Of a DNA stretch of 64,000 nucleotides, positions 1 to 64,000 are shown in pieces (position 1 is the stretch's first letter; each line of letters starts with the position of its first letter). Below the pieces are notes generated by a model, which saw nothing but the letters and a program-made list of their open reading frames with translations, made no database searches and was not told the origin of the DNA. A program made the position numbers and the translations under genes. Location of the stretch: the NCBI GenBank assembly GCA_900079685.1, contig LT599018.1, positions 1,200,970 to 1,264,969 of the forward strand, given 5' to 3'. The stretch is from an uncultured delta proteobacterium. GTDB taxonomy: Bacteria > Desulfobacterota > Desulfovibrionia > Desulfovibrionales > Desulfovibrionaceae.

Positions 1-1
1 C

Positions 2-220
2 GCCATGCCCGCCGGAACGCCCGACGATATCGTCAAAAAATTCGCGGAAGCCTGCGAAAAAGCCATCAAGGATCCGGAATTTCAGAAAAAGTGCGCCGCG
101 GCCAACCTGCCCCTGCGCTTCCTCAACCCCACGGATTACCTTGCCAGCCTGAAGAAGAACCAAAAAGACTTCCAGGCCCTGTGGGACGCCAACCCCTGGG
201 CGCAGCAGAAGAAAAAATAG
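2..220 (+). CDS. TctC/Bug-family solute-binding protein, C-terminal end only
   Basis: Only the last 72 or so codons are present because the gene enters from the left edge. The visible end (PAGTPDDIVKKF, then DPEFQKK, then a final stretch rich in Lys and Gln) is the usual C-terminal helix pattern of periplasmic binding proteins of tripartite tricarboxylate transporters (TctC/Bug family), which bind carboxylates for a TctAB permease. No TctA or TctB gene follows, so any permease must lie upstream outside the window. The ATG at position 5 is an internal methionine, not a start. The next gene begins about 100 bases downstream behind its own promoter-like region. The family call rests on a short segment and is moderately secure. 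Confidence 0.7.
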   Translation, partial: AMPAGTPDDIVKKFAEACEKAIKDPEFQKKCAAANLPLRFLNPTDYLASLKKNQKDFQALWDANPWAQQKKK

Positions 221-288
221 TCAGCTTTCCCGCCGGGCGTGGCGCTCCCACGCCCGGCGTCTTCCACAACCGGATAGTCACCACAACC

Positions 289-307
289 ATTTGCATACTA
301 TTTGAAT
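289..307. promoter_or_regulatory. Degenerate copy of the cluster-1 GntR operator candidate
   Basis: The 19 bases match the operator-like sites at 1345 and 2092 at 14 of 19 positions, including an exact TTGCATAC core. It lies about 20 bases upstream of the dehydrogenase start at 327, where a repressor could block transcription or initiation. That it is a binding site is inferred from similarity and position. Confidence 0.45.
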
Positions 308-326
308 GCTCCAAGGAGTTGCGTCT

Positions 327-1232
327 ATGCTTACGCCCAAAAATATAGCGGTCATCGGCTTCGGCGAGGCCGGGACAATCATTGCCGAAGGCTGCATTAC
401 CGGCTCGAAACGGCAGCAAAACACCGTGACCTGCCACGCCTGGGATATCCGCATGCAGGATGCGGCAGCTAGGAAGCCCCTGGAAGAAAAGGCCGCCGGT
501 CTTGGCGTCACCCTGCACGAAACCGCCGGAACGTGGCTTAAGGATGTGGACGTCGTCTTTTCTCTCGTGTTCGGCGGCGTGGCCAAAGACGTCGCGCTGG
601 ACCTCCTGCCGTTCATGAAGGAAGGCGCCGCCTACATAGACCTGACCACCTCGGTTCCCGGCGACATGCGCGCGGCGGCGGCCGCCTTTGCCGAGCGCAA
701 GGTGGGCTTCATCGACGGCACGGCGCTCGGTTCCTTCCGCACCAACGGTGTAACCGTGCCCTTTGTTCTGAGCGGCACCAACGTCGAGTCATGTTCCGCC
801 TGGATGAATTCGCTCGGCTTCGCCACCACGCCGGTTCCCGGCCCCGCGGGCAACGCCTCCTGCGTGAAGCTTCTGCGCAGCGTTCTCGCCAAGGGGCTTG
901 AAGCGCTTGCCATCGAGTGCTTTACCGCGGCCGAATCCATGGGCCTGCGGGAAACCATGCAGTCCGCCTTCAACGATTTTGACCTGCGCCCGCTGGTAGC
1001 CGCGCTTGAAGATATGAGCGCGAGCCACATCCCGCACTGCAAACGCCGCCTGGACGAAATCGACCATGCCCTGCACATGCTCGACGGTGTGTCTTTAGAC
1101 GGCACCATGACCCGGGCCTCGCGGGACTTTTACGCGCGCACCGTCGCATCCGGCGCGCAGCTCGTTCCCGGCAAGCAGGGTACCTGGGACGCCTGCCTGC
1201 CGGTCTTCCAAAAGGTGCTCCATAAACAATAG
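327..1232 (+). CDS. NAD(P)-dependent 3-hydroxyacid-type dehydrogenase with DUF1932 domain
   Basis: The 301-residue product has an N-terminal Rossmann fold with the dinucleotide-binding GFGEAG motif at about residues 11-16, followed by the all-helical C-terminal DUF1932 domain found in relatives of 6-phosphogluconate and 3-hydroxyisobutyrate dehydrogenases. Such enzymes oxidise or reduce a hydroxyl next to a carboxylate in the cytoplasm. The start at 327 is preferred over the in-frame ATG at 306 because AAGGAG sits eight bases before it. The gene stands ahead of a GntR regulator and TRAP operon and shares their operator-like palindrome, so it probably acts on the imported acid. The exact substrate cannot be read from the sequence. 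Confidence 0.8.
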   Translation: MLTPKNIAVIGFGEAGTIIAEGCITGSKRQQNTVTCHAWDIRMQDAAARKPLEEKAAGLGVTLHETAGTWLKDVDVVFSLVFGGVAKDVALDLLPFMKEGAAYIDLTTSVPGDMRAAAAAFAERKVGFIDGTALGSFRTNGVTVPFVLSGTNVESCSAWMNSLGFATTPVPGPAGNASCVKLLRSVLAKGLEALAIECFTAAESMGLRETMQSAFNDFDLRPLVAALEDMSASHIPHCKRRLDEIDHALHMLDGVSLDGTMTRASRDFYARTVASGAQLVPGKQGTWDACLPVFQKVLHKQ

Positions 1233-1339
1233 ACGCACTGCCGCCCGGGATGATCCCTGTCCCGGGCGGCGCCGTCCGCGAATGCCGGTCTTCCGGGACG
1301 TGTTATTTTTCATCTTGACAGGGGGTACTTTTTTTGAGA

Positions 1340-1363
1340 ATGCATATTGCATACAATATGCAT
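1340..1363. promoter_or_regulatory. Candidate GntR operator, near-perfect 24-base palindrome
   Basis: The 24 bases are palindromic at all but one pair of positions. The centre, TATTGCATACAATA (1345-1358), recurs almost unchanged at 2092-2105, and 16 bases (ATTGCAT, A or G, CAATATGC) are shared by both sites. It lies 24 bases before the GntR gene at 1387, which suggests autoregulation. A TTGACA hexamer stands at 1315-1320, but no well-spaced -10 element could be paired with it. Confidence 0.65.
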
Positions 1364-1386
1364 TATAAAACACCCTGGCAGTTCGT

Positions 1387-2049
1387 ATGACACACACAAC
1401 AAACCTTGAGTCCGTCGTCAAAAAATCCATTGCGGAAACAGTCGCCGATATTATCCGTAACGGTATCCTCACGGGAAAAATCAAACCCGGGGAAAAACTC
1501 AAGGAACAGGAACTGTGCAAAGAGCTCAACGTCAGCCGGACCCCTCTGCGCGAGGCGTATCGCCTTCTCCAGTCGCAGAACCTCATCAACTACAGCCCGT
1601 ATGTGGGCGTTACCGTCGTCAGCCTGACTCCCCGGTTCGTCGAGGAAATGTGGTTCATAAAATCGCTGCTGGTTCCGCAATCCGTTGCCCTGGCAGCGAA
1701 AAACGCTGCCCCAGAAAAGGTTGAGGCTCTTTTTGCCATCACGGAAGAGCTGGAAAGCCGCTGCGAGGATTCCCCGGAAATATTTTACTCGCTCGACAGC
1801 AAACTCCACCTCGCCATTGCCTGGTTTTCGGGCAACGAGGAATTGCACAAGCTCCTGACAAATATCTACGACAGCACCGTTCTCGCGCGGAGCCTCACGG
1901 TGGTGAACAGCCGCTCCATCAAAAATTCCTGTGACGAACACCGCATGATCCTTAATGCAATTGCCGCCAAGGACGGCCAGAGCGGCGTCGCGCGGACACT
2001 GGAACACTTGGAGCGCAGCCGCCGGGCAATACTGTCGAATATTTCCTGA
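1387..2049 (+). CDS. GntR-family regulator, FadR subfamily (FCD domain)
   Basis: This 220-residue protein has an N-terminal winged helix-turn-helix (about residues 12-78) with the typical GEKLKEQELCKELNVSRTPLREA signature region, followed by an all-helical FCD ligand-binding domain containing the usual Asp/His positions for a metal-bound carboxylate ligand. FCD regulators generally repress catabolic operons until the substrate or an intermediate binds. The gene lies between a dehydrogenase and a TRAP operon, and palindromes of one type precede all three transcription units, so it is the probable regulator of the whole left cluster. The effector is unknown but is likely the acid imported by the adjacent TRAP system. 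Confidence 0.9.
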   Translation: MTHTTNLESVVKKSIAETVADIIRNGILTGKIKPGEKLKEQELCKELNVSRTPLREAYRLLQSQNLINYSPYVGVTVVSLTPRFVEEMWFIKSLLVPQSVALAAKNAAPEKVEALFAITEELESRCEDSPEIFYSLDSKLHLAIAWFSGNEELHKLLTNIYDSTVLARSLTVVNSRSIKNSCDEHRMILNAIAAKDGQSGVARTLEHLERSRRAILSNIS

Positions 2050-2091
2050 CCGCCGCCGCCGGCCCTGCGGATGCGGTATTTTTTTGCGCAC

Positions 2092-2108
2092 TATTGCATG
2101 CAATATGC
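2092..2108. promoter_or_regulatory. Candidate GntR operator before the TRAP operon
   Basis: Bases 2092-2105 (TATTGCATGCAATA) form a perfect 14-base palindrome and the 16 bases 2093-2108 match 1346-1361 with one difference. The site lies 34 bases before the dctQ start at 2142. The location and repetition support repression by the adjacent GntR protein. Confidence 0.65.
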
Positions 2109-2141
2109 AATTCTATCGTGACTCTTATAAAGAGGACGCAC

Positions 2142-2645
2142 ATGAAACTGGCCAAAGAATTCGTCAATTATCTTGAAGAATGGCTGATTGCGGTAATCCT
2201 GGCATACCTTGCCATCATAACAGCCCTCCAGGTCTTCATGCGGCATGTTGTGGGGGATTCCCTTTCCTGGAGCGAGGAGACGCTCCGCTTTGCCTTCATT
2301 TGGATGATAATGCTCGGGTTCAGCGCCGGGGTCCGCCGGGACACGCACATCCGCGTGCTCCTCGTTTTTGACAGGCTCAGCGGCCGCGCGCGCTACGTGG
2401 TCCAGATGCTCGTGCATATTTTCTTCTTCATTACCGCGGCCATAATTTTTTACCTGAGCATGCTCAGCGTGGATTCGTTCGTCGAGTTTCCCCAGGTAAG
2501 CCCGGCAACGGGCATTTCGATGCAATATGTGTATCTCGCGGCGCCGGTCGGATTCGGCCTGACCATGATACGCCTCGCGCAACGGATGGTCATCGACACG
2601 CGGTCGTTCCGCCGCGACGGCCAACGCCCTGATGCAAAAGGATAA
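2142..2645 (+). CDS. TRAP transporter small membrane subunit (DctQ family)
   Basis: The 167-residue product has four predicted membrane segments and the family pattern of SWSEE around residue 43 followed by an aromatic-rich second helix. DctQ subunits pair with DctM in the inner membrane and contact the periplasmic binding protein during Na+-driven uptake of organic acids. The ATG at 2142 is chosen because AGAGGA lies six bases upstream, whereas the in-frame ATG at 2094 falls inside the operator palindrome. It is the first gene of a dctQ-dctM-dctP run with short gaps (14 and 49 bases) followed by three enzymes. The QMP order differs from the PQM order of the other three TRAP operons here. Confidence 0.9.
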   Translation: MKLAKEFVNYLEEWLIAVILAYLAIITALQVFMRHVVGDSLSWSEETLRFAFIWMIMLGFSAGVRRDTHIRVLLVFDRLSGRARYVVQMLVHIFFFITAAIIFYLSMLSVDSFVEFPQVSPATGISMQYVYLAAPVGFGLTMIRLAQRMVIDTRSFRRDGQRPDAKG

Positions 2646-2659
2646 AGGAGTGTGACGCC

Positions 2660-3931
2660 ATGGGTATTCTCTTTCTTGCCTTCTTTATTCTGTTGCTTCT
2701 TTCCGTGCCGATCGGCGTGGCCGTCATCCTCTCCTCGCTGATCGCCATCATGGCGACGGACGTGCTGAACATCAGCTTCATCGCCCGTACGATCGTCACA
2801 ACCTACGACTCCTTCCCCCTGCTTGCCGTTCCCCTGTTCATGCTGGCCGGGGAAGTCATGGGCAAGGGCGGCATTTCCGTCAAGCTCTTCAACTTTGCCC
2901 ACTATTTTCTGGGCCGGTACACGGGCGGCGTGCCCATGGCCGTGGTTTTCGCCTGCCTGCTTTTCGGCGCGCTGTCCGGCGCGGGCGCGGCGGATACCGC
3001 CGCCATCGGCAGCGTCATGATTCCCGCCATGGTGCGCATGGGGTACAGCATGGTCTTTTCCGCCACGTTGGTGGCGGCGGCGGGCGGGCTCGCCGTCATT
3101 ATGCCGCCGAGTCTGCCGATGATTATGTACGGCGTTTCCTCAAACGCCTCCATCGGCGCGCTGTTCATCGGCGGCGTTGTTCCGGCCTTTATCATTGCCG
3201 CCATGCTGTGCGTCTATTGCCATGTCTACTGCCGCGTGAAAGGCTACACCAACGAAAAAATGAACATCACCGTGGAACATCATTCCCTATGGCAGGTTTT
3301 CCGCGACTCGTTCTGGGCTTTGCTTTCCCCGGTCATCATTCTCGGCGGCATCTACGGCGGGTTCTTCACCCCGACGGAGGCCAGCGGCGTTATCGTCATG
3401 TACAGCCTGTTCATCAGCATGGGCGTTTATAAAACCGTGCAACTCAAAGAGCTTACCGATATTTTACGGTCGGCCGGCTCCATGGTCGGCCCGGTGCTCA
3501 TCATCATGGGCGGCGCGGTGGTCTTCACAAAAATATTGATGGTGCTGCGCGTGCCGCAGGAGTTGACCGAGTTCCTGCTCTCGATCAGCAGGAACCCCGT
3601 CATCATCCTCATCATGCTCAATATCCTGCTGCTGATGGTCGGGGTTTTCATGGACACGCTCTCCTCCATCCTGATCCTGACGCCCATCCTGCTCCCGGTG
3701 GCCAAGTCCATCGGCATGGATCCGGTTCATTTCGGCGTGATGATGGTCGTCAACCTGGCGATCGGGTTCATCACTCCGCCCATGGCCGTAAACCTTTTTG
3801 TGGTCAGCGGCATCACGGGGCTTTCCATCGAAAAACTGTCCCGGGGCATTCTGATACCCATTCTGGTGTTGCTGACAGGCCTGATAATGGTCACCTACAT
3901 CCGGCCTCTGACCATGTTCCTGAACTCGTGA
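2660..3931 (+). CDS. TRAP transporter large permease subunit (DctM family)
   Basis: This 423-residue, highly hydrophobic protein has about twelve membrane segments and the two internal repeats of DctM proteins. Repeat signatures are visible as the GAGAADTAAIGSVMIPAM stretch, the FFTPTEASGV stretch and the FITPPMAVNLFV stretch. It forms the translocation pathway for Na+-coupled import together with DctQ. AAGGAG precedes the start, 14 bases after dctQ. The length is normal and nothing appears truncated. The substrate is set mainly by the binding protein encoded just downstream. Confidence 0.93.
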   Translation: MGILFLAFFILLLLSVPIGVAVILSSLIAIMATDVLNISFIARTIVTTYDSFPLLAVPLFMLAGEVMGKGGISVKLFNFAHYFLGRYTGGVPMAVVFACLLFGALSGAGAADTAAIGSVMIPAMVRMGYSMVFSATLVAAAGGLAVIMPPSLPMIMYGVSSNASIGALFIGGVVPAFIIAAMLCVYCHVYCRVKGYTNEKMNITVEHHSLWQVFRDSFWALLSPVIILGGIYGGFFTPTEASGVIVMYSLFISMGVYKTVQLKELTDILRSAGSMVGPVLIIMGGAVVFTKILMVLRVPQELTEFLLSISRNPVIILIMLNILLLMVGVFMDTLSSILILTPILLPVAKSIGMDPVHFGVMMVVNLAIGFITPPMAVNLFVVSGITGLSIEKLSRGILIPILVLLTGLIMVTYIRPLTMFLNS

Positions 3932-3980
3932 ACCGGCCGTTACCCACACGGCGCTACCCAACACTCTTCCGGAGGACCAC

Positions 3981-5030
3981 ATGAAAAGGAAATGGATCGT
4001 CGCTCTTTGCCTTCCCATCGTTGCGTGCTTCATCGTTGCCGGTTTTGGCGAGGCCGCCGCGGCCGCCAAAAAAGTAAAACTCATCTTCCACACCCCGACG
4101 GCGGAAAACGCCATCAACCACCGGGCCAGCCTGCAGCTTAAGAAAATGCTGGAAGAAGGCTCCAACGGGCAGATCCAACTGGATGTGTATACCGGCGGCA
4201 CGCTTTTCGGCGGCGACAGGGAAACCATCGAGGCCATGCAGCGCGGCGACGCCACGTTCTGCATCATCGCCACGGCCCCGTACGTCATGTTCGAGCCCAA
4301 GGTGGCGGTCTTCGACATCCCCTTTATTTTTGACGCCGCCGCCGACACCATGGCCACCATGGACATCGTGGAGGATTTCCTGACCTCCCCCGAAGGCAAG
4401 GCCGCAATGCAACCGGTGTTCGGCGATCTGCCCAAGAAGGGCATCATGCCGCTGGCCTTCGCCAACCAGGGCTTCCGCGAACTGACGGCCAACAAGGCCG
4501 TCCAGAAAGTCGCCGACCTCAAGGGCATCAAGATCCGGACCATGGAGAACAAATACCACATGGCCGCCTGGAAGCTGCTTGGCGCCAACCCCACCCCCAT
4601 GGCCTTCACCGAGGTGTTCACCGCGCTGGAACAGGGCACCATCGACGCCCAGGAAAACCCGTACGAGCTGATCTACACGTCCAAGTTCTACGAAGTGCAG
4701 AAATACATCGTGAACACCCACCACATTCCGTCGGTTCACATTTTCGCCTGCAGCAAACGGGTGTATGACTCGCTCTCCCCCGAACTGCAGAAACTGGTGA
4801 GCGACAGTATGGAAAAGACGGCCCGCTGGTATGCGAATGAAGCCAAAAACTCCCTGCTGGAAAAGGAAAAACTCATGGTCGCGGGCAAGGCCACGATTCT
4901 CAACATCACGCCGGAAAACTACGCCGAGTTCCGCACCACGACCCAACCCGTTGTGGACATGGTGAAAAAAGACGTGGGCGACGCCATCGTGGACACTATG
5001 CTCAAAGCTGTCGCCGCCCGCAGAAAGTAG
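3981..5030 (+). CDS. TRAP transporter periplasmic solute-binding protein (DctP family)
   Basis: The 349-residue product starts with a Sec signal peptide (Lys-Arg-Lys, hydrophobic core, cleavage near AAAAA at about residue 28). The mature part has the DctP pattern, including the KGIKIRT segment whose Arg normally salt-bridges the substrate carboxylate, followed by NPTPMAFTEVFTALEQGTID. It would capture a small carboxylate or sulfonate in the periplasm and deliver it to the preceding DctQM. A good GGAGG site lies upstream. The closely following CoA-acylating aldehyde dehydrogenase would fit a C2 or C3 sulfonate or hydroxyacid, but the ligand cannot be fixed from sequence alone. Confidence 0.9.
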   Translation: MKRKWIVALCLPIVACFIVAGFGEAAAAAKKVKLIFHTPTAENAINHRASLQLKKMLEEGSNGQIQLDVYTGGTLFGGDRETIEAMQRGDATFCIIATAPYVMFEPKVAVFDIPFIFDAAADTMATMDIVEDFLTSPEGKAAMQPVFGDLPKKGIMPLAFANQGFRELTANKAVQKVADLKGIKIRTMENKYHMAAWKLLGANPTPMAFTEVFTALEQGTIDAQENPYELIYTSKFYEVQKYIVNTHHIPSVHIFACSKRVYDSLSPELQKLVSDSMEKTARWYANEAKNSLLEKEKLMVAGKATILNITPENYAEFRTTTQPVVDMVKKDVGDAIVDTMLKAVAARRK

Positions 5031-5046
5031 CGGAAAGGAAATACCG

Positions 5047-6438
5047 ATGTCTGACCAGAAAACTGAAAAAACCGTCGTCGATTCATTGATAGAGCGCGCC
5101 CGCGTTGCCCAGAAGGTTGCGGAAGGGTACAGCCAGGAACGCGTTCTGGAACTTGCCAGGGCCATTGCCCTTACCGCCATCGGCAACGCCCGGAAATGGG
5201 CCGAGCTGACCATGGAGGAAACCGGCCTCGGTGACCTGCAGAGCAAGATCAACCGCATCAACGACCGCCCCAGGGGCGTCATGCGCGATTTGCTCACCGC
5301 CAAAACCGTGGGCGTGATCGAAGTGGATGAAAAACGCGATCTGATAAAGCTCGGCAAGCCTGTCGGCGTCATCGGGGCCATCGTGCCCATGACCGTGCCG
5401 GAAACGGTACCCGTCATCAAGGGCATGAACTCGATCATGGGCCGCAATGCCACGGTGTTTTCGCCCCACCCGCGTTCCAAAAAAATCACCGCCATCGTGG
5501 TGAACGAAATGCGGGCCACCATGAAACGGTTCGGCGCGCCCGAAGATTTGTTCCTCTGCATCGAAAACCCGACCCTGGACCAAAGCCAGGAACTGATGCG
5601 CAAGTGCGACCTTGTCATCGCCACCGGCGGCCAGGGCCTGGTCAAGGCGGCCTACAGCTCGGGTACCCCGGCCTACGGGGTGGGTACGGGCAACGTCGTC
5701 TCCGTGGTGGAGGAAAGCGCGGACGTGGCCGCTGCCGCTGAAAAAATTATCGGCAGCAAGATCAACGACCTTGCGACCGGCTGCTCCACGGAAAACTCCA
5801 TCCTGGTGCAGAAGACGGTTTACGGCGCGTTCATAAAGGCCATGCAGGCCAACGGCGCGAAGCTGTGCGATGCCGGAGAAAAAGCGAAACTGCAGAACGT
5901 TCTCTGGGCCGACGGGCACCTCAACGGCAGCCTCATCTGCCGGCCCGCGCCCGTTATCGCCAAGGCCGCCGGGATAGCCGTCCCCGCTGACTGCAACGTG
6001 CTGATGGTCGAGGAAGACGGATACGGGCCGGACTATCCCTTCTCGGGAGAAAAACTGTCCGTGGTGCTGACCGTTTACAGGTACGACGGCTTTGACGACG
6101 CCGTCGCGAGAGTCAACGCCATCCAGGCCTACCAGGGCGCCGGGCACTCCTGCGGTATCCATTCCGCGAACGAAGACCACATCATGCAGTTCGCCCTGCG
6201 CACCAAAACCGCCCGCGTCATGATAAACAGCCCGCAGAACAAGGCCAACGCCGGCAGCTTCAAGAACGGCATGCCGTTTACCATTTCTCTGGGCTGCGGC
6301 ACTTGGGGCGGCAACTCCGCGAGCGAAAACATCACCTACAAGCATTACATCAACACGACCTGGGTGGCCCGCTGGCACGAGGAGTGGGTCCAGCCGGACG
6401 ACAAAACCCTGTTCGGCGACGTGCTCGCCAAGTTCTAG
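5047..6438 (+). CDS. CoA-acylating aldehyde dehydrogenase (SauS/EutE-like)
   Basis: The 463-residue enzyme belongs to the acylating aldehyde dehydrogenases, which interconvert an aldehyde and its acyl-CoA with NAD(P). The catalytic Cys is predicted at residue 246 in DLATGCSTEN, and the cofactor-binding GVGTGNV lies at about 211-217. The sequence resembles sulfoacetaldehyde dehydrogenase SauS and acetaldehyde dehydrogenase EutE more than non-acylating relatives. Sulfoacetaldehyde is an attractive substrate in a sulfite-respiring bacterium, but this is inference. It has no microcompartment-targeting extension and no microcompartment genes nearby, unlike typical EutE. It follows dctP by 16 bases and is clearly in the operon. 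Confidence 0.82.
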   Translation: MSDQKTEKTVVDSLIERARVAQKVAEGYSQERVLELARAIALTAIGNARKWAELTMEETGLGDLQSKINRINDRPRGVMRDLLTAKTVGVIEVDEKRDLIKLGKPVGVIGAIVPMTVPETVPVIKGMNSIMGRNATVFSPHPRSKKITAIVVNEMRATMKRFGAPEDLFLCIENPTLDQSQELMRKCDLVIATGGQGLVKAAYSSGTPAYGVGTGNVVSVVEESADVAAAAEKIIGSKINDLATGCSTENSILVQKTVYGAFIKAMQANGAKLCDAGEKAKLQNVLWADGHLNGSLICRPAPVIAKAAGIAVPADCNVLMVEEDGYGPDYPFSGEKLSVVLTVYRYDGFDDAVARVNAIQAYQGAGHSCGIHSANEDHIMQFALRTKTARVMINSPQNKANAGSFKNGMPFTISLGCGTWGGNSASENITYKHYINTTWVARWHEEWVQPDDKTLFGDVLAKF

Positions 6439-6462
6439 AAGCGGAACAGCGCAACAGGCACA

Positions 6463-6494
6463 GGAAGCCGCGGGGAGCCAGACCCGCGGCTTCC
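6463..6494 (+). repeat. Intercistronic hairpin between aldehyde dehydrogenase and CitE-like genes
   Basis: A perfect 12-base-pair inverted repeat (GGAAGCCGCGGG with its complement, loop of eight) lies between two genes of the same operon. There is no strong T-run after it (TTCCCCCAAA follows), so it looks like an mRNA-stability or attenuating structure rather than a full terminator. It may lower expression of the downstream lyase. Confidence 0.6.
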
Positions 6495-6511
6495 CCCAAA
6501 GGAAAGGTGCC

Positions 6512-7402
6512 ATGAAAACACGGTTCATGCGGCGGTCGCTGCTCTACGTACCGGGCAGTTCGCCCAAAATGCTCGAAAAGGCCCTCGCCTTCACCGAGGC
6601 GGACGGCATCATCCTCGACCTTGAGGATTCGGTCAGCCCTTCGGAAAAAGCCAACGCCCGCGCGCTCGTGTGCGGCGCGCTGCAAAAAACGGCAAACCGG
6701 GCGGGGCGGCGGGAAATCATCGTCCGGCTGAATCCGCTCGCGTCGCCGTTCGCCTTTGACGATTTTGCGGCCGTCTGCCCGCTTGCGCCCGATTCGCTCA
6801 TCATCACCAAAGCTTCCGCGAACACGCTCGTCTGCGCGGATATGCTGGTGGCCATGCTGGAAAACAAGCACGGCCTGCCTCCCGGCGAAATCCGCCTCAT
6901 TCCCCTGATTGAAACCGCTGAAGGCATTGAGGACATCACCGCCATTCTGCGCGCGTCGTCCCGCATTACCGCCGCGCAGTTCGGCGCCGAGGATTTCACC
7001 AGGGATATGGAGGTGGAGCGGACGCTGGAGAGCGGCGAAATCGCCTATGCCCGCAACCGCCTTGCGGTAGCTTGCCGGGCGGCGGGAGTGGATTGCCTGG
7101 ACACCCCCTATGCGGACTTCCGCGACCGGGAAGGCTGCGAGCGGGATACCCGGTACGCGAAATCCATAGGCATGACGGGGCGGACGGTGATCCACCCCTC
7201 CCTTGCCGGGCTGACCAACCGCATTTTCTCTCCTTCACCGGAGGAAATCACCCGGGCGGAACACATCGTCCGGGCGTTCGAGGAGGCCACGGATAAGGGA
7301 CTCGGCGCCGTGGCGCTGGATGGAAAAATGATCGACGCGCCGGTTGTCGATAGAGCGCGGAATCTCTTGAAAAAAGCCGCCGGAACAGGCGAAGGCGCAT
7401 AG
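6512..7402 (+). CDS. CitE-like acyl-CoA lyase (HpcH/HpaI aldolase family)
   Basis: This 296-residue TIM-barrel protein has the citrate-lyase-beta/malyl-CoA-lyase signatures: RRSLLYVPG near the N-terminus, DGIILDLEDSV at about 29-39 with the metal-ligand acid, an Arg in IIVRLNPL, and FGAEDFTRDM at about 156-165. Stand-alone CitE-like enzymes cleave or form 3-hydroxyacyl-CoA esters such as malyl-CoA, often releasing glyoxylate. Located between a CoA-acylating aldehyde dehydrogenase and a glyoxylate/hydroxypyruvate-reductase-like protein, it could split a CoA ester into an acyl-CoA and a 2-oxoacid. No citrate lyase alpha or gamma genes are present, so it is not part of citrate lyase. A strong AAAGG site precedes it. 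Confidence 0.85.
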   Translation: MKTRFMRRSLLYVPGSSPKMLEKALAFTEADGIILDLEDSVSPSEKANARALVCGALQKTANRAGRREIIVRLNPLASPFAFDDFAAVCPLAPDSLIITKASANTLVCADMLVAMLENKHGLPPGEIRLIPLIETAEGIEDITAILRASSRITAAQFGAEDFTRDMEVERTLESGEIAYARNRLAVACRAAGVDCLDTPYADFRDREGCERDTRYAKSIGMTGRTVIHPSLAGLTNRIFSPSPEEITRAEHIVRAFEEATDKGLGAVALDGKMIDAPVVDRARNLLKKAAGTGEGA

Positions 7403-7464
7403 CCGCGCGTTCCGGCGTCCGTATCGAGAAGTACCCGCAAGGAATACAGGATTGCAGCCATGAT

Positions 7465-8412
7465 ATTGTCATACTCGACGGGTATACGGAAAACCCCGGC
7501 GACCTTAGTTGGTCGGGTCTGGAGGCGTTCGGCACGGTAACGGCATACGACCGTACCTCAACGGAAGACATAGCCCGCCGCATCGGCGGGGCGGAAATAG
7601 CCATCACCAATAAGACGCCGGTATCGCGCGCGACCATGGACGCCTGCCCCAACCTCCGCTTCATCTCGCTCCTGGCCACGGGCTACGACGTTGTCGATAC
7701 CGCCGCGGCTAGGGAAAAAGGTATCGTTGTCTCCAATATTCCCACGTACGGAACCGACGCCGTGGGCCAGTTCGCCATCGCCCTGCTTCTGGAGATCGCG
7801 AGCCGGGTCGGCCACCATGACCGGGCCGTGAAAGAGGGGCGCTGGGCATCCAATGCGGATTGGTGTTTCTGGGATTACCCGCTGATGGAACTGGCCGGGA
7901 AAACCATGGGGATCATCGGCTTCGGCCGTATCGGGCAAGCTACGGGGCGCATCGCCAAGGCCCTCGGCATGCGCGTTCTGGCCTACGACACCTATCCCGG
8001 CGACGCGGGCAGAGCCATCGCCGAGTACGTCGGGCTCGACAGCCTCCTGGCCGGATCGGACGTCATCGCGCTGCACTGCAACCTGACGGACGCGACAGCG
8101 GGAATCATCCGCAAGGAAACCATTGCAAAGATGAAAGACGGGGTCATCATCCTGAATAATTCGCGCGGCCCCCTTGTGAACGAGCGGGATCTCGCGGACG
8201 CGCTGAACAGCGGCAAGGTATACGCGGCCGGGCTGGATGTGGTCGCAACCGAGCCCATCCGGGCGGACAACCCCCTGCTTGCGGCCAGAAACTGCATCAT
8301 CACCCCGCACATCTCCTGGGCGCCCATCGAGTGCCGCAAAAGGATCATGGACATCACCATCGGCAACGTGGCGGCGTTTGTCAAAGGCGCTCCCGTCAAC
8401 GCGGTCGGCTGA
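7465..8412 (+). CDS. D-2-hydroxyacid dehydrogenase (glycerate dehydrogenase-like), start codon missing
   Basis: The reading frame encodes a near-full-length NAD-dependent D-2-hydroxyacid dehydrogenase. It has a family-like N-terminus (IVILDGYTENPGDLSW), the Rossmann motif GFGRIG, the substrate Arg in NNSRG, Glu in ATEP and catalytic His in TPHISW. However, from the upstream stop at 7351 to the ATG at 7636 this frame contains no ATG, GTG or TTG. An ATG at 7460 lies one frame off, exactly where the family start is expected. A one-base deletion near 7463, an assembly error or a rare ATT start at 7465 would explain this. Starting at 7636 would delete about 57 residues of the substrate domain. Its role could be reduction of glyoxylate or hydroxypyruvate. 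Confidence 0.75.
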   Translation: MVILDGYTENPGDLSWSGLEAFGTVTAYDRTSTEDIARRIGGAEIAITNKTPVSRATMDACPNLRFISLLATGYDVVDTAAAREKGIVVSNIPTYGTDAVGQFAIALLLEIASRVGHHDRAVKEGRWASNADWCFWDYPLMELAGKTMGIIGFGRIGQATGRIAKALGMRVLAYDTYPGDAGRAIAEYVGLDSLLAGSDVIALHCNLTDATAGIIRKETIAKMKDGVIILNNSRGPLVNERDLADALNSGKVYAAGLDVVATEPIRADNPLLAARNCIITPHISWAPIECRKRIMDITIGNVAAFVKGAPVNAVG

Positions 8413-8562
8413 GTTTCCATTTGCGCGCGCTCTCCCCGCCGTGGTGCGGTTCCGCGCCGCGCATCCGGAAACATCGGTCTCCGGAAAAAGCGGGCTGGAT
8501 TCCAGCGGGTGAATGCGGTATGAAACCATGGTGTGTTCACGGTAAAACCATTGGAGAAGACG

Positions 8563-8952
8563 ATGCGCTTTTTACGGTTACTCTCTTTCGCGGCCCTGCT
8601 TTTCTGCGCGGCCTGCTCCGGGCGGCAGCCGCAGCCCCTGACCCTCACCGATGCCGACACGGCTGAAATCGTCACCCTCGCGCCCGGCCAGGAGCTTGTG
8701 CTGCGCCTCTCCGGCAACCCGACCACCGGCTACAGCTGGCAGGCCGTAAAAATCCCCCCCATGCTGCGGCAGGTCGGGGAGGCCGTGTACACCCAGGATG
8801 CGGCGCGGCCAGGCATGGTCGGCGTGGGAGGGACGGAAGAGTGGCGCTTCAAGGCCACCGCGCGCGGAACCGGCAATCTGGAGTTCTCTTACCAGCGCCC
8901 ATGGGAAAAGGGTCCCGCCAAAAAACGGCTCTATAATATTTCGGTGTGGTAA
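8563..8952 (+). CDS. Chagasin-like cysteine-protease inhibitor lipoprotein (inhibitor family I42)
   Basis: The 129-residue product opens with a short charged segment, a hydrophobic stretch and a lipobox-like FCAAC, so it is probably a lipoprotein anchored after the N-terminal signal. The mature domain shows all three inhibitory loops of the chagasin family: NPTTGYSW, a GVGGTEEWRFKA segment, and RPWE. Such proteins insert these loops into the active site of papain-like proteases. The ATG at 8563 is preferred to the one at 8533 because GGAGAAGA lies just upstream and the signal peptide then starts normally. It stands alone, is not linked to the catabolic genes, and is followed by a strong hairpin. 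Confidence 0.85.
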   Translation: MRFLRLLSFAALLFCAACSGRQPQPLTLTDADTAEIVTLAPGQELVLRLSGNPTTGYSWQAVKIPPMLRQVGEAVYTQDAARPGMVGVGGTEEWRFKATARGTGNLEFSYQRPWEKGPAKKRLYNISVW

Positions 8953-8988
8953 AAGGGCTCTTGCCCGCGTCCCGCCGGCCCGCAACGA

Positions 8989-9032
8989 AAACAAAACGCT
9001 CTTCCGTGCAAACACGGAAGAGCGTTTTGTTT
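8989..9032. terminator. Bidirectional terminator
   Basis: Two 20-base arms are perfectly complementary (8989-9008 and 9013-9032) around a four-base loop, with A-rich and T-rich outer ends. It lies between the plus-strand inhibitor gene and the minus-strand CoA transferase, so it can stop transcription from both. Confidence 0.9.
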
Positions 9033-9093
9033 CGCGGGGAAAAACGGTTATGACCGCGCGGTTTCACCCGCGCGGCGGGCAAAAGGCACGGTT

Positions 9094-10284
9094 CTACAGA
9101 ACGCCCGCTTCTTTCAGGGCGGCCAGTCTGGCGCCATCCAGGCCGAGCAGGTCCTCGTAAACGTCCTTGTTATGCTCGCCGAGAGCCGGACCGGCCCATT
9201 TCACTTCGCCGGGGTTACGCGTGAACTTGGGGAAAATGCCGGGCATCTTGATCGTTCCCATCGTGGGGTGCGGCACTTCCAGAACGTCTTCGCGGGCCGC
9301 GTAGTGCGGGTCTTCAAAGATGTCCTTGATGCTGTAAAGCTTGCTGCAGGGCACACCGGCCGCGTCCAGAATGGGCAAAAGCTCGTCGGCGTTCTTGGAC
9401 TTGATCCAGGCCGCGACCATCGCCATGAGCGAGGCGTCGTTGGCCACCCGGTCCTTGTTGGTGCGGTACAGGGGATTCTCCACAAGATCTTCCCGGCCCA
9501 TGGCTTTCGCCAGATATTCCCAGGTGCGCTGGGTGCTCGTCACCACGACGATCCATTGGCCGTCTTTGGTTTCCAGCGTCCCGGCCGGGCTGATGCCGCC
9601 CGCGAGGCCGGGGTTTCTTTCCCTGATGACGTTGTTTTTGTGGTAGTCGCCGACGATGAAGTCGAACATCCGGAAAAGGCTTTCGTACAGGCTCACGTCC
9701 ACGTCCTCGGGCTGGCCGCCGAGCACGTCGCGGTTGTACAGCGCCATCATGACGGAAGACCACAGATACAGGCCCGCGATATAGTCGAGCAGGGAAAACG
9801 AGGGGCTGACGGGCGGGCGGTCTTTATGCCCGGAAATGTAGGTCATGCCGGAAAACGCCGTCAGCGGCGTGCCGAACCCGGCTTTCGGCGCGTTGGGGCC
9901 GGTCTGGCCGAACCCCGTCAACCGGGCGATGATAAGCTTGGGGTTGGCGGCCCGCAGCGTTGCCGCATCCAGGCCCCACTTGTCCAGGGTGCCCACGCGG
10001 AAGTTTTCGATAAGCACGTCGCTCTTGGCGACGAGCTGCAGGAAAATTTCCTTGCCTTCGGGCTTACGCAGATCCAGGGTTACCGAGCGCTTGTTGCGGC
10101 CAAGCCCCGGCCAGACCAGGCTCTGCCCGTCCGCGAACGGACCCATGGCGCGGGAGGGGTCGCCGGATCCCGGCATCTCCACCTTGATCACGTCCGCGCC
10201 GAAATCCGCCAGCAGCGAGGTGCAGAACGGGGCGGCGATAACCGTGGAAGTATCGAGTATTCTCAATCCCTGAAGAAGTGACAT
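9094..10284 (-). CDS. Class III CoA transferase (CaiB/BaiF/Frc family)
   Basis: The 396-residue protein has the full class III CoA-transferase architecture. N-terminal signatures are RILDTSTVIAAPF and LLADFGADVIKVE, and the catalytic Asp is expected at residue 167 in SFSLLDYIAG. These enzymes move CoA between carboxylic acids through an aspartyl-CoA anhydride, as in formyl-CoA or carnitine-CoA transfer. It would activate the acid imported or produced by the neighbouring cluster. AAGGAG precedes the start. A 383-base gap with hairpin and AT-rich sequence separates it from the rest of the minus-strand cluster, so it may have its own promoter. The acid substrate is unknown. Confidence 0.92.
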   Translation of the reverse strand: MSLLQGLRILDTSTVIAAPFCTSLLADFGADVIKVEMPGSGDPSRAMGPFADGQSLVWPGLGRNKRSVTLDLRKPEGKEIFLQLVAKSDVLIENFRVGTLDKWGLDAATLRAANPKLIIARLTGFGQTGPNAPKAGFGTPLTAFSGMTYISGHKDRPPVSPSFSLLDYIAGLYLWSSVMMALYNRDVLGGQPEDVDVSLYESLFRMFDFIVGDYHKNNVIRERNPGLAGGISPAGTLETKDGQWIVVVTSTQRTWEYLAKAMGREDLVENPLYRTNKDRVANDASLMAMVAAWIKSKNADELLPILDAAGVPCSKLYSIKDIFEDPHYAAREDVLEVPHPTMGTIKMPGIFPKFTRNPGEVKWAGPALGEHNKDVYEDLLGLDGARLAALKEAGVL

Positions 10285-10667
10285 GGCTGCTCCTTAATAC
10301 TGAATGTTCATACCGGCAGGGGATGCCGCGCGCCCGCACGGCAAGCGCGGCAACAGTGCCGCACACGGAACAGCAAGGGATATGCCAAAATCGATACAAA
10401 AATATTCCGCAGTAATTACAGGATAGTATAAAAACAGGAGCCCGTGCGATGTATCAAAATTGGTAACGTAATATCGGAAAAAATACCGCTGGAGAAAACC
10501 GGAAACCGTCATCCAACGGCGCGGCTGGCCGCCTTTTGCCATCACGCCGAGACGCCCCTCCCCGCTGTGCGGGAGGAGCGTCTCGGCCCGTAAATCCACG
10601 GTTCGTAACGGTTCGCCGCCAAAGGCGCGTAACGCCGACGCGGCTCCGGCGGGCCTTGCCGCGCCGA
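10285..10667. other. Intergenic region with hairpin and AT-rich promoter-like stretch
   Basis: No gene is supported in these 383 bases. The part from 10380 to 10480 is AT-rich, includes GTAATTAC at about 10411 and a minus-strand TATACT at 10425-10430, and probably holds the CoA-transferase promoter, although no well-spaced -35 was found. The strong hairpin at 10546-10587 lies nearer the upstream gene. Confidence 0.5.
10546..10587 (-). terminator. GC-rich hairpin downstream of the ABM gene
   Basis: GCCGAGACGC (10546-10555) pairs with its perfect complement at 10578-10587, and further CCTCCC/GGGAGG pairing occurs inside. It lies about 80 bases beyond the end of the monooxygenase gene. No T-run follows on the minus strand, so it may slow transcription or protect mRNA rather than terminate alone. 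Confidence 0.55.
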
Positions 10668-10973
10668 TTAGCTACTTCCGGTCCGGGGATATTGTTCCCA
10701 GAGGAACAGTTCCTTTGTCCTGACCCACGGGGCGGTCAGGGCCTCCACTTCCGCAAGATACGGGGAGGGTACGTGGACCTCCTCGAAATCCCGGCGGGAG
10801 CGGTACGATTCGTACAGAAAAAAACGGTTGGAGTCAGATTCGTGGACATGCACCGCAAAGCCGAGGCATCCCTCTTCCCGGCTTAAGGAATTACGGGCGT
10901 GACGCATAATGGCGTCACGGTATTGCGCCGTGAATTCCGGATGGACTTCCACCATGACGGTAACGTTCAGCAT
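10668..10973 (-). CDS. Antibiotic-biosynthesis-monooxygenase (ABM/YgiN-like) domain protein
   Basis: The 101-residue protein is a single ferredoxin-like ABM domain, with the pattern VTVMVEVHPEF, EEGCLGFAVH and FFLYESYRSRRDFEEV. Small ABM proteins are dimers that act as quinol monooxygenases or, in many catabolic operons, bind reactive carbonyl intermediates without a known reaction. It lies 21 bases after the BKACE gene and is preceded by AAGGAG, so it belongs to the same operon. The family is certain but the role is not. Confidence 0.85.
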   Translation of the reverse strand: MLNVTVMVEVHPEFTAQYRDAIMRHARNSLSREEGCLGFAVHVHESDSNRFFLYESYRSRRDFEEVHVPSPYLAEVEALTAPWVRTKELFLWEQYPRTGSS

Positions 10974-10994
10974 GGCATTTCTCCTTGCGGCATA

Positions 10995-11927
10995 TCAGAA
11001 CCGCACGTTATCCCGGCCCTTGAGCTGCAGGTACTCCCTGGCTTCGGCCGGGGAAGCCACTTCATAATCCAGATCTTTCAGGATGCGGATGACCTTTGTG
11101 ACCTGTGCGGCGTTGTCAACCGCCAGTTCGCCGTCCGGCTTGATGTACAGACCGTCCTCAAGCCCCACCCGCACGTTGCCGCCGTTAAGCGCGCAGAACG
11201 CGGCCAGGCGGAACATGCGGCGCCCCGGAGCCACGGAACTGAACTGAATATCCTGACCGAGCATTTTTTTCGCCTGGTCGAGCACGAACATGAACACGTC
11301 GTTGCCGATGGGCATGCCGCCCAGCACGCCGGGCACGAACTGCAGGTAAATGGGCTTTTTCACCAGCCCGGCCTTGACGAAATAAGCAACGTTGTTCAAC
11401 TGGCCGTAGTCAAAAATCTCAAACTCCGGCAACGTTCCCGCATCGTTCATGACCCGGAGGTAGTGATCTATATCCTTGCAGGTATTTTTGAACACGCTGT
11501 CCCAGGTATAGTCGAGGAACGGCTTTTCCCAATCGTGTAGGAACTCTTTTATGCCGTCGCCCAGACGGTTGAAGCAGAAGTTCATGGTGCCGCCGTTGGC
11601 CGAGGCCATTTCCGGCTGGAACCGCGCGATGGGCGCGAACCGCTCTTCGGTGGTCATACCCTGGGCGCCGCCGGTCGTGATGCCGATGACCGCGTCGCAC
11701 TGGTCCTTCACGGCCGACAGAATATACCCGAAGGTTTTGTGGTCCGCGGTGGGTTTCCCCTGCTCGTCCCTGGCGTGGACGTGCACAATGGCCGCGCCCG
11801 CCCTGCTGGCGTCTACCGCGTTTTTGATGATCTGGTCCGGCGTGGCCGGCAGATACGGTGACATGCTCGGAGTATGTATGGCCCCTGTAATGGCGGCCGA
11901 AACGATAACTTTTCGCTGTGTAGCCAT
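10995..11927 (-). CDS. Beta-keto acid cleavage enzyme (BKACE, DUF849)
   Basis: The 310-residue product belongs to the BKACE family, whose founding member Kce cleaves 3-keto-5-aminohexanoate with acetyl-CoA. The zinc-binding HVHARDE motif lies at about residues 49-54, and the conserved RVGLEDGLY segment is near the C-terminus. These TIM-barrel enzymes exchange the acyl part of a beta-keto acid onto acetyl-CoA, giving acetoacetate and a new acyl-CoA. Start 11927 is supported by AAGGAGACG; a longer frame upstream lacks a ribosome site. Next to a CoA transferase, it suggests a pathway through a beta-keto acid, with acetoacetate handled by the transferase. The subgroup and substrate cannot be told here. 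Confidence 0.9.
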   Translation of the reverse strand: MATQRKVIVSAAITGAIHTPSMSPYLPATPDQIIKNAVDASRAGAAIVHVHARDEQGKPTADHKTFGYILSAVKDQCDAVIGITTGGAQGMTTEERFAPIARFQPEMASANGGTMNFCFNRLGDGIKEFLHDWEKPFLDYTWDSVFKNTCKDIDHYLRVMNDAGTLPEFEIFDYGQLNNVAYFVKAGLVKKPIYLQFVPGVLGGMPIGNDVFMFVLDQAKKMLGQDIQFSSVAPGRRMFRLAAFCALNGGNVRVGLEDGLYIKPDGELAVDNAAQVTKVIRILKDLDYEVASPAEAREYLQLKGRDNVRF

Positions 11928-12060
11928 AAAATACGTCTCCTTGGAAAGTACCGGGTACCCGTTTTCCGGGCGCACAAAGCGAGCACCACTTCCGCCGGCA
12001 ACGAAAAGGCGGGGTAAAACGGTTCCGGACCGGCCGCCCGGCATGCAGCGGCAGGCGTTG

Positions 12061-13320
12061 TTACAGGATCAGAAACATCTTGGGGAAAAAGGTCATAAGT
12101 ACCAGTATAGCGCACAGAATCCCGACGAACGGCATCACCGACCGGGTAACCCTGACGATATCAATGTTGGCGATGCTCGCGGCGACGTACAGGTTCAGGC
12201 CCACCGGCGGCGTCAGCACCCCGATGCTCAGGTTGACCGTCAGCATGACACCGAAGAGTATCGGGTCCACCTGCAGCGCCAGCGCCGCCGGGAGCAGAAC
12301 CGGCGTCATGATGGTCAGCGCGGAAACCGCGTCCAGGAACATGCCCAGAACTATCATGATGCCGTTGACCACCAGCAGAAAGACTATCGCGCTGTCCGTC
12401 TGGGAAAGGATCAGGGCGGTAATGCTCTGCGGGATGCGCTGCATGGTGAGCACCCAGGACAGGAATGAAGCGACCGTCACGACCATAAGCACCATGGCGC
12501 TGCTTTTGGAAGCGCGCACGAAAACGCCGGGGATCTCGCTGAGCGGAATTTCGCGATAAATCAGAACACCGACGAAAAACGCGTACACCACAGCCACAAC
12601 CCCGGCTTCGGTAGGCGTGAACACGCCGCCGAGAATGCCGCCCATGATGATGACCGGCAGCAGCAACGTCAACCCCGCGTCTTTGAACGCCGCATAGAAT
12701 TCCCTGCCGGTGGGGCGTTCTTCCGCCGGGTAACCGGCTTTTTTAGCATACATGTAGTTGTAGATGCCGAACATGAGCCCCATCATTATGCCCGGTATAT
12801 ACCCGGCCGCGAACAGCTTGACGATGGATTGCTGCGCGATCACACCGAAGATGATCATCGGGATGCTGGGGGGGATGATGGGCCCAACAGCCCCGGCGGA
12901 AGCGACCAGAGCGGAGGAATACCCAACGTTATACCCGCGCTTGACCATTTCCGGGATCATGATCATGCCGACCATGGCCGCGCTCGCGGACGCGGAACCC
13001 AGGATGGCCGCGATCAGCATGGAGGCGATGATCGTGGTGAAACCGAGGCCGCCGGGAATCCAGCCCAATATCTTCTGCGCGAAATTCACGAGGCGTTTGG
13101 ACAGCCCGCCGGTGTTCATGAATTCCCCGGCCAGCATGAAAAAGGGAACCGCCATCAGCGTGAAGCTATCCACGCCGATATACAGCTTCTGGAAAATGGA
13201 AACAAAGTCCAGGAACTGCTGTTCGAGCGTCCAGAGCAAAAGAGCGCTCAGCCCCAGGGAAACGAAGATCGGGACCCCTATCGCCAGAAGAGCGAACAGG
13301 GAAAGGAGAAATAGTATCAT
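12061..13320 (-). CDS. TRAP transporter large permease subunit (DctM family)
   Basis: This 419-residue protein has about twelve membrane segments and DctM signatures such as the SASASAAMVGMIMIPEM stretch, GGVFTPTEAGVV and GVLTPPVGLNLYVA. It forms the transport channel with DctQ. The start at 13320 overlaps the dctQ stop by four bases (ATGA), typical of translational coupling in this pair. It is followed after 133 bases by the BKACE gene on the same strand. Nothing unusual is seen in the protein. Confidence 0.93.
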   Translation of the reverse strand: MILFLLSLFALLAIGVPIFVSLGLSALLLWTLEQQFLDFVSIFQKLYIGVDSFTLMAVPFFMLAGEFMNTGGLSKRLVNFAQKILGWIPGGLGFTTIIASMLIAAILGSASASAAMVGMIMIPEMVKRGYNVGYSSALVASAGAVGPIIPPSIPMIIFGVIAQQSIVKLFAAGYIPGIMMGLMFGIYNYMYAKKAGYPAEERPTGREFYAAFKDAGLTLLLPVIIMGGILGGVFTPTEAGVVAVVYAFFVGVLIYREIPLSEIPGVFVRASKSSAMVLMVVTVASFLSWVLTMQRIPQSITALILSQTDSAIVFLLVVNGIMIVLGMFLDAVSALTIMTPVLLPAALALQVDPILFGVMLTVNLSIGVLTPPVGLNLYVAASIANIDIVRVTRSVMPFVGILCAILVLMTFFPKMFLIL

Positions 13321-13823
13321 TCCGCATCCTCCTTGGTCCTGCCCATGCTCCGGATAATGCCGCAAATTTCCTTTATGGTGGTTAACCCCATGAACGCCAT
13401 GCTGAGGGGGATGGCGCTGTATACGTACGACATCAGAATCCCGCAGGCCGGGGATTTCTGCAGCGCGGTCACGGGCAGGAATTCCACCGCGCCCGCGATG
13501 ACGGCGCAGCAGAAGAGCAACACGCAAACGCGGTTGCAAATCTGCACGACATGACTGGTCATGCCGGTCAGCTTGCAGGTAAGGGCGTCCACCGCGATAT
13601 GGATCTTTTCACCGTACGTCAGGATCGAAGCCGTAAACACCAGCCAAACAAGGGTGAACCGGGCCAACTCCTCGCTCCAACTCAGGGACGCGTTGAGAAA
13701 AAATCGGGTGAAAACCTGGGCGAACGTTAAAGTGGTCATAACCGCGAAAAGGATAAACACAACGAATTCAAGAATCTTTTTCGTCATGCGTTCCAATTTT
13801 TCCAGACTTTGTAGCAATGCCAT
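13317..13823 (-). CDS. TRAP transporter small membrane subunit (DctQ family)
   Basis: The 168-residue protein has four membrane segments and the LSWSEELARFTLVWLVF family pattern at about residues 42-58. It is the small partner of the DctM encoded immediately downstream with a four-base overlap. AAGGAGAG lies before the start. It is separated from the binding-protein gene upstream by a long hairpin, which probably reduces its expression relative to DctP. Confidence 0.9.
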   Translation of the reverse strand: MALLQSLEKLERMTKKILEFVVFILFAVMTTLTFAQVFTRFFLNASLSWSEELARFTLVWLVFTASILTYGEKIHIAVDALTCKLTGMTSHVVQICNRVCVLLFCCAVIAGAVEFLPVTALQKSPACGILMSYVYSAIPLSMAFMGLTTIKEICGIIRSMGRTKEDAE

Positions 13824-13875
13824 ACACTCTCCTTCCGATCCTCATTGAGAGTTTGTTGCTCCGGCTTATGTGTAG

Positions 13876-13912
13876 GCGGCTTTGGAGCCGCCCGGCGGGC
13901 GGCTCCAAAGCC
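13876..13912 (-). repeat. Long dctP-dctQ intercistronic hairpin
   Basis: CGGCTTTGGAGCCGCC (13876-13891) is followed after five bases by its exact complement (13897-13912). The 16-pair stem lies just after the binding-protein gene, before dctQ, without a T-run. It likely stabilises the dctP message or partly terminates, giving more binding protein than permease. Comparable hairpins occur at 37075, 45356 and 51131. Confidence 0.75.
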
Positions 13913-13920
13913 GGGGAAAG

Positions 13921-14913
13921 TCACAGCGCGAGGATTTTTTGGATCAGTTCCTTGTAGTCGGGGTGCTGCTTGTAGAAATCTTCATACACCGGCTGCAGCG
14001 CCTTGCGGAAACCGGTCAGGTCGGGCGTGGTGACCTGCATGCCGTTGTCCGTGGCCATCTTTTTACTGTCGGCGGTCTGGGAACGGAACACCTGCCGCTG
14101 ATATTTGCTGGTTTCCTTACAGGTTTTTATGATGGCGTCCTTGGTTCCCTGATCAAGGCGCTTCCACCAGGAGGCGCTGGCGAGAATGGCGAAACTTCCC
14201 CACATATGGTTGGTCTCGGCGACGTATTTCTGCACCTCAAAGAACCGGGAGGACGTCCAGGTGTTGTAAGAGTTTTCCTGCCCGTCCACGACGCCTTGCT
14301 GCAACGCGCTGTAAAGCTCCGTGAACGACATGGGAGTGGGGTTGGCCCCAAGGGCGTTGAAAATGGCGACGGAAAGAGGCGCCTGCGGCGTGCGTATCTT
14401 GAGTCCCTTCATGTCCTCGAGCGAGTTGATGGCTCGCTTGGACGTCGTGGTGACGCGGAAGCCGTTTTCAAAATATCCCAGGGGAATCAGGCCGACTGAA
14501 GGAAGATCTTTCAAAATCTCCTCACCGAGGGGACCGTCGAGGACCATATCCACATGGGCCTCGTCACGGAACAGGAACGGCAGGTCGAGGATGTTCATTT
14601 TGGGATAAATGGAGCCGAGCACCGGGCTTATGTACGCCATCTGCAGCACGCCGCTCTGCATCTGCTCCATCTGGTCGCGCTCGCCGCCCAACTGGGAGTT
14701 GTCAAATATCTGCACTTCGACCTGGCCCTTGGTCAACTCTTCCAGCATGGGTTTGAATTTTTCATTCAGGGCTATCACGCTTGGATTGGTGGCGCTGTTC
14801 CCGGCGCTGAACTTGAGGACGGTTTTCTTGGCGGCAAACGCCTCCTGGCCGAGCAAAAGACCGAAACAGAGAACGGAAAGGCACAGGGCTTTTATCGCTG
14901 TTTTCTGAAACAT
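13921..14913 (-). CDS. TRAP transporter periplasmic solute-binding protein (DctP family)
   Basis: The 330-residue product has a signal peptide ending near AFA at about residue 27. The DctP core includes KGLKIRTPQAPL (carboxylate-binding Arg), GANPTPMSFTELYSALQQGVVDGQEN and SFAILASASWWKRL. It should bind the organic acid that feeds the SAF-dehydrogenase, BKACE and CoA-transferase route. It lies 59 bases after the dehydrogenase gene and 97 before dctQ, with a GAGGGA site. The ligand class (probably a hydroxy- or keto-acid) is inferred from context only. Confidence 0.9.
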   Translation of the reverse strand: MFQKTAIKALCLSVLCFGLLLGQEAFAAKKTVLKFSAGNSATNPSVIALNEKFKPMLEELTKGQVEVQIFDNSQLGGERDQMEQMQSGVLQMAYISPVLGSIYPKMNILDLPFLFRDEAHVDMVLDGPLGEEILKDLPSVGLIPLGYFENGFRVTTTSKRAINSLEDMKGLKIRTPQAPLSVAIFNALGANPTPMSFTELYSALQQGVVDGQENSYNTWTSSRFFEVQKYVAETNHMWGSFAILASASWWKRLDQGTKDAIIKTCKETSKYQRQVFRSQTADSKKMATDNGMQVTTPDLTGFRKALQPVYEDFYKQHPDYKELIQKILAL

Positions 14914-14972
14914 GGAGATCCCTCTTATGGTTGCAGGGTGACATGAAACCGTTAGCCAGTGACCAAGGCCGG

Positions 14973-16322
14973 TTATTTCCCGCCGTTTTTGTAATAGGTT
15001 TCCATTTCCTTACGTACTTTGACGGCCACGCTGGTTTCGTCGATAGCGACATCACCCCAGGTAACCGGATCTCCCGCCTTGACGGGTTTGAGAAGCTTGA
15101 CGTTATTGCACAGTCCCAGGGGAACGCCGCCTACGGCAAGGGAGTCTTTTGCGGGCATCAGTTTGCCGTAAACCGCGTAGCCGCCTTCACCGTCCAGGAT
15201 ATCGCCGGCGGCCAGGTCTTTTTTGGCGGTGGCCACAACGTCCCCGTTAAAGACGATCGGCGCGCCCGTGGCTTCGCCATGGATGGCAATGGTGGCGATG
15301 GTAATGGAAAGCTCAAGCCCTATCAGGTGATTGGGCCTGTACATGGCCGTATACATGCCGGTTTTATCCTTCAGAAACTTGTATTCGTGGAAACAATTTT
15401 TCTGGTATTCGGTTTTGCCCTTGAAAACCACATACACGCCATAGCGCAGGTCACGGAACACGTGGCGGCCGTCGCGCTCCTCGCTGCTGATGATCTCCAC
15501 CTGACCTTTCAGCGGCAGCTGGCCGCCGTCGGCCTGCGGGATAAGCTGCTGCTGCAGGTCGTCCACGCCGCAAGGCAAAAACTGCAGGCCCGCCGGGTTA
15601 CAATGCAGGTCACACGCGTTGGCCACGGACGCCATCTCGATGGCGGACTTGGTGCCGTCCATGAAGGAGTTGAACATTTTGGCGTTCAGGCCGCCCCGCT
15701 TGGCGTCTTCCGGCGAGATGCCGAAGTATTCCCATACCGTGTCGGGCGTGGATTGGTGATAGCCGGGCAGGTACTTCGTGCCCTTGCCCGCGGCGACCAC
15801 TTCAAAGCCCGAGGTCCGCGCCCAGTCAACCAGCTCGTAAATTTCCGCCGGCTGGTCGCCGTAGGCGAGGGAGTAGACGATACCCGCTTCTTGCGCTTTG
15901 CGCGCCAGGTAGGGACCCGCCACGGCGTCGGCTTCCACGGTGACCATGATGATGTGCTTTTTATGCTCGCAGCACGCGAGAACGTGAGGGATGGCCGCTT
16001 CCGGGCTGCCGGTCGCCTCCACGATGATATCGACGAAAGGCGACGCGATCAGCTGTTTGGATTCACTGATAATGCAGGTCTTCCCGCTCTTTGCCGCCTC
16101 TTCGAGAGACGCCGCCGCGTAGAGATCCGCTTCCCAGCCTATCCGCGCAAACGCCGTTCTGGCCCGCTCCGGAGAAAGGTCGGCAACGCCCACCAGATGG
16201 AGGCCGGGGATGTTCCGCACTTGCGACACGAACATTGACGCGAACTTGCCGAGACCGATGAGGCCGACCCTGCACGACTTTCCTTCCGCAGCCCTCTTTT
16301 GCAACATCCTGTGGAAATTCAT
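14973..16322 (-). CDS. Homoserine-dehydrogenase-like oxidoreductase with C-terminal SAF domain (COG4091 type)
   Basis: The 449-residue protein begins with a Rossmann fold (RVGLIGLGKFASMF, about residues 18-31), continues with a homoserine-dehydrogenase-like catalytic part, and ends in an SAF domain (about 350-445, with AAGDILDGEGGYAVYG). This arrangement is found in uncharacterised sugar-acid or branched polyol catabolic enzymes rather than in threonine biosynthesis. It is first in the minus-strand operon and divergent from a GntR regulator. ACAGGAG precedes the start. It probably oxidises or rearranges the imported acid before the BKACE step. No enzyme of this subgroup can be named with confidence from sequence alone. 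Confidence 0.8.
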   Translation of the reverse strand: MNFHRMLQKRAAEGKSCRVGLIGLGKFASMFVSQVRNIPGLHLVGVADLSPERARTAFARIGWEADLYAAASLEEAAKSGKTCIISESKQLIASPFVDIIVEATGSPEAAIPHVLACCEHKKHIIMVTVEADAVAGPYLARKAQEAGIVYSLAYGDQPAEIYELVDWARTSGFEVVAAGKGTKYLPGYHQSTPDTVWEYFGISPEDAKRGGLNAKMFNSFMDGTKSAIEMASVANACDLHCNPAGLQFLPCGVDDLQQQLIPQADGGQLPLKGQVEIISSEERDGRHVFRDLRYGVYVVFKGKTEYQKNCFHEYKFLKDKTGMYTAMYRPNHLIGLELSITIATIAIHGEATGAPIVFNGDVVATAKKDLAAGDILDGEGGYAVYGKLMPAKDSLAVGGVPLGLCNNVKLLKPVKAGDPVTWGDVAIDETSVAVKVRKEMETYYKNGGK

Positions 16323-16908
16323 AAACGACTCCTGTGTGTAGTGTTTTCCGAGGCCATTACGCTGCAGGCGCAGCGGCTGTGAACAATGCGAGCCTCATGG
16401 GGCTGACTTCTCAACGCGTTCTCCGGTCGCGGCGGATGGCGGCGGTTCCATGCCTTCACCGGCCCTTGCACCAACGCATTTGTTTTCCACCATCCGTTGC
16501 GGCACAATGTTTTCCAACCGTACGCCAGCAAATTCGTATATCCGGGATTGCTAACTGGTATGAAAGCATATAACTTTCATCTACGTATAACGTTTTCCCT
16601 TGTCAAGATCGTTCCCCCAGAACGATCCGCTTAAACAAATTAACCATGTAATATAATTATATTAATAAATATTTTTGCGGTATTGGCGGGTAACTGTGCA
16701 TATATACTTGTTGCGCATTTGGAACTAACATGTTTATTATATATATAGGTTAACGAGTGTCTTCATGGCTGCGGCACCCTCTCCGCCGGCCATCAATACA
16801 GTTTCGAACCATGCAAAAATTATTTCAGCTGCTTGTGTCTGCCGGCAGGCCTGCCCTTATGCTGTTTCGCCACCGATGCGTGTTGGCTATATTTGCCCAG
16901 GGAGAAGT
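16323..16908. promoter_or_regulatory. Divergent control region between SAF-dehydrogenase operon and GntR gene
   Basis: No coding region is supported in these 586 bases. Two inverted repeats stand out: ATGAAAG with CTTTCAT (16560-16580, spacer seven) and GATCGTTC with GAACGATC (16607-16614 and 16620-16627). Both are candidate operators for the GntR protein. The stretch 16640-16760 is strongly AT-rich and probably holds promoters. AACTGGTA at about 16552 resembles a FadR half-site but has no partner. Confidence 0.55.
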
Positions 16909-17691
16909 ATGATTTCTCAAGAAGAACCTATCCGCACAAAACGGCTGCACGAGCATGTGGCGGAACGGCTGCAGACGCTTATCATTGACCGCCACATGAA
17001 ACCCGGAGACAAGCTGCCGTCCGAGCGGGAGCTGCAGACGATGTTCGGCATTGGCAGACCCGCTGTGCGCGAGGCCCTGCTCATGCTGCAGCATGCCGGT
17101 CTTATCACGCTGCGTAGCGGCAGGCCCGCGACCGTGGCCCAGGCTGACCCCCGGAACATTCTCAATGAAGTGCGGCTCGCCGTGGACCATTTCCTGGCGG
17201 ACACCGACGGCCTCAAGGAGCTCCAAGCCGCGCGCCGGCTTCTTGAATGCGGCATGGCTTACCTGGCCGCCAAGAACTGCACTGACGAAGATCTCGCGGT
17301 CATGCGTGAAACCCTTGAACGGGCGGAAATGGCCGTTGACGACATCAGGGCATTTGAAAGTGAGGATCTGGCGTTCCACTACGCCATCATCAAAACGTCC
17401 AATGTCCGGCTTTTTGAGGTTATCTTCCATGCGCTGAACGATTGGCTGCGCGAACAGCGCTCGCTCCCTTTCACGCGGCCGGGCCAGCCCTACTTTACGG
17501 TCAAAGAACACAGAGCCGTCTACGATGCCATCGCTTCCAAGGATCCCGTGGCGTCCCTGCTGGCCATGGACGCGCACATGGCGAAAGTGGAAGAGAACTA
17601 CTGGAACGCCCGCGAAGCCCATGAAGCCAAGATGAAGATCCGCAAAAAAGCGCAGGGGATGCAGTCCATGCCGGATGCCGGGGAAGGCTGA
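16909..17691 (+). CDS. GntR-family regulator, FadR subfamily (FCD domain)
   Basis: The 260-residue protein has an N-terminal winged helix (about residues 9-75, GDKLPSERELQTMFGIGRPAVREAL region) and an FCD domain with the usual Asp and His ligand positions. The start at 16909 has GGAG upstream and gives a normal N-terminus, whereas an in-frame ATG at 16765 would add 48 residues of unlikely sequence. It is divergent from the SAF-dehydrogenase/TRAP/BKACE set and is the natural regulator of that cluster. A strong terminator follows. The C-terminal 30 residues are charged and Lys-rich. Confidence 0.9.
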   Translation: MISQEEPIRTKRLHEHVAERLQTLIIDRHMKPGDKLPSERELQTMFGIGRPAVREALLMLQHAGLITLRSGRPATVAQADPRNILNEVRLAVDHFLADTDGLKELQAARRLLECGMAYLAAKNCTDEDLAVMRETLERAEMAVDDIRAFESEDLAFHYAIIKTSNVRLFEVIFHALNDWLREQRSLPFTRPGQPYFTVKEHRAVYDAIASKDPVASLLAMDAHMAKVEENYWNAREAHEAKMKIRKKAQGMQSMPDAGEG

Positions 17692-17715
17692 CGCAGGGAC
17701 AACATCCCGGATTGC

Positions 17716-17757
17716 GACGAAAAAGCTCTTGCGGTTTTCCGCAAGAGCTTTTTCGTC
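17716..17757. terminator. Bidirectional terminator between GntR and YidC-sulfatase genes
   Basis: A perfect 19-pair stem with TTTT loop (17716-17734 and 17739-17757) carries A-runs and T-runs on its two arms. It separates convergent genes ending at 17691 and 17801 and can work in both directions. Confidence 0.92.
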
Positions 17758-17800
17758 GGCTTCCCGCCTCGGATACTTCCCGCTCCGCCGCCAGGCGGCG

Positions 17801-20416
17801 CTATGGCCGGGGGATGGTCCAGTTTTCCTTGCGGAACATGGTGCCGCGCACCGTGGCGATTTTGGCGGGGGTATAGACCGTTCTGCCCTGCACCTCAATC
17901 TGGCGCCAATCCGTATCAAAGTAATGCTCCCGGACCCTGCCCGGGCCAGTGTCCGGCTCCGCGATGCCGGGGCATCCCCCTATGGCCCGGCAGGCAATGG
18001 CCGGGACGTCCATGGAGCTCATGATGTCGGCGCTTACGCGGAAGGGATCGTTGTCGCCGAACGGCTTGACCATCAACAGGGCGTGCGGGCGGCCGGGGTA
18101 GTCGTAGGGGTCGTCCTGGTCCCTGTCGTGCCACCCTTCCACGGGCAGCCTCAGGGCGGAGCGCAGCATGCCGCTGTCGGCCTCGCAATGGTCCGAGACC
18201 AGGATAATCATGGTGTTGTCGTACGCGCCTTGTTTGCGCAGCCAGTCGAAAAAGTCCGCCAGCATGTTCATGGCGTGCAGTTCGCTGTAAACGTGTTCGG
18301 GCACCACTCCGTTGATGCGGGTCTGCTGTTGCGGCGTCGCCGGATACGGGTCTTCCACGGGGATGAGGCTGTCTTTGGGCAGACGCCAGAAGAGGTGCGG
18401 CAGCATGCTGTACAGGATGCGGAAGGTCGGGCGCGAGGCGCCCGTCCGGAACATCTCGGGCAGCAGCCCGAGCACCGCGCTCTCGTACAGGACGTGGGTC
18501 ATGTCCGCGCCGAGCACGCTCCGGGAGGCGTTGTGCAGCCAGACGCCGTCCCTGTAGACCGACGCTTTCAAAAAATGCGGCACGGCCTTGAACAGGCCCA
18601 CGGAGAACAGAAAATCCGTGAAATAGTCGCGGTGCGTGCCGGCATCGGCCAGGCCGATCCTGCGGGCCCACTCCTCCCGGATGCCGGCCATATCCGGCTT
18701 GTCCAGGATGCGCGGCTTCTTGCCGCCCGTTTCCCGCTCCAGAACGGCCGCATCCAGGGCGTACAGGGGATGCAGCACGCCGGTATCAAACCCTTTCGCG
18801 CCGAAGTTGCGCGGCAGCACGGAAAAGGCTTCGGTGAACTTCCGGTTCAGGGTGACGTCCGGCCGCTGGTTCATCTTGTCCGGGGCAAAGCCCGGCCCGC
18901 CGAAAATGCTGGGCGCGGAAAAGGAGGTGGCAAACCCCGGCGACATGGTGTCCGGGAACCAGGTGAACCCGTCCAACCGCTTCCGGAGGGTGGGGTCTTC
19001 CTGGAAAAGCGCGTCCATGTGCCCGCCGGTGAACATATCCAGGAAGAAAATCAGCACATTGGGTTCGGTCTTGCTCAGGTTGAAAAACTCGCTCCTGGCA
19101 ACGGCCGGGTCTTCCTTGTTCCCGATCACGGTCATCTGGTAGGCTTTGTTGTCCGTGTATACCTGGAACGCCGCGTCGCCGCAAAGGTACAGGGCGGCGG
19201 CGGCCAGAACGGCGGCAAGCTTCCTGCCCTGGCGGCAATAAAACACCGCCGCCAAAAGGACCACGAGCCCCAGGAGGACGCCGCAGTCAATAAGGCTGTA
19301 GCCCGAATCACCCAGGTTGGCGGCCTTTTCCAGGAGGGTGGTGTTCATCGCGCCGTAATCCCCGGTGAGCAGGGTCGAATAGATCAGAGCCGTCAGGGTT
19401 GCAAGGAGAGCCAGAAAGGTCAGGCCGGGCCGGGCCGGAACCGGGGCCACCACACGCAGGGCCGCGCAGAGGAGCAGCCACAGCATGAGGTAGGGCAGCA
19501 TGGCTTCCATGATGTCCCAGGCCGGCAGCTTGAAGAAGTCCGGCTCGGAAAAATACAGCGCCAGCGGCGAGTGCACCAGGACCAGCAGACCGGCCACGAG
19601 CACGGCCAGGGCGTACAAAGAAGCCTCGCCCTTGACGGACACGGCGCGGTAGAGCGAAGAGAAGCCGAAGCGCTCCTGCAAGCCCTTTTTCCCCTCCTCC
19701 GTGAAGATGGCGAAGGACCGGTTTTGGGCATACAGGGAACGGGCGAAATCCGCGAATTTGCGGGGCACCAGCCGTTGCCAGACGCCTCCCACCAGCATCA
19801 GGGCGTTGTTGCCGGTCCAGTAGACCAGCAGCGCCGAAGGCGCGGCGTAGAGCAGCACCAGAAACAAAGCCGCCACGGCCACGCCCTGCAACTTGTCGCG
19901 CCGGGTGAAGCCCGAAGCGCTGAACAGGGCGCCAAGGTTGCAGGCCGTCATAACGAGCGGCAGCGCGTTGATGCCGTAAAGCAGCCCGTCCGGGCGGCCC
20001 AGGTCCGGAATGACGCCCCAGGCCAGGCCCCGGATGGGCTCGAAGGACCCGATCATATAGTAGGCGGCGCACAGGAACGGCACCTGCAGCAGAATCCCGA
20101 CGGACGAGCGCATAGCCATGAGGGGGTTGTAGGCGTAGCGCCTGTACAGGCCCCGGATGCGGTCCTGGCGCTCCCTGCCCTTGCTTTCCCGTTTGATGGC
20201 TTCCAGTTGGGGCGCCATGACCTTTTGCAGCGCGGCTTCCCTGGCCTGCATGGCTTTCGCCATGTGCTTGAGCGGGATGAACAGGATGGAGCTGACGATG
20301 GACAGGCCGATGAGGGCCGTGCCGTAGTTCCCGGTCAGCTCCGAAAGAAAGATGTACAGGTATTTGTAGGCCAGTTCCAACGGCAGGATGGTGACGGAAT
20401 AGAGAAACGTGCTCAT
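17801..20416 (-). CDS. Fusion: YidC/Oxa1 domain + membrane segments + sulfatase/phosphoglycerol-transferase-fold domain
   Basis: This 871-residue protein joins two usually separate families. Residues about 25-215 match YidC/Oxa1: NYGTALIGLS, LFIPLKHMAKAM, a charged cytoplasmic hairpin, RYAYNPLM, and further helices. Residues about 265-415 carry extra membrane helices. Residues about 450-850 are an alkaline-phosphatase-superfamily domain of the sulfatase/LtaS/MdoB type, with metal-ligand D460 in NVLIFFLD, candidate nucleophile T497 or S498 in SPGFATSFSAPS, and D742-H743 in ILVSDHCEAD. The second part would sit outside the membrane and transfer a phospho-alcohol or sulfate group. It is the last gene of a coupled operon with a four-base overlap to the glycerophosphotransferase-like gene. 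It lacks the long periplasmic region of standard Gram-negative YidC and is probably not the housekeeping insertase. Confidence 0.85.
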   Translation of the reverse strand: MSTFLYSVTILPLELAYKYLYIFLSELTGNYGTALIGLSIVSSILFIPLKHMAKAMQAREAALQKVMAPQLEAIKRESKGRERQDRIRGLYRRYAYNPLMAMRSSVGILLQVPFLCAAYYMIGSFEPIRGLAWGVIPDLGRPDGLLYGINALPLVMTACNLGALFSASGFTRRDKLQGVAVAALFLVLLYAAPSALLVYWTGNNALMLVGGVWQRLVPRKFADFARSLYAQNRSFAIFTEEGKKGLQERFGFSSLYRAVSVKGEASLYALAVLVAGLLVLVHSPLALYFSEPDFFKLPAWDIMEAMLPYLMLWLLLCAALRVVAPVPARPGLTFLALLATLTALIYSTLLTGDYGAMNTTLLEKAANLGDSGYSLIDCGVLLGLVVLLAAVFYCRQGRKLAAVLAAAALYLCGDAAFQVYTDNKAYQMTVIGNKEDPAVARSEFFNLSKTEPNVLIFFLDMFTGGHMDALFQEDPTLRKRLDGFTWFPDTMSPGFATSFSAPSIFGGPGFAPDKMNQRPDVTLNRKFTEAFSVLPRNFGAKGFDTGVLHPLYALDAAVLERETGGKKPRILDKPDMAGIREEWARRIGLADAGTHRDYFTDFLFSVGLFKAVPHFLKASVYRDGVWLHNASRSVLGADMTHVLYESAVLGLLPEMFRTGASRPTFRILYSMLPHLFWRLPKDSLIPVEDPYPATPQQQTRINGVVPEHVYSELHAMNMLADFFDWLRKQGAYDNTMIILVSDHCEADSGMLRSALRLPVEGWHDRDQDDPYDYPGRPHALLMVKPFGDNDPFRVSADIMSSMDVPAIACRAIGGCPGIAEPDTGPGRVREHYFDTDWRQIEVQGRTVYTPAKIATVRGTMFRKENWTIPRP

Positions 20417-21822
20417 TGCCCGCCCTCCGGCGCCTGATTGGGCGCCTGGCCCGGAATTTGGCTCAACGTCTGCTCAGGCGCCTGCGCCGCGGCCAGGGCC
20501 GCGCATTTGGCGATAACCCAGTCCGCGATGAACGCGCCCGAGCAGCCGAAGTTGGCGATGGTCGCATCCCGCAGCGCGGCCAGGTCTTTGCCCTCCATGG
20601 CGAGCGTCGCGGCGACGCTCTCCAGGAACGCTTCACGCGTCATGCTCCGCAGCGTTTCCGGGGTCAGCACCGGCCCGAGGCGGCGCTCGACGTCGTCTTC
20701 CCAGACGTATTCCAGATCCGATATTTCGAACTTTTCCCTGTTGCGCATGGGGATATCCAGAGTCAGCACCGGCCTCTGGTACAAAAAGGCGAAGTCGAAC
20801 CGCACCCCGGACTTGTCCGAGATCAAAAGGTCGGCCGCCGCAAGGGAGGGGCCGCCGCTCACGTCCAGATCGATGCGCACGTGAGGATCGCGGCCGAATT
20901 CCTCTTGCAGCGCCGCGATAAAAGGCTGCTCCGCCTTTTGGGAAAACGGGTGCGGCCTGATGATGACGTTGTAACCGGCTTCCGTGAGCCAGTGGATGAA
21001 CTCCGTGCCGCAATACGTAAGGCAGTTTTTTTCACCCCAGGACGGCGCCACCAGAATGACCGGCGGATCGGACATGCCGTTCTTGGGCAAGACCGTCCGG
21101 GCCAGCTCGTCCAGGCAGGGTACCCCGGCGCTGACGCATTCGCGTTCCGGCAGGCCCCGTTTTTTCTCCAGCAGGCGGATGGATTCGTGGTCGCCGTGGC
21201 CCATGAGAAAGATGACGTTGCAGGTATCGTGGGCGTTTTTGTAGTAGAGAGAAATGCCGCCCACACCGTGCAGCACGTGCGCGAGGCAGGTGACGTGGCG
21301 CGGGATCGGCATGGGGTAGCCCGGCGTGCCGATGTTGGCCGTGGTCTGCAGCATGACGCTGGCCCGGACCGCGGCGGCCCGCGCGAACGCGGCGGACCCC
21401 GTGCCGATGAACCGCGAGTTCATGTGCGGGCTTTCAATGGCGAGGCCGGGGTCCTCGATATCCATACTGAGGTACCGGAAGGGGTAGCCGCGCTCCAAAA
21501 GCGCCGCCACGATGGGCCGGAAGGTGGACCAGTATATTTTGCCCTCGGAGAAGAGCACCAGTTCCTCGCTGCGTGTTGCCGCGCGTTGCACGGGGGTGGC
21601 GGAAAACTTGTTCCGCAGGCCGTACCAGGCGGTTTTGGCAAAATAGAGCACAGCGGTCAGAATACTGATGCAGATATAAATCAGAATGTTGCCGGTTCCC
21701 GGGTCCAGATAGGCCCAGGCCGGCGCGGGAAAAACGACGGAGACGCCGAACAGCAGCGCGGCCAGGGTAAGCCCCTGGCCCGCGCGCGCGAATCGTGTGG
21801 AAAGAAAACCGCCCGTTTGCAT
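20413..21822 (-). CDS. CDP-glycerol glycerophosphotransferase-like membrane-associated protein
   Basis: The 469-residue protein starts with a signal-like segment, then a YLDPGTGN motif and a membrane helix (about 38-65). The rest resembles teichoic-acid-type glycerophosphotransferases (TagB/TagF family) and UDP-GlcNAc-epimerase-fold enzymes. Visible motifs are HVLHGVGG, VAPSWGEKN, IRPHPFSQ and DLLISDKSGVRFDFAF, the last three being the usual nucleotide and donor-binding pattern. Such enzymes pass glycerol- or ribitol-phosphate from a CDP donor to a surface acceptor. The Ala/Pro/Gln-rich tail (about 445-469) is low complexity. It overlaps the licCA gene by one base and the YidC-fusion gene by four, so the three act together. 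Confidence 0.82.
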   Translation of the reverse strand: MQTGGFLSTRFARAGQGLTLAALLFGVSVVFPAPAWAYLDPGTGNILIYICISILTAVLYFAKTAWYGLRNKFSATPVQRAATRSEELVLFSEGKIYWSTFRPIVAALLERGYPFRYLSMDIEDPGLAIESPHMNSRFIGTGSAAFARAAAVRASVMLQTTANIGTPGYPMPIPRHVTCLAHVLHGVGGISLYYKNAHDTCNVIFLMGHGDHESIRLLEKKRGLPERECVSAGVPCLDELARTVLPKNGMSDPPVILVAPSWGEKNCLTYCGTEFIHWLTEAGYNVIIRPHPFSQKAEQPFIAALQEEFGRDPHVRIDLDVSGGPSLAAADLLISDKSGVRFDFAFLYQRPVLTLDIPMRNREKFEISDLEYVWEDDVERRLGPVLTPETLRSMTREAFLESVAATLAMEGKDLAALRDATIANFGCSGAFIADWVIAKCAALAAAQAPEQTLSQIPGQAPNQAPEGGQ

Positions 21823-23291
21823 TACAATATGGTTTCCAACCGGCCCAACATGCGGTTGAGCTTCTTTTCCGAGTATTCAAGGTACCCGCGCTCAAAGCCC
21901 CACAGCCCCCAGACGTAGTCCACGAGGCTTTCCATTTCCCAAAGCCGGGTCTTTTCGCGCTCTTCCGTGATGCCGCAGGCGGTTGCGAACTGCTCGCGCG
22001 CTTCCGGGTCCATGCCCGATTCCAGGATGAAGCTGGCTATTTCCCAGATGGGATGCGCGAAGCCCGCGTATTCGAAGTCGATGAGAAGCAGATCCTTCCC
22101 GTGATCGCCGGATACCAGGATATTTTCCAGGGCCAGATCGCGGTGGCAAAGCACCTGCGGTTCCGCGTCGTATTCCCGCGCCTTTGCCAGCAGCCAGGCG
22201 CGCTGCGCCGGCGGCGCGGTTTTTTTGGTCAGGGTTTCGAATTTGGTGATCTGGTCCGCGATCAGCATGGGCGCCAGGGGCGATTCCGGCGTATGCGGGA
22301 TGCTGTTCAATACTTTCAGCTTCGCGGCAAGGCTCGCGAAAAAGCCGGGTTCCAGATCCTCGGCGACCGCCACGCGGTGCTCGGACATGAAGCGGGTCAT
22401 TTTCAGGCCACCGGGAAAGAAGAGGCTTTCCGGGGTAACGTTGAGGTCCTTAATCAGGCCGATAATCACCGGTTCCTGCTCGCGGTCGATGAACGCGCCC
22501 GTGCCGTGGCCCGGAATACGCAGGCACCGCATGACGCCTGTATGATCGCGCACCAGCCAGGTACTGTTGGTCAGGCCCTTGAGGCGCTCGGCGGGGAAGT
22601 CCACGCTGCTGAGGCGGGCGACTTCCTCGTGGGTGATGAGGCCGTAGTGCAGCGCGTCGCTGATGGTATCGGTCTCCTGCAAAAAAGGCTCTTCGATCAG
22701 CGTGGCGTATACCGGGACGCGGTCCAGGATGCGCAGCACGGCTTCCTCCCAGTAATCGTCCGGTGCGCAATTGTGCAATTCCTTGGCGAGCGCGGCGGCG
22801 GTTTCCCCTTCCCAGTAGGAAAGGCCGCACATGCTGTGGCCGGTGGCGGTCCATTTTTCCACCCGCGTGATGCGGCCGGTTTCGTCCGGGAACACTTCCC
22901 ACTCCAGCCCGTGGACGGTGGGCTGGCAGACGTACTGCGATTTGCCCGGCTGCACCCTGGAAAGCACGTTTTTGGTGAACACCACGTCGCCGTCGATCAG
23001 GAGCGAGCCGTCCAGTCTGTCGGTAGCCAGCAGAAGGGAGCTGTGGGTATTGCGCGTCGCGTGGTCGGGGTTGAACACGAATTCCACGCCGTACTTGTCC
23101 CCGAGGTAGGCGAACTTCTCCGCCATATAGCCGACGATGAGCGTGATGCGCTCTATGCCGCTCTCCCGCAGCATCTGAAGGGTCTGTTCCACGATGGGAA
23201 CACCGTTGATGGGGGTAAGCGGTTTGGGGCAGGTGAACGAAATGGGCTGGAAGCGCCGTCCGACTCCGGCGCAGAAAAGAATGGCGTTCAT
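21822..23291 (-). CDS. Fusion: LicC-like nucleotidyltransferase + LicA/choline-kinase-like domain
   Basis: Residues 1 to about 230 form a nucleotidyltransferase of the LicC type (LFCAGVGRRFQP, then CPKPLTPINGVP, and IDGDVVF at about 99-105). Residues about 235-480 form an aminoglycoside/choline-kinase fold with the catalytic CHRDLALEN (382-390) and metal-binding LIDFEYAG (403-410). One polypeptide could therefore phosphorylate a small alcohol such as choline or ethanolamine and convert it to the CDP form. This gives the activated donor for the transferase genes directly downstream. It is the first gene of the operon. No choline importer (LicB) or LicD transferase is visible, so the alcohol is not proven. 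Confidence 0.87.
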   Translation of the reverse strand: MNAILFCAGVGRRFQPISFTCPKPLTPINGVPIVEQTLQMLRESGIERITLIVGYMAEKFAYLGDKYGVEFVFNPDHATRNTHSSLLLATDRLDGSLLIDGDVVFTKNVLSRVQPGKSQYVCQPTVHGLEWEVFPDETGRITRVEKWTATGHSMCGLSYWEGETAAALAKELHNCAPDDYWEEAVLRILDRVPVYATLIEEPFLQETDTISDALHYGLITHEEVARLSSVDFPAERLKGLTNSTWLVRDHTGVMRCLRIPGHGTGAFIDREQEPVIIGLIKDLNVTPESLFFPGGLKMTRFMSEHRVAVAEDLEPGFFASLAAKLKVLNSIPHTPESPLAPMLIADQITKFETLTKKTAPPAQRAWLLAKAREYDAEPQVLCHRDLALENILVSGDHGKDLLLIDFEYAGFAHPIWEIASFILESGMDPEAREQFATACGITEEREKTRLWEMESLVDYVWGLWGFERGYLEYSEKKLNRMLGRLETIL

Positions 23292-23494
23292 ATACGGGGG
23301 TGTTCCTCAGCGTATCGCGATTGATTGTTTTATGCAGGGCCGGGCCGCTTTTTCGCGGATGGTATTATACCCGGCGCTCCGCTACATGCCACAAGCTACC
23401 CCGCCAGGCAAGGGGGTTAAGAACCCCCTCGGCCAGTAGCCTCTCAGGGCTTGCACAACGAAGCGGATCAGCATGAATTCCGCCAAACAGCAAA

Positions 23495-23517
23495 AGCGCC
23501 GGGCAGAACCCGGCGCT
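23495..23517 (-). terminator. Terminator after the cupin gene
   Basis: AGCGCCGGG pairs perfectly with CCCGGCGCT around a five-base loop. On the minus strand the stem is followed by TTTGCTGTTT. It lies 44 bases beyond the cupin stop and ends the PreA/M20/cupin operon. A smaller GGGGGTT/AACCCCC hairpin is at 23412-23428. Confidence 0.8.
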
Positions 23518-23560
23518 CCGCTTTCGCCGAATTGCGGACCCTGGAACATATCAGGGGCTG

Positions 23561-23950
23561 TCAGTCTTCCACCACCGTATCGTAATACTGAATTTCGTAC
23601 AGAAGGCTCCCGCCGTCGGTGCTGAACGGGCCGTGCCATATGTGGGGCGGCCTGCACGCGTAGGTATACCCCTCAAACCGTTCGGCGTTCTCGCCGCTTC
23701 CCACAGTATAGTCGCCGGTTATCACAAAAATCTCTTCCCAATAGTCGTGAATGACGGGTTTCGCGGTATACGCGCCGGGGCTGTACCGCAACAGCCTCGT
23801 CAGCGAGCCGGTTTTTCTGGTGTGGTCTATGCAATTGGACAGCACCTTTTCTTCAATGACAAAACCCTCGCCATCCATGGGCAACGGCGTCCAGCCGTGT
23901 TCCATGTCCACGGAAAAAAACTCCCGGTGTTCCTTGCCTGCGTGTTTCAT
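23561..23950 (-). CDS. Small cupin-domain protein
   Basis: The 129-residue protein is a single cupin barrel, with the first motif around PVIHDYWEEIFVITGDYTVG and the second around YTYACRPPHIWHGPF, carrying His and Glu residues fit for a metal. It resembles ChrR-type or sugar-acid cupins of unknown reaction. The start at 23950 is set by AGGAGGAC immediately upstream. It follows the M20 peptidase by 16 bases and is last in the operon. Either an enzyme (dioxygenase or isomerase) or a sensor role is possible. Confidence 0.8.
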   Translation of the reverse strand: MKHAGKEHREFFSVDMEHGWTPLPMDGEGFVIEEKVLSNCIDHTRKTGSLTRLLRYSPGAYTAKPVIHDYWEEIFVITGDYTVGSGENAERFEGYTYACRPPHIWHGPFSTDGGSLLYEIQYYDTVVED

Positions 23951-23966
23951 GTGTCCTCCTCTGGGG

Positions 23967-25241
23967 TCAGCCCGCCACACCGCACCAGTCGATGATGGTC
24001 ATGGCCATTATTTCCGTGGCAGCGAGCACGTCGTTGCAGTTCACGTACTCGTTGGTCGCGTGCATCTGTTCGGTCAGGCCCGGCCCGAAAATCAGGGTCG
24101 GGATGTGCGCGTCGTTAATCAGGTACCGGATATCCGCCGCGCCCTGGCGGCCGGTTATCTGCGGCTCGCGTCCCACTGTTTTGACGAAGTTGGCGCGCAC
24201 CAGCTGCACGATGGGGTCTTCCACCGGGATGGCCGCCGCCTCCCCGCAATACCCGTCGAACACGATGTCCGGCAGGTGGTCTTTCAGCCAGGGGTCGGTT
24301 GCGCAGGCGGTGTGGATCTGCCGGATCAGGTCCTTTTTCACGTCGTCGGTCTTCTCGCCGGGCAGGGTGGCGAAGCTGCCTTGCAGTTTGCAGGAATCCG
24401 GGAACGCGCTGGGGAAGCTCCCGGCCTCGATCATGGTGACCATGCAGGGCAGGGAACTGAGGAGATGAGGATACAACGGGTGGGATAAGGAAGCGATGCG
24501 GATGGCCTCCAGGTCCGCCACGGCCTGGATGATCCGCTGGGCTTTCTCGATGGCGTTCACGCCTTCGTACCGCCGCTGGATGCCCGCTTCCTTCGTTCTG
24601 AACGTGATGGTGAACCACACCCGCCCGATGCAGGCGGGCTGCACGTGCATGCTGCTCGACTCGCAGCAGATGGCCGCATCCGCCGTGTAACCGCGCATGA
24701 TGGCAGCCAGCGTGCCGTTGCCGGTCTGCTCCTCGTCCACCACGTACTGGAGCACCACGTCGCCTTGCAGCTTCACCCCGAGATCGCGGAGGATTTCCAC
24801 CGCCATGGTCATGGCCGCGGCCCCGCTCTTCATATCCGAGGTGCCCCGGCCGTACATCTTGCCGTCCTTGACCACGGCCTTGCCCGGCGGGGTGTGCCAG
24901 GCCTCTTCCAGGCCGAAGGGGATGGTGTCCACGTGCCCGTTGAACAAAAGGGATTTCCCGCCGCCCTCGCCTTTCAGGCGCGCCGCCAGGTTGGGACGGC
25001 CCGCGTACGGCTCGTGGCTCGCGATATAGGCCGGGTGGGTGGCGAGTTCCTTGGCGTCCAGATCCCACATATCCGGTTTGATGCCCATCTTTTTCAGACG
25101 GGCCGCGATGATCTTCTGCACACCGGCCTCGTTGCCGGTGATGCTCTCGGCGGAGACGATGTCCGCCAGGAATTGCAGGATGTCCTTTTCCCGTTTTTTT
25201 ACAGCCTGGGAAACCTTTTCACGTAACGTGTCTACTGCCAT
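23967..25241 (-). CDS. M20-family metallopeptidase/deacylase (ArgE/DapE type)
   Basis: The 424-residue enzyme has the two-zinc M20 pattern: LLFNGHVDTIPFG (His and Asp ligands), GTSDMKSGAAAM (bridging Asp), DEEQTGNG (catalytic and ligand Glu), and an inserted dimerisation domain. M20 enzymes remove acyl or aminoacyl groups from amino acids or cleave ureido-type compounds. AAAGGAG precedes the start, 11 bases after the PreA-like gene. The partnership with a dihydropyrimidine-dehydrogenase-like protein and a PLP enzyme recalls the ygeX-ygeY region of E. coli, where an M20 protein accompanies a diaminopropionate lyase, but the substrate here is unknown. Confidence 0.88.
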   Translation of the reverse strand: MAVDTLREKVSQAVKKREKDILQFLADIVSAESITGNEAGVQKIIAARLKKMGIKPDMWDLDAKELATHPAYIASHEPYAGRPNLAARLKGEGGGKSLLFNGHVDTIPFGLEEAWHTPPGKAVVKDGKMYGRGTSDMKSGAAAMTMAVEILRDLGVKLQGDVVLQYVVDEEQTGNGTLAAIMRGYTADAAICCESSSMHVQPACIGRVWFTITFRTKEAGIQRRYEGVNAIEKAQRIIQAVADLEAIRIASLSHPLYPHLLSSLPCMVTMIEAGSFPSAFPDSCKLQGSFATLPGEKTDDVKKDLIRQIHTACATDPWLKDHLPDIVFDGYCGEAAAIPVEDPIVQLVRANFVKTVGREPQITGRQGAADIRYLINDAHIPTLIFGPGLTEQMHATNEYVNCNDVLAATEIMAMTIIDWCGVAG

Positions 25242-25252
25242 GGGTCACTCCT

Positions 25253-26425
25253 TTATTGAAGGGAAAGGGCTCCGTTCGGGCACATTTCAACGCACAGCCC
25301 GCACCCGTCACAGGTTTCGGGCGTCAGGGACAGCTTGGGCGAAAATGCCAGCGCGCCGTAAAAACAGGCGTGCTCGCACAGTTTGCAGCCGCCGGTTTTC
25401 AGGTTCACGCATTTTTCCGGATCCACCGCGATGGTAAGCGACGGCGCGGCGGCCATTTCCTGGATGGTGCGGATATAAGGCAGCGCCTTGCCCCGGATTT
25501 CCTCCAGCGAGGCGATCCCCTCGCGGTCCATGTACGCCGCGAGGTCCTCGGCGATAATGCGGAACTGGTCGTACCCCTTCCACATGACCGCCGTGCAGAT
25601 CTGCACGGCCGAGGCTCCGATCATAATATACTCGACCACGTCTTCCCAGGAGGAAACGCCGCCCACAGCCATGATGGGCGTCTTCACCGCGCGGGCCACT
25701 TCCGAGACGTGCCGCATGGTGATGGGTTTGATGGCCGGGCCGGAATACCCGCCGTACGCCGCGAGTTTGGGGCGGCCCGTTTTGATGTCCACCCCGGCGA
25801 AGGACCGCACGGAGTTGCCGATCACGATGAAATCCGCCCCGGCCTTTTCCGCGGCCTGGGCCATGGGCACCATGTTGTGCGTGGTGGGGGTGAGCTTGAT
25901 GCCCACGGGCAGCGTGACCGCCTTTTTCAGCGCGGCTACCTGCTTGAAGCAGGAATCCGGGTCGTTCCCCATCTGGAAGCCGACCTTGTCCGCCCCGAAG
26001 GGCATGGGACAGGACACGTTGATCTCGAACATCACGGCCTTGCCGCTGGCCTCGATCAGCTTGGCGACTCTGGCGGTATCGTCCGGGTCCGGCTGCGCAA
26101 CGACGCTGGCAATGACCTTGTTGCCCTCGGACGCGGCGACGGTGAGTTCCTTTTCCAGCCATTCCTCAATGGGCATGGTGGTATACAGTTCGATATTCAC
26201 CATGCCGATGGGCTTCTTGCCGTCCGGCTTGATGAGCTTCATACGGCCGCAGCGCGGATGCTGCGCCCAGGTCGCGGGCGGGCCGAAGGTTTTGGGCACC
26301 ACGGCGGCGGCCCCGCCCTGCCAGGCCATGAGGGACCGTTTCCCGTCCCAGCCGGGCGTGGCGGAGGCCAGGATAAGGGGGTTGCGAAACGTCACGCCGG
26401 CAATGGTCACTTCCAGGTTTGCCAC
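25253..26425 (-). CDS. PreA-like dihydropyrimidine dehydrogenase/dihydroorotate-dehydrogenase-fold protein with 2x[4Fe-4S]
   Basis: The 390-residue protein joins an FMN-binding TIM barrel (about residues 1-300, with NVSCPMPFG and KLTPTTHNM) to a C-terminal ferredoxin domain. One cluster motif is CVNLKTGGCKLCEHAC and the other is CDGCGLCVEMCP. This matches PreA, the catalytic subunit of bacterial NAD-dependent dihydropyrimidine dehydrogenase. The GTG start at 26425 has AAGGAG six bases upstream and removes an implausible 40-residue extension. Its usual partner PreT is absent nearby, so it may use another electron partner or act on a different substrate. It is first in the PreA/M20/cupin operon. 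Confidence 0.87.
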   Translation of the reverse strand: MANLEVTIAGVTFRNPLILASATPGWDGKRSLMAWQGGAAAVVPKTFGPPATWAQHPRCGRMKLIKPDGKKPIGMVNIELYTTMPIEEWLEKELTVAASEGNKVIASVVAQPDPDDTARVAKLIEASGKAVMFEINVSCPMPFGADKVGFQMGNDPDSCFKQVAALKKAVTLPVGIKLTPTTHNMVPMAQAAEKAGADFIVIGNSVRSFAGVDIKTGRPKLAAYGGYSGPAIKPITMRHVSEVARAVKTPIMAVGGVSSWEDVVEYIMIGASAVQICTAVMWKGYDQFRIIAEDLAAYMDREGIASLEEIRGKALPYIRTIQEMAAAPSLTIAVDPEKCVNLKTGGCKLCEHACFYGALAFSPKLSLTPETCDGCGLCVEMCPNGALSLQ

Positions 26426-26468
26426 AAGCTGCTCCTTGTCTCGTTGATGGTTCCCGGTCTGAAAAACA

Positions 26469-26500
26469 AAGAACCGCACGCCCGAAAGCGCGCGGTTCTT
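26469..26500 (-). terminator. Terminator after the PLP-enzyme gene
   Basis: AAGAACCGC and GCGGTTCTT pair perfectly, and on the minus strand the stem runs into TTTGTTTTT. It lies just past the PLP-enzyme stop at 26508 and before the PreA-like gene, so the two are separate transcription units. Confidence 0.88.
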
Positions 26501-26507
26501 ATAGAGG

Positions 26508-27977
26508 CTACGCCGACAGACCGGTGCCTTCGTTGAATTCCTCAATCAACTCGTCGATCCGGGCGGCCTGTTTGTGCACCGCGCCCCAGGTGCCCTCGTA
26601 GTCGTACCAGAGTGCGTCCAGCTCCGCGGCCGTCCTGCCCTGCTGCTCGACCCAGGTGTAGTACTTGAGGTCGTGAATCCGCTTGCGGCCCCTGTGGGTG
26701 AGTTCTTCCATGCAGTCCGTGCGCACGCCCATGAGGTGCCGTCCGAAGTCCAGAGCGGCCCTGTTCATGGAATACGCGCCTTCGGCCGCCGCCAGTTCCG
26801 TGACCCGCGAGCCGTACATGACCGCCGAATCCGTCAGGACCGTGGCCACCACGTCATCCTTGGTCAGTTCGTAATACTTGGCGGTCTTGATGGCGCAAAG
26901 CACGTTGGCGATCCCGGAGATGCCCAGAAGATCGAGCTGCGCGATCACTTCCGGGGCCACCCCGGCTTCCTTCGCAAGGTATTCGCGGCCTTCGGGTTCG
27001 CTGAACATGCGGAGCAGGCGCTGGCTGTCGTTATCGTCGATGGCGATGACGAGGTCCGTGTTTTTGATGTTGTGGATCCAGGGAACGTGCTTGTCCCCGA
27101 TGCCTTCGATGCGGTGCTCGCCGAAGCCGTTGTTCAGCAGCGTCGGGCATTGCAGGGCTTCCCCGACGGCCAGCTTCATCTGCGGGTATTGCTCTTTCAA
27201 AAAGTCGCCGCAGCCGATGGTGCCGGCTGAACCGGAGGTGAAGCAGGCGGCCGCGAGCCTGCCGTTTGCGCCCTTGATGCGCTCGAACGTTTCCGCGATG
27301 GCGTTGCCGGTCACTTCATAGTGCCAGAGGTGGTTGCCCATCTCCTCAAACTGGTTGAAGATCATGACGTCTTCGCGGGTGTTGCGCAGCTCCCAGGTTT
27401 TATCGAAAATTTCCTTGACGTTGCTTTCGGTTCCCGGCGTCGCGATGACCTCGCTGGCCACGGTTTCCAGCCACTCAAACCGCTCCTTGCTCATGCCCGC
27501 GGGCAGAATGGCGATGGAGTACACGGACAAAAGCTGCGAGTTGAACGCGCCGCCCCGGCAATAGTTCCCGGTGGAGGGCCAGCAGGCCTTGTGGTACGTG
27601 GCGTCGAACTGCCCGGTCACCAGGCGGGGAACCAGGCAGCCGTAGGAAGCCCCGACCTTGTGGCAGCCGGTCGGGAACCATTTGCCCACCAAGCAGACGA
27701 TCCGCGCGTCAACACCCGTGAGGGATTTGGGCAGTTCGATGGCGTTCGTGGTTCCGAAGCCGCCGCCGGATTCCGTGGGTTCGTTTTTCCAGGTAATGCG
27801 GAAAAGGTTGAGCGGGTTGATATCCCAAAGTCCAACGCCCCGCAGCTTTTCCCGTGTTTTTTCCGGGATGGTCTCGGGGTTTTTCATCTGTTTGAATGTC
27901 GGTATGACAACGTTGTGTTCCCTGGCTGACCGGATGTTCCTTTGCAGACGCTCTCTGTTCACCGCTAAATCAATCAC
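26508..27977 (-). CDS. Fold-type II PLP-dependent enzyme (tryptophan-synthase-beta/threonine-synthase superfamily)
   Basis: The 489-residue product has the fold-type II phosphate-binding loop SxGN (WPSTGNYCRGGA) and a Lys in TGCHKVGASYGC that may carry the cofactor. It is longer than ordinary cysteine synthases and resembles uncharacterised lyase or mutase-like members. The GTG at 27977 is the likely start because AGGAG lies seven bases before it, and an upstream ATG at 28046 would add 23 atypical residues. It has its own terminator, so it is not strictly in the downstream operon although it may be in the same pathway. Ammonia-lyase or beta-replacement chemistry is plausible. Confidence 0.75.
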   Translation of the reverse strand: MIDLAVNRERLQRNIRSAREHNVVIPTFKQMKNPETIPEKTREKLRGVGLWDINPLNLFRITWKNEPTESGGGFGTTNAIELPKSLTGVDARIVCLVGKWFPTGCHKVGASYGCLVPRLVTGQFDATYHKACWPSTGNYCRGGAFNSQLLSVYSIAILPAGMSKERFEWLETVASEVIATPGTESNVKEIFDKTWELRNTREDVMIFNQFEEMGNHLWHYEVTGNAIAETFERIKGANGRLAAACFTSGSAGTIGCGDFLKEQYPQMKLAVGEALQCPTLLNNGFGEHRIEGIGDKHVPWIHNIKNTDLVIAIDDNDSQRLLRMFSEPEGREYLAKEAGVAPEVIAQLDLLGISGIANVLCAIKTAKYYELTKDDVVATVLTDSAVMYGSRVTELAAAEGAYSMNRAALDFGRHLMGVRTDCMEELTHRGRKRIHDLKYYTWVEQQGRTAAELDALWYDYEGTWGAVHKQAARIDELIEEFNEGTGLSA

Positions 27978-28091
27978 AAACCCACTCCTGCTGAATATTG
28001 CGGACCAAAACACGGAGGCCGGTAAGGCCTTCATCAGCATATGCAATCAATATATCGCGGGAAATAGCAAGCGTTTTTTCATGCGGGACAA

Positions 28092-28121
28092 GCCGCCCGG
28101 ACGGTACGCCGTCCGGGCGGC
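28092..28121 (-). terminator. Hairpin after kup
   Basis: GCCGCCCGGACGG (28092-28104) and its exact complement (28109-28121) form a 13-pair stem with TACG loop 32 bases past the kup stop. No immediate T-run follows, so it may be an inefficient terminator. Confidence 0.6.
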
Positions 28122-28152
28122 CGCCGTGTTCACGGCAAATTTTTGCGGGCGG

Positions 28153-30048
28153 TCACAGCTTGAGCCGCGTGCCGATTTCCATGACTTTCGACGAGGGGAT
28201 ATTGAAAAATATCGAAGCGTCCCAGGCGTTCCTGCTCAAGAAGTCGAACAGCGCCCTGCGCCAGGGCCGCATGGCCTCATCGTGCCCCTCGGCGGGCAGG
28301 AAGGTCTCGCGCCCGAGGTAAAAGGTGGCGTCGCCGAGATACACCCCGGAATCCTTCGATTCCTCCATGACGGCGACCATGTCCGGCTGTTCCATATAGC
28401 CGTAGGAAACCGCCATGCGGTAAAAACCGATATCCTTGTCGTCCCCGTTCACCATGATGCGGTTGCCCGCCCGCGCATACGGCGCGTTGACCGTCCGTAT
28501 GGTCAGCAGAACCACGGTCTCGGGCACCGCGTGCACCAGCGTGGAAAACGTCGCCAGCGGGGGCGGGGTCAGGTTCTGGTTCATGGTCATGAAAACGCCC
28601 GTCCCCGGGCTTCTGGCGAACACGTCCTGCCGCAGGAAGCTGAGGAACTCGGCAAGCGGCATACTGATATGCACGAAACTGTCGGCCAGCCTCGCGCGCC
28701 CTTTCTGCCAGGTCGTCATGACGGCGACGATCAGCACCGAGGCCAGAAGCGGCAGCCAGCCGCCGTCGAGTATTTTGACCAGGTTCGCGCCGAGGAACGG
28801 CAGGTCGAACAGCAGGAACAACAACAACAGCGGGAGCGCCCGCCACAGCGGCCAGCCCCACACGAAGCGCGTCACCGCGAAGTAGAGGATGGAAGTAATC
28901 CCCATGGCGCCGGTAACCGCCAACCCGTAAGCCGCCGCAAGGCCGCTCGAGCTTTCGAAGATGAGGACCAGGGCCACGCAGGCGAGCATGAGGATGGTGT
29001 TGATGGTCGGCAGATACACCTGCCCCCTGGTGGAAGACGAGGTGTGCACCACCCGCATGCGCGGCATGAACCCGAGCTGCATGGCCTGCTGGGTGAGGGA
29101 ATAGACGCCCGTTATCAGGGCCTGGGAGGCGATGACCGTGGCGGCCGTCGCGAGTACGAGCATGGGGATGAGCAGCCCCTCGGGCACGGAACGGTAAAAG
29201 GGGTTGTGGGCCGCATCGGGATTGTTGAGAATCAGCGCGCCCTGGCCGAGATAGTTCAGCACCAGGGCCGGGCAGACCACCACAAACCAGCTGTTGCGGA
29301 TGGGAAGGCGGCTGAAGTGCCCGAGATCCGCGTACAGGGCCTCCCCCCCGGTGATGCACAAGACAACCGTGCCCAGCACGACGAAGCCGTGAATGTGGTT
29401 GGCCGCGAAATAGGCGAGCGCGTGGTGCGGGCTGACGGCCAGGAGCACTGTGGGATGCTTGAGGATATTGATGATCCCTATCCCGGCGAGGGTTGCGAAC
29501 CACAGCAGCATGACCGGGCCGAACACATTGCCGATCCGCGCCGTACCGTGCTTTTGCAACAAAAAGAGAACGACCAGGATGACGCAGGTGATCGGCACGA
29601 CGAAGGGGTCCGCCGCCGCGGTCGCCACCCGGAGCCCCTCCACGGCGGAAAGGACGGAGACCGCCGGGGTGATGATGCCGTCGCTGTAGAGCAACGCCGC
29701 GCTGCCGAGGGCGAAAAAGGGCAGCGCCTTGAAAAGCAGCTTGTCCGGCGTCTTTTCTATCGCTTCGCGCACAATGGACAACAGGGCGAAGGTGCCGCCC
29801 TCGCCGTGGTGGTCGGCCCTTGTCACGAAGCAGACATACTTGATGGTGATGACCACCATCAGGCTCCAGAAAATCAGGGAAAGCACGCCCATCACGTTGA
29901 CGTGGTTCACCGCGATGGCATGCGGGCCGTGAAAGCATTCCCGGAGAGCGTAAAGGGGGCTCGTGCCGATATCGCCGAAAACGACGCCCAGCGCCGTCAC
30001 GGCCACGGCGGCCATTGTTGACGGCGTATTGTTCTTCTTCCCTGACAT
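28153..30048 (-). CDS. kup: Kup-family potassium uptake protein
   Basis: The 631-residue membrane protein has the KUP/HAK/KT family N-terminus (ALGVVFGDIGTSPLYALRECF) and about twelve membrane segments, followed by a cytoplasmic C-terminal domain. It imports K+ with protons. The ATG at 30048 gives the normal N-terminus (MSGKKNN); an in-frame ATG 14 codons upstream at 30090 is possible, and neither has a strong ribosome site. It stands alone among catabolic clusters and is probably a housekeeping gene. Confidence 0.93.
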   Translation of the reverse strand: MSGKKNNTPSTMAAVAVTALGVVFGDIGTSPLYALRECFHGPHAIAVNHVNVMGVLSLIFWSLMVVITIKYVCFVTRADHHGEGGTFALLSIVREAIEKTPDKLLFKALPFFALGSAALLYSDGIITPAVSVLSAVEGLRVATAAADPFVVPITCVILVVLFLLQKHGTARIGNVFGPVMLLWFATLAGIGIINILKHPTVLLAVSPHHALAYFAANHIHGFVVLGTVVLCITGGEALYADLGHFSRLPIRNSWFVVVCPALVLNYLGQGALILNNPDAAHNPFYRSVPEGLLIPMLVLATAATVIASQALITGVYSLTQQAMQLGFMPRMRVVHTSSSTRGQVYLPTINTILMLACVALVLIFESSSGLAAAYGLAVTGAMGITSILYFAVTRFVWGWPLWRALPLLLLFLLFDLPFLGANLVKILDGGWLPLLASVLIVAVMTTWQKGRARLADSFVHISMPLAEFLSFLRQDVFARSPGTGVFMTMNQNLTPPPLATFSTLVHAVPETVVLLTIRTVNAPYARAGNRIMVNGDDKDIGFYRMAVSYGYMEQPDMVAVMEESKDSGVYLGDATFYLGRETFLPAEGHDEAMRPWRRALFDFLSRNAWDASIFFNIPSSKVMEIGTRLKL

Positions 30049-30244
30049 GGCATCCCGCTTGGCTTTCCGTGTGAAAACAAAACCCGGCATCGGACCGTCG
30101 CGTGTCGCCGGGGCGTATACACAGCTATACCATCTTGCGGGAGAAAAGGAATGGCGGGCGCGGAAAAATCATGCGCGGCAAACAGGATGCCTCACGTGGC
30201 ATGACGGTCGAACCGCCGTTTTCCAAGGCCGGGCGGCAAAAAGC

Positions 30245-30429
30245 GGCGCCCCCGGGCGGGGCCGGGAGCGTCCAGACTGATGACAAACCCCGCAAAGCCG
30301 TGGTTTGTGAAGGCACGCCCACTCCGGCGCTTAACGGCGGCAATGAATGCCGCCTACGCCTCCGTGGCGGGTTGTTGTCAAAGAGGACTTTGTCAACAAC
30401 CTCGGCGCCCCCGGGCGGGGCCGGGAGCG
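30245..30429. repeat. Two identical 26-base GC-rich repeats flanking small hairpins
   Basis: A 26-base sequence beginning GGCGCCCCCGGGCGGGGC occurs at 30245-30270 and again, unchanged, at 30404-30429. Between them lie GGCGGCA/TGCCGCC and a GTTGTTG...CAACAAC hairpin (about 30371-30400). The approximately 430-base gap between kup and the M20 gene contains no supported gene. The pattern suggests an intergenic repeat element (REP-like) or a decayed duplication. The strand and function are unknown. Confidence 0.6.
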
Positions 30430-30476
30430 CCGGATGAGGCCAAAACACAACGCCGCGATTTATAACGATACGCCCG

Positions 30477-31931
30477 TCATAGCGGATCTACCGGCGTTTG
30501 GGACGGTTTTTGCAAACCCTGGCGGCAATCCTCCTGGCTGTACTTTTCCATGAGCTGCCTGTTCGTTTCAAGCGGCGGCGGGATGGTATCGGGAATAAGC
30601 GATTTGTAAGACCGGCCCCGCATCCGGGTTTTCTGTTCCGCCCAGGCGGCGGCCAGCACGTCGGGTTTGGCCGCGAGATCCGCGGCGGTCCCGGCCAGGA
30701 TTTTCGCCGCGTACCCTACGCTCCGCCGCCCTATGGAACTGCCGACAATGGCGGTAACCGTCCAATGGTGCAGAGGGCCCGCAAAAATGCCCGGCCGGAA
30801 CATGGCCGTCGGGGCGAACCAGGAATATTCGGAAATGTCGCTCACGCCCGAATCCTGCGTGCACGGCAGCCTCGGTTCCTGGGTGATGCCCACCGGCTCC
30901 CTGCCGGCGCTTCGCTGCACCTCTTTCGCGAAAGCCTGCTCCTCCCCGGTCACGGGCATGGCGCCGACGGCCAGGTAATTCTCATGCATGAGCTGCCCCA
31001 GCGTTTCATTGGGAATTTTCTCATGGATGGCCGTCAGCAGTTCGGAGCGCACCTCCGTGCCCGTGGCCATGGCCGCGCCTTCCGCGCATCTGTCCAGGCG
31101 TTTCAAAAAATCTTCCATGATCTCGGTGGTGGTAAAACGGCCGATGAACCAGGCCGTGCTTCTGTCCGGCACGACGACCGGGAATTCCGGCCCCACATCG
31201 GAAAAGGTGTAGTTGAAAGTGTTGGGTCTGGAATCCACGCCCGGCTGGATGTGCTCACGCATCATCTCCGCGGCCTGCCCCATCAGCACGGCGCCGTCCA
31301 GGGCGCTTCTCCCGTTCCAAGGGGCATTGCCGTGCGCTGTTTCCCCGGAAAAATGGTACAGCTTGCTGAAATACGCATTGCTGGCTCTGGCCACGAACGT
31401 TTCAAAACACGAGGGGTGCCAGTCCAGCATGGCGTCGAGCCCGCTAAACAGACCGGCGCGGGCCATGAAGGGTTTGCCCACGCAAAGCTCCTCCGCGGGC
31501 GTGCCGAACAGCTTTACGGTGCAGGCAAAGCCGAACCGTTCCGCAGCGTAACGGACCGCGACCGCCGCCGCCAGGGCCGCCGACCCCAGAAGGCAGTGCC
31601 CGCATCCGTGGCCGGGCGCGCCCTCGCGGACCGGCTCTTTGTGGGAAACGACCTTCTGGGACAGGCCCGGCAAACTGTCATACTCCGCGCTGAAGCCGAT
31701 GACGGGCTTGCCGCTGCCGTAAGTCGCCACAAAGGCGGTGGGCATGCCGGCCACGCCGGATTCCACCGCAAAGCCGTGCCTGGCGGCAATGCCGGTCAGG
31801 ATTTCCACTGCCTTGAACTCCTGCATGCCGAGCTCGGGGTTGTGAAAAAGGGACATGGCGCAGTCGACGAATTCCTGCCCGTTTACATCGATCCATTCAT
31901 TGATGAACTGCCGCACTGCCTGTATATCCAT
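30477..31931 (-). CDS. M20-family amidohydrolase, AbgB-like
   Basis: The 484-residue enzyme resembles AbgB, the B subunit of p-aminobenzoyl-glutamate hydrolase, and other M20D amidohydrolases. Visible features are HNPELGMQEFKA, GFSAEYDSLPG, the Cys-His metal motif GHGCGHCLLG, and HWTVT near the end. Such enzymes release an amino acid from an N-acyl or aminobenzoyl conjugate. GGTGGAG precedes the start at 31931. It is last in the Dpp operon after another M20 peptidase, so imported peptides or amino-acid conjugates are the likely substrates. No AbgA or AbgT gene is seen. Confidence 0.85.
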   Translation of the reverse strand: MDIQAVRQFINEWIDVNGQEFVDCAMSLFHNPELGMQEFKAVEILTGIAARHGFAVESGVAGMPTAFVATYGSGKPVIGFSAEYDSLPGLSQKVVSHKEPVREGAPGHGCGHCLLGSAALAAAVAVRYAAERFGFACTVKLFGTPAEELCVGKPFMARAGLFSGLDAMLDWHPSCFETFVARASNAYFSKLYHFSGETAHGNAPWNGRSALDGAVLMGQAAEMMREHIQPGVDSRPNTFNYTFSDVGPEFPVVVPDRSTAWFIGRFTTTEIMEDFLKRLDRCAEGAAMATGTEVRSELLTAIHEKIPNETLGQLMHENYLAVGAMPVTGEEQAFAKEVQRSAGREPVGITQEPRLPCTQDSGVSDISEYSWFAPTAMFRPGIFAGPLHHWTVTAIVGSSIGRRSVGYAAKILAGTAADLAAKPDVLAAAWAEQKTRMRGRSYKSLIPDTIPPPLETNRQLMEKYSQEDCRQGLQKPSQTPVDPL

Positions 31932-32041
31932 ACTATCTCCACCGTGTTTTCGTTGCGCGCCAAAGGCCTTACTCTTGGCGCCGTCTGTGTTGTACCGGAC
32001 CGGAAAGACGCATCCGCGCCTGCCGCTCGTAACCGGCCCGC

Positions 32042-33190
32042 TCACAGTGCCGCGAGAATGCGGACCAGCAAGGCCATCCTGTATGGAACATGATCGACAA
32101 AAAGATGTTCCCCCGGATTGTGCAACAAAGCGCCTATGACCCCGAGGCCATCCAGCGTGGGCGTTCCCGCGTTGAACGTGTAGTTTCCGTCGCTGCCGGA
32201 ACCGACGGCATGCCGGGTCAGCGAAAATCCCAACCCTTCGGCCAGCGCGTTTACCGTTGCGAACAATGCCTTGTTCTTTGCATCAAAAACAAGCGGCTGC
32301 TTGTTGACGCCGCCCGTTATTTCCAGCCGCATGCCCGCCAATTTCGGCTGCAGGCCTTCAATAGCGGTTGCCACGCGGGCCAATTCTTCCAGGGTTGCGG
32401 CGCGGGCCTCTACTTCCAGCTCTCCCTCGCCGGGTATCATGGACATACGCCGGTTCCCGGCGGCGAAATACGTGGGAGAAACCAGAACGTTGCGGTCATA
32501 ATCGTTCAACGCGGCCAGTTCGCCCACCTGATGCGCCAGTTCCGTGACGGCGCTGGCGCCGTCTTTCGGGGCAAGGCCGGAATGGGACGATCTGCCGTGG
32601 GCCTTGACCGTATACGCGGCCCGGCCCAGGCGGCTGACCTTCACGCCGCGGTAATCCTGCATGCCCGGTTCCAGGATCAGGGCGTATCGACTGTTGCGCG
32701 CCACCTCTTCCATCAGCGCCCGGGAGGTGGGGCTGCCCGCCTCCTCATCCGCGTTCACGCAAAGGATAATCTTTCGTCGCAGCGGAATACGCAGTTTTTG
32801 CATGAGCCGGACCGCATGCCAGGCCAGAACCAGCCCGCCCTTCATATCGGCGGCCCCCGGCCCGTAGGCCTTGCCGTCCGCGACCTTCCAGGGCATGGCC
32901 GCAAGGCTTCCCATGGGGAATACCGTGTCGTAATGCCCCACGAGCATGAGCGCGTCATCGCCTTCGCCGTATTCCGCCACGAAGTGGTCGCCGCATTCCG
33001 TCTGCGGGAAGGTCCGCACACGGAACCCGAGACCGGCGAACAGCTGCTGGAAAAACCGGCCGCACGCGTCGGACGCCGCCTTGTCGCCGTATGTCGGCGA
33101 TTCCAGCAGGACGGCCTTCTCCAAAAGGTTCAGGAACGAACCGGTCTCCTGTTCCGCAAGGTCAAGCAATTTTCCGCTGTCCGGCATCAT
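32042..33190 (-). CDS. M20-family peptidase, carboxypeptidase G2-like
   Basis: The 382-residue enzyme carries the M20 zinc pattern (LMLVGHYDTVFPMG, GAADMKGGLVLA, NADEEAGSPTS) and resembles glutamate carboxypeptidases. It should remove a C-terminal Glu or similar residue from a small peptide or conjugate. The start overlaps the end of the preceding ATP-binding gene by 29 bases, so translation is probably coupled. An adjacent second ATG at 33187 is equally possible. It has no obvious signal peptide and would act in the cytoplasm on imported material. Confidence 0.85.
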   Translation of the reverse strand: MMPDSGKLLDLAEQETGSFLNLLEKAVLLESPTYGDKAASDACGRFFQQLFAGLGFRVRTFPQTECGDHFVAEYGEGDDALMLVGHYDTVFPMGSLAAMPWKVADGKAYGPGAADMKGGLVLAWHAVRLMQKLRIPLRRKIILCVNADEEAGSPTSRALMEEVARNSRYALILEPGMQDYRGVKVSRLGRAAYTVKAHGRSSHSGLAPKDGASAVTELAHQVGELAALNDYDRNVLVSPTYFAAGNRRMSMIPGEGELEVEARAATLEELARVATAIEGLQPKLAGMRLEITGGVNKQPLVFDAKNKALFATVNALAEGLGFSLTRHAVGSGSDGNYTFNAGTPTLDGLGVIGALLHNPGEHLFVDHVPYRMALLVRILAAL

Positions 33191-34187
33191 CGTACCCGCC
33201 CGCTGTTTCCGCTCGCGCGGCATTGTATTTGAAACACGCGACGTAATGCCCTTCCCCGGTATCCAGCAGTTCCGGGTCCGCAAGCGTGCATCCGGCCATT
33301 TTCTCTTCGCACCGCTTCGCGAACCGGCAGCCGCCCGGCGGGTTGATCGGGCTGGTCAGCTCCCCACGCAGCAGGAAGATTTCCTTGGTCCGCATATCCA
33401 GCGAGGGTTCCGGGATCGCGGCCAGCAGCGCCCTGGTGTAGGGGTGCTTCGGGTTCGCGAACAGTTCGTCCGTCGGCGCCCGCTCCACGCACTGGCCGAG
33501 GTACATGACGAAAATCTCGTTGGAAATGTGCTTCACCACGGACAGGTCGTGCGTGATGAACATGTAGGTAAGGCCCTTGTCTTCCTGGATATCCATGAGC
33601 AGATTCAGAATCTGCGCCTGGATGGACACGTCGAGCGCGGAGACCGGCTCGTCGCAGACGATGAACGACGGGCCGAGAGACAGCGCGCGGGCGATGCCGA
33701 TGCGCTGCCGCCTGCCGCCGTCCAGTTCGTGGGGGTAGGAGTTGGCGAAGCGCCGGGCCAGGCCCACCACGTCCATCAGCTTGGCCGCCTGGTTGAAGGC
33801 TTCGGCCTTGGAAGAACAGGTGCTGTTCACGATCATGAATTCCGCGATGATCTCGGAGACCGACATGCGCGGGTTCAGGCTGGAATACGGGTCCTGGAAG
33901 ATGATTTGCATCTTCCGGCGCATGTCCCGCATCTGCTTTTTATTGTAGGTCACAATGTCCACGCCGTCGTAGAGGATCTTCCCGGCGGTGGGCTCGATAA
34001 GCCGCAGGATGGTCCTGCCGAGCGTGCTTTTGCCGCAGCCGGATTCCCCCACCACGCCGAGCGTTTTACCGCGCGGGATGGTCAGGTTGATGGCGTCCAC
34101 GGCGTGCAGGTTGCCTGCGGCCACGCGGAAATACTTTTTCAGGTCAACCGTCTGGATGAGAGGGGTCGCGGAAGCGTCAACCGGCAT
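33162..34187 (-). CDS. Dipeptide/oligopeptide ABC transporter ATP-binding protein, DppF/OppF type
   Basis: The 341-residue ATPase has Walker A (GESGCGKS), an ABC signature region (LDGGRRQRIGIARAL) and Walker B (FIVCDEP) plus the C-terminal oligopeptide-transporter extension with Cys residues (GGCRFAKRC) usual for a Fe-S or metal site. The signature Ser-Gly-Gly is changed to Asp-Gly-Gly, which is unusual but occurs in some family members. It pairs with the DppD-type ATPase upstream, overlapping by 11 bases. A GGAGGG site precedes it. Confidence 0.92.
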   Translation of the reverse strand: MPVDASATPLIQTVDLKKYFRVAAGNLHAVDAINLTIPRGKTLGVVGESGCGKSTLGRTILRLIEPTAGKILYDGVDIVTYNKKQMRDMRRKMQIIFQDPYSSLNPRMSVSEIIAEFMIVNSTCSSKAEAFNQAAKLMDVVGLARRFANSYPHELDGGRRQRIGIARALSLGPSFIVCDEPVSALDVSIQAQILNLLMDIQEDKGLTYMFITHDLSVVKHISNEIFVMYLGQCVERAPTDELFANPKHPYTRALLAAIPEPSLDMRTKEIFLLRGELTSPINPPGGCRFAKRCEEKMAGCTLADPELLDTGEGHYVACFKYNAARAETAGGYDDAGQRKIA

Positions 34188-35196
34188 GGGACACGCCCTC
34201 CTGTTCTAAGTGCCAGCCGTCCTCCCCGGCGAAGAGATGGCAGGCCAGTTTGTGGGTTCCCCGGCAATGGACGCCGGGATGGGTCGTGTCGCAGATAGCC
34301 ATGCGCGAGGGACAGCGCGGCGCGAACCGGCAGCCCGGCGGCAGTTGGGAGGGGTCCGGCATCAATCCGGGAATGGGGTTGAGCCGGGCCGTCTTCTTCG
34401 TAAGGTTGGGGATGGACCCGAACAGCCCCGTCACATAGGGATGGTGGAATTTTGCCGTGAAAATATCCTCGGCCGTGCCCACTTCCACCAGTTCCCCGGC
34501 GTACATGACCGCCACGTGGTCACAGGTCTGGGCGATAATGCCCAGATCGTGGGAGATCAGAATCATGGAGGTTTGCAGCCTGTCCCGGAGCTCCCGGATC
34601 ATCATCAGCACCTGGGCCTGGATGGTCACGTCGAGCGCCGTGGTCGGCTCGTCCGCGATCAGGAGATCAGGCTCGCAGACCAACGCGATGGCGATAACGA
34701 TACGCTGCCGCATCCCGCCGGAAAACTGGTGCGGATACTCCTTTTTACGGGAAACGGGAATGCCCACCATCTCCAGCACCTCGTCCACCCTGGCCTCTAT
34801 CTCCCTGTCCGAGCGGCCCACGGCGTTGTGCAGCCGAAGGGATTCCGCGATCTGTTCCCCAACGGTGAACACCGGGTTGAGGCTGGTCATGGGGTCCTGG
34901 AAGATCATGGCGATCTTCGCCCCCCGGATGGCCCGCATGTCCGCGTCCGTGGCCTTGGTCAGTTCCCTGCCTTCAAAGGCGACGGACCCGCCGATAATCT
35001 TGCCGGTACGTTCCGGCAGCAAGCGCAGGATGGAGAGGGCCGTGGTGGTTTTCCCGGCGCCTGTCTCCCCCACCAGGCCGATGGAGCTGCCCTTATCCAG
35101 GCGGAAACTGATCCCGTTGACCGCGTGAACGGTCGCGTCGTCCGTATGGTAGCGGACCCGCAAGTCTTTGATAGCGAGCAATGGTTCGTTCTTCAT
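34177..35196 (-). CDS. Dipeptide/oligopeptide ABC transporter ATP-binding protein, DppD/OppD type
   Basis: This 339-residue ATPase has Walker A (GETGAGKTT), signature FSGGMRQR, Walker B (LLIADEPTTALD) and the C-terminal Cys-containing extension (GCRFAPRCPSRMAIC). It forms the nucleotide-binding pair with the downstream DppF-type protein. It follows the permease gene by seven bases. Confidence 0.93.
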   Translation of the reverse strand: MKNEPLLAIKDLRVRYHTDDATVHAVNGISFRLDKGSSIGLVGETGAGKTTTALSILRLLPERTGKIIGGSVAFEGRELTKATDADMRAIRGAKIAMIFQDPMTSLNPVFTVGEQIAESLRLHNAVGRSDREIEARVDEVLEMVGIPVSRKKEYPHQFSGGMRQRIVIAIALVCEPDLLIADEPTTALDVTIQAQVLMMIRELRDRLQTSMILISHDLGIIAQTCDHVAVMYAGELVEVGTAEDIFTAKFHHPYVTGLFGSIPNLTKKTARLNPIPGLMPDPSQLPPGCRFAPRCPSRMAICDTTHPGVHCRGTHKLACHLFAGEDGWHLEQEGVSHAG

Positions 35197-35203
35197 GGGC
35201 GCC

Positions 35204-36106
35204 TCAGCTTTTCAGACGGGGGTCAAGGGCGTCGCGCAGTCCGTCCCCAAGCACGCACATGGAGAAGGAAGCCAGGCAGATCAGAATGCCGGGAGGCGCC
35301 ATCAGGTGCGGCGCGGTGCGCAAAAATTCCTTGGCCTCGCTGAGCAACGCGCCCCATTCCGGCTGGGGCGGGGCCACGCCGAGCCCGAGGAAGCTCATGG
35401 AAGCCGCCACCAGAATGATGATGGCCACGTTCATGGTGCTCTGCACGATCAGCGGGCCGATGGCGTTCGGCAACACGTGCCGCGTGATGATGCGGAACAT
35501 GCTCGTGCCGCCCGCGCGGGCCGCTTCGATGAACTCCATGTCCGCAATGCCCAGCACGGACGAACGCACGATACGGACAAAGCCCGGCACGCGCGTCACC
35601 GTGATGGCCACGCAGATGTTGAACGCCCCGTTCCCCAGGGCCGCGACGACCGCGAGCGCCAGCAGGATGGTCGGGATGGACGAGAAAAGGTCCATCAGCC
35701 GCATGACGAGGTTGTCTATTTTCCCGCCCATGTAGCCGACAATGGCCCCTATGGCGCCGCCGAGAACCAGCGAGACGAACGAGGTGCTGAACCCGATCAG
35801 GAGCGAAATCCGCGACCCGTGCAGACAGCGGGCCAGAACGTCCCGCCCGTAGGCGTCGCATCCCAGCCAATGGGCCGCGGACGGCGCGGCCAGCTTGTTC
35901 CGGATGTTCATTTTGATGGCCGCCTCGTAGGGCATGATTAAGTCCGCGCAGACAGCCAGCAGGATGAGGACGGCAATGACGAAAAGCCCGAACACGGCCA
36001 GCCGGTCCTTCTTGAGACGCCGCCAGACTTCATACGTCTGGCTGCGCTTTTTAAACGGAGTCTGATCCGCCGCGTCGGCGGTGAGTGTGTCGTGTATCGT
36101 GCTCAT
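35204..36106 (-). CDS. Dipeptide ABC transporter permease, DppC type
   Basis: The 300-residue inner-membrane protein has an N-terminal cytoplasmic tail, five to six membrane segments, and the EAA loop (EAARAGGTSMFRIITRHVLPNAIGP) that contacts the ATPases. It forms the channel with the DppB-type protein whose gene ends two bases upstream. ACAGGAAG lies before the start. Confidence 0.93.
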   Translation of the reverse strand: MSTIHDTLTADAADQTPFKKRSQTYEVWRRLKKDRLAVFGLFVIAVLILLAVCADLIMPYEAAIKMNIRNKLAAPSAAHWLGCDAYGRDVLARCLHGSRISLLIGFSTSFVSLVLGGAIGAIVGYMGGKIDNLVMRLMDLFSSIPTILLALAVVAALGNGAFNICVAITVTRVPGFVRIVRSSVLGIADMEFIEAARAGGTSMFRIITRHVLPNAIGPLIVQSTMNVAIIILVAASMSFLGLGVAPPQPEWGALLSEAKEFLRTAPHLMAPPGILICLASFSMCVLGDGLRDALDPRLKS

Positions 36107-36108
36107 CG

Positions 36109-37041
36109 TTACTTCCTGTACTTCGCTTTGATGCGCGGGTCCGCAAACGCGTAGGAAATGTCCACCAGGAGCATGTTCACCGAGAAAACCACGGCGAAAA
36201 CGGTAATCCCGCCCATGACGACCGGGACGTCCATCTGCTTGACGCCGTTGACGATGTATACCCCCAGCCCCGGAATGCCGAACAGCGTCTCGATGACGAC
36301 CGAACCGCCGATCAGCACGCTGAAGTTGTTCCCGGCCACGGTGATGACGGGCAGCAGCGCGTTTTTCATGGCGTGCCGCCAGATAACCGTGCGTTCGGTC
36401 GCGCCCTTGGCCCGCGCCGTGCGCACGTAATCCTGCCGGATGGTTTCCAGCATGCTGGAGCGGGTGAAGCGGAACTGCTGCCCCGCGTAGTGCAGCCCGA
36501 TGGACAGCATGGGCAGGACGTAATGCTTCCAGCTGCCGATGCCCGTTGACGGGAACCAGCGAAGCTGCAAGGAGAAAATCAGCATCAGCACCATGCCGAT
36601 GAGGAACAGCGGGAGGGAGGCGAAAAACAGGGCCAGACCGGTGGGGATCTTGTCCAGCAGGGAATACTGCTTCACGGCCGAGAGCACGCCCAGGGGCACG
36701 CCCACGACGATGGCGAAACAGATGGCGTTGAAGGCCACCAGAATGGAGATGGGCAGCCGGACCATGACTTCCGTGAATACCGGCAGCTTGGTCGAATAGG
36801 AAATGCCGAGGTCGAAGCGGAAGAAGGCGTTGTAGATGTACCGGAGATACCGCTCGATGAACGGCAGGTTATAGCCCAGCTCGTTGTTCAGCTTGTCGAT
36901 ATCGTCCTGCAGCGCGCCGGGCCCCAGAATGATGGAACCGGGATCGCCGGGGATGAAATACAGGATCGAAAAAATGATGAGGGAGACCCCGAGAACAATG
37001 GGGATCAAAAACAGCATCCGCTTGATGATATACCGGTGCAT
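36109..37041 (-). CDS. Dipeptide ABC transporter permease, DppB type
   Basis: The 310-residue permease has six membrane segments, the typical N-terminus (IIKRMLFLIPIVLGVSLIIF) and EAA-loop pattern (VRTARAKGATERTVIWRHAMKNALLP). It is the first membrane gene of the operon, directly after a long hairpin that separates it from the binding-protein gene. AAGGAGG precedes the start. Confidence 0.93.
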   Translation of the reverse strand: MHRYIIKRMLFLIPIVLGVSLIIFSILYFIPGDPGSIILGPGALQDDIDKLNNELGYNLPFIERYLRYIYNAFFRFDLGISYSTKLPVFTEVMVRLPISILVAFNAICFAIVVGVPLGVLSAVKQYSLLDKIPTGLALFFASLPLFLIGMVLMLIFSLQLRWFPSTGIGSWKHYVLPMLSIGLHYAGQQFRFTRSSMLETIRQDYVRTARAKGATERTVIWRHAMKNALLPVITVAGNNFSVLIGGSVVIETLFGIPGLGVYIVNGVKQMDVPVVMGGITVFAVVFSVNMLLVDISYAFADPRIKAKYRK

Positions 37042-37074
37042 CCACCGCCTCCTTGCCGGTAAAGAGGAAAAACG

Positions 37075-37113
37075 CCCCGGAACGCGGCGGGGGCCGCCCG
37101 CCGCGTTCCGGGG
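37075..37113 (-). repeat. Long dppA-dppB intercistronic hairpin
   Basis: CCCCGGAACGCGGCGGG (37075-37091) is followed after five bases by its exact complement (37097-37113), a 17-pair stem just after the binding-protein stop at 37125. Its place matches the hairpins behind three dctP genes. It probably favours binding protein over permease in the mRNA. Confidence 0.78.
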
Positions 37114-37124
37114 TTACGCCGTGA

Positions 37125-38654
37125 TTATTCCGCCCAGCTCCATTCGTAGAGTTGGGGGTTGTTCGGGTACATTGTGGCCTTCAGGTTCTTGGCCCAGACG
37201 TGCGGGTTGCTGCGGTGGAACATGGGCAGAAACGTGTAGGTCTTCATGACGAGGTCGTTGACTTCCCTGTACAGCGCGGCCCGCTTTTCCGGGTCAAGTT
37301 CCGCGCCGCCGCGGTCCAGGAGATCGTCGAACTTTTTGTAATCGAACTTGTCGCCTTCGAACTTGACGTAGTGCCCGCCCTTTGAGTCGGTGTGGATGAA
37401 GCGGCGGAGGTTTTCAAAGTCGCCGGTGCTGTAGTGGCCGTTACAGGTGATGTCGAAATCCTGGGTCCGGCTGCGCAGGAGGGTCGCGCTCGTTTCAAGC
37501 GGCATAACCTCGGCGGTGATGCCCACTTCCGCGAGGTTGGCCTGCATGACCTGAGCCATCTTTTCATAATAGTTGCCGGCAATGGTCAGAATTTTGCCGA
37601 CGTTCACGCCCTTTTCATACCCCGCCTCGATGACGAGCTTGCGGGCCCGTTCAGGGTCGTACTCGAAATACACGCCTTCGGCGGGCGCGCCGGTGTTGAT
37701 GCCGGGCTTTTCCATGAACTTGGCGATTTCCGCGTTGCCGTCGAAGCAGGCTATGTTCATGGCCTCCTTGTCAATGGCGTAGGCGATGGCTTCGCGGAGT
37801 TTGTCGTTGTCCAGCGGCTTGCGCAGGGGATTGACCATGAAATAGGAAATGTGGTTCGCGGGCACGAGTTCCGCGTTGTATTTGCCGCTGTCTTTCAGCG
37901 CCTGGAAGTCCGCGATGGGCGCCATGTAATAATCGAGTTCGCCGGATTCAAAGGTGATGATGCCCGCCGAGGAATCCGGGATAACCGTGTAATGCACGTA
38001 CTTGATGGGGGCCGGGCCTCTGTAGTAGTCGGCAAAGGCTTCAAAATCCCATTTCACGGCCCGGTCGAGATAGGTCAGAAAATACGGGCCGGTGCCGGCG
38101 CGGTTGATTTTTGTCCCGAACGCGGCGCCCTGCTCTTTGACCTCTTTTTCACTGAGGATGTACAGGTTGGAAATATTGGTCATGAAGGCCGCGCTGGGCT
38201 TTTTGAGGGTGACCTTGACCGTTTTGTCGTCAACGACTTCGGATTTCTCGATATCCCGGCCGTACAGCGACCCCAGGACCATGCCCTTGGCGCGCGTGAG
38301 TGAAAAAACGACGTCGCTCGCCTTGACGGGATCGCCGTTGTGGAATTTGGCATTGGGCCGGATTTTGAAAGTGTAGCTCAAATTGTCGTCGCTGCGGGTA
38401 TAGCTTTCCGCGACGCGGGGCTCGAACGCGCCCGTGCGTTCGTTCTGCCAGTAGAGGCCTTCATAGAGTTGCTTCATGATAAGAACGTCATGAAGGTTTC
38501 TTGTTGCATGAGGGTCGACTGTGGTCAGCGCGGCCAGGTTGGCCAGCTTGAGATCGTTGCGTTTTGCCGCCAGGGCTTTGCCGGGAGCCCCTCCCGCAAG
38601 CAAGACGCACAAGGCCAACACGATACAGCCGGACACTCGGGAAAAGAAACGCAT
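37125..38654 (-). CDS. Dipeptide-type ABC transporter substrate-binding protein (DppA/SBP_bac_5 family)
   Basis: The 509-residue protein has a signal peptide (cleavage near KALA at about residue 29) and the SBP_bac_5 pattern: VDPHATRNLHDVLIMKQLYEGLYW, YTFKIRPNAKFHNGDPVKASDVVFS, and KVTLKKPSAAFM. It delivers peptides or related solutes to the permease encoded downstream. It is first in the operon and divergent from a LysR gene, with GGGAGG before the start. The two M20 enzymes at the operon end suggest peptides or amino-acid conjugates as cargo. Confidence 0.92.
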   Translation of the reverse strand: MRFFSRVSGCIVLALCVLLAGGAPGKALAAKRNDLKLANLAALTTVDPHATRNLHDVLIMKQLYEGLYWQNERTGAFEPRVAESYTRSDDNLSYTFKIRPNAKFHNGDPVKASDVVFSLTRAKGMVLGSLYGRDIEKSEVVDDKTVKVTLKKPSAAFMTNISNLYILSEKEVKEQGAAFGTKINRAGTGPYFLTYLDRAVKWDFEAFADYYRGPAPIKYVHYTVIPDSSAGIITFESGELDYYMAPIADFQALKDSGKYNAELVPANHISYFMVNPLRKPLDNDKLREAIAYAIDKEAMNIACFDGNAEIAKFMEKPGINTGAPAEGVYFEYDPERARKLVIEAGYEKGVNVGKILTIAGNYYEKMAQVMQANLAEVGITAEVMPLETSATLLRSRTQDFDITCNGHYSTGDFENLRRFIHTDSKGGHYVKFEGDKFDYKKFDDLLDRGGAELDPEKRAALYREVNDLVMKTYTFLPMFHRSNPHVWAKNLKATMYPNNPQLYEWSWAE

Positions 38655-39139
38655 AACTGCCTCCCTTACTGTAAAAGTAGATTATTCATTCACCACGCCG
38701 GTAACAATCTTGGTATGGTAAAAGGCCTCCTTCCGTTGCCGTAAATGTATAACTGATGTTTTTACGTGATCGCGTAAGACGCTTGCATAGCCATTGCGTC
38801 TAAAACACATCTGCGATGCAAAAAATAGCTTTAATAATACTATTTTCAGCACAGGAACACTTCCGGCATTTACTGAAAACTCTCCACAGTATGCGAATGG
38901 GTAACACACCAGCCTGCCTGAGCGGTAATATAAATATTGCATTATATTATTTTTGTTATAACCATATTCACAAGAGGAATAGCATGATGTCCAGCGGCAA
39001 TAAATACTGGACCTTACCGATGTTTTTACGGTATATCAATGTGTGCTAAAAAAAATTTCAACAACAGCCGCCGAACCGGCGACGGCGATCCCCCTGGAGA
39101 CTTTTTGCCCCAGGGGCTCAGCACCAGCAAGGGGACTTC
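38655..39139. promoter_or_regulatory. Divergent control region between dppA-like and LysR genes
   Basis: No gene is supported in these 485 bases. The region 38920-38960 is AT-rich and contains a perfect inverted repeat (separate entry). Promoters for both the ABC operon and the LysR gene should lie here. Confidence 0.6.
38926..38949. promoter_or_regulatory. Candidate LysR operator, perfect inverted repeat
   Basis: TAATATAA (38926-38933) and TTATATTA (38942-38949) are exact complements around an eight-base spacer. The size and AT-rich dyad suit a LysR-type site, and it lies in the divergent region between the regulator and the dppA-like gene. Confidence 0.55.
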
Positions 39140-40096
39140 ATGAACTTGCAGCAACTCCTGTTTGTTGTCGAGACCGCGAAAAAAAAATCCATCAACAAAG
39201 CGGCCAAAGCCCTCCACACCTCGCAGCCGAATCTGAGCAAGGCCATCATCGGCCTGGAAGAAGAGCTTAACGTCACCCTGTTCACCCGGACAAAACAAGG
39301 GGTTCTTCTGACCGAGGACGGCCTGGAGTTCATCCACTATGCGACGTCTCTCCTTGAGCAGTTCAATGACATCAAGCTCACCTATGAACGGAAAAACAGC
39401 AGCCTGCCGATTATCAGGGTGACCACGAGCCGGATGTCCTACACGACGCGCGCCCTTATCGACTGCTACAACACCCATCTCAAGGACGCTCCCGCCTTTA
39501 AGATCTACTTCAGGGAAGTTTCTCCGTACAAGGTATACAGGGATGTCATCGAAGGCGCGGCCGACCTGGCCATTGTGCAGATTCTCGCCAGCACCCTGCC
39601 GTTCTGGAAAAAAATATTCGAGAACAACTCCATCGAATACCACTTCCTCTTTGAATGCGGCGGGCACATTCTGCTGAACAAAAATCACCCGCTCATGAAG
39701 CAGAAAAAGATCACGTTCCGCGACCTTGAAAAATACCCGATGATCCAGTCATTCGAGAGCAGCGGCGAGATGCCGAACTTTGAAACGGAGATTGAATCGC
39801 TCCGCTACAAAAATTTCCCGAAGATTTTTTATACCGGGGAACGGGCGGTCTTCCACAATATTCTGCACGAGACGGACGCCATCTTTTTTTGCGTGACGGA
39901 CGCGAATGTGGATATCTTTTACGATGACGTGGCATCAATTCCCCTGGCGGAGATCGTGCCCGACGTCGCCTGGCAGCATTATCTGCTCAAGCGCAAGAAC
40001 AAACAACTCTCCCAGGAAGAGCACTGGTATATCGAAAGTTTGTTCGCCGTGGTGGAAGAATATACGAAGAGCCATCCCCCCAGGGCAACACGCTAG
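39140..40096 (+). CDS. LysR-family transcriptional regulator
   Basis: The 318-residue protein has an N-terminal winged helix (NLQQLLFVVETAKKKSINKAAKALHTSQPNLSKAI region, residues 2-62) and a LysR ligand-binding domain. It is divergent from the Dpp operon and likely activates it. AAGGGGACTTC precedes the ATG. The Lys-rich start of helix 2 is unusual but the DNA-binding fold is intact. The inducer may be a peptide or amino-acid conjugate. Confidence 0.9.
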   Translation: MNLQQLLFVVETAKKKSINKAAKALHTSQPNLSKAIIGLEEELNVTLFTRTKQGVLLTEDGLEFIHYATSLLEQFNDIKLTYERKNSSLPIIRVTTSRMSYTTRALIDCYNTHLKDAPAFKIYFREVSPYKVYRDVIEGAADLAIVQILASTLPFWKKIFENNSIEYHFLFECGGHILLNKNHPLMKQKKITFRDLEKYPMIQSFESSGEMPNFETEIESLRYKNFPKIFYTGERAVFHNILHETDAIFFCVTDANVDIFYDDVASIPLAEIVPDVAWQHYLLKRKNKQLSQEEHWYIESLFAVVEEYTKSHPPRATR

Positions 40097-40118
40097 AGGC
40101 AGCCCCCAGACAGGGCCG

Positions 40119-40769
40119 TCAGGCCGCGCTGCCCTTTCCCGGGCGGTTTTTCAGGCCGAAGAAAAATTTGACGAGAATGCCGACGAGAACGGCTGAAATG
40201 AGCGTACCCTCGCGCACGCCGTATACTTTGCCGAACAACAGCAGGGAAAGCGCGGCGGCAAGAACGACCAGGGTTATGTCGAACGCCACCTTGATGACGC
40301 CGAAATCCCGGCGGAGCTTGGTTGCAAGCACCAGAACGGCACCCTCGCCCGCCATGACGACCACGTCCGCGCTGACCTCCACAAATATCCCGAAAGCCAG
40401 CACAAGCGTCCCCGCCGCCAGATACACAACACTGTGCGTATAGGTCATGGGCTCGGGCACCGGCACAAGGTACATCCAAAAATCAATGAGGGAGCCGAAC
40501 AGGAGCGCGGCCGGTATCTGCAAGTACTGCTCACTGGGGAATTTGCGGCGCAGGACGGCGATCTGAAACCCGACGAGAGCCAGGTTCATCATGCCGGTGA
40601 AAAACCCTATGGTCGGGGTGAACCCGAGGCTCGCCACAAAGGGCAGCGTGGAAATGGGCGTGGTGCCCAGGTTCGCCAGGGTGGTGAGCGCAATCCCGAG
40701 CGCCATGCAGGAGAGGCCGATGAAGAAAACTATGTACCGGAGAACATACTTCCGCTTGGAACAGGTCAT
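40119..40769 (-). CDS. YczE/YitT-like polytopic membrane protein
   Basis: The 216-residue product has about five to six membrane segments, with an N-terminal helix including FFIGLSCMALGIALTTLANLGTTPISTLPF. This N-terminal pattern (small glycine-rich helix, then TTPISTLP) is seen in the YczE/YyaS/YitT group of uncharacterised membrane proteins. The gene is convergent with the LysR gene, and no other gene shares its transcript. No clear ribosome site precedes the ATG. The role is unknown. Confidence 0.7.
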   Translation of the reverse strand: MTCSKRKYVLRYIVFFIGLSCMALGIALTTLANLGTTPISTLPFVASLGFTPTIGFFTGMMNLALVGFQIAVLRRKFPSEQYLQIPAALLFGSLIDFWMYLVPVPEPMTYTHSVVYLAAGTLVLAFGIFVEVSADVVVMAGEGAVLVLATKLRRDFGVIKVAFDITLVVLAAALSLLLFGKVYGVREGTLISAVLVGILVKFFFGLKNRPGKGSAA

Positions 40770-40882
40770 GAAAAAAACCGCCGTTGGTCACATCGCTTGC
40801 AGAACGGCGGGTTATACATCCTAACGCCGTAAAAGGCCAGAGGGCGCGCCCTGCCCGGGGGAAACGCCGCGGGTCATGCGCG

Positions 40883-40946
40883 CCAGGGGTCACGTACGCC
40901 AGGGGTCACGTACGCCAGGGGTCACGTACGCCAGGGGTCACGTACG
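40883..40946. repeat. Four perfect 16-base tandem repeats overlapping the VOC gene end
   Basis: The unit CCAGGGGTCACGTACG occurs four times without change at 40883, 40899, 40915 and 40931, with a degenerate partial copy before it. The last copy contains the final codons and stop (TGA, 40938-40940) of the VOC gene, so the repeat looks like a tandem duplication of that gene's 3-prime end. Each unit contains CACGTAC and GTACGTGA on opposite strands. Confidence 0.95.
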
Positions 40947-41327
40947 GTAGACGCTGATCTCCACCAGGTTGCCGTCCGGGTCGCGCAAGTAGATGCTGTC
41001 TATCGGGCCGGCCGCGCCCGTGCGCGGCACAATGCCCATGCCCGGCTCCAACGGGGCGTTTTTCGCCAGAAGTTCCGCGTAAATATCCGCGATGTTCCCC
41101 CGGGCGATCAGGCAGAAGTCGGCGCTTCCGGCCGTGGGCCTTTGCGCGGCGGGCAAAAATTCGGCCTTGCCGCGATGGAGGTTGATTTTCTGGTTCCCGA
41201 AGCGGACGGCGTAGCGGTTATTGGAGGAATCCAGCTCCATGTTGAGCAGGTCCACGTAAAACCGGACCGAGGCCTCAATATCCTCCGTCGTCACGACAAG
41301 ATGGTCCAGCCTGTCTATTGCGATCAT
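40938..41327 (-). CDS. VOC-family (glyoxalase/bleomycin-resistance fold) protein
   Basis: The 129-residue protein has a VOC fold: IDRLDHLVVTTEDIEASVRFYVDLL at the start, GNQKINLHRG in the middle and SIYLRDPDGNLVEI at the end. His, Glu and other ligand positions for a divalent metal are visible. Members isomerise or cleave small carbonyl compounds or bind antibiotics. GGAGG lies before the start. The stop codon lies inside a tandem-repeat array. No functional partner is adjacent. Confidence 0.88.
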   Translation of the reverse strand: MIAIDRLDHLVVTTEDIEASVRFYVDLLNMELDSSNNRYAVRFGNQKINLHRGKAEFLPAAQRPTAGSADFCLIARGNIADIYAELLAKNAPLEPGMGIVPRTGAAGPIDSIYLRDPDGNLVEISVYRT

Positions 41328-41415
41328 GGCGGCTGCCTCCGTATGCGGTGTCAGGCGATATCAGGCGATGCCAGGGGGGGGGCGGAACACGCGGAAAAGC
41401 CCGGCGCGCCCGGCA

Positions 41416-43467
<2,052 letters not shown>

Positions 43468-43520
43468 AGGGCAAACCTTGGCCGGAGCGGGCGCGGCGTA
43501 CGCACCCGCTCCGGCTCACG

Positions 43521-44798
43521 CTATATGTCGACCGAATTGGGGATGAACAACGTAAGCTCGGGGAAGAACAGAATGACCAGCATGACCACAAGCATGATGA
43601 AAAGATAGGGAATGCAGGAAACAGACAGCTTTTCAATGGTGATGTTGGCGATGTTGCAGGCCACGAAGAGGCAGAGGCCGACAGGCGGCGTAATCTGCCC
43701 GATGGCGAGCGTCAGCACCAGAAGCACGCCGAAGAACACCGGGTCAATGCCCACGCTCTCGATGATCGGGAACAGGATCGGGGTCATGAGCACCACGGCC
43801 ACCGCGTTGTCCAGGAAAGTCCCGACGATGAGGAGCGAAATGCAGATCATGATCAGGAGAACGTTGGGCTCGCGGGAGATATTGAGCATCATCTGCCCGA
43901 TGGCCTGGGGGATCTGCTCGCTGGCCAGCAGATAGCTGAAGCAGTGAGCGAGGGAGACCAGGATCATGATGATGGCCGAACTCTTGGCCGTGCTCATCAT
44001 GACGTCGATCAGCTTCTTCACGGTCAGTTCCCGGTAGATGAACACGCCGACGACCAGGCCGTAGAAGGCCGCGACCACCGCCGCTTCCGTGGGCGTGAAT
44101 ATCCCGGCGTAAATCCCGCCGAGGATAATCACGGGCATGAGCATGGCGAAGAACGATTCCCGCACCGCTTTCCAGGCCTGCGCGCCCGAGGGCGGCTCCT
44201 CACCGACGAACCCGTGTTTTTTCGCCACCATGTAGTTCACGAACATCAGGGCCGCGCTCATGACCAGGCCGGGAACGATGCCGCCGAGGAACATCTTGCC
44301 GATGGACGCGCCCGTGATGACCCCGTAGAGCACCATGTTGATGCTCGGCGGAATCAAAAGGCCGATGACCCCGGAGGCCGCGACGCAGGCCGCCGCGAAT
44401 TCCGTCGAATAGCCCTTGGCTTTCATGGGGGGCACCATGACGGAACCGATGGCCGCCGTGGTGGCCGGGGCGGACCCGGAAATGGCGCCGAAGAACGTGC
44501 AGGCCGCCGTGGAAACCTGGGCCAGCCCGCCGGTATACCGGCCGAAGAAAATGCTGGCGAGAGCCACCAGGCGGGTGGAAACGCCGCCTTGGCTCATGAC
44601 GTTGCCCGCCAGGATGAAGAAGGGAATCGCCATCAGGGTGAAGGTGTCAAGGCCGCTGTAAGCTTTCTGCACGAGCACCATGACCGGCACGTGGCTGTGG
44701 ATCATCATGGTGATCATGGACGACAGGCCGAGCGCAATGGCGATGGGCACCCCGATAACAATCAGAGAGAAGAACGCGATAAAAATGGTTGCTGCCAT
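43521..44798 (-). CDS. TRAP transporter large permease subunit (DctM family)
   Basis: The 425-residue membrane protein has about twelve segments and DctM signatures (SGSAPATTAAIGSVMVPPM, GIFTPTEAAVVAAF, GQITPPVGLCLFVA). It pairs with the DctQ encoded nine bases upstream. AGGAGCAGG precedes the start. It is separated by 53 bases from the PrpR-like gene downstream on the same strand. Confidence 0.93.
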   Translation of the reverse strand: MAATIFIAFFSLIVIGVPIAIALGLSSMITMMIHSHVPVMVLVQKAYSGLDTFTLMAIPFFILAGNVMSQGGVSTRLVALASIFFGRYTGGLAQVSTAACTFFGAISGSAPATTAAIGSVMVPPMKAKGYSTEFAAACVAASGVIGLLIPPSINMVLYGVITGASIGKMFLGGIVPGLVMSAALMFVNYMVAKKHGFVGEEPPSGAQAWKAVRESFFAMLMPVIILGGIYAGIFTPTEAAVVAAFYGLVVGVFIYRELTVKKLIDVMMSTAKSSAIIMILVSLAHCFSYLLASEQIPQAIGQMMLNISREPNVLLIMICISLLIVGTFLDNAVAVVLMTPILFPIIESVGIDPVFFGVLLVLTLAIGQITPPVGLCLFVACNIANITIEKLSVSCIPYLFIMLVVMLVILFFPELTLFIPNSVDI

Positions 44799-44807
44799 TG
44801 CCTGCTC

Positions 44808-45332
44808 CTAAATTTCGTGCGGGTCGTAGACGTCGCCGCCCAGGCCCGTCGCCATGGTGTGGAAGTGCCTGATCGCATAGACCAGAACGTTGCAAAACAT
44901 GAAAAAGCACCCCACGGGGATGGCCAGGTACGTCACGCCGATGGGCAGCCAGGGCAGGGAGGGGGAAAACTGGCCGAGCATGAACACGCGCTGGCTCACG
45001 ATGAATCCCTGATAGATGAAAACAAAAAGGAACCACAGGCAAAACCCGTCGGCCAGGAGGTAAAAGGCCGCCTTCACCCTTGGGCTGAAAAGATCGGTGA
45101 GCAGGGTCACGTTAATGTGTTTGCCTTCGTAAAACGCGATGCTCGCGCCGGTATAGGTCGCCCACATAAACAAATATTTGGCGCCTTCCTCGGACCAGGA
45201 CAGGGGCTGCTCAAGGCAGTAACGGAACACCACCTGCATGAAGGTCAGGATCACCATCAGGGTGAAGGTGACGAACATGATCCCGCAAAGGATCTTGTTC
45301 ACCTTGGTATTGAATGCTTGCAGAAGCTGCAT
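44808..45332 (-). CDS. TRAP transporter small membrane subunit (DctQ family)
   Basis: The 174-residue protein has four membrane segments and the LSWSEEGAKYLFMWATYTG pattern. The ATG at 45332 is chosen because AAGGAG lies five bases upstream; the in-frame ATG at 45350 has none. It follows a 28-base perfect palindrome that separates it from dctP, and precedes dctM by nine bases. Confidence 0.9.
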   Translation of the reverse strand: MQLLQAFNTKVNKILCGIMFVTFTLMVILTFMQVVFRYCLEQPLSWSEEGAKYLFMWATYTGASIAFYEGKHINVTLLTDLFSPRVKAAFYLLADGFCLWFLFVFIYQGFIVSQRVFMLGQFSPSLPWLPIGVTYLAIPVGCFFMFCNVLVYAIRHFHTMATGLGGDVYDPHEI

Positions 45333-45355
45333 AGGGTCTCCTTGACTCATTCGCG

Positions 45356-45383
45356 GCCGCCGCCGGGGATCCCCGGCGGCGGC
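45356..45383 (-). repeat. 28-base perfect palindrome between dctP and dctQ
   Basis: Bases 45356-45383 read the same on both strands (GCCGCCGCCGGGG, AT, and the complement). In RNA this gives a stem of about twelve pairs with a four-base loop. It lies between the dctP stop and the dctQ ribosome site and is likely to set the DctP:DctQM ratio. Confidence 0.75.
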
Positions 45384-45401
45384 AAGGGAAGTTCACCGCG
45401 G

Positions 45402-46376
45402 TTATTGAATAGCCAGAATCTGGTCGACAATGGCACCGTATTTTTTGCGGGCGTCATCGTACACGGGCTTGCAGGCGTCCAGGAAGGGCTTCATGTCTTC
45501 CACGGAGTTGACCGCTATTTTGGTCTTCAGCTCTTCAAGCTGCTTGGCTTCGTCGTCCGTCACCATCTTGCGGGATACGGCGGCGTATTCCTTGCCGGTT
45601 TCCAGCAGGATCGTCCGGTATTCGGGCTTCAGGCCGTCGAAGATGACCTTGCTCATGCACAGCGGCTCGACGTTGTGCTGGTGGCCGGTCAGGGAGAAGT
45701 ACTTCTGCACTTCGTACCATTTTTGGGTCAGGATATGGGCGATGGGGTTTTCCTGGCCGTCAACCGTGCCGAGTTGCAGGGCGGAATAGATTTCGCCGAA
45801 GCTCATGGGGGTCGGCAGCGCGCCGAGCGCCTTGAAGGATTCGAGCGTCACCTGGGAGTTGGGGGTACGGAGCTTCAGGCCTTTCAGGTCTTCGAGCTTG
45901 TTGATGGGGCGCTTGGAGTTGGAAACGTGGCGGAAGCCGTTTTCCCAGTAACCGATAATCACAAGGCCCTTCTTCTCCGCTTCCTTGGCAAAAAACGCGC
46001 CGACGTCGCCGTCCATGGCCTTGGCCACGTGATTGATGTCACGGAAGAGGAACGGCAGGTTCAGCGCGCCGAACACGTCGACGAAGGAGGAAATCTGGGA
46101 GTCGGAGGTCAGCACCATGTCCACGGTGCCGAGCTGGGCGCCTTCAACAAGCTGGCGCTGGTTGCCGAGCTGGTCCGAGGGGAAGATCTTGATTTCGATC
46201 TCGCCGTTGGATTTTTTCTTCACCGCTTCCACAAACTGTTCGCAGGTCAGGTTATAGTGGTGGTTGGGAGCACCCGTGTGCCCCAGTTTGAGGGTAACCT
46301 TGGCAAGAGCCGCGCCGGGGAACAGCATAACGGCAAGACAAAGGGCGATGCTGAGACGGAAAAACCTTGCTTTCAT
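45402..46376 (-). CDS. TRAP transporter periplasmic solute-binding protein (DctP family)
   Basis: The 324-residue product has a signal peptide ending near ALA at about residue 25 and the DctP core (KGLKLRTPNSQVT with the ligand Arg, GALPTPMSFGEIYSALQLGTVDGQENP). It feeds the DctQM pair. The HMG-CoA lyase encoded upstream and the PrpR-like sensor suggest a branched or 3-hydroxy-acid substrate, but the cargo is not determined. A GTAGGAG site precedes the start. Confidence 0.9.
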   Translation of the reverse strand: MKARFFRLSIALCLAVMLFPGAALAKVTLKLGHTGAPNHHYNLTCEQFVEAVKKKSNGEIEIKIFPSDQLGNQRQLVEGAQLGTVDMVLTSDSQISSFVDVFGALNLPFLFRDINHVAKAMDGDVGAFFAKEAEKKGLVIIGYWENGFRHVSNSKRPINKLEDLKGLKLRTPNSQVTLESFKALGALPTPMSFGEIYSALQLGTVDGQENPIAHILTQKWYEVQKYFSLTGHQHNVEPLCMSKVIFDGLKPEYRTILLETGKEYAAVSRKMVTDDEAKQLEELKTKIAVNSVEDMKPFLDACKPVYDDARKKYGAIVDQILAIQ

Positions 46377-46440
46377 GAAAGACTCCTACAGGCAAGAGGG
46401 TGAAGCGCATGCGGCTCGTGCCGAAAACCGGCGTCCCGGT

Positions 46441-47376
46441 TCATGCGCACTGGAAGAAACAAAATTCCGAATACGTCCTTGCGGAAGCAAGACGGCCCGG
46501 GATACCCGGATTGACCTTTTCCTTGACGATGGCCACCGCCTTCAGAAGCTTTTCAAGGTCGATGCCCGTGGCAATGCCCATGCGGTGGAGCATGTTGACC
46601 ATGTCCTCGGTGGAGGTGTTGCCCGCCGCGCCCGGCGCGAAGGGGCACCCGCCGAGGCCGCCCGCGGCGACCTCAAAGCAGTCGACCCCCATCTGCAAAG
46701 CCGCCAGGGTGTTGGCAAGGCCCATCCCGTGGGTGTCGTGCAGGTGCAGCGCCATGGGCGTTTCCGGAAACGCCTTGCGCACGGCGGCGACGACGGCCTG
46801 GACCTGAACCGGGTTCGCCACGCCGATGGTATCGCACAGGGAAACGGTTCTCGCCCCGCGCGCGAGGCTTTCCTCAAGCAGCCAGAGCACCTGTTTCACG
46901 GGCGTTTCGCCGTCAAAGGGACAGCCGAAGACCGTGGACATGGACAGATTGACCCGCAGGGCCGGGAACGCACTCGTGATGGAGGCGAGATCGTTCAGGG
47001 ACTCTTCGTGCGTTCTGTTGATGTTGGCCTTGTTGTGCGCCGCGCTCGCCGAGATGACGTAGCTTATCTCCGGCACCCCGGCCTTGGCCGCGTTTTCCGC
47101 CCCCCGGAGGTTGGGAGCGAGCGCGACCAGCTCCACCTGGGGCAGATTTTTGCGGCAATGGGCGATGATCTCCCCGGCATCGGCCATCTGGGGGATGGCC
47201 TTGGGGCTCACGAAGCTGGTCGCCTCCATTTTGGTAACGCCGGCGGCGGCCAGAGCGTTGATAATTTCAATTTTGACCTCAGTGGGTATCCATTCCTTGA
47301 TATTCTGAAACCCGTCCCGGGCGGTGATGTCCGTAACGCGGACACGCTTCGGCAAGAAGCCTTTGGCGGTGTTCAT
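46441..47376 (-). CDS. Hydroxymethylglutaryl-CoA lyase family enzyme
   Basis: The 311-residue protein is a TIM barrel with the HMG-CoA lyase signature GGLGGCPFAPGAAGN, the start DITARDGFQNIKEW (Asp and Arg of the active site) and the HLHDTHGMG metal motif. HMG-CoA lyase splits HMG-CoA to acetyl-CoA and acetoacetate with a divalent metal. The start at 47376 is preceded by AGGAG. It is first in an operon with TRAP PQM and a PrpR-like activator. Leucine-catabolism genes are not near, so it may act on another 3-hydroxy-3-methyl-acyl-CoA. Confidence 0.88.
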   Translation of the reverse strand: MNTAKGFLPKRVRVTDITARDGFQNIKEWIPTEVKIEIINALAAAGVTKMEATSFVSPKAIPQMADAGEIIAHCRKNLPQVELVALAPNLRGAENAAKAGVPEISYVISASAAHNKANINRTHEESLNDLASITSAFPALRVNLSMSTVFGCPFDGETPVKQVLWLLEESLARGARTVSLCDTIGVANPVQVQAVVAAVRKAFPETPMALHLHDTHGMGLANTLAALQMGVDCFEVAAGGLGGCPFAPGAAGNTSTEDMVNMLHRMGIATGIDLEKLLKAVAIVKEKVNPGIPGRLASARTYSEFCFFQCA

Positions 47377-47761
47377 GTGATTCTCCTGTCGTGGCGCTTG
47401 CATCACGGTTTACGGAACGTTTCCGGCAAACCCGGCCCTTGCCGGAGCAGGATACCGGCGCGGAGAAAACGTTTATGCCGCATTCATCAAAAACTGTGCC
47501 ACGGTCTCAGAAAAAAGATGTTTTCAAGCAACACCAAAATATAATTAGAAAATCATAAATAATAATCCCGCAAAAAGGAACCGCCGCGTGTGCTGTTTGT
47601 ACCTTTTTTGATAATCGCGGATCAGAATTGATACCAAAAGTATTGGAAAAACACAAAACAGATATCATGTATAGGCCAGGGGGTGCCCGCACCCCGGATC
47701 AACAAGGAAAAGCCCGGGCCGGGGGGATGCCGGTGCGTGAAAGGGAAAGAGCCGGCGAGGC
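47377..47761. promoter_or_regulatory. Intergenic region upstream of HMG-CoA lyase
   Basis: No gene is supported in these 385 bases, which lie between two minus-strand genes. The region holds a candidate sigma-54 promoter (separate entry) and an AT-rich part at 47515-47660, where an enhancer site for the PrpR-like protein might lie. A weak GGGGTGC/GCACCCC stem at 47680-47695 follows GltS. Confidence 0.5.
47486..47501 (-). promoter_or_regulatory. Candidate sigma-54 promoter
   Basis: On the minus strand TGGCACAGTTTTTGAT matches the -24/-12 consensus TGGCAC-N5-TTGC with GC changed to GA at -12 and correct spacing. It lies about 110 bases before the HMG-CoA-lyase start, and the same operon ends with a sigma-54 activator. 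The functional assignment is inference. Confidence 0.55.
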
Positions 47762-48949
47762 TTATTTCAAAAAATTCATGAGGAGCGTGATGACAAAGGG
47801 ATTGAGCATGTTGATAAGGATGACGGAAATAACCGGCAGCATGAACCATGGCGCGGGCGCGGGACCGTATTTTTCGATAACCGTTGCCATATTGGCTACC
47901 ACGTTGGGGACTTGCCCCAGCCCCACGCCGCAATACCCGGCGGCCATGACCGCGGCCTCGTAGTCCCTGCCCGTGACCCGGAAAACCACGGCATACACGT
48001 ATACGAGAAAAAATGCCGTCTGCGCGCCCAGAATGACGGCCATCGGGACAGCGAGGGTGAACAACTCCCATACTTCGAGCGACATGAGAGACAGGGTGAG
48101 AAAAAGCGAGAGCGTTATATTCCCGATGCCGTTCAATTCCGCCATCCGCAGCCGTACCCCCCGGGCATCCGCGATATTCCGCACGAGTGCCGCCGCAAAG
48201 ACGCCGCCTACAAAATATGGGAACGTTATACCGGTTTTGTTCAGCAACAGCACGAGATACGTGCCGAGCAGCATCGTCAGAAGCACAAGAAAGACGCTTG
48301 ACGCGATGCTTTTCTCCGACGACGGGCGCGCATCCTTCTCCTCCAGCGGCGCGGCGGCAGTTCCGCCCCCTCCCGGGGCCAGCGCATACCGGTCTATGAG
48401 GACCTTGGCGACGGGCCCGCCCGTCAGGCTTCCGGCAAACAACCCGTAGGTGGCCGCCGCAAGACCGACCAGGGTGGCATTCGGCACGCCCACGCTTTCA
48501 AAAAGAGGCCCGAAAGCAACGGATGACCCTATGCCGCCCGTAAAGGAGACGGACCCCATGCTGACCCCCAGAAGCGGGTGCAGCCCCAGAAGGCTCGCCA
48601 GCCCGATGCCGATGCCGTTCTGCAAAAACAGCAGGAAAACAATGGTCGCGGAAACGGTGAGGCCGAGGCGGCCACTCCGCCTGATAACCCGGATGCTGGC
48701 CATAAATCCGGTGCACGTGAAGAACATGACCATCAGGAAAGTGTTCAGCCCCTGGTCCAGTTTTACGGAAAAAAGCCCGGACTCGTGCCCCAGGAGCGTT
48801 ACAACCGAGAAAACAAGCCCGCCGACAACGGGCGCGGGGATGAAATAGCGCTGCAGAAACGAGGCGCGCTCCCGGATTTTGACGCCGGCCAGCAAGACGA
48901 TGACGGCAAGCCCGATGGTCTGGATAAGATCGAAAGAAAGAACAGCCAT
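47762..48949 (-). CDS. gltS: GltS-type sodium:glutamate symporter
   Basis: The 395-residue membrane protein has about ten to twelve segments and the GltS pattern (FDLIQTIGLAVIVLLAGVKIRERASFLQRYFIPAPVVGG start, SVSFTGGIGSSVAFGP in the first repeat and AAGYCGVGLGQVPNVVANM in the second). It imports glutamate with Na+. The length matches the family. AAGGAG precedes the start. It is divergent from the SDR/TRAP operon and probably independent of it. Confidence 0.9.
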   Translation of the reverse strand: MAVLSFDLIQTIGLAVIVLLAGVKIRERASFLQRYFIPAPVVGGLVFSVVTLLGHESGLFSVKLDQGLNTFLMVMFFTCTGFMASIRVIRRSGRLGLTVSATIVFLLFLQNGIGIGLASLLGLHPLLGVSMGSVSFTGGIGSSVAFGPLFESVGVPNATLVGLAAATYGLFAGSLTGGPVAKVLIDRYALAPGGGGTAAAPLEEKDARPSSEKSIASSVFLVLLTMLLGTYLVLLLNKTGITFPYFVGGVFAAALVRNIADARGVRLRMAELNGIGNITLSLFLTLSLMSLEVWELFTLAVPMAVILGAQTAFFLVYVYAVVFRVTGRDYEAAVMAAGYCGVGLGQVPNVVANMATVIEKYGPAPAPWFMLPVISVILINMLNPFVITLLMNFLK

Positions 48950-49143
48950 ACCCGCTCCTTACCGGCCGGGATCCGCCCGGCCCGCGCCCTGCGCCTATTT
49001 CGGCAAAAGCCATGCCGTCTGCCCGATGCGGTTTGCTATACCGGCATGCCCGCCACAAGGCAAGGGGCGCCACAGTGGCGGGCGCCGGTTGCCATACAGG
49101 GATTGACCATGCTGCAATAATGACGATTCCGGAAGACTGTTTC

Positions 49144-49200
49144 AAAAGTCTGACAATTAAACTTGACGAATATTGCTTCATTCATCTATAAGTCAGACAA
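49144..49200 (+). promoter_or_regulatory. Promoter with paired GTCWGAC operator candidates before the SDR/TRAP operon
   Basis: AAAAGTCTGACAA stands at 49144-49156 and AAGTCAGACAA at 49190-49200; both contain the palindrome GTCWGAC. Between them TTGACG (49163-49168) with an 18-base gap precedes TATAAG (49187-49192), a fair sigma-70 promoter. The operators thus flank the -35 and overlap the -10 region, a suitable arrangement for repression by the GntR protein encoded at 53182. Confidence 0.65.
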
Positions 49201-49228
49201 ATGATCTATTCAAGCAAAAGGATACCCC

Positions 49229-49981
49229 ATGAGACTCCATGATCGTGTCATCCTTGTCACCGGGGCGGCCAAAGGCCTGGGCCGGGCCATGGCCGAAGGC
49301 ATGGCCGCCGAAGGCGCTGCCGTCATGCTTGCGGATATCGACATTGCCGAAGCCGAAACCGTTGCCGCCGTTATCGCCCAAAAGGGGCAGCGCGCCACTG
49401 CCTTCAACCTGGATGTTTCCGACGGCGAAAGCGTCGCGCGGGTGGTCGCGGCCATCCAGAGCCGGGAAGGCAGGATCGACGTTCTGGTCAACAACGCCGG
49501 CATCGCCGCCACCAAGTCCTTTTTCGACACTTCGGAAGCCGAGTGGGACCGGGTCATGCGCATCAACCTCAAAAGCGTTTTTCACTGCTGCCAGGCTGTT
49601 CTCCCTGCCATGACGGAACGCCGCCGCGGCAAGGTCATCAACGTGGCCTCCGTTGCGGCCAAGGTCGGCGGCGGATTGCTCGGCACCACGACCTATGCCG
49701 CCTCCAAGGCCGGGATGATCGGCCTCTCCAAGGGGCTGGCCCGCGAGTTCGCGCCCTTCGGCATCACCGTGAACACCATTGCTCCCGGCTCCATCACAAC
49801 GCCGCTGACATACCAGCACATGACGCCGAAGCAGATGGCCGCCAGCGTGAAGCGTATCCCGCTCGGCAGACGCGGCACCCCGGAGGATATGGTCGGCGCG
49901 GCCGTTTTCCTGGCTTCCCCGGAAAGTGATTTTATCACGGGCGCGACAATAGATGTGAATGGCGGCATTCTTATGGACTGA
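49229..49981 (+). CDS. Short-chain dehydrogenase/reductase (FabG-like)
   Basis: The 250-residue enzyme has the classical SDR features: TGAAKGLG (NAD(P) binding, about 11-18), NNAGIA, the catalytic Ser and YAASK (Tyr-Lys) at about 152-156. It oxidises or reduces a hydroxyl or keto group. It heads an operon with a TRAP transporter and is preceded by AAAGGA, so it likely converts the imported hydroxyacid or polyol. It has no link to fatty acid synthesis genes. Confidence 0.92.
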   Translation: MRLHDRVILVTGAAKGLGRAMAEGMAAEGAAVMLADIDIAEAETVAAVIAQKGQRATAFNLDVSDGESVARVVAAIQSREGRIDVLVNNAGIAATKSFFDTSEAEWDRVMRINLKSVFHCCQAVLPAMTERRRGKVINVASVAAKVGGGLLGTTTYAASKAGMIGLSKGLAREFAPFGITVNTIAPGSITTPLTYQHMTPKQMAASVKRIPLGRRGTPEDMVGAAVFLASPESDFITGATIDVNGGILMD

Positions 49982-50112
49982 CGGTTCCGGAAAGAACGGA
50001 CGAAAACGCCCAACAGCCGCTGAACGGCCACCAACGGCACAACTGCCGCCAACCCGGCACGCCGCGATACAGGAACATTCACCCGTAACCCATAACCAAA
50101 GGGGATCTGAGA

Positions 50113-51120
50113 ATGAAACGCACATTTTTCCCGCTGCTCGCCGCCGCAGCACTCCTCGTGACTGCCTTTTCCGGAGCGGCCGACGCGGAGATCAGAACGC
50201 GCAACCTGCAGCTTGGCCACGCCTTGAGCAACAACCCGAACGATAACTACCACATGCTGAGTGTCGCGTTTTCCGAATCGCTCAAAAAGCTTTCCGGCGG
50301 CAAGATTGCCGTCGAGGTATTCGCCAGCGCCCAACTCGGCAACGAGCGCGAGATGATCGAGGGCGAAAAAATCGGCACCATCGAGATGGCGGTTATCGGC
50401 AACGCGTCGCTGGCCCCCTTTGTCAAGCAGTGCATGGTGGTGGACCTGCCGTTCATGTTCCCCAACTCCCCCGCCGCGCACAAGGTACTGGACGGCCCCG
50501 CGGGGCAGAAGCTGTTCGCGGCCATGGAAAAGAACGGCATCAAACCGCTGGCCTGGGGCGAAGGCGGGTTCCGCCACCTCATCAACCGCCTGCGGCCCGT
50601 GAAAACCCCCGGCGATATCGCCGGCATGAAGCTGCGCGCCGTGGAAAACCCTCTGTTCATCGATACCTATAAAGCCCTTGATTCCAACCCCACGCCCATG
50701 GCCTGGCCGGAAACATTCACCGGGCTGCAGCAGAAAACCATCGATGGCCTGGATATTCCCATCACTGTCATTTACACCAACAAATTCAATGAAATCGCGG
50801 ACTATCTCTCCCTCACCGCCCACTTCTACAACGCCCTGGTTATCACCATGTCCAACCAGGTCTGGAAAAGCTTCAACGCCGAGGAGCAGAAGATTATCCT
50901 GCAAGCCGCGCAGGAAGCCTCGGCAACGCAGCGGAAATTTGTCATGGAAAACGAGCAGAAGTTCGTGGACGACATGGCCGGCAAGGGGCTGAATGTCAAC
51001 AAGGACATCGATTTTCCGGCGTTTCAAAGCAAGATGGGCGTCGTGTACACAAAATACGGGAAAGAAATAGGCCAGGACATGGTCGATATGTTCATCAAGG
51101 CCGTTAACGACTCCAAATAG
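50113..51120 (+). CDS. TRAP transporter periplasmic solute-binding protein (DctP family)
   Basis: The 335-residue product starts with a signal peptide (cleavage near DAE at about residue 25). The core shows GMKLRAVENPLFIDTYKAL (ligand Arg) and NPTPMAWPETFTGLQQKTIDG. It delivers a small acid to the DctQM pair encoded downstream beyond a long hairpin. The AAGGGG site is good. The SDR and the GntR regulator belong to the same system. Confidence 0.9.
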   Translation: MKRTFFPLLAAAALLVTAFSGAADAEIRTRNLQLGHALSNNPNDNYHMLSVAFSESLKKLSGGKIAVEVFASAQLGNEREMIEGEKIGTIEMAVIGNASLAPFVKQCMVVDLPFMFPNSPAAHKVLDGPAGQKLFAAMEKNGIKPLAWGEGGFRHLINRLRPVKTPGDIAGMKLRAVENPLFIDTYKALDSNPTPMAWPETFTGLQQKTIDGLDIPITVIYTNKFNEIADYLSLTAHFYNALVITMSNQVWKSFNAEEQKIILQAAQEASATQRKFVMENEQKFVDDMAGKGLNVNKDIDFPAFQSKMGVVYTKYGKEIGQDMVDMFIKAVNDSK

Positions 51121-51130
51121 GCAGCCGCGA

Positions 51131-51164
51131 GCTTGTGCCGCCTCGCTTGGGAGGCGGCACAAGC
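51131..51164 (+). repeat. Long dctP-dctQ intercistronic hairpin
   Basis: GCTTGTGCCGCCTC (51131-51144) pairs with its exact complement (51151-51164) around six bases. The stem lies ten bases after the dctP stop and before dctQ, as in the two other PQM operons. No T-run follows. Confidence 0.75.
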
Positions 51165-51186
51165 CGCAGCCGGAAGGCAGTGCACC

Positions 51187-51672
51187 ATGCGAGATTTCAT
51201 CCGTACGCTGAGCGACAAGATCAATTCCGCGTCTTATGCCGTGGCGCTGACCTTGCTTGTGATTCTCTCCACGGTTCTCATCATCCAGATCGTCACCCGG
51301 TATGTCCTGAACAGTTCGTTGAGCTGGACCGAAGAAATAGCCCGCTATTGCTTTATTTGGCTGCACATGCTCGCGGCAGGCATCTGCGTGAAGAAAAAAA
51401 TGCACCCCTCGGTGTCGTTTCTGGTCAACATGACGCCGGCGCGCGTCCAGGCCGTTCTTGCCGTTACGGTCAATTTGCTGCTCATCCTCGCCGCGTCCAT
51501 CCTGCTGCTGCAGGGTTTGAAAATCGCCATGCTGACCATGGAGCAGCCGAGCCCCGCCGTGCAGGTACCGCTGGGGCTCGTCTACCTGGCCGTGCCGGTG
51601 GGCGCGTTCACAATGATCTGTCATGTGCTGGCCGACATGTTTGTCGGCGGCAATGCCGCAAAACAGCCATAA
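51187..51672 (+). CDS. TRAP transporter small membrane subunit (DctQ family)
   Basis: The 161-residue product has four membrane segments and LSWTEEIARYCFIWLHMLAAG. The ATG at 51187 is preferred over 51133, since the latter lies within the hairpin and the first gives a normal N-terminus with AAGG upstream. It pairs with the DctM encoded 35 bases downstream. Confidence 0.9.
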   Translation: MRDFIRTLSDKINSASYAVALTLLVILSTVLIIQIVTRYVLNSSLSWTEEIARYCFIWLHMLAAGICVKKKMHPSVSFLVNMTPARVQAVLAVTVNLLLILAASILLLQGLKIAMLTMEQPSPAVQVPLGLVYLAVPVGAFTMICHVLADMFVGGNAAKQP

Positions 51673-51707
51673 CCGCATGATAAGCCAGGCGTAAGAGGAG
51701 AGATTCC

Positions 51708-53000
51708 ATGCAAGCCGCTATGCTTTTCGGCGCGATGTTCTTTTTGATGCTTATAGGCGTTCCAATCGCCTTTTCCATCGAACTGTCCAGCTCGGGCTTT
51801 CTGTTCTTCACCGAGTTGCGGCCCCTCATCCTGGTCGCGCAACGGATTGCCAACGGGATGGACTCCTTTCCTCTCCTGGCGGTTCCGCTCTTCATTCTTG
51901 CGGGGAACCTGATGGAAACCGGCGGCATTTCCAAACGGCTCATCCGCTGGTCGGAGACGCTGGTCGGCGGCATGCCGGGAGGCGTGGGAATGGTCACCAT
52001 CGTGGCCTGCACGCTCTTCGCGGCCCTTACAGGGTCCGGCCCGGCCACGGTTGCGGCCATCGGCACCATCATGATCCCCTCGATGCTCAAAAGCGGGTAT
52101 TCCCATAATGAATCCGCCGGGCTTGTGGCCGCCGCGGGCGCCCTTGGCCCCATCATCCCCCCCAGCATCCCGCTCATCATGTACGGGGTTACCATGAACC
52201 TCTCCATCCCCAAGATGTTCATGGCCGGCATCCTGCCGGGGATATTCATCGCGGCGCTGCTCATGATGGTGAATTACTGGCGGGCCACGCGCCCGTCTTC
52301 CACCATCCGGTACGACAAGGATCACACATTTACCCTTCCGGTGTTCCTGCGCACGACGGCCACCGCTTCCGGCGCGCTGCTCATGCCCGTCATCATCCTT
52401 GGCGGCATCTACGGCGGCATATTCACCCCGACCGAAGCCGCGGCCGTGGGCGTCGGCTACAGCGTGTGCGTCAGCGTTTTCGTCTACCGCGAAATGACTT
52501 ATAAAGGCTTCCTCCTGGCGCTGCGGCGGACTGTTGAAACATCCGGCATGTCCATCTTCATCACGGCGTCCGCCGCCATTTTCGGCTGGATTCTCTCGGC
52601 CACCAAAATGCCTACCCTGCTGGCCGGGGCCGTCATCACCATCGTGGACTCCCAGTTCGTCTACATCCTGATGTTGAACATCGTGCTGTTCATCGTGGGC
52701 GCCCTTATGGATACCATCGCGGCCATCATCATCCTGGCCCCGATCCTGGTGCCCATCGGCATCCAACTCGGCCTGGACGAGCTCCATCTGGGCATGTTCT
52801 TTGTCATCAACCTTGTCATCGGCTATGTGACGCCGCCCTTCGGCTACAACCTGTTCACCGCCGTGGCCATCACAAAGCTCCGGTTCGAGGATGTGGTTAA
52901 AGGCGTTCTGCCCTATCTGATCGTACAGATTATCGCGGTGCTCATCATTGCGTATGTGCCGCAGATATGCCTCTTCCTGCCGAACCTTTTACTCAGGTGA
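51708..53000 (+). CDS. TRAP transporter large permease subunit (DctM family)
   Basis: The 430-residue protein has about twelve membrane segments and DctM signatures (TGSGPATVAAIGTIMIPSM, GIFTPTEAAAVGVG, GYVTPPFGYNLFTAV). AGAGGAGAG precedes the start. It closes the SDR-dctP-dctQ-dctM operon and is followed by a hairpin and then the GntR gene. Confidence 0.93.
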   Translation: MQAAMLFGAMFFLMLIGVPIAFSIELSSSGFLFFTELRPLILVAQRIANGMDSFPLLAVPLFILAGNLMETGGISKRLIRWSETLVGGMPGGVGMVTIVACTLFAALTGSGPATVAAIGTIMIPSMLKSGYSHNESAGLVAAAGALGPIIPPSIPLIMYGVTMNLSIPKMFMAGILPGIFIAALLMMVNYWRATRPSSTIRYDKDHTFTLPVFLRTTATASGALLMPVIILGGIYGGIFTPTEAAAVGVGYSVCVSVFVYREMTYKGFLLALRRTVETSGMSIFITASAAIFGWILSATKMPTLLAGAVITIVDSQFVYILMLNIVLFIVGALMDTIAAIIILAPILVPIGIQLGLDELHLGMFFVINLVIGYVTPPFGYNLFTAVAITKLRFEDVVKGVLPYLIVQIIAVLIIAYVPQICLFLPNLLLR

Positions 53001-53010
53001 CAGCGGCGGG

Positions 53011-53037
53011 CCGCCGGGATCACAATGATCCCGGCGG
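53011..53037 (+). terminator. Hairpin after dctM
   Basis: CCGCCGGGATCA (53011-53022) pairs with its exact complement (53026-53037) around three bases, eleven bases after the dctM stop. The T-rich part after it is short (TTGC), so termination may be incomplete. Confidence 0.65.
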
Positions 53038-53087
53038 TTGCATACGGGGCGGAACAGCGATACTCTTATGGTGTGAAGAATCTATTC

Positions 53088-53098
53088 GTCAGGCAAAC
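53088..53098. promoter_or_regulatory. Degenerate GTCWGAC-type site before the GntR gene
   Basis: GTCAGGCAAAC resembles GTCAGACAAAT at 49192 with one core change. It lies about 84 bases before the GntR start at 53182 and may allow autoregulation. This is weaker evidence than at the other sites. Confidence 0.35.
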
Positions 53099-53181
53099 AA
53101 ACATTGACGGGATGATGTTCCGGCGATACTGTGCCTCCCCAAAGCACAACCTTTTATAGCCAATATTTTCAAGGATATACA

Positions 53182-53943
53182 ATGCCAAGATTCCAAAAAG
53201 TAAAAGGCACGAAAATTTACGAAGTCGTCATCTCCCAGCTCAAGGACCAGATAGCCTCCGGTCTGTTGCGGCCCGGCGACATGCTCCCCCCTGAAAAGAC
53301 CATCTCGGAGGAGATGGGGGTAAGCCGCGCCTCTGTTCGTGAAGCTCTTAAGGTTTTGGAATTCATGGGATTTCTTGAAAGTAAACCCAGTGAAGGCACG
53401 AAAATCGCCCAATTTCATCCCGACCTGCTGCTTGAAAAACTCCACACGGTCTCCCTGTCGCAAAGTTCTTCCCTGCTGCTCGACCTGATCGAGCTCCGCG
53501 AGGTGCTGGAACCCAAAATCGCCGCCACAGCGGCAACCCGCGGCACGGAAGAGGAGTTGCAGGATATCGCCAGGATCGTCGGGTTCGGCCAGGGCCTTGC
53601 CGACGAAGTTTCCCGCGAGGAAGCGGACGCCCAATTCCACCTGGCGATAGCCAAGGCGAGCCACAACGTGTTTTTCGTGCGCCTGGTCGAAAGCGTCCTG
53701 TCCATGCTGGTGGAAATCCGGAGCCGGAGCCTGAGCCGGGACCGGGATCGCAGCGCCATCGCCCACGAGCACAGCGCCATTGTCGAATCCCTGTTGCAAC
53801 GCGATGCCCAGGCAGCTTCCACGGCAATGAAGAAACACTTGCAGCATATCCGGCGTTCCGTGAATCAAAAGCGCGACGATATCGACAACACGGACGCCCT
53901 TCCCCAAAAAGAAACCCGGCAACAAAACCGCGAGCGGATTTGA
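53182..53943 (+). CDS. GntR-family regulator, FadR subfamily (FCD domain)
   Basis: The 253-residue protein has an N-terminal winged helix (RPGDMLPPEKTISEEMGVSRASVREAL region) and an FCD domain with the Asp and His ligand positions (HLAIAKASHN and HEHSAIVE). The start at 53182 has AAGGA upstream; the in-frame ATG at 53131 would add 17 residues. It lies between the SDR/TRAP operon and the unknown-protein/HD/TPP operon, both of which carry the GTCWGAC motif, so it probably controls both. The C-terminal tail is charged. Confidence 0.9.
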   Translation: MPRFQKVKGTKIYEVVISQLKDQIASGLLRPGDMLPPEKTISEEMGVSRASVREALKVLEFMGFLESKPSEGTKIAQFHPDLLLEKLHTVSLSQSSSLLLDLIELREVLEPKIAATAATRGTEEELQDIARIVGFGQGLADEVSREEADAQFHLAIAKASHNVFFVRLVESVLSMLVEIRSRSLSRDRDRSAIAHEHSAIVESLLQRDAQAASTAMKKHLQHIRRSVNQKRDDIDNTDALPQKETRQQNRERI

Positions 53944-53986
53944 GGGTCACAGGCATCAGACCGGTTGTGCGGTCTTTTGCGTTCTT

Positions 53987-53999
53987 AAAAGTCTGACAA
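53987..53999 (+). promoter_or_regulatory. GTCTGAC operator candidate before the duplicated-protein operon
   Basis: The 13 bases AAAAGTCTGACAA are identical to 49144-49156, more than 4.8 kb away. They lie 57 bases before the start at 54056. The repetition ties this operon to the SDR/TRAP operon under one regulator. Confidence 0.6.
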
Positions 54000-54055
54000 A
54001 CGGATTTATTGGAAAATAGCTGCATGACACCACGCACCGCACCGGAGGTGAGACG

Positions 54056-54868
54056 ATGGAGCACATGAACGGGACTGGCAATGCCGGAATAGCACTCAGC
54101 AACAGCGCAACGGTTTTTGCCGCCGCCCCGGCGGGAAGGGTCGCGGTCACCGGGTCGCACGGCGGCGTGTACCCGGCGTACCTGCTGGCCAAGCTGCGCG
54201 TCCGGGGGTCGATTTTCAACGACGCGGGCGTGGGGCGGGAACACGCGGGCATCGGCGGGCTCGCCTATTTGCAGAGCCTGGGCATTCCCGCCGCAACGGT
54301 CGGCAACGCCAGCGCCAGAATCGGGTACGGCGAGGACACGCTGTATAAGGGGATCATCAGCCACGCGAACGCCGCGGCGCGGGCATTGGGCTGCGTCCCG
54401 GGCATGCCGTGCCTCGAAGCCGCCCAAAAGCTTTGCGCCGCGCCGCTTGCGCATTCCGACCCGCCGGCGGCCATAGAGGCACGGCACGTCATTACCGGCG
54501 GCTCCCGGCGCGTGGTGCTGATCGATTCCGCCGCCCTCGTTCTGCCGGAGGATGCCGGGAACATCGTCATCACCGGCTCGCACGGCGGGCTGTTGGGCGG
54601 CAACAAGGCAACGGCCCTCAAATATGACGCCTATGCCGCTTTCTACAACGATGCCGGGGGCGGCCTTGAAAATGCCGGCACAACCCGCCTGCCCGCCCTT
54701 GACGAACGGAACATAGCCGGGATCACGGTTTCTTCGTCCAGCGCCCGCATCGGCGACGCCGTGTCCTCATATGAGGACGGCGTCATCTCAGCCGTCAACG
54801 CAACTGCGGCGCGGTACGGCGCGAAAGCCGGCATGACGGTGAAACGCTTTGTGGATATGATCGGATAA
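54056..54868 (+). CDS. Unknown protein made of two tandem copies of a TGSHGG domain
   Basis: I do not recognise this 270-residue protein. It consists of two related halves (about residues 13-124 and 153-267). Shared motifs in the same order are TGSHGG (32-37 and 173-178), FNDAG/YNDAG (54-58 and 197-201), SARIG (86-90 and 229-233), and GIISHANAAAR/GVISAVNATAAR. No signal peptide or membrane segment is visible. The invariant His, Asp, Asn and Gly residues suggest an enzyme active site repeated twice, or one site at the interface. It heads an operon with an HD-domain protein and a TPP enzyme behind a GTCTGAC site. GGAGG precedes the ATG. Confidence 0.85.
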   Translation: MEHMNGTGNAGIALSNSATVFAAAPAGRVAVTGSHGGVYPAYLLAKLRVRGSIFNDAGVGREHAGIGGLAYLQSLGIPAATVGNASARIGYGEDTLYKGIISHANAAARALGCVPGMPCLEAAQKLCAAPLAHSDPPAAIEARHVITGGSRRVVLIDSAALVLPEDAGNIVITGSHGGLLGGNKATALKYDAYAAFYNDAGGGLENAGTTRLPALDERNIAGITVSSSSARIGDAVSSYEDGVISAVNATAARYGAKAGMTVKRFVDMIG

Positions 54869-54881
54869 ACGGAGGAAAACC

Positions 54882-55445
54882 ATGCATACGGATTCTGCCA
54901 CCCTGAAAAGAATGACCGCGATACTGCCTCTGCTCGGGTATCTTGAAGACCGCGGCCTTGCCGAGAAAATCGCGCGCGCCTGGGAACTCGCCGAAGAACG
55001 CGGCGGCTGGGATTCCCTGGAGCAGGCCTGTTTCGGCCCGCACCTTCCCAAGGCCCGTCTGGTCGACCACGTCAACGCCGCCACGGAATCGGCGCTGCGC
55101 GTGTGCGAGATCATTACCAAGTATCAGGGCATCATGTTCGACACCCAGTTGGTCGTGGCCATCGGCCTGATGCACGACGTCTGCAAGGTCCTTGAATATG
55201 AACCAGACGGCCAGGGCGGCGCCAGGGTATCCGAGATCGGCAAACACCTGCAGCACGGCGTGGCCGGCGGCATGCTCGCCCAGGAGGTCGGCATGCCGCT
55301 TGAGATGGTCCACCTCATCCTGACCCATACCCCGCAATCCACCATGCAGCCCAACCGCATCGAGGGCGTCCTGTTCGCCGCCGTGGATATTTGCGACGCC
55401 AACATGCTGCATTACACCAACGGGCATCAACTTTTCGGCAAATAG
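54882..55445 (+). CDS. HD-domain protein
   Basis: The 187-residue protein has an HD-type metal-binding pattern: RLVDHVNAATESALRVCE (first His), IGLMHDVCKVLEYE (the HD pair) and HTPQS/DICDANM later (further ligands). HD proteins are metal-dependent phosphohydrolases or, in some cases, oxygenases or lyases. It follows the duplicated TGSHGG protein by 13 bases and precedes the TPP enzyme by 79 bases. The reaction is unknown; a role in the same pathway is likely. Confidence 0.8.
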   Translation: MHTDSATLKRMTAILPLLGYLEDRGLAEKIARAWELAEERGGWDSLEQACFGPHLPKARLVDHVNAATESALRVCEIITKYQGIMFDTQLVVAIGLMHDVCKVLEYEPDGQGGARVSEIGKHLQHGVAGGMLAQEVGMPLEMVHLILTHTPQSTMQPNRIEGVLFAAVDICDANMLHYTNGHQLFGK

Positions 55446-55524
55446 TAAGCTGAAGGGCCCGCCATCGAGCCGGCCATCATAATCATGACAGTCTTCCCAT
55501 GGGAAGAAAAAGGAGTTTTGAACG

Positions 55525-57285
55525 ATGTCCTGCGACAATGCACAGTGCAAAGGCGGAAGAATGACGGGCGGCCGCGCCCTCGCGGAGATGCTGAAAATCT
55601 GCGGGGTAGGGCCGATGTTCGGGATGGGCGGGTTCCAGATGCTGCCCTTTTACGAGGGCATCCGCGCCCTCGGCATGGAGCATTACCTTATCACGGACGA
55701 AAACAACGGCGCGCTCGCGGCGGACGCTTACGCCCGCATGACGGGCCGCCCGGCGGTCTGCGACGGCACAACCGGCCCCGGCGCTGCCAACCTGGCGACC
55801 GGCCTTATTGAATCCCTGAACGCCGGGGTGCCGGTCATCGCGGTGGTGGGCGATACCCACCGCGCCCATTCCTGGAAAAACATGACCCAGGAAGCGCGGC
55901 AGATGGAATTGCTCCGTCCTTGCGTCAAAGAGTTGATCCGGGTGGAAGTGGTGGCTCGCGTGCCGGAACTGGTGCGCCGCGCCTTTGCCGTCGCAACCAG
56001 CGGCCGCCCCGGCCCCGTGCTGCTCGATCTTCCCGAAGACGTGATGCACGGCGACCACAAGTTCAAGCCTGAAGATTTTTACGTCAACGAGCGCATCCTT
56101 TCCGCGCCCGCGCTCCGTTCCCGCCCGGCGGCGGACGGCATGGAAGCGGCCGCCGCCCTGCTGGCGCAAGCCAAGCGCCCCATGATTCTGGCCGGCGGCG
56201 GCGTGCACCTGTCCTGGGCGCAGCAGACGCTGAACGATTTCGCAAAGGAATTTTCCATCCCCGTGGCCTACACCATGAGCGGCAAGGGCGTGGTGGCGGA
56301 TACCGGCGAATTGTCCGTGGGGCTTTTCGGCCGCTATTCCCGGATCGCCAACGACCTGATGGAACAGGCCGACTGCTTGTTCGTGGTGGGCTGCAAGCTC
56401 GGGGAAATCGCCAGCAAGCGGTATGAATTGCCCAAGGCCGGCACGCCGATCATCCATCTGGACATCGTGCCCGAGGAAATTGAGCGCTGGGCCAAGACCA
56501 ACGTGGCGCTCTGGGGCGACGCGAAAGAAACCCTGCGGGAACTCGCGCCCATGCTGCGCAAAAAAACCGGCGGACCGGTTGCCCGGCCCGAATATTTCGC
56601 GGAAATCAAAAAGCGCAAGGCCGACTGGTATGCAGTGGCTCGCGCCCGCTATGAGAGCACGGAATCGCCCATCAACATGGGCCGCATGATGGCCGAGCTC
56701 AACGCCTTCATGCCCGAGGACGGCGTCCTCATCGTGGACGGCGGGTTTGCCGCGCACTGGGGCGCGCTGCTCTACGACACCAAGGGTACGGGCCGCACCT
56801 TCATCGCCAACCGGGGCTTCGCGTCCATCGGGTACGGCATCCCGGCGGCCATCGGGGTATCCCTGGCGGCCAAGCACGGCGGCCTGCAAGGGCCTGTTGT
56901 CAGCATCACCGGCGACGGCGGGCTGAACATGTCCATCGGCGAGCTGGATACCGCCATGCGGGCCAAAACGCCCTTTATCCTGATCGTGGTCAACAACGCG
57001 GCGTCCGGCTACGTGCGGGCGCTCCAGCACGCGTTCTACGGCGAGGGGCATTACCAGTCCAGCGCCATCACGGACACGGATTTCGCGGCAGTTGCCCGCA
57101 GCTACGGCTGCCACGGCATCCGGGTGGAAAAGCCCGAGGACCTGCAGGCGGCGCTCCGGCAGGCCGCCCAAAACAAGGATAAACCCACGGTCGTGGACGT
57201 GGTCGTCACCCGCGATCCCGGCCAGATGCTGCCCGCCGCCGACAACCGGGCCTTGGCGTTCCGGGCCGGAGACCGGCCTGTTTGA
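55525..57285 (+). CDS. Thiamine-diphosphate-dependent enzyme (acetolactate-synthase/decarboxylase superfamily)
   Basis: The 586-residue protein has the three-domain TPP enzyme layout. The catalytic Glu is in TDENNGALAADAYAR (about residues 69-83), and the TPP-binding GDGG...NN motif is in ITGDGGLNMSIGELDTAM...VVNN. The residue before Glu is Asp instead of the usual His, hinting at a function different from acetolactate synthase. There is no regulatory ilvH-like gene next to it. Possible reactions include decarboxylation of a 2-oxoacid or carboligation. It ends the operon started by the unknown TGSHGG protein and is followed by strong hairpins. AAGGAG precedes the start. Confidence 0.85.
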   Translation: MSCDNAQCKGGRMTGGRALAEMLKICGVGPMFGMGGFQMLPFYEGIRALGMEHYLITDENNGALAADAYARMTGRPAVCDGTTGPGAANLATGLIESLNAGVPVIAVVGDTHRAHSWKNMTQEARQMELLRPCVKELIRVEVVARVPELVRRAFAVATSGRPGPVLLDLPEDVMHGDHKFKPEDFYVNERILSAPALRSRPAADGMEAAAALLAQAKRPMILAGGGVHLSWAQQTLNDFAKEFSIPVAYTMSGKGVVADTGELSVGLFGRYSRIANDLMEQADCLFVVGCKLGEIASKRYELPKAGTPIIHLDIVPEEIERWAKTNVALWGDAKETLRELAPMLRKKTGGPVARPEYFAEIKKRKADWYAVARARYESTESPINMGRMMAELNAFMPEDGVLIVDGGFAAHWGALLYDTKGTGRTFIANRGFASIGYGIPAAIGVSLAAKHGGLQGPVVSITGDGGLNMSIGELDTAMRAKTPFILIVVNNAASGYVRALQHAFYGEGHYQSSAITDTDFAAVARSYGCHGIRVEKPEDLQAALRQAAQNKDKPTVVDVVVTRDPGQMLPAADNRALAFRAGDRPV

Positions 57286-57319
57286 TGAAGAAAAGAGAAG
57301 AGAATGCCTCCGGCGGCTT

Positions 57320-57381
57320 AAGGAGGGGCTACGCGCCCCTCCTTGAGAATCGGCGGTGCCGCCCTCATGGGCGCACCGCCG
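57320..57381. terminator. Two hairpins between convergent genes
   Basis: AAGGAGGGGC/GCCCCTCCTT (57320-57329 and 57335-57344) and a longer imperfect 13-pair stem (57351-57364 with 57369-57381, one bulge) lie between the TPP gene and the MATE gene, which converge. They probably end both transcripts. Confidence 0.75.
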
Positions 57382-57422
57382 CACTGCATTGGGAGACTGA
57401 GGAGGAGTGCCGCACTTTCCGC

Positions 57423-58787
57423 CTAAGCGCCCTTGCCGAAAGCGCCGCCCGGCGTATTGCGGAATGACCGGCGCAGGATGAAGATGGTGATGAGCGTGGC
57501 TACGGCGTCCGCGATGGGCAGGCTCACCCAGACCCCGTCAAGACCCATGTAGCGCGGCAGGATGATGAGCCCCGGCAGAAGGAACAGGATCTGCCGGGAA
57601 AGGGCGAGAAAAATGGCGATGGAAGCCCGGCCCATGGATTGAAAATATCCGGAAATCACAATCTGCCCCCCCACCAGGAAAAAAAGGGCCGTGCACAGCC
57701 GCATGCCTCTGGCGGCCATGGCGATAAGGTCCGGATGATCCGTGAACAGCCGGGCCAGGATTTCCGGAAAGAACTGCGCGGCCACAAAACCGGCGGAAGT
57801 GACACCGGTTCCGGCGATGACGCCCAGGAAGAGCGTCCGCCGGACCCTGTCCATGCGCTTCGCGCCGAAGTTATAGCCGATGAGCGGCTGCATGCCCTGC
57901 ACAAGCCCGAAAATGGTCATGGCGAACAGCATGAGGAGCCTGTTGGCTATGCCGTAGGCGCCGATGGCCAGGTCGCCGCCGTACGCGTACAGGCTGATGT
58001 TGATGACCATCACGATCAGGCAGCCGCTGCAGTTCATGAAAAAGGGCGAAAGCCCGATGGACAGGATGGATTTGACCACCTCCCGGCGCAGCCGGAAAAT
58101 ACCGCGCTTGAAATGCACCGCGCTGTTCGGGTTGCGGAAATGGCGGTACAGCGGGATGAGAGCGAAGAACTGGGACAGCACCGTGGCGTACCCCGCCCCT
58201 TTCATGCCCATATCAAAAACAAAGATGAACAGCGCCGTCAAAATGACATTGACCCCCACGCTGAACAGGGAAATGGCCATGGATTTCTTGGGGTACCCGG
58301 ACGCGCGCAAAAAATGGCTGAGCGCCAGCATAAGGTTGCCGACGGGCGCGCCCCAGAGGATGATCCGCATATAGTCGCGGGCATGGCCGATGGTGTCGGC
58401 GCTGGCCCCGAACAGGCGCAGGATGGGGTCGAGAAACGCCAGGCTGAGCGCGGCAAAGCCCACCGCGAACAGCAGGCTGAGAACGACGTTGTGGCCGAGG
58501 ACCTGGGCGGCGCGTTCCGGGTTTCCGGCGCCGAGCTCGATGGAACAGACCGTGGCCCCGCCGATGGCGACCAGCATGCAGACCGCCAGCGCCAGGTTTA
58601 TAAAGGGGAAGGTCACGGCCAGCCCGGTTATGCCGAGCGCCCCTACCCCGTGGCCGATGAAGATGCTGCTGCAGATATTGTACAGCGAGACAATGACCAT
58701 GCTGATAATGGCCGGGAAGGAATAGCCGACCAGCAAGGAGCCGATGGGTTCCGTCTCAAGCCGGTTGGTCACGCGCTGCTGTGTCAT
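57423..58787 (-). CDS. MATE-family multidrug/metabolite efflux protein
   Basis: The 454-residue membrane protein has twelve predicted segments and the MATE pattern (LLVGYSFPAIISMVIVSLYNICSSIFIGHGVG near the N-terminus, and the second-half repeat with GLVQGMQPLIGYNFGA). It exports cationic drugs or metabolites with Na+ or H+. The ATG at 58787 has GGCAGGAG upstream, while upstream in-frame ATGs do not. It is divergent from the AzgA-like gene. Confidence 0.92.
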   Translation of the reverse strand: MTQQRVTNRLETEPIGSLLVGYSFPAIISMVIVSLYNICSSIFIGHGVGALGITGLAVTFPFINLALAVCMLVAIGGATVCSIELGAGNPERAAQVLGHNVVLSLLFAVGFAALSLAFLDPILRLFGASADTIGHARDYMRIILWGAPVGNLMLALSHFLRASGYPKKSMAISLFSVGVNVILTALFIFVFDMGMKGAGYATVLSQFFALIPLYRHFRNPNSAVHFKRGIFRLRREVVKSILSIGLSPFFMNCSGCLIVMVINISLYAYGGDLAIGAYGIANRLLMLFAMTIFGLVQGMQPLIGYNFGAKRMDRVRRTLFLGVIAGTGVTSAGFVAAQFFPEILARLFTDHPDLIAMAARGMRLCTALFFLVGGQIVISGYFQSMGRASIAIFLALSRQILFLLPGLIILPRYMGLDGVWVSLPIADAVATLITIFILRRSFRNTPGGAFGKGA

Positions 58788-59029
58788 AAAAACTCCTGCC
58801 GCCCGGAAAACTCGCGGGCGGCATCCATGGGAACGCCTTGTGCGTTCGTGCTCCAGGGTGTGCCGCATTCGGGCCAATATGTCAACGGCTCTCTGGCAAG
58901 TCTCTCCACTATCGGATAGGATGGCGCGCGGAAGAAAAAGGAAGAGCGGAAGCGCTTTTCCCCTCGACCTGCAAACGGCAATTTGGCATTGTCCGGAAAA
59001 AACCGCCGCGGCGCGGCACAGGATCGCAT

Positions 59030-60358
59030 ATGGACACAGTGACTCGTCGTATCAACGCCTTTTTCCGGCTTGAGGAAAACAAAACCTGCATCAGGAACGA
59101 ATTTTTCGGCGGCCTGACCACCTTCATGGCCATGGCCTACGTGGTCTTCGTGGTGCCGGGCATGCTGGCGGACGCGGGCATGCCCAAAGAGCCCGCGATC
59201 ACGGCGCTGATCTGCATCACCACCGCCGTGACCCTGGGCATGGGGCTGTGGGCCAACTTCCCGGTGGCCGCCGCGCCGGGCCTGGGCATCAGCGCATTTT
59301 TCGCCTATTACGTTTGCGGCACGCTCCACCTGCCCTGGCAGACGGCGCTCGGGGCGGTGTTCATCTCCGGCGCGGTCTTTTTGCTGCTTACCATCACCCG
59401 GCTGCGGCAGATGATTATCGACGCCGTGCCCACGGACCTGAAATACGCAATCGTGGCGGGCATCGGCACGTTCATCGCGTTCATCGGCCTGAAAAACTGC
59501 GGCATCATCGTCGCGCACCCCCAGAATTTCGTGGCGCTCGGCAACGTTACCGCCCCAACAGCCCTGCTGGCGCTTTTCGGCATCTGCCTCATCAGCGCCA
59601 TGATGGCAAAGGGGATCAGGGTGGCCATACCCGCCGGGATCATCCTTATCACCATCGCCGGCATGGCCGCGGGGGAGGTGCCCCTGCCCTCGAAACTCGC
59701 GGACGTCATGACGTTCTCCGTCCCCAGCCCGGCCCCGCTGATCGGGCAGCTCGACCTCATGGGCGCGGTGCATTACGGGCTTTTCTCCATCATCTTCACG
59801 ATCACGGTGGTGGATCTCTTCGACAACATCGGCACCCTGATCGGCCTGTCCCGCAAGGCCAATCTCATGGACGAACAAGGCCATATCCCGGGCCTTGACC
59901 GGGCGCTCATCACCGACTCCATCGGGGCCATGGGCAGCGCCGTCATGGGCACCCCCACGGTCACGGCCTATATCGAGAGCGCCTCGGGCATCGCCGCCGG
60001 GGGGCGCACCGGGTTGACGGCCGTGTTCACCGCCCTGTTTTTCCTGCTGACCCTGCTGTTCGTGCCCCTGGTCGCCCTGGTGCCGGGCTTCGCCACCGCC
60101 CCGGCCCTCGTCATCGTGGGCGCGCTGATGCTGCAGGAGGTCAAGCACATCGACTTCGCGGATTTCCGCATCGCCCTGCCCGCCTTTCTGACCATCGTGA
60201 TGATGCCGCTGACCTTCAGCATCGCGGCCGGGTTCGGGTTCGGGTTCATCAGCTACGTGCTGCTCCAGGCCTTCACGGGCGAATTCCGCAAGGTAAGCCT
60301 CACCATGTGGGTCATATCGTTGTGTTTCGCCGTAAACTTCGCGCTCAGGCTGCACTGA
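59030..60358 (+). CDS. NCS2-family purine permease (AzgA-like)
   Basis: The 442-residue membrane protein has about twelve to fourteen segments and AzgA/guanine-adenine permease signatures (RNEFFGGLTTFMAMAYVVFVVPGMLA, VAAAPGLGISAFFAYYV, VDLFDNIGTLIGL, SAVMGTPTVTAYIES). It imports adenine, guanine or hypoxanthine with protons. The start at 59030 is preceded by CAGGA; the upstream in-frame ATG at 58838 would add 64 atypical residues. A tautomerase and a TPP enzyme follow on the same strand. Confidence 0.92.
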   Translation: MDTVTRRINAFFRLEENKTCIRNEFFGGLTTFMAMAYVVFVVPGMLADAGMPKEPAITALICITTAVTLGMGLWANFPVAAAPGLGISAFFAYYVCGTLHLPWQTALGAVFISGAVFLLLTITRLRQMIIDAVPTDLKYAIVAGIGTFIAFIGLKNCGIIVAHPQNFVALGNVTAPTALLALFGICLISAMMAKGIRVAIPAGIILITIAGMAAGEVPLPSKLADVMTFSVPSPAPLIGQLDLMGAVHYGLFSIIFTITVVDLFDNIGTLIGLSRKANLMDEQGHIPGLDRALITDSIGAMGSAVMGTPTVTAYIESASGIAAGGRTGLTAVFTALFFLLTLLFVPLVALVPGFATAPALVIVGALMLQEVKHIDFADFRIALPAFLTIVMMPLTFSIAAGFGFGFISYVLLQAFTGEFRKVSLTMWVISLCFAVNFALRLH

Positions 60359-60454
60359 GCCCCGAGACGGCCGCCCGCCCTTACCTGAACGAAACGGCCC
60401 GGCCATGCCGCTTTGCGGCGTCCGCGCCACAACCCGCAACCGCAGGAGCCGGAC

Positions 60455-60655
60455 ATGCCTTACGTGAACATCAAAATTACCAAAGACGGCGTCACCCCGG
60501 AAAAGAAAGCCCAGCTGATAAAGGAAACCACGGACATGCTCGCCCGCGTCCTGGATAAAAACCCCGCGACCACGTTCGTCCTTATTGAAGAAGTGGATAC
60601 GGACAACTGGGGAATCGGCGGCGAGACCGTCACCGTCCGCCGGAAAAAAGGGTAA
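60455..60655 (+). CDS. 4-oxalocrotonate tautomerase family protein
   Basis: The 66-residue protein begins MPYVNIKITKDG; after Met removal, Pro1 is the catalytic base of this superfamily. The length and EKKAQLIKETTDML helix fit 4-OT. Such enzymes tautomerise 2-hydroxymuconate-like compounds or act as dehalogenases or hydratases. AGGAG lies before the start. It sits 31 bases ahead of the TPP enzyme, suggesting one operon for an unsaturated 2-oxoacid. Confidence 0.9.
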   Translation: MPYVNIKITKDGVTPEKKAQLIKETTDMLARVLDKNPATTFVLIEEVDTDNWGIGGETVTVRRKKG

Positions 60656-60686
60656 CGCGGCGCGGCCCAAGGCCGGGGAGACGACG

Positions 60687-62372
60687 ATGGCTCTGGAAAA
60701 AGGCATCAAGGGCAGCGAGTTTCTCGCCAAAACGCTCAAGGGGTACGGGACGACGCACGTCTTCCTCGTGGAAGCCATCCTGCGCCGGACGATGGTGGAG
60801 CTGGAGAAACTGGGGGTCCGCCGCATCGTGGCCCACTCGGAGAAAGCCGCAGCCTATATGGCAGACGGCTACGCCAGGGTCTCCCGCAAGGTGGGCGTCT
60901 GTTTCGCCCAGTCCGTCGGCGCCGCGAACCTGGCCTCCGGCCTGCAGGACGCGTTTCTCGCCAATGCGCCGGTGCTCGCCTTTACCGGGCAGAAACCGCC
61001 CATGTTCCAGCACCGCAACGCCTACCAGGAAATCATCCACCGCCCGCTGTTCGAGCCGGTGACGAAATACAACGTCTCCCTGACCGAGCCGGGCCAACTC
61101 CCCCTGTACCTCCGCCAGGCCTTCCGCGAAGCCACCAGCGGCTGCCCCGGCCCGGTGCACATCGACCTGCCCGACAACCTGGGCTTTTTCATCGACAACA
61201 GCACCATTTTCGAAGAGCCCGCCGCCGAGGAAAGCTTCATGGCCGCGCCCTCCTACCGCATCCCGCCCTGCCGGGAGGATGTGGCCGCCGCCGTCAAAGA
61301 GCTGATGGCGGCCGAACGCCCGGTTATTGTAGCCGGCGGCGGCGCGGTTTTCTCCGGCGCCGGGGCCGAAGTGACCGCACTGGCCGAGCTGTTGGATATT
61401 CCCGTCGCGGTGTCCGTCGACGGCAAAGGCTCCATCGCGGACAACCACCCCCTCAGCCTCGGGCCGGTGGGCAACTACGCCCGCGCATGCGCGAACGAAA
61501 TCGTCTCCCAGGCGGACCTCGTGCTGTACGTCGGCTGCGGCACCGGCGACCAGGTGACGCGCAACTGGACCATCCCGGCCAAAGGCACGCGCATCATCCA
61601 GATCGACATCGACCCGCTGGAACTGGGCCGCAACTATCCCAACACCCTCGGCCTGCTCGGCGACGCGCGCCTCACACTGGCCGCCATGGCGGCAGCGATT
61701 GGCGCCAAACGGTCCAACGCCGGATCCAGGGCCGGATGGGCGGACCAGGCCGCCAGGGCCGTGGCCGCCTGGCGCAAGAGCCTTGAGCCTTTACGCGCGT
61801 CCGATGCGGTGCCCATCCGCGCCGAACGCCTGTGCGCCGAGTTGGAAAAAGTCCTGCCCGAGGATGCTGTCCTCGTTTCCGACACGGGCTTCTCCGCCAT
61901 CTGGACCGCCGCCATGGTCGACTGCAACCACCCCGGCCAGCGGTATATCCGCGCGGCGGGCGGTTCCCTCGGCTGGGGCTATCCGGCGGCCCTCGGCGCC
62001 AAATGCGCCGTCGGCGAGCGGCCCGTCATCTGCTTCACCGGCGACGGCGCGATCTGGTATCATATCGCGGAAATGGAAACCGCCGTGCGCCACAACATCG
62101 CGACCGTGACCGTGCTCAACAACAACGGCGGCTTCGGCCAGTGCCTTGGGGGCATCCGCGCGGCCTACGGCGACGGGCCCGGCCGCAAAGAGGATCTGTA
62201 CGCCTTCACGCCGGTCAATTTCAGCAACCTGGCCCGCGAAATCGGCTGCAATGCCGTGCGCGCGGAAAAGCCGGCCGACATCGGCCCGGCCATCCGGGAC
62301 GCGCTTGGGTCCGGCAGGCCCTCGGTCGTGGAAGTGCTCACGGATATCGAGTGCTCCCCCTGGGGCGGCTGA
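60687..62372 (+). CDS. Thiamine-diphosphate-dependent enzyme (acetolactate-synthase-like), second copy
   Basis: The 561-residue protein has the TPP-enzyme domains with catalytic Glu in AHSEKAAAYMADGYAR and the TPP motif GDGAIWYHIAEMETA...VLNNNGG. It is only distantly similar to the TPP enzyme at 55525 and was probably acquired separately rather than by recent duplication. The start at 60687 has GGGGAG upstream. It follows the tautomerase by 31 bases. Decarboxylation of a 2-oxoacid produced by the tautomerase is a reasonable guess, not proven. Confidence 0.85.
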   Translation: MALEKGIKGSEFLAKTLKGYGTTHVFLVEAILRRTMVELEKLGVRRIVAHSEKAAAYMADGYARVSRKVGVCFAQSVGAANLASGLQDAFLANAPVLAFTGQKPPMFQHRNAYQEIIHRPLFEPVTKYNVSLTEPGQLPLYLRQAFREATSGCPGPVHIDLPDNLGFFIDNSTIFEEPAAEESFMAAPSYRIPPCREDVAAAVKELMAAERPVIVAGGGAVFSGAGAEVTALAELLDIPVAVSVDGKGSIADNHPLSLGPVGNYARACANEIVSQADLVLYVGCGTGDQVTRNWTIPAKGTRIIQIDIDPLELGRNYPNTLGLLGDARLTLAAMAAAIGAKRSNAGSRAGWADQAARAVAAWRKSLEPLRASDAVPIRAERLCAELEKVLPEDAVLVSDTGFSAIWTAAMVDCNHPGQRYIRAAGGSLGWGYPAALGAKCAVGERPVICFTGDGAIWYHIAEMETAVRHNIATVTVLNNNGGFGQCLGGIRAAYGDGPGRKEDLYAFTPVNFSNLAREIGCNAVRAEKPADIGPAIRDALGSGRPSVVEVLTDIECSPWGG

Positions 62373-62414
62373 CGCGCGTCCTCCGCCGGGAAGATGCCCC
62401 TAAGGTAACGCCGC

Positions 62415-63197
62415 TCATTTTTCCCAAACGTGGTTGCCGGAAACGGCCCACTGCGCCGGGGTTTTCCCGCCGTCCGCGTTTTTCTCGCGGTAAAGCTTGT
62501 CCCAGATCTCCCGGGTAAGGACGATATCATCATACATGGCTTTTTCCGCCGCGTCGGGGTCGCCTTTCACAATCGCATCCAGCGTTCTGGCATGGCTGCG
62601 GTTTACCGGTTTGGAAAAATCCTGGGTGGTGTCGGCATTTTTTATATTGGTCTCGTCCACCAGGTTGACCAGCACCCCGCTGAAAAAGCGGATCAGCGGG
62701 TTGGTGATGCATTCGGCAATCCGCTGATGGAACGCCATTTCCAACGGGCGCAGTTCAGCCCGGGAGGCGGAGCCCAGCTTGCCCGTCGCTTCCGCGTGGA
62801 GCCTCGAGAGCTCGCCCTTCTGTTCGGCCGTCATGAAACAGGCGGCCATGCGGGCGGCATACGGCTCGATCATCAGCCGCGCTTCGCCGATATGGTCGTG
62901 GGTCAGGCTGATATTTTGGGTATGCAAAAAATCGATCAGACTCTTCTGCGGGCGGATGAACGGCACTTCCCCCACGTAAGCGCCGCCGCCCGAGCCTTTC
63001 CGCAGTTCCACAAGCCCCAGGGACTCAAGGGCGCTGAGCGCCTCCCTGAGCGTTTGCCTGCTGACCCCGAACGAATCAGCCAGTTCCTTCTCGGACGCGA
63101 GTCTGTCGCCTGGGCGCAATTTGTGCTCAATTATTGATGCCCTGATATAATCCTCAATGACTTTCGACGTCTTTGGCCGGACGACTGGCTCGTACAT
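62415..63197 (-). CDS. GntR-family regulator, FadR subfamily (FCD domain)
   Basis: The 260-residue protein has an N-terminal winged helix (RPGDRLASEKELADSFGVSRQTLREALSALESLG) and an FCD domain with typical ligand Asp and His positions. It converges on the TPP gene with a 42-base gap. The start at 63197 has AGGCG upstream; an in-frame ATG four codons earlier is possible. It probably controls the AzgA/tautomerase/TPP genes or another target, since no shared operator was found. Confidence 0.88.
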   Translation of the reverse strand: MYEPVVRPKTSKVIEDYIRASIIEHKLRPGDRLASEKELADSFGVSRQTLREALSALESLGLVELRKGSGGGAYVGEVPFIRPQKSLIDFLHTQNISLTHDHIGEARLMIEPYAARMAACFMTAEQKGELSRLHAEATGKLGSASRAELRPLEMAFHQRIAECITNPLIRFFSGVLVNLVDETNIKNADTTQDFSKPVNRSHARTLDAIVKGDPDAAEKAMYDDIVLTREIWDKLYREKNADGGKTPAQWAVSGNHVWEK

Positions 63198-63507
63198 GGC
63201 GCCTCGCATAAAGAGGTAAACGGAAAAACACGGACCGCGGGAATTCAGCCGACGATGACCGCCATGCGCGCATCGTCAATCGCAGCGAGGAATACCCGAG
63301 ACAACTCCTGCAAAAAAAGTTTTTATATAATATAAATATATAGATATAAAAAAATAAATTTGTACAGTATTTTTATTGGTGTTTTATTTCTTGACTCGAG
63401 GTGGCAAAATTTCCGTTCCCCGGCCCGCCCACCGGGAGACCCCGCCCCCTGAACGAAAACGCGTCCGGCCTGCGGGGCCGGACGCGTTTTCCAAGATGCC
63501 GTTCGTG
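63198..63507. promoter_or_regulatory. AT-rich upstream region of the GntR gene
   Basis: No gene is supported in these 310 bases. The part 63315-63385 is strikingly AT-rich (TATAATATAAATATATAG) and likely carries the GntR promoter on the minus strand. The rest, up to the terminator hairpin at 63455, shows nothing recognisable. Confidence 0.55.
63455..63491 (-). terminator. Terminator of the right-edge gene
   Basis: GAAAACGCGTCCGGCC and its exact complement form a 16-pair stem around five bases, with A-run and T-run at the ends. It lies 17 bases past the stop of the minus-strand gene at 63508. Confidence 0.88.
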
Positions 63508-64000
63508 TCAGCATGTCGTTGTTTTAATGAGTATTTCGTTTAAGACCTGCTCCTGCAAACCGCAATCGCCCTCCATTTCCGGATGCCCGGACCCGGCGGC
63601 GGCCATAAGGGGCTGTATGGCGCTGCCCGTGCCCGGCGCCGTATCATCCACGAAATGGATATCTATCTTTTGCGTGACCACCGCGCCATCCCTGCTCGTC
63701 ACCAGGGTCAACACGTCGTTTTCCAGGTCGGGGAACCCCTCAAGAGAAAAACCGGCGGCATGCCCGCTCAGGCCGAACGGATCGTAAGGCGGCAGACCGC
63801 TGGCGTCCAGCATGACGGGGTCCATCATGCAATCCATGAGGCCGGTGTAAAACGGGATGGCTTCATCCCAACCGAAAAAGTCCGCTCCGGCGTCTTCGGC
63901 CTGGCCGGCGCTGTCCGCGTCTTCGGAAAGGCCGGTGTTCTCCGGGCCGCCCGCCGTGGCGTTCAGCCCGGCGGCCGCGTCCGCTCCGGCAGCGGTTTCC
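63508..64000 (-). CDS. C-terminal part of an acidic, low-complexity protein (partial)
   Basis: The frame is open without a stop from 63508 to the right edge, so at least 163 residues of the C-terminus are visible. The first part is rich in Ala, Gly, Asp, Glu and Ser (for example AEDAGADFFGWDEAI), then come alternating hydrophobic and acidic stretches (NDVLTLVTSRDGAVVTQKIDIHFVDD) that look like beta strands, and a Cys-ending tail. There is no known domain I can name. Large adhesin or RTX-like surface proteins often have such ends, but this is a guess. The ATG at 63837 is internal. Confidence 0.6.
   Translation of the reverse strand, partial: ETAAGADAAAGLNATAGGPENTGLSEDADSAGQAEDAGADFFGWDEAIPFYTGLMDCMMDPVMLDASGLPPYDPFGLSGHAAGFSLEGFPDLENDVLTLVTSRDGAVVTQKIDIHFVDDTAPGTGSAIQPLMAAAGSGHPEMEGDCGLQEQVLNEILIKTTTC

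Follow-up and report, generated by a model that had tools for sequence, protein, structure and literature searches.

A putative headgroup-transfer operon in a Desulfovibrionaceae genome combines LicC-LicA, a TagF-like transferase and a YidC-LtaS-type fusion protein

Introduction

What might a Gram-negative bacterium do with an operon in which a choline-activating enzyme is encoded together with a relative of TagF and a protein that fuses a YidC-like core to a sulfatase domain? The question is raised by three genes in the 64,000-nucleotide stretch of DNA analyzed here (the window), from contig LT599018.1 of an uncultured member of the Desulfovibrionaceae. An initial annotation proposed a surface decoration system that would activate a small alcohol to its CDP form and deliver it through an external transferase of the alkaline phosphatase (AP) fold. 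The question reaches beyond this locus: PptA, which belongs to the same superfamily as the sulfatase part, adds phosphocholine to pilin, and the route by which the phosphocholine donor reaches such AP-superfamily enzymes is stated to be unsolved (excerpts of PMC10434233).

Results

The operon occupies positions 17801-23291 of the window, on the minus strand (as do all features below), and in the order of transcription encodes a LicC-LicA fusion with choline-phosphate cytidylyltransferase-like and choline kinase-like parts (21822..23291, 489 amino acids), a TagF-like, CDP-alcohol phosphotransferase-like protein (20413..21822, 469 amino acids), and a YidC-like and LtaS-type (sulfatase) fusion (17801..20416, 871 amino acids). 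The open reading frame coordinates bear out the gene overlaps of the initial annotation, one base between the first two genes (TAATG) and four bases between the last two (ATGA), and its domain calls are matched by Pfam and profile searches. Because other genera have conserved counterparts of each of the three, an open-frame artefact was ruled out. A sigma-70-like promoter match (10/12; 23364..23392) lies 5' of LicC-LicA, and a terminator-like site (23493..23519) separates the operon from the upstream cupin-like gene; both come from a pattern scan of the region that yielded 13 terminator-like sites against a mean of 6.0 in shuffles and 3 promoter-like sites against a mean of 1.0. At the other end, a terminator-like perfect 15-bp stem with an A4 loop and a T-run (17720..17753), located in the gap between the last gene of the operon and the convergent GntR gene, was found by reading and is absent from the sites listed by the scan. 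These are pattern matches and no proof of a single transcript. The neighbors encode a GntR regulator, an oxidoreductase, a cupin-like protein and a peptidase; by Pfam, there are no glycan genes among the neighbor genes adjoining the operon.

The first protein matches NTP_transf_3 (1.5e-10) and Choline_kinase (8.4e-14), and its family profile retrieves LicC (1jyk, 3.7e-50) and choline kinase (4r77, 2.8e-29), that is, homologues of both LicC and LicA are present, as in the Lic-1 phosphocholine system. In the LicC-like domain (residues 1-213, 22653..23291), delineated by profile and alignment, D102, W131, Y180, E206 and D208 correspond by hand mapping to active-site positions in pneumococcal LicC, for which the Trp and Tyr numbers are those we presume. 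The LicA-like choline kinase domain (residues 219-466, 21894..22637) contains CHRDLALENIL from residue 382 and LIDFEYAG from residue 403. The roles of the pneumococcal residues, as well as the D105 and D192 positions, which were placed by hand, were taken from excerpts of PMC6697681. The headgroup is not fixed by these positions: at that of D105, all four aligned LicC-LicA proteins have D and the three LicC-only proteins H, A and E, and at that of D192 the four LicC-LicA proteins have E.

Of the absence of LicB and LicD asserted in the initial annotation, the LicD part extends to the whole host genome (G000, 95.4% complete), with no match to PF04991 at E<=1e-4, and the LicB part holds for the genes of the operon. 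LicD is present in 3 of the 14 genomes searched, on contigs other than those with the transferase and fusion loci, and the G165 locus has a weakly EamA-like protein (0.0046) that matches no LicB among solved structures. A BCCT transporter was not found in the host genome. Furthermore, LicC-LicA is not tied to this system because G004 (89% complete) encodes it with no fusion found.

The second protein matches Glyphos_transf (PF04464; residues 213-353, 20764..21186) at 1.5e-6, with 27.9 bits against a cut-off of 22.1; of the six family members scanned, four exceed the cut-off, and G165 and G011 fall below it. The protein of the operon has, in this order, a hydrophobic N-terminus, the sequence AWA|YLDPGTG, a second hydrophobic stretch and the catalytic region; transferases of this type are about 440-470 amino acids long, with the hydrophobic N-terminus and YLDPGTG. 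The best relatives among solved structures are Cps3D (0.0015), TarL (0.004) and TagF (0.06). The name "glycerophosphotransferase" is a family label only, and a CDP-alcohol donor is predicted solely from the gene neighbors.

The third protein matches 60KD_IMP (7.3e-17) and Sulfatase (3.1e-8; 33.7 bits against a cut-off of 25). Its YidC-like core (residues 1-215, 19772..20416), defined by Pfam and alignment, has a serine in place of the groove lysine of true YidC. At this position, which we take to be that of R366 of E. coli, lysine is found in 16/16 true YidCs (27 loci were queried, of which 5 had no open reading frame and 6 gave wrong-frame rows that were dropped) and in 0/13 fusions, the position in the G150 fusion being taken from its N-terminal sequence. 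The YidC parts of the fusions form a single group separate from true YidC and keep the cytosolic hairpin sequence; 60KD_IMP exceeds the cut-off in all 12 fusions scanned. For PF00884, four of these fusions are over the cut-off, four below it and four without a match. The sulfatase (AP-superfamily) domain (residues 452-746, 18179..19063) has LtaS as its best relative among solved structures (4.5e-5). The metal residues, the loss of which would have weakened the initial annotation, are intact: D/E460, T497, D742 and H743, that is, the metal and nucleophile positions, are kept in 14/14 aligned fusions (G042, misaligned at D742, was read separately, and the two G150 copies were left out of the alignment). 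A further histidine, H778, is kept in only 7/14. A crude hydropathy analysis indicates eight helices in the fusion of the window, three in the YidC core and five between the core and the sulfatase domain; AlphaFold2, run on an alignment of five shallow rows, gave a mean pLDDT of 40. In one genome with tandem fusions, the YidC parts are near-identical and the transferase parts diverged. Searches of plasmids produced no match to the fusion, and those of viral contigs none to the sulfatase part and, for the TagF-like transferase, a single partial match to its N-terminal motif; thus, these searches do not support a phage or plasmid origin.

Gene order is conserved as well: the TagF-like transferase and the fusion are adjacent in 12/15 loci, and in each of the remaining three (G001, G150, L006) the fusion is flanked on one side by a contig end. 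Among 149 family genomes, strong matches to both genes were detected in 9, to the transferase only in 1, to the fusion only in 1 and to neither in 138 (Fisher p 1.3e-12, kinship ignored; the two gene searches were taken as the same genome draw, and the weak partial matches in G113 and G175 were tallied as neither). The transferase-only genome (G042) has a fusion whose transferase domain is either strongly diverged or of another kind; in the fusion-only genome (G001, 74% complete), the contig stops 21 bases past the gene. The weak matches in G113, G175 and G442 were judged to be other proteins. A Gastranaerophilales MAG (L005) was set aside as a sign of wide distribution because its contig has a 2.5-kb match, at the protein level, to that of G042, so that it is probably mis-binned.

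In 11/15 loci, a cytidylyl-activating gene is found no further away than about 5 kb, and its type varies by locus: LicC or LicC-LicA, TagD-like, or a PEP-mutase/cytidylyltransferase. The host genome itself carries two versions of the system, Lic-type and TagD-type, which makes "teichoic-acid or phosphocholine", the chemistry named in the initial annotation, an apt description; between the second pair and its TagD gene are aminoethylphosphonate-type ABC genes (below curated cut-offs). BCCT transporters accompany LicC in G125 and G033 (with no fusion found in the latter), a GlpT/PgtP-like carrier accompanies TagD in G109 (below curated cut-offs), and the G441 locus, in which PEP mutase is fused to the cytidylyltransferase, lies near phosphonate-synthesis genes. 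The three kinds of transporters fit the supply of the respective headgroups. The TagD-type loci are set apart at 100/100 in both the transferase and the YidC-domain trees, and the small molecule seems to be exchanged among the sister versions found in related bacteria. Glycan genes are found near three loci. The host is LPS-bearing, with LpxC present in the genome, in agreement with the Gram-negative assignment made from the window.

Discussion

We propose, with moderate confidence, that the operon encodes a relay that carries headgroups from the cytosol across the inner membrane to the periplasm for decoration of the cell envelope. LicC-LicA would phosphorylate an amino-alcohol, most likely choline, and convert it to the CDP form, a step predicted from strong homology. 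On the cytosolic side, the membrane-anchored TagF-like enzyme would transfer the phospho-headgroup from CMP to a membrane-bound carrier, a lipid or lipid-linked sugar, as suggested by family membership and constant pairing. The loaded carrier would arrive at the outer leaflet beside the YidC-like part of the fusion, possibly having passed through it, and the LtaS/EptA/PptA-like domain would accept the phospho-headgroup on T497 and hand it to a periplasmic acceptor (LPS, glycan or protein); these two steps we infer from the architecture and the intact active site, and the chemistry, carrier, acceptor and surface location of the relay are likewise putative. The YidC part would be a membrane platform, perhaps a lipid scramblase. 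We take the core machine, the transferase and fusion, to be headgroup-flexible because these two proteins also adjoin TagD-like genes or lie near PEP-mutase/cytidylyltransferase genes. A surface decoration system, as envisaged in the initial annotation, would be expected to show the conserved gene order and changing supply of activated headgroups observed here, but the headgroup may be something other than a phospho-alcohol because the G441 relative lies near phosphonate-synthesis genes. Several results weigh against the relay: the headgroup positions in LicC, the missing BCCT match in the host genome, the lack of glycan genes adjoining the operon, the retention of H778 in only 7/14 fusions, the uneven PF00884 matches, and the LicC-LicA of G004, where no fusion was found.

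A more specific and tentative version, possible rather than probable, is that the YidC-like domain, originally a protein insertase, has become a dedicated lipid path or scramblase, so that one polypeptide flips and discharges the headgroup-loaded lipid, with CDP/CMP-activating modules for choline, glycerol-phosphate or phosphonate as its interchangeable suppliers.

The two proteins could instead perform parallel decorations, with the TagF-like enzyme replacing LicD on a cytosolic lipid-linked glycan and the fusion independently moving phosphoethanolamine or phosphoglycerol from bulk phospholipid, like EptA or LtaS. LicD was not found in the host genome, and phospholipid headgroups are discussed as donors for such transferases (excerpts of PMC10434233); however, the constant pairing (12/15 loci, the rest contig-cut), the gene overlap and the parallel trees suggest one pathway, which makes this reading rather unlikely. 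We also doubt that the product is a teichoic acid-like polymer, with the TagF-like enzyme making a short poly(alcohol-phosphate) on a lipid and the fusion extending or ligating it outside: the closest solved relatives (Cps3D/TarL/TagF and LtaS), along with the TagD-like partners and the GlpT/PgtP-like transporter at related loci, point in this direction, but a molecule with only one hydroxyl, such as choline, cannot form a chain, so that a polymer is excluded for the Lic version of the window if its substrate is choline. Modification of a protein client, handled by the YidC-like part during insertion and supplied with a phospho-headgroup by the fused domain, has a precedent in PptA and pilin and agrees with the retained cytosolic hairpin sequence; it is improbable given that the groove lysine is missing from 13/13 fusions and present in 16/16 true YidCs, that no gene for a client was noticed next to the loci and that three loci are near glycan genes. 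Finally, phosphatidylcholine-type lipid synthesis, as in Treponema denticola, where LicCA and a cholinephosphotransferase make phosphatidylcholine (excerpts of PMC8590670), and with the lipid then modified by the products of the other two genes, is very improbable because Pfam detects no CDP-alcohol phosphatidyltransferase in the operon, the partner enzyme is of the TagF type, and sister loci have TagD or PEP mutase.

The proposed relay shares parts with several known systems. As in Lic-1 (LicABCD), choline would, as homology indicates, be activated to CDP-choline by LicA- and LicC-type enzymes; unlike Lic-1, the host genome has no LicD match and the operon no LicB, with the TagF-like enzyme and the YidC-LtaS fusion instead. 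LicC and LicA are joined in one protein in T. denticola as well, so that this fusion by itself is already known (excerpts of PMC8590670), but there it feeds a lipid cholinephosphotransferase, whereas its partners here are a TagF-like and an AP-superfamily protein. The fusion resembles PptA, EptA and LtaS in its superfamily match, metal and nucleophile residues, and predicted helices ahead of the domain, and differs from them in the N-terminal YidC-like core and the co-encoded supply of CDP-headgroup. TagD-TagF/TarL teichoic acid synthesis shares the TagF-family transferase and, at sister loci, the TagD-like supply; in contrast, the transferase here has a hydrophobic N-terminus with YLDPGTG, is paired with the YidC fusion and occurs in an LPS-bearing host. 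Pnt phosphonate tailoring (PntC) involves a comparable cytidylyl activation of a phosphono-headgroup (compare the PEP mutase-cytidylyltransferase of G441), whereas the transferases named for it in excerpts of PMC6697681 are LicD-like enzymes or glycosyltransferases; the main text of that article contains no occurrence of "YidC", "sulfatase" or "glycerophosphotransferase". Excerpts of PMC10434233 report no evidence of coexistence of Lic-1 and PptA in one species, and those of a Bilophila paper (PMC12125255) do not mention licC. For the operon as a whole, which the initial annotation suggested would be a new combination, no description was found in the open-access literature searched.

With a Lic-type CDP-choline supply, a TagF-like enzyme and an AP-superfamily transferase in one operon, the question of the phosphocholine donor becomes testable with three proteins. 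The YidC insertase fold is reported to scramble lipids in vitro (excerpts of PMC10491306), and the fusion offers a test case for the natural recruitment of this fold to lipid movement. If the more tentative version of the proposal is correct, its single polypeptide would represent a flippase-transferase of a new kind and a missing link that joins CDP-headgroup pathways of the cytosol to AP-superfamily transferases of the periplasm. Surface phosphocholine on this LPS-bearing host, if present, would bear on host mimicry.

Organization and conservation of the operon

The three overlapping genes described in the initial annotation are present as open reading frames on the minus strand: LicC-LicA (21822–23291), a TagF-like transferase (20413–21822) and a YidC-sulfatase fusion (17801–20416), with overlaps of one and four bases. 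Downstream of the operon, a perfect 15-bp inverted repeat followed by a T-run (17720–17753) was found by reading, and one terminator-like and one promoter-like pattern match lie upstream. The genome encodes LpxC, and none of the annotated genes adjoining the operon is a glycan gene.

Gene order was compared across 15 loci that carry the transferase, the fusion or both (the window, the second locus of the same genome, L036, and those in G001, G011, G042, G109, G125, G138, G142, G150, G165, G180, G441, L005 and L006; the three contig pieces of G150 count as one locus). The two genes adjoin in 12 of the 15, so that the order is conserved in relatives; in the other three (G001, G150, L006), a contig end flanks the fusion on one side, and the side that can be read lacks the transferase (the L006 MAG yielded no transferase at E ≤ 1e-5). 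In 11 loci, a cytidylyl-activating gene is found no more than about 5 kb away, and its type varies: LicC-LicA (window, G165, L005), LicC alone (G042, G125), a TagD-like gene (G011, G180, G109, G150 and, 4.5 kb off on the other strand, L036) or, in G441, a PEP mutase fused to a cytidylyltransferase with a phosphonopyruvate decarboxylase. The latter two proteins score over curated cut-offs; their genes lie on the strand opposite to the fusion, 2.8 kb from it, accompanied by a PsrA-like dehydrogenase matching below its cut-off. No such activating gene was seen at the G138, G142, G001 and L006 loci. Given that the TagD-like matches score 61–79 bits, under the TagD equivalog cut-off of 165, glycerol-phosphate is not assured as their headgroup.

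Nearby transporters fit the respective headgroup supply: a BCCT transporter near LicC in G125 (and in G033, where no fusion was seen), a GlpT/PgtP-like transporter near the TagD-like gene in G109, and phnS2/T2/U2-like aminoethylphosphonate ABC genes in L036 (581.8, 363.2 and 362.7 bits versus cut-offs of 593, 458 and 393). In this part of L036 (14065–18959), these genes and a PIN-family toxin gene lie between the transferase/fusion pair and the TagD-like gene, all on the opposite strand. Because the pairing is kept while supplier types and nearby transporters differ by locus, the transferase and the fusion are the constant core, and headgroup supply varies. The transferase tree separates the TagD-type loci from the Lic and PEP-mutase types (100/100; G138 and G142 classed as TagD type by sequence, with no visible supplier). 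In the YidC tree, the TagD types group together (100/100; G142 and G001 so classed), and the Lic types form a grade.

Several further features of these loci were recorded. The G441 contig L069 encodes adjacent proteins of 969 and 1113 aa (1873–8120), divergent from the transferase/fusion pair and without Pfam or NCBIfam matches, and a 575-aa protein of no known kind lies directly downstream of the G150 fusion (L094, 6789–8516). The L005 contig (1–18603), from a MAG labelled Gastranaerophilales, matches the G042 contig at the protein level over about 2.5 kb and is probably mis-binned. The fusion gene on this contig has a change of reading frame.

Among 395 genomes across the phylum, the transferase profile produced four matches including the genome itself (E ≤ 1e-15; one weak, G442). 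Among 149 genomes of the family, 11 matches to the transferase (at 1e-10; one weak, G113) and 11 to the sulfatase domain (one weak, G175) were found; taking the two 149-genome draws as identical, strong matches to both occur in nine genomes and to neither in 138 (Fisher 1.3e-12, kinship ignored). G042 combines the transferase with a fusion whose transferase domain is diverged or different, and the G001 fusion sits at a contig end. Such a scattered occurrence may reflect horizontal transfer or repeated loss.

The fusion protein

The fusion consists of a YidC core, five predicted helices and a sulfatase domain whose closest solved relative is LtaS (4.5e-5). The metal and nucleophile residues of this domain are intact; a lack of the metal residues would have weakened the initial reading. 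All 14 fusions retain D460 (E in G042), T497, D742 and H743 (the G042 row is misplaced at D742, and the GDH of this protein was read separately). H674, within the stretch aligning with an LtaS 'HYPF', is conserved in all 13 rows that align at this point, and H778 is conserved in only 7 of 14 fusions. PF00884 scored over its cut-off in four of the 12 fusions scanned, below it in four, and was unmatched in four. This AP-superfamily domain, a predicted transferase, resembles LtaS, EptA and PptA in residues and context.

A tree built from 13 fusions together with 16 true YidCs, which contains several long branches, places the fusions on one side of a branch (100/100). The groove position is lysine in all 16 true YidCs (sought at 27 loci, with five lacking an ORF and six in a wrong frame dropped) and S, N, F, A or T in the 13 fusions, two of which are near-copies from G109; the L006 and G138 fusions are without this region. 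The tandem G109 fusions (L067, 10649–16121) share 98–100% identity up to residue 180 and 20–41% beyond residue 240, which suggests that the YidC platform was recently duplicated in part or converted. The YidC part of G042, whose fusion has no Pfam sulfatase match, is 45–57% identical to that of the window, falling to 18–31% beyond residue 360; for comparison, the window fusion and its own paralogue in L036 share 12 to 48% beyond residue 300. With YidC parts alike and transferase parts diverged in G109 and G042, the YidC part behaves like a common platform for what may be fast-changing or exchangeable transferase domains.

The transferase and headgroup activation

The TagF-like protein scores above the cut-off for Pfam Glyphos_transf; the solved structures closest to the transferase profile are Cps3D (0.0015), TarL (0.0042) and TagF (0.064). 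Among the 12 transferases compared, all 11 with the N-terminus on the contig have [AS]xA, then Y[LM]DPG[TS]G and a hydrophobic stretch; for the G180, G109 and G138 models, the start codon is uncertain. This motif near the N-terminus (21691–21720 in the window) may mark a signal-peptidase site that fixes where the mature protein begins.

A LicC-LicA family profile built from seven rows matched pneumococcal LicC (1jyk, 3.7e-50), pneumococcal choline kinase (4r77, 2.8e-29) and the phosphonate cytidylyltransferase PntC (6pd1, 4.7e-22). W131 and Y180 of the window protein align with a Trp and a Tyr of the LicC aromatic box (W136 and Y190). Two more LicC positions, treated in PMC6697681, give mixed signals for this family, so that choline is a likely substrate, short of proof. 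The LicC-LicA fusion by itself is already known (PMC8590670). In G004, where no YidC-sulfatase fusion was found, a LicC-LicA gene (L046, 637–3437) adjoins a protein that is GT-B-like by eye and has no Pfam or NCBIfam match; this is perhaps another phosphocholine pathway.

Proposed pathway and relation to known systems

Under the proposed scheme, the operon would activate an amino-alcohol as a CDP-ester, the activated headgroup would be loaded onto a membrane carrier, the loaded carrier would be brought to the periplasmic side, and the headgroup would be passed, with T497 holding it as an intermediate, to an acceptor in the envelope. Homology strongly supports the predicted activation step, and gene context shows the pairing of the two transferases; that the second enzyme takes the CDP product is inferred, as are the carrier, the acceptor and what the YidC part does. 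A lipid path through the YidC part is plausible, since a preprint (PMC10491306) reports lipid scrambling by purified E. coli YidC in liposomes. Glycan genes near three loci hint at a glycan acceptor (heptosyltransferase-family and another glycosyltransferase in G180; nucleotide-sugar dehydrogenase and polyprenyl synthase in G011; in G441, at a distance of about 6 kb, epimerase and glycosyltransferase); the window operon has none alongside.

LicD, claimed at the outset to be absent, was indeed not found in the window genome, and the operon is therefore not a Lic-1 system. We found no description of the combination of LicC-LicA, a TagF-like transferase and a YidC-sulfatase fusion in the open-access papers searched. 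According to PMC10434233, there is currently no evidence for Lic-1 and PptA coexisting, and the pathway supplying the donor of PptA is unknown; the window locus is a concrete candidate for the link between Lic-type supply and a PptA-like transferase.
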